Below are positions 1 to 12,929 of a stretch of 12,929 nucleotides of DNA, piece by piece. Position 1 is the stretch's first letter, and every line of letters starts with the position of its first letter. The notes under the pieces were generated by a model that saw only the letters and a program-made list of their open reading frames with translations, made no database searches and was not told the DNA's origin. The translations under genes were made by a program, and so were the position numbers. This DNA is from Blautia sp. (GTDB lineage Bacteria; Bacillota; Clostridia; Lachnospirales; Lachnospiraceae). Location of the stretch: NCBI GenBank assembly GCA_017420455.1, contig JAFOJB010000290.1, positions 1 to 12,929 of the forward strand. Direction: 5' to 3'.

Positions 1-1
1 T

Positions 2-1054
2 ATAGTCCTGTTCTGTCCCATCCGCTATCAGGTCCGGGGGGGAAAGGAACGGGACATTTCTCTGTCAGGCGCCGGTGTTTCCGGCAGGGTATCCTGGCTT
101 TTCGGCATATTATCCCTGGCCTTTTCGTATCAGGGAAAAACGTCTTCCCTGAGCTTCAGAATCTTCGGCAGACCGCCGGAGTTTTTTTCAGGGTGGAAGA
201 AAAGAAGGAAGAAGCCAGGAACAAAGAAGGAGAAAAAGCCTGCCGGCCGAAGCGCTTCAGGCAGGCCGGAAGACAGCAGAACAGAGCCGGCGGAGCTGAA
301 CGGGAAAGAACCGCCGGAAAACGGCAGTACAGCAGTATCGGAAAACAGCAGTACAGCAACATCGAGAAACAGCAGTTCAGCAACATCGAGAAACAGCAGT
401 ACAGCAGCGTCGGAAAACAGCAATACCGGATCACCGGAAGATTTCGGAACAAAACCGGCGGAGCAGAACAGTGCCAGGCCGCCGGAGCAGAGCAGTTCAG
501 CACCCATGGAGCACGGAACGGGAAGGCCTGCCAGACAGAGCAGTTCAGCGCCGCCCGAGCACAGACAGGAAAAAGCTGCGGAGTACAGAAATGCGCAGCC
601 GCAGGGATTCGGCAGAATAAAAGCACGGGCATCGGCTTTCTCATCGGCTTTGGAAAATAAGAAGTCCGCGTTCAGTAGAAACATGAAAAAAACCGGATGG
701 TGGAGGGATTTTCTCACGGACGAGAGTACGAAGGCAGCCATTGCCCTGGGGGTTTCCAGGGTAAAAGGACTTGTGAAACATATGCTGCCGACGGAAATAT
801 CCGGGCATATCACCTTCGACCACGAGGATCCTTCCGTGACAGGCGGGATTCTGGCTGTCCTTGGCGCCACCATCCCCATCCATAAAAACAGGATCATTGT
901 CACTCCGGAATTCCAGTGTGAAAATGCGTTGGAGGGCGAGGTCTTTCTGAAAGGAAGGATCATGCTGATCGTATTCGCCCTGGCTGCCGCAAGGCTGCTT
1001 CTGTGCAGGGATGTCCGGAACGTCATCAGGAATTGGAAACACAAGGAGGTTTAG
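2..1054 (+). CDS. DUF2953 domain protein (YtfI-like), 5' truncated by window edge
   Basis: The reading frame is open from base 2 to a TAG at 1052-1054 and enters from outside the window, so the N-terminus is missing. The first visible residues (VLFCPIRYQV) and the C-terminal part (TDESTKAAIALGVSRVKGLV, then ILAVLGATIP and a hydrophobic stretch LMLIVFALAAARLLL-like near the end) fit the DUF2953 family, whose function is unknown. Its usual neighbour is ytfJ/gerW, which begins 2 nt after this stop, so the two are surely cotranscribed. A role in the spore or envelope is only inferred from that. Odd: between the two conserved parts (visible residues about 66-230) lies a long linker, first Lys/Arg-rich, then Ser/Asn/Thr-rich with a five-unit repeat, then Pro/Gln/Ser-rich. 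It makes the protein much longer than I expect for the family. An internal ATG at 503 would give only the C-terminal half and has no convincing ribosome binding site. Confidence 0.8.
   Translation: MVLFCPIRYQVRGGKERDISLSGAGVSGRVSWLFGILSLAFSYQGKTSSLSFRIFGRPPEFFSGWKKRRKKPGTKKEKKPAGRSASGRPEDSRTEPAELNGKEPPENGSTAVSENSSTATSRNSSSATSRNSSTAASENSNTGSPEDFGTKPAEQNSARPPEQSSSAPMEHGTGRPARQSSSAPPEHRQEKAAEYRNAQPQGFGRIKARASAFSSALENKKSAFSRNMKKTGWWRDFLTDESTKAAIALGVSRVKGLVKHMLPTEISGHITFDHEDPSVTGGILAVLGATIPIHKNRIIVTPEFQCENALEGEVFLKGRIMLIVFALAAARLLLCRDVRNVIRNWKHKEV
320..439 (+). repeat. In-frame 24-nt tandem repeat, five units
   Basis: Five consecutive 24-nt units (320-343, 344-367, 368-391, 392-415, 416-439) each encode an 8-residue motif of the form N-S-S-T-A-x-S-E/R (NGSTAVSE, NSSTATSR, NSSSATSR, NSSTAASE, NSNTGSPE). 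The units are in frame with the DUF2953 gene and sit in its linker. Because 24 is a multiple of 3, gain or loss of units would not break the frame. The first and last units are the most diverged, as expected for an array that grows from its centre. Confidence 0.9.
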
Positions 1055-1056
1055 AT

Positions 1057-1428
1057 ATGGGCAGCGAGAATAACTTCAAGGACACCGTAGCTTCTCTCTT
1101 CGAAGGAATGGACGGTTTTCTGTCGGCAAAAACGGTGGTAGGAGACGCCATCAAGGTAGGGGATACCACGATCCTTCCACTCATGGACGTTTCCTTCGGC
1201 GTCGGAGCCGGATCCTTTGCCGGGGATAAATCGAACAATGGCGGCGGCGGTCTTACGGGAAAGATGTCTCCCTGCGCCCTGCTGGTCATCTCCAAAGGAA
1301 CCACAAAGCTGGTCAATGTGAAAAACGACAACAGTCTGAACAAGGTCCTGGAGCTGGTCCCGGATATCGTGAACAAGTTCATGCCGGGCTCCTCCGACGG
1401 TAATGATGACGGCGGCACCGAAATCTGA
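1057..1428 (+). CDS. ytfJ: GerW/YtfJ family spore protein
   Basis: A 123-residue protein starting at ATG 1057 behind a strong site (AAGGAGGT at 1043-1050). It matches the GerW/YtfJ family: an N-terminal helix around FKDTVASLFEGMDGFLSAKT, then VGDAIKVGDTTILPLMDVSFG, a Gly-rich loop (GVGAGSFAGDKSNNGGGG at about residues 48-65), and a conserved second half that includes ALLVISKG and VPDIVNKFM. In Bacillus the family is expressed in the forespore and linked to germination; that role is carried over by homology. An upstream in-frame ATG at 1003 lies inside the DUF2953 gene without a matching site, so I reject it. The gene is the second of a pair with the DUF2953 gene and is followed by a strong terminator. 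It is a marker that the host is a spore former or descends from one. Confidence 0.93.
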   Translation: MGSENNFKDTVASLFEGMDGFLSAKTVVGDAIKVGDTTILPLMDVSFGVGAGSFAGDKSNNGGGGLTGKMSPCALLVISKGTTKLVNVKNDNSLNKVLELVPDIVNKFMPGSSDGNDDGGTEI

Positions 1429-1440
1429 AAAAGAAAAAAC

Positions 1441-1486
1441 AGCGGACGGGTCTGCTCCCGAATGGAGAGCAGCTCCGTCCGCTTTT
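1441..1486 (+). terminator. Rho-independent terminator after ytfJ
   Basis: AGCGGACGG (1441-1449) pairs exactly with CCGTCCGCT (1475-1483). A second inner stem, CTGCTC (1452-1457) with GAGCAG (1467-1472), extends it, and TTTT follows (1483-1486). An A-rich run precedes it, so it may also work weakly in the other direction against rpmB read-through. It begins 13 nt after the ytfJ stop. Confidence 0.85.
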
Positions 1487-1517
1487 GCGCGAGCGCGCAC
1501 CTGACGGCGAACGGCTA

Positions 1518-1566
1518 TCGAAGGTTACAGTCCCCGGCCGATGAGACCGTGAACTGTAACCATCGA
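1518..1566. repeat. Imperfect inverted repeat between convergent genes
   Basis: GGTTACAGT (1523-1531) pairs with ACTGTAACC (1553-1561). After one A-A mismatch the pairing continues for four more bases (TCGA at 1518-1521 with TCGA at 1563-1566). The loop is about 21 nt and contains CCGG/ACCG segments that could pair further. No T-run follows on either strand, so it is not a normal terminator. It sits in the gap between the ytfJ and rpmB terminators. A dispersed intergenic repeat (REP-like) is possible but cannot be judged from one copy. The rest of 1487-1596 shows only a short GCGC-GAGC-GCGC hairpin (1487-1498). Confidence 0.6.
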
Positions 1567-1596
1567 AGGACCCGCCCCGACTCCCTGTCTGAAAAC

Positions 1597-1637
1597 AAAA
1601 AAAATGCTGTACGCGCCGCGCGGGCTTGCATACAGCA
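1597..1637 (-). terminator. Rho-independent terminator of rpmB
   Basis: Read on the minus strand, TGCTGTATGC pairs with GCGTACAGCA (one G-U pair), with a small GC-rich inner stem, and eight T residues follow (the A-run at 1597-1604 on the plus strand). It begins 27 nt downstream of the rpmB stop. Confidence 0.88.
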
Positions 1638-1663
1638 CCTTTACATTCCGGAACCCCTCAACA

Positions 1664-1864
1664 TCAGGCTCTCTCGATCAGGCCGTTTTTCAAACTGGTC
1701 CTTAAGCAGGGAGTACAGACGTACATTCTTTTCGTATTTCCACCTTCAGCGTTGATCCTGACAGACTTCACATTAGACTTCCACATTTTGTTAGATCTTC
1801 TATGGGAATGACTCACGTTATTTCCGAAATGAGCTCCTTTATCGCAAATTGCACATCTAGCCAT
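1664..1864 (-). CDS. rpmB: 50S ribosomal protein L28
   Basis: A 66-residue basic protein starting MARCAICDKG, the typical L28 beginning. It has two Cys pairs, C4/C7 and C50/C53, that form the zinc-ribbon of the zinc-binding form, and the conserved middle SHSHRRSNKMWKSN. The start is ATG at 1864-1862 (minus strand), preceded by AAGGAGGTG (1871-1879). An in-frame ATG ten codons upstream (1894) has no ribosome binding site and would add residues foreign to L28. The gene is a single transcription unit with its own promoter and terminator, convergent with ytfJ and divergent from the rightward block. The position next to Asp23-family and fakA genes matches the rpmB-yloU-yloV order of Bacillus. As a zinc-containing form it could have a zinc-free paralogue elsewhere. 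Confidence 0.98.
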   Translation of the reverse strand: MARCAICDKGAHFGNNVSHSHRRSNKMWKSNVKSVRINAEGGNTKRMYVCTPCLRTSLKNGLIERA

Positions 1865-1902
1865 GTTTAGCACCTCCTTGCCGCTTTTTTTCAACAGGTT
1901 CT

Positions 1903-1931
1903 ATTGTAACAGATGGGTTTTCCTTTTGCAA
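1903..1931 (-). promoter_or_regulatory. Sigma-A-type promoter of rpmB
   Basis: On the minus strand the -35 is TTGCAA (1931-1926), the spacer 17 nt and the -10 TACAAT (1908-1903). It lies about 40 nt upstream of the rpmB start codon. Confidence 0.8.
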
Positions 1932-1961
1932 GCAAAAAAAAGAAAAAGTAGAAATTTTATG

Positions 1962-1990
1962 TTTCCTTTTTAAGGAAAAGAGGTTATAAT
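1962..1990 (+). promoter_or_regulatory. Promoter of the structured RNA, with inverted repeat
   Basis: A perfect -10, TATAAT (1985-1990), has only a weak -35 (TTTCCT, 1962-1967) at 17 nt. A 7-bp inverted repeat, TTTCCTT (1962-1968) and AAGGAAA (1972-1978) with a TTT centre, covers the -35 and half of the spacer. A weak -35 with a symmetrical site on top suggests a regulated promoter, by an activator or a repressor. Transcription would start near 1996-1999, at the base of the RNA's closing stem. Confidence 0.7.
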
Positions 1991-1996
1991 ACTTTT

Positions 1997-2190
1997 GCAT
2001 ATGCTGTGAAGATACAGTTCTTATGGAACTGTACAGAAATAACCCTTACAGATGGTGCAGGATAAATCGTTCAGACAAGGCGGAGGAATGAGTCGATGCG
2101 GGCATCGACGAATGACTGCAGCGCAGCCCGGGCGGATTCAGACGCGCAAGATGTAAAGGGTATTTATGGACAGTTCCTAAGCATATTTAC
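1997..2190 (+). ncRNA. Structured non-coding RNA, about 190 nt (raiA-motif or 6S candidate)
   Basis: No open frame with a ribosome binding site is present, but the two ends pair over a long distance: ATATGCT (1999-2005) with AGCATAT (2180-2186), GGAACTGT (2025-2032) with ACAGTTCC (2170-2177), AAATA (2037-2041) with TATTT (2161-2165), CCCTT (2043-2047) with AAGGG (2156-2160), and ACA (2048-2050) with TGT (2152-2154). Inside is a 7-bp hairpin, GTCGATG (2092-2098) and CATCGAC (2103-2109). Its CGGG loop can pair with CCCG at 2127-2130, a possible pseudoknot. The core is richer in GC than its flanks and repeats TTCAGAC (2070-2076, 2137-2143) and GGCGGA (2079-2084, 2131-2136). A perfect -10 lies just upstream. 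The long closing helix and size fit 6S RNA, while the conserved-looking core with pseudoknot potential reminds me more of the raiA motif of Firmicutes. I could not check either. It might also act as a long leader for the Asp23 gene, since no terminator follows. Confidence 0.7.
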
Positions 2191-2249
2191 CTTCAGAAAT
2201 TATGGATCTGTTCAGAAATACATTTCATTTTGCCCTTTTTCTTCGACTG

Positions 2250-2287
2250 CGCTGTTCCGGAACAGCGGTCCATAGTCCGCTGTGGAC
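2250..2287 (+). promoter_or_regulatory. Tandem hairpins in the leader of the Asp23-family gene
   Basis: The 205 nt between the structured RNA and the Asp23 start contain a perfect 18-nt palindrome, CGCTGTTCCGGAACAGCG (2250-2267). It is directly followed by an 8-bp hairpin, GTCCATAG (2268-2275) with CTGTGGAC (2280-2287), with a TCCG loop. A competing stem, CAGCGG (2263-2268) with CCGCTG (2277-2282), would disrupt both. No T-run follows, so it is not a terminator. A 9-nt direct repeat TTCAGAAAT (2192-2200, 2211-2219) and a doubled AGAAGACAAG (2361-2380) are also in this stretch. No convincing promoter was seen between 2191 and 2395. Function unknown. Confidence 0.5.
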
Positions 2288-2395
2288 GCAGTTTCGGAAA
2301 TACACAGAAAAAGAAAATCGCTGCAGAGGTGAACGGGTGTTTCCGGACGGCTCCTGGGAGAGAAGACAAGAGAAGACAAGAATGGAGGATACTTT

Positions 2396-2755
2396 ATGAG
2401 CGGATCTATAGATTCCGGCCTTGGACGGATCATCATCGACACTGATGTAATTTCTGCCTATGCAGGAAGTGTAGCAGTGGAATGCTTTGGAATTGTCGGT
2501 ATGGCCGCAGTCAGTATGAAGGATGGCCTTGTAAAACTCCTTCGTCGGGACAGTCTGCAGCATGGAATCAGTGTTCAGATAACAAAACACAATAAAATAA
2601 GACTCAGTTTTCATGTGATCGTCGCATATGGGGTAAATATAGGGACAATCTGCGAAAACCTTGTAAACAATGTGAAATACAAGGTGGAAGCATTTACAGG
2701 GATGGAGATAGAAAAGATCAATATCTATGTAGAGGGAATCCGTGGTATAGACTGA
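2396..2755 (+). CDS. Asp23/Gls24 family envelope protein (YloU-like)
   Basis: A 119-residue protein starting at ATG 2396 with GGAGG at 2384-2388. It fits the short YloU branch of the Asp23/Gls24 family: a beginning around GRIIIDTDVISAYAGSVAVE, a middle with GIVGMA and DGLVKLL, then SFHVIVAYGVNIGTICENLV and the closing VNIYVEGIR-like segment. No membrane segment or signal peptide is visible. In staphylococci Asp23 lies beneath the membrane and is linked to cell-wall stress. For the short clostridial members the role is not settled. It stands 45 nt ahead of fakA without a terminator, the same pairing as yloU-yloV in Bacillus. The fixed pairing suggests a shared role in envelope or lipid balance, which is inference. 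Confidence 0.93.
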   Translation: MSGSIDSGLGRIIIDTDVISAYAGSVAVECFGIVGMAAVSMKDGLVKLLRRDSLQHGISVQITKHNKIRLSFHVIVAYGVNIGTICENLVNNVKYKVEAFTGMEIEKINIYVEGIRGID

Positions 2756-2800
2756 CATACCACTGTCTCCCGGCAACGCTATACCATAAAGGAGGATTAT

Positions 2801-4471
2801 GTGGTGAACACCAGAACCATAGATGCCAGTGTTGTTTCCAGAATGTTCCTGGCCGGAGCCAAGAATCTGGAAGCAAAAAAGGAATGGATCAATGAACTGA
2901 ATGTTTTCCCAGTTCCGGATGGTGATACCGGCACAAACATGACGCTGACAATTCTTTCAGCGGCTGGTGAAGTATCCAAGATCGAAGAGATGGATATGGA
3001 ATCACTGGCAAAAGCGATTTCTTCCGGCTCCCTCAGAGGAGCAAGGGGGAATTCCGGCGTCATTCTTTCACAGCTGCTGCGCGGTTTTACCCGCGTCATC
3101 AGCAAATACAAAGAACTGGACGCCCCGATCCTGGCTTCGGCAATGGAGAAAGCCGTGGAAACGGCCTACAAAGCCGTCATGAAGCCGAAGGAAGGAACCA
3201 TTCTGACGGTAGCGAAGGAAGCGGCGCAGAGAGCTTCCGCTATCGCGGATACTTCGGAAAGCCTGGAGGAGTTTTTCAATATCATCTTCCAGCACGCAGA
3301 AGAAACCCTGGAAAAAACCCCGGACATGCTTCCCATTCTGAAGGAAGCAGGCGTGGTGGATTCCGGCGGACAGGGCCTTGTGGAGGTACTTCGCGGAGCC
3401 ATCGACGGCTTTTACGGAAAAGTCGTGGATTATTCCAGCTTTACCGCTCCGAAGGGCCCCACAGGAATCACAAAGATCAGCCCGGAAACAGAGAAGGAGA
3501 TCAAATTCGGCTACTGTACGGAATTCATCATCCTTCTCAACGAGCCCCTCACGGACGAAGAAGTCCATGCCTTCAAGGATTTCCTGAATTCCATCGGAGA
3601 TTCGATCGTGGTTGTGGCGGATGAAGAGATCGTCAAGGTCCACGTCCACACCAATCATCCCGGGCAGGCCTTTGAAAAAGCCCTGACATACGGCGCGCTT
3701 TCCCGCATGAAGGTCGACAATATGCGCGAGGAGCACCAGGAAAAGCTCATCAAGGATGCAGAGCGTCTCGCGAAGGAGCAGGCAAAAGAGGACAGAATGA
3801 GGATTCCGCTGAAGGAACACGGATTCATCTCCGTTTCCTCTGGCGAAGGGCTTTCCACGATCTTCACGGATCTTGGCGTGGATTATCTGATCGAAGGCGG
3901 CCAGACCATGAATCCCAGTACGGATGATATGCTGAAGGCCATCGACCATGTACATGCAAAAACCATCTACATCCTGCCGAACAACAGCAACATCATCCTC
4001 GCGGCCAACCAGGCCAGGGATCTTACCGAGGATAAGGAGATCATCGTAGTCCCCACAAAGACCATACCCCAGGGAATCTCCGCCATGATCTCGTTCGCGG
4101 CGGACTTAAGCGGCGAGGAGAACCTGGAACAGATGAAGGAAGTTATCAGCCATGTAAAGACCGGCCAGATCACCTACGCCGTCCGCGATACCCGCGTAGA
4201 CGAAAAAGAGATCCACGAGGGAGATATCATGGGGATCGGAGATAAAGGGATCATGGCCGTTGGCGGCTGTCTCAACGATGTAGCCCTGGATACCGTGAAG
4301 GCCATGATGGACGACGAAAGCGAGATCCTCAGCGTCTACTATGGCTCCAGTGCCAGAGAAGAGGAAGTCAGCGCTCTTACCGAAAAGCTGAACGAGCTGT
4401 ATCCTGACTGCGAAATTGAAGTAAACAACGGCGGCCAGCCAATTTATTACTATATTATATCAGTAGAATAA
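2801..4471 (+). CDS. fakA: Fatty acid kinase, ATP-binding subunit FakA (DAK2 domain, YloV)
   Basis: FakA phosphorylates fatty acids presented by a FakB carrier, giving acyl-phosphate for phospholipid synthesis. The N-terminal DhaL-type kinase domain (about residues 9-205) shows NVFPVPDGDTGTNM with the magnesium-binding aspartates D40 and D42, the glycine-rich GARGNSG (80-86) and VDSGGQGL (187-194). The middle domain has C239, H281 and H283 (in GYCT and VHVHTN), which match the zinc site I recall from FakA structures. The C-terminal part (from about 335) is the DegV-like region that meets FakB. At 556 residues it is a normal length for the family. The start is a GTG: GGAGG at 2791-2795 serves GTG 2801 (5 nt) or GTG 2804 (8 nt) equally well. 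The ATG at 2799 is out of frame and stops after two codons. No fakB lies in the window, as expected, since FakB genes are often unlinked. Confidence 0.95.
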   Translation: MVNTRTIDASVVSRMFLAGAKNLEAKKEWINELNVFPVPDGDTGTNMTLTILSAAGEVSKIEEMDMESLAKAISSGSLRGARGNSGVILSQLLRGFTRVISKYKELDAPILASAMEKAVETAYKAVMKPKEGTILTVAKEAAQRASAIADTSESLEEFFNIIFQHAEETLEKTPDMLPILKEAGVVDSGGQGLVEVLRGAIDGFYGKVVDYSSFTAPKGPTGITKISPETEKEIKFGYCTEFIILLNEPLTDEEVHAFKDFLNSIGDSIVVVADEEIVKVHVHTNHPGQAFEKALTYGALSRMKVDNMREEHQEKLIKDAERLAKEQAKEDRMRIPLKEHGFISVSSGEGLSTIFTDLGVDYLIEGGQTMNPSTDDMLKAIDHVHAKTIYILPNNSNIILAANQARDLTEDKEIIVVPTKTIPQGISAMISFAADLSGEENLEQMKEVISHVKTGQITYAVRDTRVDEKEIHEGDIMGIGDKGIMAVGGCLNDVALDTVKAMMDDESEILSVYYGSSAREEEVSALTEKLNELYPDCEIEVNNGGQPIYYYIISVE

Positions 4472-4482
4472 CAGGAATTCAC

Positions 4483-4545
4483 AGCATTCCTTCTGCTCTG
4501 CATCCGGAAGATCCGGGTCCGGAGCAGAAGGAATGCTTTCTTTTC
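4483..4545 (+). terminator. Strong hairpin terminator after fakA
   Basis: AGCATTCCTTCTGCTC (4483-4498) pairs over 16 bp without mismatch with 4522-4537. The loop itself can form a CCGG/CCGG stem, and TTTCTTTTC follows. It begins 11 nt after the fakA stop and ends only about 50 nt before the recG start. I see no clear promoter for recG downstream of it. Confidence 0.85.
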
Positions 4546-4573
4546 AATGCTTTCTTTTCAATGTTTTCTTTTC
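4532..4573 (+). repeat. Three tandem 14-nt repeats between terminator and recG
   Basis: AATGCTTTCTTTTC occurs at 4532-4545 and 4546-4559 exactly, and at 4560-4573 with one change (AATGTTTTCTTTTC). The first copy is the last part of the fakA terminator stem plus its T-rich tail, so the tail has been duplicated twice. The array ends 2 nt before the recG ribosome binding site. It creates two extra in-frame ATGs for recG that lack ribosome binding sites. Confidence 0.92.
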
Positions 4574-4589
4574 ATGGAGGAGAGGACTT

Positions 4590-6632
4590 ATGAAACCACT
4601 TCGGGAACTGAAGGGGGTCGGGGAGAAGACGGAAAAGCTTTTCGCAAAGGTCGGCGTCGATACGACGGATGCCCTTCTCCACTATTATCCCAGAAACTAT
4701 GACGCCTTCCAGGAGCCGGTTCCCATCAGCGGATTACGGGAAGGGGAGGTCTTTTCCATAAAGGCGCAGGTGGCCTCCGAAATCTATATCAACCGGGGCG
4801 GAAGCCGGAATGTGATCGGGGTCACCCTTTCGGACCGCTCCGGGAGGATCCCTTCAATCTGGTTCCACGCCCCGTACCTTCGGAGCACCCTGAAGAAAGG
4901 CGCGGTTTACATATTCCGGGGAAGGGCGGGAAAACGGCAGAACCGCCTGCAGCTTGAGCATCCGGAGATTTTTACGGTAGAAGCCTACGCGGAGCTTCTG
5001 AAAACCCTTCGCCCGGTCTACTCGCTTACGGAAGGCCTGTCCAACAAAACTGTCACCAGGATGGTGAAAAAATGCCTGGAGGAAGAGGAACTCCTTCCGG
5101 ACTTTCTCCCGCCGGAAATCAGGGAAGGCTGCCGGCTCTGCGAGGAAAGCGAGGCCGTCAGGACGATCCATTTTCCAAAGACCAGGGAGGCGCTTCTGAC
5201 CGCCAGAAAAAGGCTGGTCTTTGATGAATTTCTTCTGTTTCTGCTTACGGTCCGGACCATGAGGGAAAACACCCTCGCCGCGGAAAATGAGTTCCATCTG
5301 AAGCCGGTGTGGAAGACAGAGGAGGTGATCGAATCCCTTCCCTATGAGCTTACCAAAGCCCAGAGAAATGTATGGACAGAGATCGAAAGGGACCTTTGCG
5401 GACACAGTGTCATGTCCCGGCTTGTACAGGGAGATGTGGGAAGCGGAAAGACCATCCTGGCCTTTCTTTCTATGATCCTGACTGCGGAAAACGGACACCA
5501 GTCTGCCCTGATGGTTCCCACGGAGGTGCTGGCGAACCAGCATTTTGAAGCGCTGACCTCCCTTCTGGAAAAGAACGGTCTGGAAAACTACTGCCCGGTC
5601 CTTCTGACCGGCTCCCAGACCGCGAAGGAAAAAAAGGAGCGGTACGAAAAAATCCGTACCGGACAGGCAAAGGTGATCGTCGGTACCCACGCGCTGATCC
5701 AGGAAAAGGTGGTCTATCAGGACCTGGCTCTGGTGATCACGGACGAGCAGCATCGGTTTGGAGTGAAGCAGAGAGAAGAATTTACTTCCCGGGGCCGTTC
5801 CCCGCATGTGCTGGTCATGAGCGCCACGCCCATCCCAAGGACACTGGCCCTCATCCTGTACGGAGACCTGGATATTTCCATCCTGGACGAGCTTCCCAGG
5901 AACCGTCTTCCCATCAAAAACTGCGTGGTTGACACCAGTTATCGGGAAAAAGCCTGCCGCTTCCTGGAAAAACAGGTACGGGAAGGAAGACAGGTTTACA
6001 TAATATGTCCCATGGTGGAAGGGAACGACGAGCTGGAGATCGAGAATGTGACGGATTACACCGAAAACCTGAAAACCGTCCTTCCACAGGATATCCGGAT
6101 CAGAGCCCTTCACGGGAAAATGAAGCCGAAGGAAAAGAATGAGATTATGGCCCTCTTCCTCGAAGGTGCCGTTGATATCCTGGTTTCCACCACGGTCATC
6201 GAAGTGGGCGTGAATGTACCGAACGCCACCGTCATGATGGTGGAAAATGCCGAACGCTTCGGCCTGGCGCAGCTCCATCAGCTTCGCGGCCGGGTAGGAC
6301 GGGGAGCGTATCAGTCCTACTGTATTTTTATACAGGGAAATCAGGAGGAGGAAACCAGGAAAAGGCTGGAAATCCTGAACAGCTCCAACGATGGGTTCCA
6401 TATTGCGGCGGAGGACCTGCGCCTGAGAGGCCCGGGAGACCTCTTTGGAATCCGTCAGAGCGGCCTGATGGATTTCCGGATCGGAGATATTTACCAGGAT
6501 GCCGATATCCTGAAAACCGCCAGCGAAGCAGCCGCCTCCATCCTTCAGGAAGACCCGTTTCTCACCCGGGAAGGCCACAGATACCTGAAGGAGAAGCTGG
6601 ATGAATATACCCGGAAAAAAATCTGTTTATGA
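4590..6632 (+). CDS. recG: ATP-dependent DNA helicase RecG
   Basis: RecG reverses stalled replication forks and moves Holliday junctions. The 680-residue product has the normal family length. An N-terminal helix-hairpin-like LKGVGEKT is followed by the OB-fold wedge domain (about residues 55-150). The helicase core carries all expected motifs: GDVGSGKT (about 283-290, Walker A), DEQH (385-388), SATPIP (from 411), TTVIEVGVNVPNA (motif V) and QLRGRVGR (564-571, motif VI). The RecG-specific end AAEDLRLRGPGDLFGIRQSG is intact. The start is ATG 4590 behind GGAGGAGAGG (4576-4585). Longer forms beginning at 4533 would be made from repeat DNA and are unlikely. The fakA-recG order is that of Bacillus (yloV, then recG further on). 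A terminator separates it from fakA, so transcription depends on read-through or on an unseen promoter. Confidence 0.98.
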   Translation: MKPLRELKGVGEKTEKLFAKVGVDTTDALLHYYPRNYDAFQEPVPISGLREGEVFSIKAQVASEIYINRGGSRNVIGVTLSDRSGRIPSIWFHAPYLRSTLKKGAVYIFRGRAGKRQNRLQLEHPEIFTVEAYAELLKTLRPVYSLTEGLSNKTVTRMVKKCLEEEELLPDFLPPEIREGCRLCEESEAVRTIHFPKTREALLTARKRLVFDEFLLFLLTVRTMRENTLAAENEFHLKPVWKTEEVIESLPYELTKAQRNVWTEIERDLCGHSVMSRLVQGDVGSGKTILAFLSMILTAENGHQSALMVPTEVLANQHFEALTSLLEKNGLENYCPVLLTGSQTAKEKKERYEKIRTGQAKVIVGTHALIQEKVVYQDLALVITDEQHRFGVKQREEFTSRGRSPHVLVMSATPIPRTLALILYGDLDISILDELPRNRLPIKNCVVDTSYREKACRFLEKQVREGRQVYIICPMVEGNDELEIENVTDYTENLKTVLPQDIRIRALHGKMKPKEKNEIMALFLEGAVDILVSTTVIEVGVNVPNATVMMVENAERFGLAQLHQLRGRVGRGAYQSYCIFIQGNQEEETRKRLEILNSSNDGFHIAAEDLRLRGPGDLFGIRQSGLMDFRIGDIYQDADILKTASEAAASILQEDPFLTREGHRYLKEKLDEYTRKKICL

Positions 6633-6651
6633 ACAAAAAGAAAATTTTCTG

Positions 6652-6680
6652 TTGCATTTTAGCGTCAGAAGTAGTATATT
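6652..6680 (+). promoter_or_regulatory. Promoter of the DUF6465 gene leader
   Basis: TTGCAT (6652-6657), a 17-nt spacer and TATATT (6675-6680) form a good sigma-A-type promoter just after recG. It implies a 5' leader of about 345 nt before the gene at 7031. No separate terminator for recG was seen before it. Confidence 0.7.
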
Positions 6681-6730
6681 ATCTGCGTTAATTTATACTC
6701 AATAACGATATTTACTGCTGAGACATTTCA

Positions 6731-6925
6731 GGTATTACGGATGAACGCCCGATGGTTCAGACAGATCCGGCAGTTAACTGCGTTAACGGGTATATGATCT
6801 ATATTTGCCGATGCGGCTGGCGTATAACGAGTGAATGCGCGATGTTCCGGCATGAAGCGGTGGTTATTTGCGTTCATGAGTATAAGATGTTGTAACAGAT
6901 TCTGCAGCTGCCCGTATTCCGGCAT
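6731..6925 (+). repeat. Degenerate repeat of about 90 nt in the leader, with GTTAAC palindromes
   Basis: The stretch from about 6731 and the stretch from about 6820 align loosely, by my hand alignment about 65% over 50 nt. Shared pieces are TGAA-GC, CGATG, TTGCGTT-like and GAGTAT/GGGTAT segments, and a weaker third start occurs near 6911 (CGTATTCCGGCAT). The first copy contains two adjacent palindromes, CAGTTAACTG (6771-6780) and CGTTAACG (6781-6788). The remainder of the 6633-7030 gap shows the promoter and the ATTTGCATA repeats listed separately, and no credible gene. Confidence 0.4.
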
Positions 6926-6962
6926 ACTTTACAAAATTCCCATCCGGAAGCATTGTCTGCCA

Positions 6963-7015
6963 GGATATATTTGCATATCAGGTATATTTGCATATCAGGA
7001 TTTATTTGCATAGCA
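6963..7015 (+). repeat. Three tandem 17-18 nt repeats carrying ATTTGCATA
   Basis: Units 6963-6980, 6981-6997 and 6998-7015 follow the pattern GGATATATTTGCATATCA with one deletion in the second and two or three changes in the third. The array ends one base before the AGGAGG (7017-7022) of the next gene. Evenly spaced copies could bind a protein or could simply be slippage products. The AT-rich units keep the ribosome binding site unstructured. Confidence 0.85.
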
Positions 7016-7030
7016 TAGGAGGTTGTCAAA

Positions 7031-7531
7031 ATGGCAAGAAAAAAAACAAATCCGACCGAAATGACAGAGGCTGTGAAGGAAACTGCCGAAAAAAGCACAG
7101 CGGCCGTTGAGGAAACTGCAGCCGCAGAAGAGCCGGAAAAAAAGAAACCCGCCAGGACCAGAACCAGAAAAACAGACTCTGCGGCAGCCGAAAAAGCTGT
7201 GAAAACCGCAAAGGAAACTGCGGAAAAAGCTGTAAAATCTGTCGAAGAAAAGGCTAAAAAAGCGGAAAAAACCATAAAGGAAGCTGCAGAAAAGGCCGCC
7301 GTGAAAAAATCCGCTCCGAAAAAAGCAGAGCCCGATACGATGCTTTATGTCCAGTACTGGGGCAAGCAGGTGGACGTGAAGGATGTCGTCGAGGATATCA
7401 AGGCTGTATGGACAGACGAAATGGGCAAAAAGCTCGAGGACATCAAGGAACTCAGGGTATATCTGAAGCCGGAAGATAATGGCGCTCACTTTGTGATCAA
7501 CGGAGAGATCACAGGATTTGTAGCAATGTAA
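7031..7531 (+). CDS. DUF6465-type Lys/Ala-rich protein
   Basis: A 166-residue protein at ATG 7031 with AGGAGG at 7017-7022. Residues 1-100 are low complexity, made of Ala, Lys, Glu and Thr with a basic patch RTRTRK (42-47), and look like histone-tail or long charged-helix sequence. Residues 101-166 form a compact domain (MLYVQYWGKQ, VEDIKAVWTDEMGKK, ELRVYLKPEDNGAHFVINGE) that I recognise as the DUF6465 type common in Lachnospiraceae. There are no membrane or signal segments. The role is unknown. A nucleic-acid-binding or nucleoid-associated role is conceivable from the basic Ala/Lys tail, but this is only inference. It is transcribed alone: a long leader with a promoter lies in front and a strong terminator behind. 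Confidence 0.88.
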   Translation: MARKKTNPTEMTEAVKETAEKSTAAVEETAAAEEPEKKKPARTRTRKTDSAAAEKAVKTAKETAEKAVKSVEEKAKKAEKTIKEAAEKAAVKKSAPKKAEPDTMLYVQYWGKQVDVKDVVEDIKAVWTDEMGKKLEDIKELRVYLKPEDNGAHFVINGEITGFVAM

Positions 7532-7536
7532 GAAAG

Positions 7537-7593
7537 AAAAGCGGACGCTGGAAGGGGATTGTGAAGGAATTCCTCAGCTTCCGCTTTTCTTTT
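7537..7593 (+). terminator. Terminator after the DUF6465 gene
   Basis: AAAAGCGGA (7537-7545) pairs with TCCGCTTTT (7580-7588). After a C-T mismatch GCTG (7547-7550) pairs with CAGC (7575-7578). CTTTT follows (7589-7593). The flanking A and T runs make it likely to work in both directions. Confidence 0.82.
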
Positions 7594-7633
7594 GTGAACA
7601 AACTGTTAAATTTGTATATTTTCCGAGATTTAA

Positions 7634-7662
7634 TTGCAGGAATTTGTGTAATTTGTTATAAT
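7634..7662 (+). promoter_or_regulatory. Promoter of the methylglyoxal-synthase-like/rsmD unit
   Basis: TTGCAG (7634-7639), a 17-nt spacer and a perfect TATAAT (7657-7662) stand about 55 nt ahead of the start at 7718. This is the best sigma-A-type promoter in the window. It probably serves the overlapping rsmD and perhaps coaD and the coiled-coil gene up to the terminator at 9900. Confidence 0.85.
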
Positions 7663-7717
7663 AGAAAAGGGTTACTATAAAACAAGAATATACATTTCGC
7701 AGAACGGAGAGACGAAT

Positions 7718-8113
7718 ATGAACCTGGGAATCATCGCGCACAACAGTAAGAAAGTGTTAATCGAGGATTTCTGCATTGCCTACAAAAATATCCTGGCAAA
7801 GCATGAAGTCTATGCCACAGGAACTACCGGACGAAGGATAGAGGAGGCAACCGGCCTGCACGTCCACAAATTCCTTGCGGGCAGCATCGGCGGAGACAAG
7901 CAGTTCATGGAGATGGTGGAAAGACAGGATCTGGACCTGGTCATTCTGTTTTACAATCCCGTTATGATCGATCCCAAGGAACCGGATATCGTGAGTATCG
8001 TCAAACGATGCGATCAGTACAACATTCCCTGTGCCACGAACATAGCTACCGCGGAGGCGCTCATCCACGCCCTTGAAAGAGGAGACCTGGACTGGAGACT
8101 GAATCTGAAATGA
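7718..8113 (+). CDS. Methylglyoxal synthase-like protein, altered active site
   Basis: A 131-residue single-domain MGS-like protein. The phosphate-binding YATGTTG (32-38), LAGSIGGDKQ (53-62) and IPCATNIATAEAL (103-115) place it in the methylglyoxal synthase family, which turns dihydroxyacetone phosphate into methylglyoxal. Aligned by eye with E. coli MgsA, D71 is kept (D60) and D101 is kept (D90), but D20 is N9, D91 is N80 (FYNP in place of FWDP) and H98 is K87. H19 is kept (H8). Three changes among residues assigned to the active site make true activity uncertain. It may be a divergent enzyme or a sugar-phosphate-binding regulator. The start ATG 7718 has GGAGA at 7706-7710. Its stop overlaps the rsmD start (ATGA at 8110-8113), so the two are translationally coupled. 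Automatic annotation will call it mgsA. Confidence 0.85.
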   Translation: MNLGIIAHNSKKVLIEDFCIAYKNILAKHEVYATGTTGRRIEEATGLHVHKFLAGSIGGDKQFMEMVERQDLDLVILFYNPVMIDPKEPDIVSIVKRCDQYNIPCATNIATAEALIHALERGDLDWRLNLK

Positions 8114-8679
8114 GAGTCATCGCCGGAAGTGCCAGACATCTGAACCTGAAAACAGTCCCCGGACTGGAGACCAGACCGACAACGGACAGGATCAAGGAAA
8201 CGCTGTTCAACATACTGCAGCCGGATCTTCCGGGCTGCAGTTTTCTGGATCTCTTTGCCGGGAGCGGAGCCATCGGAATCGAAGCCCTGAGCAGGGGGGC
8301 CGGTTCCGCTGTTTTTGTGGAAAAAAATCCCAAAGCCTGCGCCTGCATCCGGGAGAATCTTGCATTTACAAAACTTGCCGGACGTGGTAGACTCTTATCC
8401 ATGGATGTTCTGCAGGCGCTCCGGAGCCTGGAGGGGAAGGAAACCTTCCATTATATATTTATGGATCCGCCTTACAATAAGGAACTGGAAAAGAGCATTC
8501 TGCTCTATCTGCAGAACAGCTCCATCGCGGACGAAAATACCAGGATCATTGTGGAAGCAGACCTCTCCACGGACTTTTCCTATCTGGAAGGAATGGGCTT
8601 TACCCTGGTCCGCAGCAAGGAATACAAGACAAACAAGCATGCTTTTATCCAGAAGCTGACCCACAGGAAAAGAGAGTAA
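8110..8679 (+). CDS. rsmD: 16S rRNA (guanine-966-N2)-methyltransferase RsmD
   Basis: RsmD methylates G966 of 16S rRNA in the assembling small subunit, with S-adenosylmethionine as donor. The 189-residue product begins MRVIAGSARH and has the family's TRPTTDRIKETLFNIL segment (21-36), the SAM-binding FLDLFAGSGAIGIEALSRGA (45-64) and the catalytic DPPY (119-122). The length is normal. It overlaps the methylglyoxal-synthase-like gene by 4 nt (ATGA) and precedes coaD, and the rsmD-coaD pair is widely conserved in Firmicutes. Its last codons (HRKRE, stop at 8677-8679) lie in the first unit of a 19-nt tandem repeat, so the natural C-terminus may have been changed slightly by duplication. Confidence 0.97.
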   Translation: MRVIAGSARHLNLKTVPGLETRPTTDRIKETLFNILQPDLPGCSFLDLFAGSGAIGIEALSRGAGSAVFVEKNPKACACIRENLAFTKLAGRGRLLSMDVLQALRSLEGKETFHYIFMDPPYNKELEKSILLYLQNSSIADENTRIIVEADLSTDFSYLEGMGFTLVRSKEYKTNKHAFIQKLTHRKRE

Positions 8680-8720
8680 AATCAAGAAAAGAGAGTAAAA
8701 TCAAGAAAAGAGAGTAAAAT
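8668..8720 (+). repeat. 19-nt tandem repeat spanning the rsmD end and coaD ribosome binding site
   Basis: AAAAGAGAGTAAAATCAAG occurs exactly at 8668-8686 and 8687-8705, and its first 15 nt again at 8706-8720, directly before the coaD ATG. Every unit contains GAGAG, the only candidate ribosome binding sequence for coaD, followed by TAAAAT. The first unit holds the rsmD stop codon. Perfect identity points to recent slippage. Confidence 0.95.
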
Positions 8721-9203
8721 ATGGTAGTTGCTGTATACCCCGGAAGTTTTGATCCTGCCACCTACGGACACCTCGATATCATCAGAAGGGCAAGCATCTC
8801 CTTCGACAAAGTCGTCGTCGGCGTTTTACATAATTCTGCAAAAACGCCGTTGTTTTCTGTCGAAGAACGTGTTAATATACTTGAGAAGGCAGTGATAGAT
8901 ATTCCAAATGTAGTCGTGAAACCCTTCGAAGGGCTTTCGGTCAATTTCGCGCGGGAAAACCACGCCCAGGTGATCGTAAGAGGGCTTCGCGCGGTGACAG
9001 ATTTTGAATATGAGCTGCAGATGGCCCAGACAAACCGGGTCCTTGCTCCGGATGTAGACACGGTATTCCTGACTACCAGCCTGGAGTACGCGTACCTCAG
9101 TTCTACCATCATGAAAGAAGTTGCGTTATTTGGGGGAGACTTAAGCAGATTCGCTCCGGAAGAAATTACGGACGCCCTGAAGCAGAAAATAAGGAAACGA
9201 TGA
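8721..9203 (+). CDS. coaD: Phosphopantetheine adenylyltransferase
   Basis: CoaD joins ATP and 4'-phosphopantetheine to dephospho-CoA, the penultimate step of CoA synthesis. The 160-residue product shows the nucleotidyltransferase signature [10 protein letters not shown] (8-17, with the TxGH motif at 14-17), the substrate-binding [19 protein letters not shown] (85-103, R87 and R90) and the second ATP motif SSTIMKE (127-133). The length is typical. It is translated from ATG 8721, with a weak site (GAGAG at about 8710-8714) supplied by the tandem repeat. It likely continues the unit that starts at 7718, and the next gene follows after 13 nt. Confidence 0.98.
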
Positions 9204-9216
9204 AGGAGAAGTATAT

Positions 9217-9876
9217 ATGAGCAGCAGAATCGAACAGATCATTGAAGAAATCGAAGAGTATGTGGACAGCTGTAAGTTCCAGCCTCTTTCTACCAGGAAA
9301 ATCGTCGTAGACAAAGAGGAAATATCTGAATACTTAAGAGAACTTCGCCTGAAAACGCCGGATGAGATCAAGCGCTACCAGAAGATCATCAGCAACAAGG
9401 ACGCTATCCTTGAGGATGCTCAGAACAAAGCGGACGCCATCATCGCCCAGGCCAACGAGAGAGCACAGGAAATGGTCACCCAGCATGAAATCATGCAGAA
9501 AGCCTATGTCCAGGCAAATGAGACGGTCAATTCCGCCAACAGACAGGCTCAGGAAATTCTGAATTCTGCTACGAACGACGCGAATTCCATCCGCCTGTCC
9601 GCGATCACCTACACAGATGATATGATGGCGAATATCGAGTCAGTGCTTTCCGAAACCCTCGAGGATGCCGGCAGCAAATATCAGGCCTTTATCGATTCTC
9701 TGCAGAATTGTCTGGATGTGGTGAACCATAACCGGGCGGAGCTGGCACCGCAGACAGCGCAGGCAGCGGCTATATCCAATACCTATCAGAATACAGCAAC
9801 CAGCAGCAGTTCCGAACCCATCGAGGAAGAAGACGAAGATACAGATTTTGTGGATGATCTTGATGAGGATAACTGA
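9217..9876 (+). CDS. Coiled-coil protein, V-ATPase subunit H/DivIVA-like
   Basis: A 219-residue protein from ATG 9217, with AAGGAG at 9203-9208. Residues 1-50 (IEQIIEEIEEYVDSCKFQPL, then a STRKIVVDKEEISEYLREL segment) resemble the N-terminal part of clostridial proteins usually labelled ATPase or H+-ATPase subunit H. Residues about 50-130 form a charged, Gln/Ala-rich coiled coil like those of DivIVA and ATP synthase b subunits. The C-terminus is very acidic (EEEDEDTDFVDDLDED). There is no ATP-binding motif and no membrane segment, so the database label ATPase is probably misleading. A role in division or polar scaffolding is inference from the coiled-coil type and its place beside coaD. It is followed by a terminator. 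Confidence 0.8.
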   Translation: MSSRIEQIIEEIEEYVDSCKFQPLSTRKIVVDKEEISEYLRELRLKTPDEIKRYQKIISNKDAILEDAQNKADAIIAQANERAQEMVTQHEIMQKAYVQANETVNSANRQAQEILNSATNDANSIRLSAITYTDDMMANIESVLSETLEDAGSKYQAFIDSLQNCLDVVNHNRAELAPQTAQAAAISNTYQNTATSSSSEPIEEEDEDTDFVDDLDEDN

Positions 9877-9899
9877 TAGATCAGTCTATGTAAAAAGTG

Positions 9900-9947
9900 G
9901 GGACATCTATGAAAGTTCGAAGGAGCTGGAATGGATGTCTCTTTTTT
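9900..9947 (+). terminator. Terminator or attenuator upstream of pepD
   Basis: GACATCTAT (9902-9910) pairs with ATGGATGTC (9931-9939) with one G-U pair. G-T and G-C pairs extend the stem, and CTTTTTT follows (9941-9947). It ends only 22 nt before the pepD start and about 6 nt before its ribosome binding site. It may end the coaD unit, or control entry into pepD. Confidence 0.75.
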
Positions 9948-9969
9948 GTAAAGAGGAGGAGAAGCTTTT

Positions 9970-11424
9970 ATGGGTGTACTGGAAGGCTTAAAGCCGGAAA
10001 GAGTATTTTACTATTTTGAACAGATCTGCGGGATTCCTCACGGGTCCGGCAATATCGGGCAGATCAGCGATTATCTGGTCTCCTTCGCGAAGGAGCATGG
10101 TCTTCGATATCTGCAGGATGAAATGAAGAATGTGCTCATCTGCAAGGAGGCCGCGCCGGGTTACGAGAACAGCGCACCGGTCATTCTGCAGGGCCATATG
10201 GACATGGTCTGCGAGAAAAGGGCGGATGTCGAACACGATTTCACAAAGGACGGGCTGAAGCTTCATGTGGAGGATGGCTGTGTCCGCGCGGAAGGAACGA
10301 CCCTCGGCGGGGACGACGGGATCGCCGTCGCCTATGCCCTGGCGCTTCTGGAGGACAAGAGTCTTCCGGCTCCCGCGCTGGAATGCCTGTTCACCGTGGA
10401 TGAAGAGATCGGCCTTCTGGGAGCAGACGGGTTCGACTGCAGTGTCCTTCAGGGGAAAACCCTGATCAATATGGATTCCGAGGCAGAGGGTATCCTTACC
10501 GTTTCCTGCGCCGGCGGCATGGGGGCTTATACCCGCCTTCCTGTAAAACGGGAAATGGTCGGGGGAACTCTGGTGGAGGTCCGTCTCCACGGGCTGCGCG
10601 GCGGCCATTCCGGAGCGGAGATCCACAAAAACCGCGGGAACGCGAATGTCCTTATGGGAAGATTCCTTTACGATCTTTCCCAGGAAACCGGCTTTGCCCT
10701 GGTAACCCTCCACGGCGGGGAGAAGGACAATGCCATCACCAGGGAATGTACCTGTACCTTCATGGTCAGAGATGAGAAGGACGCAAAGACAGCAGAGGAC
10801 CTGTGCCGGAAGCTCACAGAAGCCCTTCGGAAGGAATACGCCAATATCGACGATGGGATCACCTTTACCTGCAGCGTGGTTTCGGCTGCGGCAGAGGAGA
10901 ACGCTCTGGTTCCCACAAGCCAGGAGAAGGTGATCTTTTACCTGATGAACGTCCCCTTCGGTGTCCGCAAGATGAGCGGCACCATTGAAGGCCTTGTAGA
11001 AACCTCCAGCAATATCGGCATTCTGAAGCTCGGCGAAAAGGAACTTCTGGCCGTTTCCAGCGTCCGTTCCTCTGTAGGGACCGCAAAGGAAGCCCTGAGC
11101 AGCACTCTTCGCTACCTTACGGAGTTCCTCGGCGGGACCTATACCGTGGAGGGAAGCTATCCCGCATGGGAATACCGGAAGGAATCCCCGCTCCGGGATC
11201 TGATGGTCAGGGTCTTCCGGGAGCAGTATGGCCATGAGCAAAGGGTAGAGGCCATTCACGCAGGCCTGGAGTGCGGGCTTTTCTACGACAAGATCCCGGG
11301 GCTTGACAGTGTATCCATCGGGCCGGATATGAAGAATATCCATACATCTGAAGAGACTCTGGACATTGCTTCTGCAGAGAGGGTATACACATATGTCCGC
11401 AAAGTGCTGGAACAGATGAGATAA
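9970..11424 (+). CDS. pepD: Beta-Ala-His / Xaa-His dipeptidase (aminoacyl-histidine dipeptidase), M20 family
   Basis: PepD is a cytosolic zinc peptidase that cleaves dipeptides, notably Xaa-His. The 484-residue product begins with the family segment PERVFYYFEQICGIPHGSG. It has the metal-site motifs QGHMDMVC (H76, D78), GGDDG (113-117), DEEIGLLGA (E145, E146), NMDSE (D169) and C-terminal NIHTSEE (H458). The lid domain contains RGGHSGAEIH (about 210-219). The length agrees with E. coli PepD at about 485. Start ATG 9970 lies behind GAGGAGGAG (9953-9961). The next gene begins 15 nt after its stop, so pepD, the alarmone synthase and the radical SAM gene probably share a transcript. Confidence 0.96.
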   Translation: MGVLEGLKPERVFYYFEQICGIPHGSGNIGQISDYLVSFAKEHGLRYLQDEMKNVLICKEAAPGYENSAPVILQGHMDMVCEKRADVEHDFTKDGLKLHVEDGCVRAEGTTLGGDDGIAVAYALALLEDKSLPAPALECLFTVDEEIGLLGADGFDCSVLQGKTLINMDSEAEGILTVSCAGGMGAYTRLPVKREMVGGTLVEVRLHGLRGGHSGAEIHKNRGNANVLMGRFLYDLSQETGFALVTLHGGEKDNAITRECTCTFMVRDEKDAKTAEDLCRKLTEALRKEYANIDDGITFTCSVVSAAAEENALVPTSQEKVIFYLMNVPFGVRKMSGTIEGLVETSSNIGILKLGEKELLAVSSVRSSVGTAKEALSSTLRYLTEFLGGTYTVEGSYPAWEYRKESPLRDLMVRVFREQYGHEQRVEAIHAGLECGLFYDKIPGLDSVSIGPDMKNIHTSEETLDIASAERVYTYVRKVLEQMR

Positions 11425-11439
11425 AGGAAGGGAACACAA

Positions 11440-12249
11440 GTGGAAATCCAGCTTTGGCGAAATATACTTTGTCCCTATGAACTGGCGGTAAAGGAACTGG
11501 TGCTGAAATTCGAACATATGATAGAGGAGCACAGGCAGAATGACATGTACTCCCCCATAGAACAGGTCAGCGGCAGAGTGAAAAGCGTCTACAGTATCCT
11601 GGAAAAGATGCAGAGAAAGAACATCCCCATGAACCGTATGGAGGAGGATGTGGAGGATATCGCGGGCGTGCGCATTATCTGCCAGTTCGAAGAGGATATA
11701 GAAACCGTGGCGTCCATCATTCAGAACCGGGACGACATGGAGATCAAAAGCGAAAAAGACTACCTGAAGCATATCAAACAGAGCGGATATCGCAGTTATC
11801 ATCTGATCATCTATTACACGGTACAGACTCTTGACGGCCCCAGAAAGCTGCAGGCAGAGATTCAGATCCGCACCATGGCCATGAATTTCTGGGCCACCAT
11901 CGAGCATTCCCTGCAGTATAAGTACAAGGGAGACATGCCTCCCCATGTGGCCGAGCGTCTGACCAGATCGGCGGATGCCATCATCTCTCTGGACAGGGAA
12001 ATGTCCTCCGTGCGGAACGAGATCATCGATGCCCAGAATTACTCTCTGATGCAGGCAAATATCGTGAAGGATATCCTGCTTTCCATCGAGAATCTTTACC
12101 GTGTCTCCAACCAGCGGGAGGTCATGAAGATCCAGGATGAATTCCTCCGGGTATTCAATACCAAGGACATTCAGCAGCTGGAGCGCTTCCACCGGCAGCT
12201 GGACATCATTGCCGAGGGCTACCGCGCCCAGTCGGTAGAGGCCATGTAA
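11440..12249 (+). CDS. Small alarmone synthetase, RelQ/YjbM-like (GTP pyrophosphokinase)
   Basis: This protein makes (p)ppGpp from ATP and GDP/GTP. The 269-residue product carries the RelA/SpoT synthetase domain: EDIAGVRIICQF (72-83, D73 as metal ligand), SGYRSYHLII (115-124) and EIQIRTMAMNFWATIEHSL (140-158, with E140 and H156). The HD hydrolase domain and the regulatory TGS/ACT domains of long RelA/SpoT enzymes are absent, so it is a synthetase-only small form. It is somewhat longer than Bacillus YjbM (about 210) because of a helical C-terminus rich in charged residues. The start is GTG 11440 with AAGGAAGGGA at 11424-11433. A long Rel enzyme would be expected elsewhere for hydrolysis. It is the second gene of a likely pepD transcript and ends against the next gene. 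Confidence 0.93.
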   Translation: MEIQLWRNILCPYELAVKELVLKFEHMIEEHRQNDMYSPIEQVSGRVKSVYSILEKMQRKNIPMNRMEEDVEDIAGVRIICQFEEDIETVASIIQNRDDMEIKSEKDYLKHIKQSGYRSYHLIIYYTVQTLDGPRKLQAEIQIRTMAMNFWATIEHSLQYKYKGDMPPHVAERLTRSADAIISLDREMSSVRNEIIDAQNYSLMQANIVKDILLSIENLYRVSNQREVMKIQDEFLRVFNTKDIQQLERFHRQLDIIAEGYRAQSVEAM

Positions 12250-12929
12250 ATGGAGAACGCCATGAAAAGAATTTCTCCCGCCGCGGAAAAGGAAAGAACC
12301 GGGAGACAGAATGCCTCCGGGGAAGAGGAACGCCGGTTTCTGCCGGTATCCCGCGAAGATATGGAAGCACGGGGCTGGGCCAGCGTGGATTTTGTCTATG
12401 TATCCGGCGACGCCTACGTGGACCATTCCTCCTTCGGCGCGGCGATCATCACACGCATTCTGGAACGGAACGGCTTCCGGGTGGGCGTCATTGCCCAGCC
12501 GGACTGGAAATCGGAGGACAGTATCCGTGTTTTCGGACGGCCGGAGCTTGGTTTCCTTGTGAGCGCCGGCAACATGGATTCCATGGTGAATCATTACACC
12601 GTTTCCAGAAAACCCCGCAGCAGGGATGCCTATTCTCCCGGCGGAGAAGCGCATTGCCGGCCGGACCGGGCCTGTATTGTCTACGGAAACCTGATCCGGC
12701 GCGTCTACAAGGATGTGCCGGTCATTCTTGGGGGGATCGAGGCCAGCCTCCGGCGCCTTTCCCATTATGATTACTGGGAGAATAAGGTGCGGCGGAGTAT
12801 TCTGCTGGACAGCGGAGCAGACCTGGTTTCCTACGGAATGGGAGAGCATTCCATTGTGGAAATAGCCCAGGCGCTGCAGGCCGGCCTTCCGGTATCGGAG
12901 CTTACCTTTATCCGTGGCACGGTCTACCA
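12250..12929 (+). CDS. ygiQ: YgiQ family radical SAM protein, N-terminal part
   Basis: The frame is open from ATG 12250 to the window end (226 complete codons). FLPVSREDMEARGW (30-43), DFVYVSGDAYVDHSSFGAAI (47-66), FLVSAGNMDSMVNHYT (102-117) and VILGGIEASLRRLSHYDYW (158-176) are family hallmarks of YgiQ (UPF0313). The radical SAM Cys triad lies further downstream and is out of view, so completeness cannot be judged. The substrate is unknown. The start is ATG 12250, next to the stop of the alarmone synthase gene, with AGAGG at 12237-12241; ATG 12262 with GGAG at 12253-12256 is an equally good alternative. The first 25 residues are variable and charged. It belongs to the same run of genes as pepD and the synthetase. 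Confidence 0.92.
   Translation, partial: MENAMKRISPAAEKERTGRQNASGEEERRFLPVSREDMEARGWASVDFVYVSGDAYVDHSSFGAAIITRILERNGFRVGVIAQPDWKSEDSIRVFGRPELGFLVSAGNMDSMVNHYTVSRKPRSRDAYSPGGEAHCRPDRACIVYGNLIRRVYKDVPVILGGIEASLRRLSHYDYWENKVRRSILLDSGADLVSYGMGEHSIVEIAQALQAGLPVSELTFIRGTVY

Follow-up and report, generated by a model that had tools for sequence, protein, structure and literature searches.

A dispersed hairpin family with a strongly conserved middle, probably a MITE-like mobile element, in Blautia, other Lachnospiraceae and Streptomyces

The structured stretch that lies between rpmB and an Asp23-family gene in a contig of Blautia sp. (JAFOJB010000290.1; the whole stretch of 12,929 nucleotides that was analysed is called the window here) is a copy of a dispersed repeat, which is not visible to a reader of one window. 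We consider it likely that the structure belongs to a family of non-autonomous, MITE-like mobile elements, each about 160 bp long, and to a variant that is new in that its middle is more conserved than its ends. Small mobile repeats are usually known by their conserved ends, the middle being meaningless. In this hairpin family it is the other way round: the middle has deeply conserved internal loops, covaries very strongly and is kept in two phyla as the ends change. Because Rfam lacks the family, a reader of one copy can take it for an RNA gene; this is what happened in the first-pass annotation of the window, where positions 1997 to 2190 were read as a structured RNA gene.

The element occupies positions 2020 to 2181 on the + strand, flanking CTTA and TAAG included, as defined by the extent of its similarity to copies in the same genome and genus. 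The copies are long hairpins which consist, from the outside in, of inverted ends, an outer helix P1, an internal loop, a helix P2, a conserved asymmetric loop and an apical hairpin; some of them carry extra hairpins between the two core strands. In the window copy the target-like CTTA at 2020–2023 is followed by one extra T at 2024 as compared with other copies (CTTAGGAACTG), such as the one in L029, and then by the left terminal inverted repeat, which is the 5′ strand of P1 (2025–2050; GGAACTGTACAGAAATAACCCTTACA). Loop A, with a family consensus of approximately ACGCAGRAT facing AGRCAAG, has its two conserved strands at 2055–2063 and 2140–2147, and the strands of P2 are at 2064–2075, where the window copy is partly degenerate, and at 2127–2138. 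The core asymmetric loop is made of CAAGGCGGAGGAATGAG facing GATTGACGACAACGCAG. Its 5′ strand (2076–2092) falls mostly on columns that are invariant or nearly invariant among 35 diverse copies, while its 3′ strand (2110–2126) is degenerate in the window copy and reads GAATGACTGCAGCGCAG. Between them is the apical hairpin P3 at 2092–2109 (GTCGATGC-GG-GCATCGAC). The right terminal inverted repeat, or 3′ strand of P1, takes up 2152–2177 and ends in ACAGTTCC, with TAAG at the right edge (2178–2181). The one-base insertion at the left end and the altered 3′ core give the window copy the look of an old insertion that has degenerated somewhat. The internal repeats noted in the first reading do exist: 2021–2041 recurs with 90% identity at 2200–2220, on the same strand, as a solo terminal-repeat remnant that is probably a decayed neighbouring element. 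This remnant is followed by an imperfect 31-nt inverted repeat at 2237–2317, and the two are probably what is left of another element that lay next to the hairpin, on the side of the Asp23-type gene, which lies downstream on the same strand as the element.

A good part of what had been seen in the letters alone was confirmed. The fold is real: 1996–2192 folds at −61.5 kcal/mol against a mean of −48.9 kcal/mol for 200 dinucleotide-preserving shuffles (z −2.9; 3 of the 200 as good), and both the closing pattern across about 185 nt and the apical hairpin are present. The statement that no gene is possible also stands, as no ORF of at least 50 aa lies wholly within 2020–2181, with a 59-aa frame beginning inside at 2096. 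The proposed extent was right in its main part, the unit common to the copies being approximately 2020–2181, but the outermost pairing of ATATGCT with AGCATAT (1999–2005 with 2180–2186) is mostly outside this unit. That pairing at the element edge, and the ACAGTTC at 2014–2020 which faces the left end, are either chance or the trace of a nested insertion. The perfect −10 is likewise there, as TATAAT at 1985–1990, but it sits about 30 bases upstream of the element, and its “right distance” found no support. A promoter scan of 1850–2450 gave no sigma-70-type promoter on the + strand and two on the − strand, with 0.9 expected. The TATAAT was thus rejected as the element’s own promoter, being outside the repeated unit and without support from the scan.

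The more specific proposals fared less well. A loop–loop pseudoknot between CGGG (2099–2102) and CCCG (2127–2130) is not conserved in 35 aligned copies, whose paired columns read mostly C-A (28), G-G (27) and G-A (28), with G-C (28) at one end only. The raiA motif and 6S RNA (SsrS), two folded RNAs of about 200 nt, had been named as candidate families. Neither gave a match to its Rfam covariance model at the gathering cut-off, and neither is among the five matches obtained at E up to 10; no other family matched at the curated cut-off, and those five matches, found in 1900–2400, are at chance level and belong to other families. The remaining option, an unnamed family, was right insofar as Rfam has no match, and neither Rfam nor the part of the literature that was searched, by title and start of abstract, yielded a description of the hairpin family.

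Conserved secondary structure with strong covariation, in turn, is well supported. In the alignment of 35 diverse copies, one of them actinobacterial, all 22 invariant columns fall in the core and the hairpin (positions 49–95 of the window’s row) and none in the arms, which differ in sequence between copies yet remain complementary. RNAalifold predicted 33 pairs from these copies, 26 of them with two-sided changes. An alignment fitted to model R1 (108 matches, of which 106 distinct, from 100 chosen sources) has two-sided changes at 32 of the 33 pairs and 92.3% of its cells paired; the covariation of the 106 distinct copies is 0.569, against 0.182 when shuffled and at most 0.105 when the partners are slid. 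Compensatory base changes across homologues, which mark a structured RNA family, are therefore present, as measured on dispersed copies rather than on homologous rpmB–Asp23 gaps. It should be kept in mind that palindrome correction can also keep the arms matched, so that arm complementarity alone is the weaker evidence; conservation of the unpaired loops would not be expected of such a process. The G·U pairs add a strand to the picture. They outnumber A·C mispairs by 297 to 67, in 24 columns against 6, in the alignment A2, which is fitted to R1 and leans to G·U, and by 201 to 63 when the two strongest columns are left out. The corresponding counts are 86 and 29 in a MAFFT alignment with pairs chosen by RNAalifold, and 213 and 144 in a G·U-blind count over 82 copies. 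This excess points to selection on the folded + strand, as RNA or as single-stranded DNA, with the caution that a strand-biased mutation process could mimic it.

With 1980–2200 of the window as the query, which makes the search independent of model R1, there were 12 matches in the window’s own genome when only 8 of 79 candidates had been scored. Of the 98 genomes searched, 16 had matches, its own counted, and every one of them belongs to this genus, while the 38 genomes from other genera had none. Model R1 matches the window at 2030–2165 with 90.8 bits, a score that is not independent since the window copy is one of the 35 training sequences. With 54 of 738 candidates scored, the model found at least 25 copies in the window’s own genome. 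Across the genus it matched 33 of 60 genomes, among them G036 with 54 copies (all 54 scored candidates), G057 with 46 and G038 with 27. These counts are lower bounds, as only part of the candidates were scored per genome (54 in the genus, 10 in the phylum). In the phylum sample R1 matched 12 of 299 genomes and 9 of 215 genera, the own genome counted, and the weakest of these matches (E 4e-4) may be chance.

Outside this sample, the core pattern occurs in at least 117 stretches of the named species collection. Among the matches listed, many of which are from gut bacteria, the titles mostly give Lachnospiraceae or one of its genera, such as Blautia, Roseburia and Mediterraneibacter, and many say just Clostridia, Eubacteriales or similar; the matches listed also include one bin labelled Selenomonadaceae, one labelled Bacteroidales, which is perhaps a misplaced contig, and two actinobacterial contigs, of Streptomyces alanosinicus (L084) and Sciscionella marina (L147). 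The core consensus was found at 15 places in 10 Streptomyces plasmid records and in no other plasmids; the Streptomyces copies retain most of the core. Phages had no match to the core consensus, viral contigs none to the core pattern, and plasmids and phages none to the window element itself. Similar sequences may occur in Geobacter-like genomes as well.

The places where the copies sit have little in common. Around 99 copies, the flanking ORFs as called by a simple ORF caller were ++ in 28 cases, −− in 38, −+ in 15 and +− in 9, with 8 copies far from any and 1 inside a gene, which amounts to no orientation preference. The 25 largest clusters of neighbours, judged by eye, hold genes for ABC transporters, response regulators, ATPases and metabolism, in many cases from a single place sampled repeatedly, and no transposase or other recurrent neighbour resembling a mover. 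Many copies in G039, G057 and G036 begin within the first bases of contigs, and because of this the repeat probably breaks short-read assemblies.

The case for mobility comes from the edges of the copies. CTAG stands on both sides of 62 of 146 copies and on one side of 29, another matching tetramer bounds 18, and 37 had no call, under a rule for calling ends that favours CTAG. An exact insertion is shown by a filled and an empty site with flanks 94–95% identical: G004 reads AAACAG-CTAG-element-CTAG-AATCG where G051 reads AAACAA-CTGG-AATCG. A CTRG that is present once in the empty site is thus found twice in the filled one, as in a target-site duplication; this is one clean pair, at a locus other than that of the window, and the empty site reads CTGG, not CTAG. 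A second pair of genomes gave no clean empty site, having 58 bp of other sequence there. Elements that abut with one common CTAG were seen at four loci (L057, L126, L141 and L329). The end pattern of one subfamily is present in 19 of 60 genomes of the genus, and the same ends are found on elements with lengths of 34, 43, 50, 60, 76, 95, 101, 165 and 216 bp. The window copy itself is short and non-coding with terminal inverted repeats, and the family has many dispersed copies, as is characteristic of MITEs. A 60-bp derivative without the core (L180, L187) has the same layout in G042 and G001, and equally long pairs recur at a number of other places and in other genomes; judging by such derivatives, the core may not be strictly needed for movement. 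A chimeric element is present in L040 (about 5095–5230), with one arm of the CTAGTACAACA subfamily and the other of the CTAGTGTACTG subfamily, as would be expected from template switching.

The best lead to an enzyme is in Streptomyces. The hairpin copies there terminate in CTAGGGCCTGTCCGGCGGATCA, and one such end, used as a query, matched 47 plasmid records, in one case at the insertion sequence IS1648 of SCP2. At either end IS1648 carries CTAGG followed by two variable bases and CTGTCCGGCGGATCA, and its two-frame transposase matches NF033580 of the IS5 family and has the domains PF13340 and PF01609. IS1648 has no hairpin core, R1 finding no match in L311, and a simple internal deletion of IS1648 would therefore not give the element. 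Pairs of IS1648/hairpin-type ends also span 76 bp (L313, 2001–2076) and 277 bp (L314, 2001–2277) on Streptomyces plasmids, in parallel with the short and long classes of Blautia, and such terminal repeats bracket an annotated DUF6082 gene, possibly a passenger, in pSVL1 of Streptomyces vietnamensis (L312, 2001–2776).

In Blautia no mover is established. A search of 60 genomes for PF13340, the IS1648 domain, found it in 5; the element-rich G000, G036, G057 and G039 gave no hit, an absence limited for G000 and G057 by their completeness of 78% and 66%. The PF13340 copies of G038 are CTAG-ended elements of 885–886 bp whose ends, CTAGAGCGTGTCTGAAAAA, differ from the hairpin ends, although one of these elements directly adjoins a hairpin (L329, 947–1832 and 1845–1984). 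An IS5-family element of G023 also directly abuts a hairpin with different ends (L320, 942–1826 and 1839–1971). Elements with PF01609 are present in 9 of 11 genomes; at the 30 loci examined, 12 had no end call and the rest, by eye, did not match the hairpin ends. The IS630 domain PF13358 is present in 6 of 14 genomes searched. Of nine such loci, two are bounded by CTAG with perfect or near-perfect ends, one in G042 and one in G023 (CTAGTGTGCTGACC and CTAGTGTACTGACC), and their transposases match NF033545 of the IS630 family. After the CTAG, these ends agree at 10 of 14 positions with the hairpin ends CTAGTGTACTGACAC (L033) and CTAGTGCGCTGACAC (L063), which come from other Lachnospiraceae, an agreement reached by 6 to 15 of 2000 shuffles in a comparison with a list of 21 distinct hairpin ends only. 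The IS630 ends of G038 match less well, with 55 and 450 of 2000 shuffles as good. The resemblance covers about 9 bases after the CTAG and one hairpin subfamily (CTAGTGTRCTGAC), the other subfamilies being unmatched. We therefore treat IS630-type enzymes as a candidate lead for one subfamily, a weaker one than the IS1648 type in Streptomyces.

A complete element carrying hairpin ends was also looked for by the spacing of the ends. The exact end pattern of another subfamily (the subfamily ends being CTAGTACANYGAA, CTAGTGTRCTGAC and TTAGGAACTGT) gave no pair 0.5–3 kb apart in 8 genomes. For the window copy’s own subfamily, with ends TTAGGAACTGT, there is no known mover, and no autonomous partner was found among the PF13340, PF01609 and PF13358 loci examined. 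Several candidates for autonomous elements were rejected: a 1.9-kb end pair in G052 consists of two separate short copies, and the ORFs between them are by eye unlike transposases; a 6.0-kb pair in G052 has a decayed hairpin at its start; a 2.1-kb pair in L040 is made up of a hairpin and the short chimeric element; and four single ends are solo or truncated elements. One further pair, in G028, is spaced 19.6 kb, and no elements split around an ORF were noticed among the halves listed.

Taken as a mobile element, the hairpin would be recognised at its ends in trans by a DDE transposase favouring CTAG, which would insert it and leave the target on both sides. The best candidate for this enzyme in Streptomyces would be the IS1648 type, and IS630-type enzymes would be the weaker lead in Lachnospiraceae. 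In our preferred view the loops and the apex would be kept because the folded + strand, as RNA or single-stranded DNA, is a protein’s recognition target and aids persistence of the element; of all the steps this one is the least certain. A further step, to which we give rather less than even odds, is that small transposons carry the conserved middle as a passenger, a functional RNA that acts at the RNA level. Loop A, the core loop and the apical hairpin would then be kept across Bacillota and Actinomycetota while ends and arms are replaced, with perhaps even the transposase family swapped, the IS5 type in one and the IS630 type in the other. Such a module might bind a host RNA-binding protein or nuclease, making insertions in transcription units tolerated, or it might recruit the transposase. 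If it is true that the middle acts as RNA, small transposons would here, as is rarely the case, possess a conserved RNA module of their own.

The strong covariation and the excess of G·U over A·C mispairs would also suit a gene for a structured RNA, or an RNA that regulates the Asp23 operon in cis, from an undescribed family and fixed at its locus, and so would the position of the element, which precedes the Asp23-type gene on the strand of that gene. We find this most unlikely, and the first-pass reading of an RNA gene between rpmB and Asp23 is not supported, in view of the copies beside unrelated genes without a preferred orientation (among 99), the element ends and insertion-site hallmarks they bear, the empty site at another locus, and the lack of both a + strand promoter in the scan and a match in Rfam. 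It could also be argued that the arms have no function at all. Quasi-palindrome correction is an established process; acting in replication it would keep the repeats perfect, leaving the conserved middle as a matter of shared ancestry only, and the chimeric element of L040, with one arm copying that of another subfamily, speaks for this. This explanation is unlikely in our view: the confinement of all 22 invariant columns to core and hairpin, in copies whose arms differ and which include an actinobacterial one, goes against it, as does the retention of most of the core in Streptomyces, and the strand-specific excess of G·U (24 columns against 6) is not predicted by it.

Two other alternatives concern the enzyme. 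IS630-type (Tc1/mariner-like) transposases prefer CTAG, and a single enzyme class of this type might move the family, at least in Lachnospiraceae. The agreement of the CTAG-bounded ends in G042 and G023 with the hairpin ends of L033 and L063 raised our estimate of this from distinctly unlikely to rather unlikely. Against it, the match is to a single hairpin subfamily and is poorer in G038, the eight searched genomes without PF13358 include G000, G057, G039, G028 and G032, and the Streptomyces copies match IS1648 and not the IS630 present there. A very unlikely alternative is that the element is of REP/REPIN type, with a RAYT-like tyrosine (Y1) transposase moving it in the form of single-stranded DNA. 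A dispersed, asymmetric hairpin that is folded on one strand, with most subfamilies lacking a known autonomous partner, does call such elements to mind, REPs being tied to RAYT genes (PMC3733652), and Y1 proteins of RAYT length (199–277 aa) are encoded in G002, G010, G027, G032 and G040. Of these five genomes, however, only G027 (1) and G032 (7) have R1 matches. PF01797 hits are absent from the element-rich G039 and only fragments in G000 and G036, most of the strong ones are of IS200-like length, and across 60 genomes they do not track the element load. The ends, moreover, are inverted and often CTAG-bounded on both sides, and in Streptomyces the same ends are borne by a DDE insertion sequence. 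A non-autonomous, MITE-like element remains our preferred reading.

Set beside known systems, the hairpin family differs from the raiA motif and 6S RNA in having no Rfam match and in being dispersed copies instead of one gene. With IS1648 of Streptomyces (IS5 family, NF033580), and the MITEs to be expected from it, there is a likeness in that the Streptomyces copies have the CTAGG..CTGTCCGGCGGATCA of both IS1648 ends, but IS1648 is without the hairpin core and the Lachnospiraceae copies carry other ends. The IS630-family elements of Blautia in G042 and G023 have CTAG-bounded ends that resemble the CTAGTGTRCTGAC subfamily, though over about 9 bases after the CTAG and in that one subfamily, and they have no core inside. 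REP/REPIN elements with RAYT (PMC3733652) are similarly dispersed palindromes with an asymmetric hairpin; the present family is set apart by its CTAG-bounded inverted ends, its size of about 160 bp and its failure to track Y1 transposase genes. The closest likeness is to the bacterial MITEs, such as RUP, Correia, Chunjie and QMITE2 (PMC10969869, PMC2229807, PMC5896051), which are, like the hairpin family, non-coding, 100–300 bp long and mostly intergenic, with terminal inverted repeats, a stable stem-loop, several length classes and abutting insertions. Relative to the MITEs described there, the hairpin family is distinct in having its middle as the most conserved part, with ends that vary by subfamily, and in having the same middle in both Bacillota and Actinomycetota.
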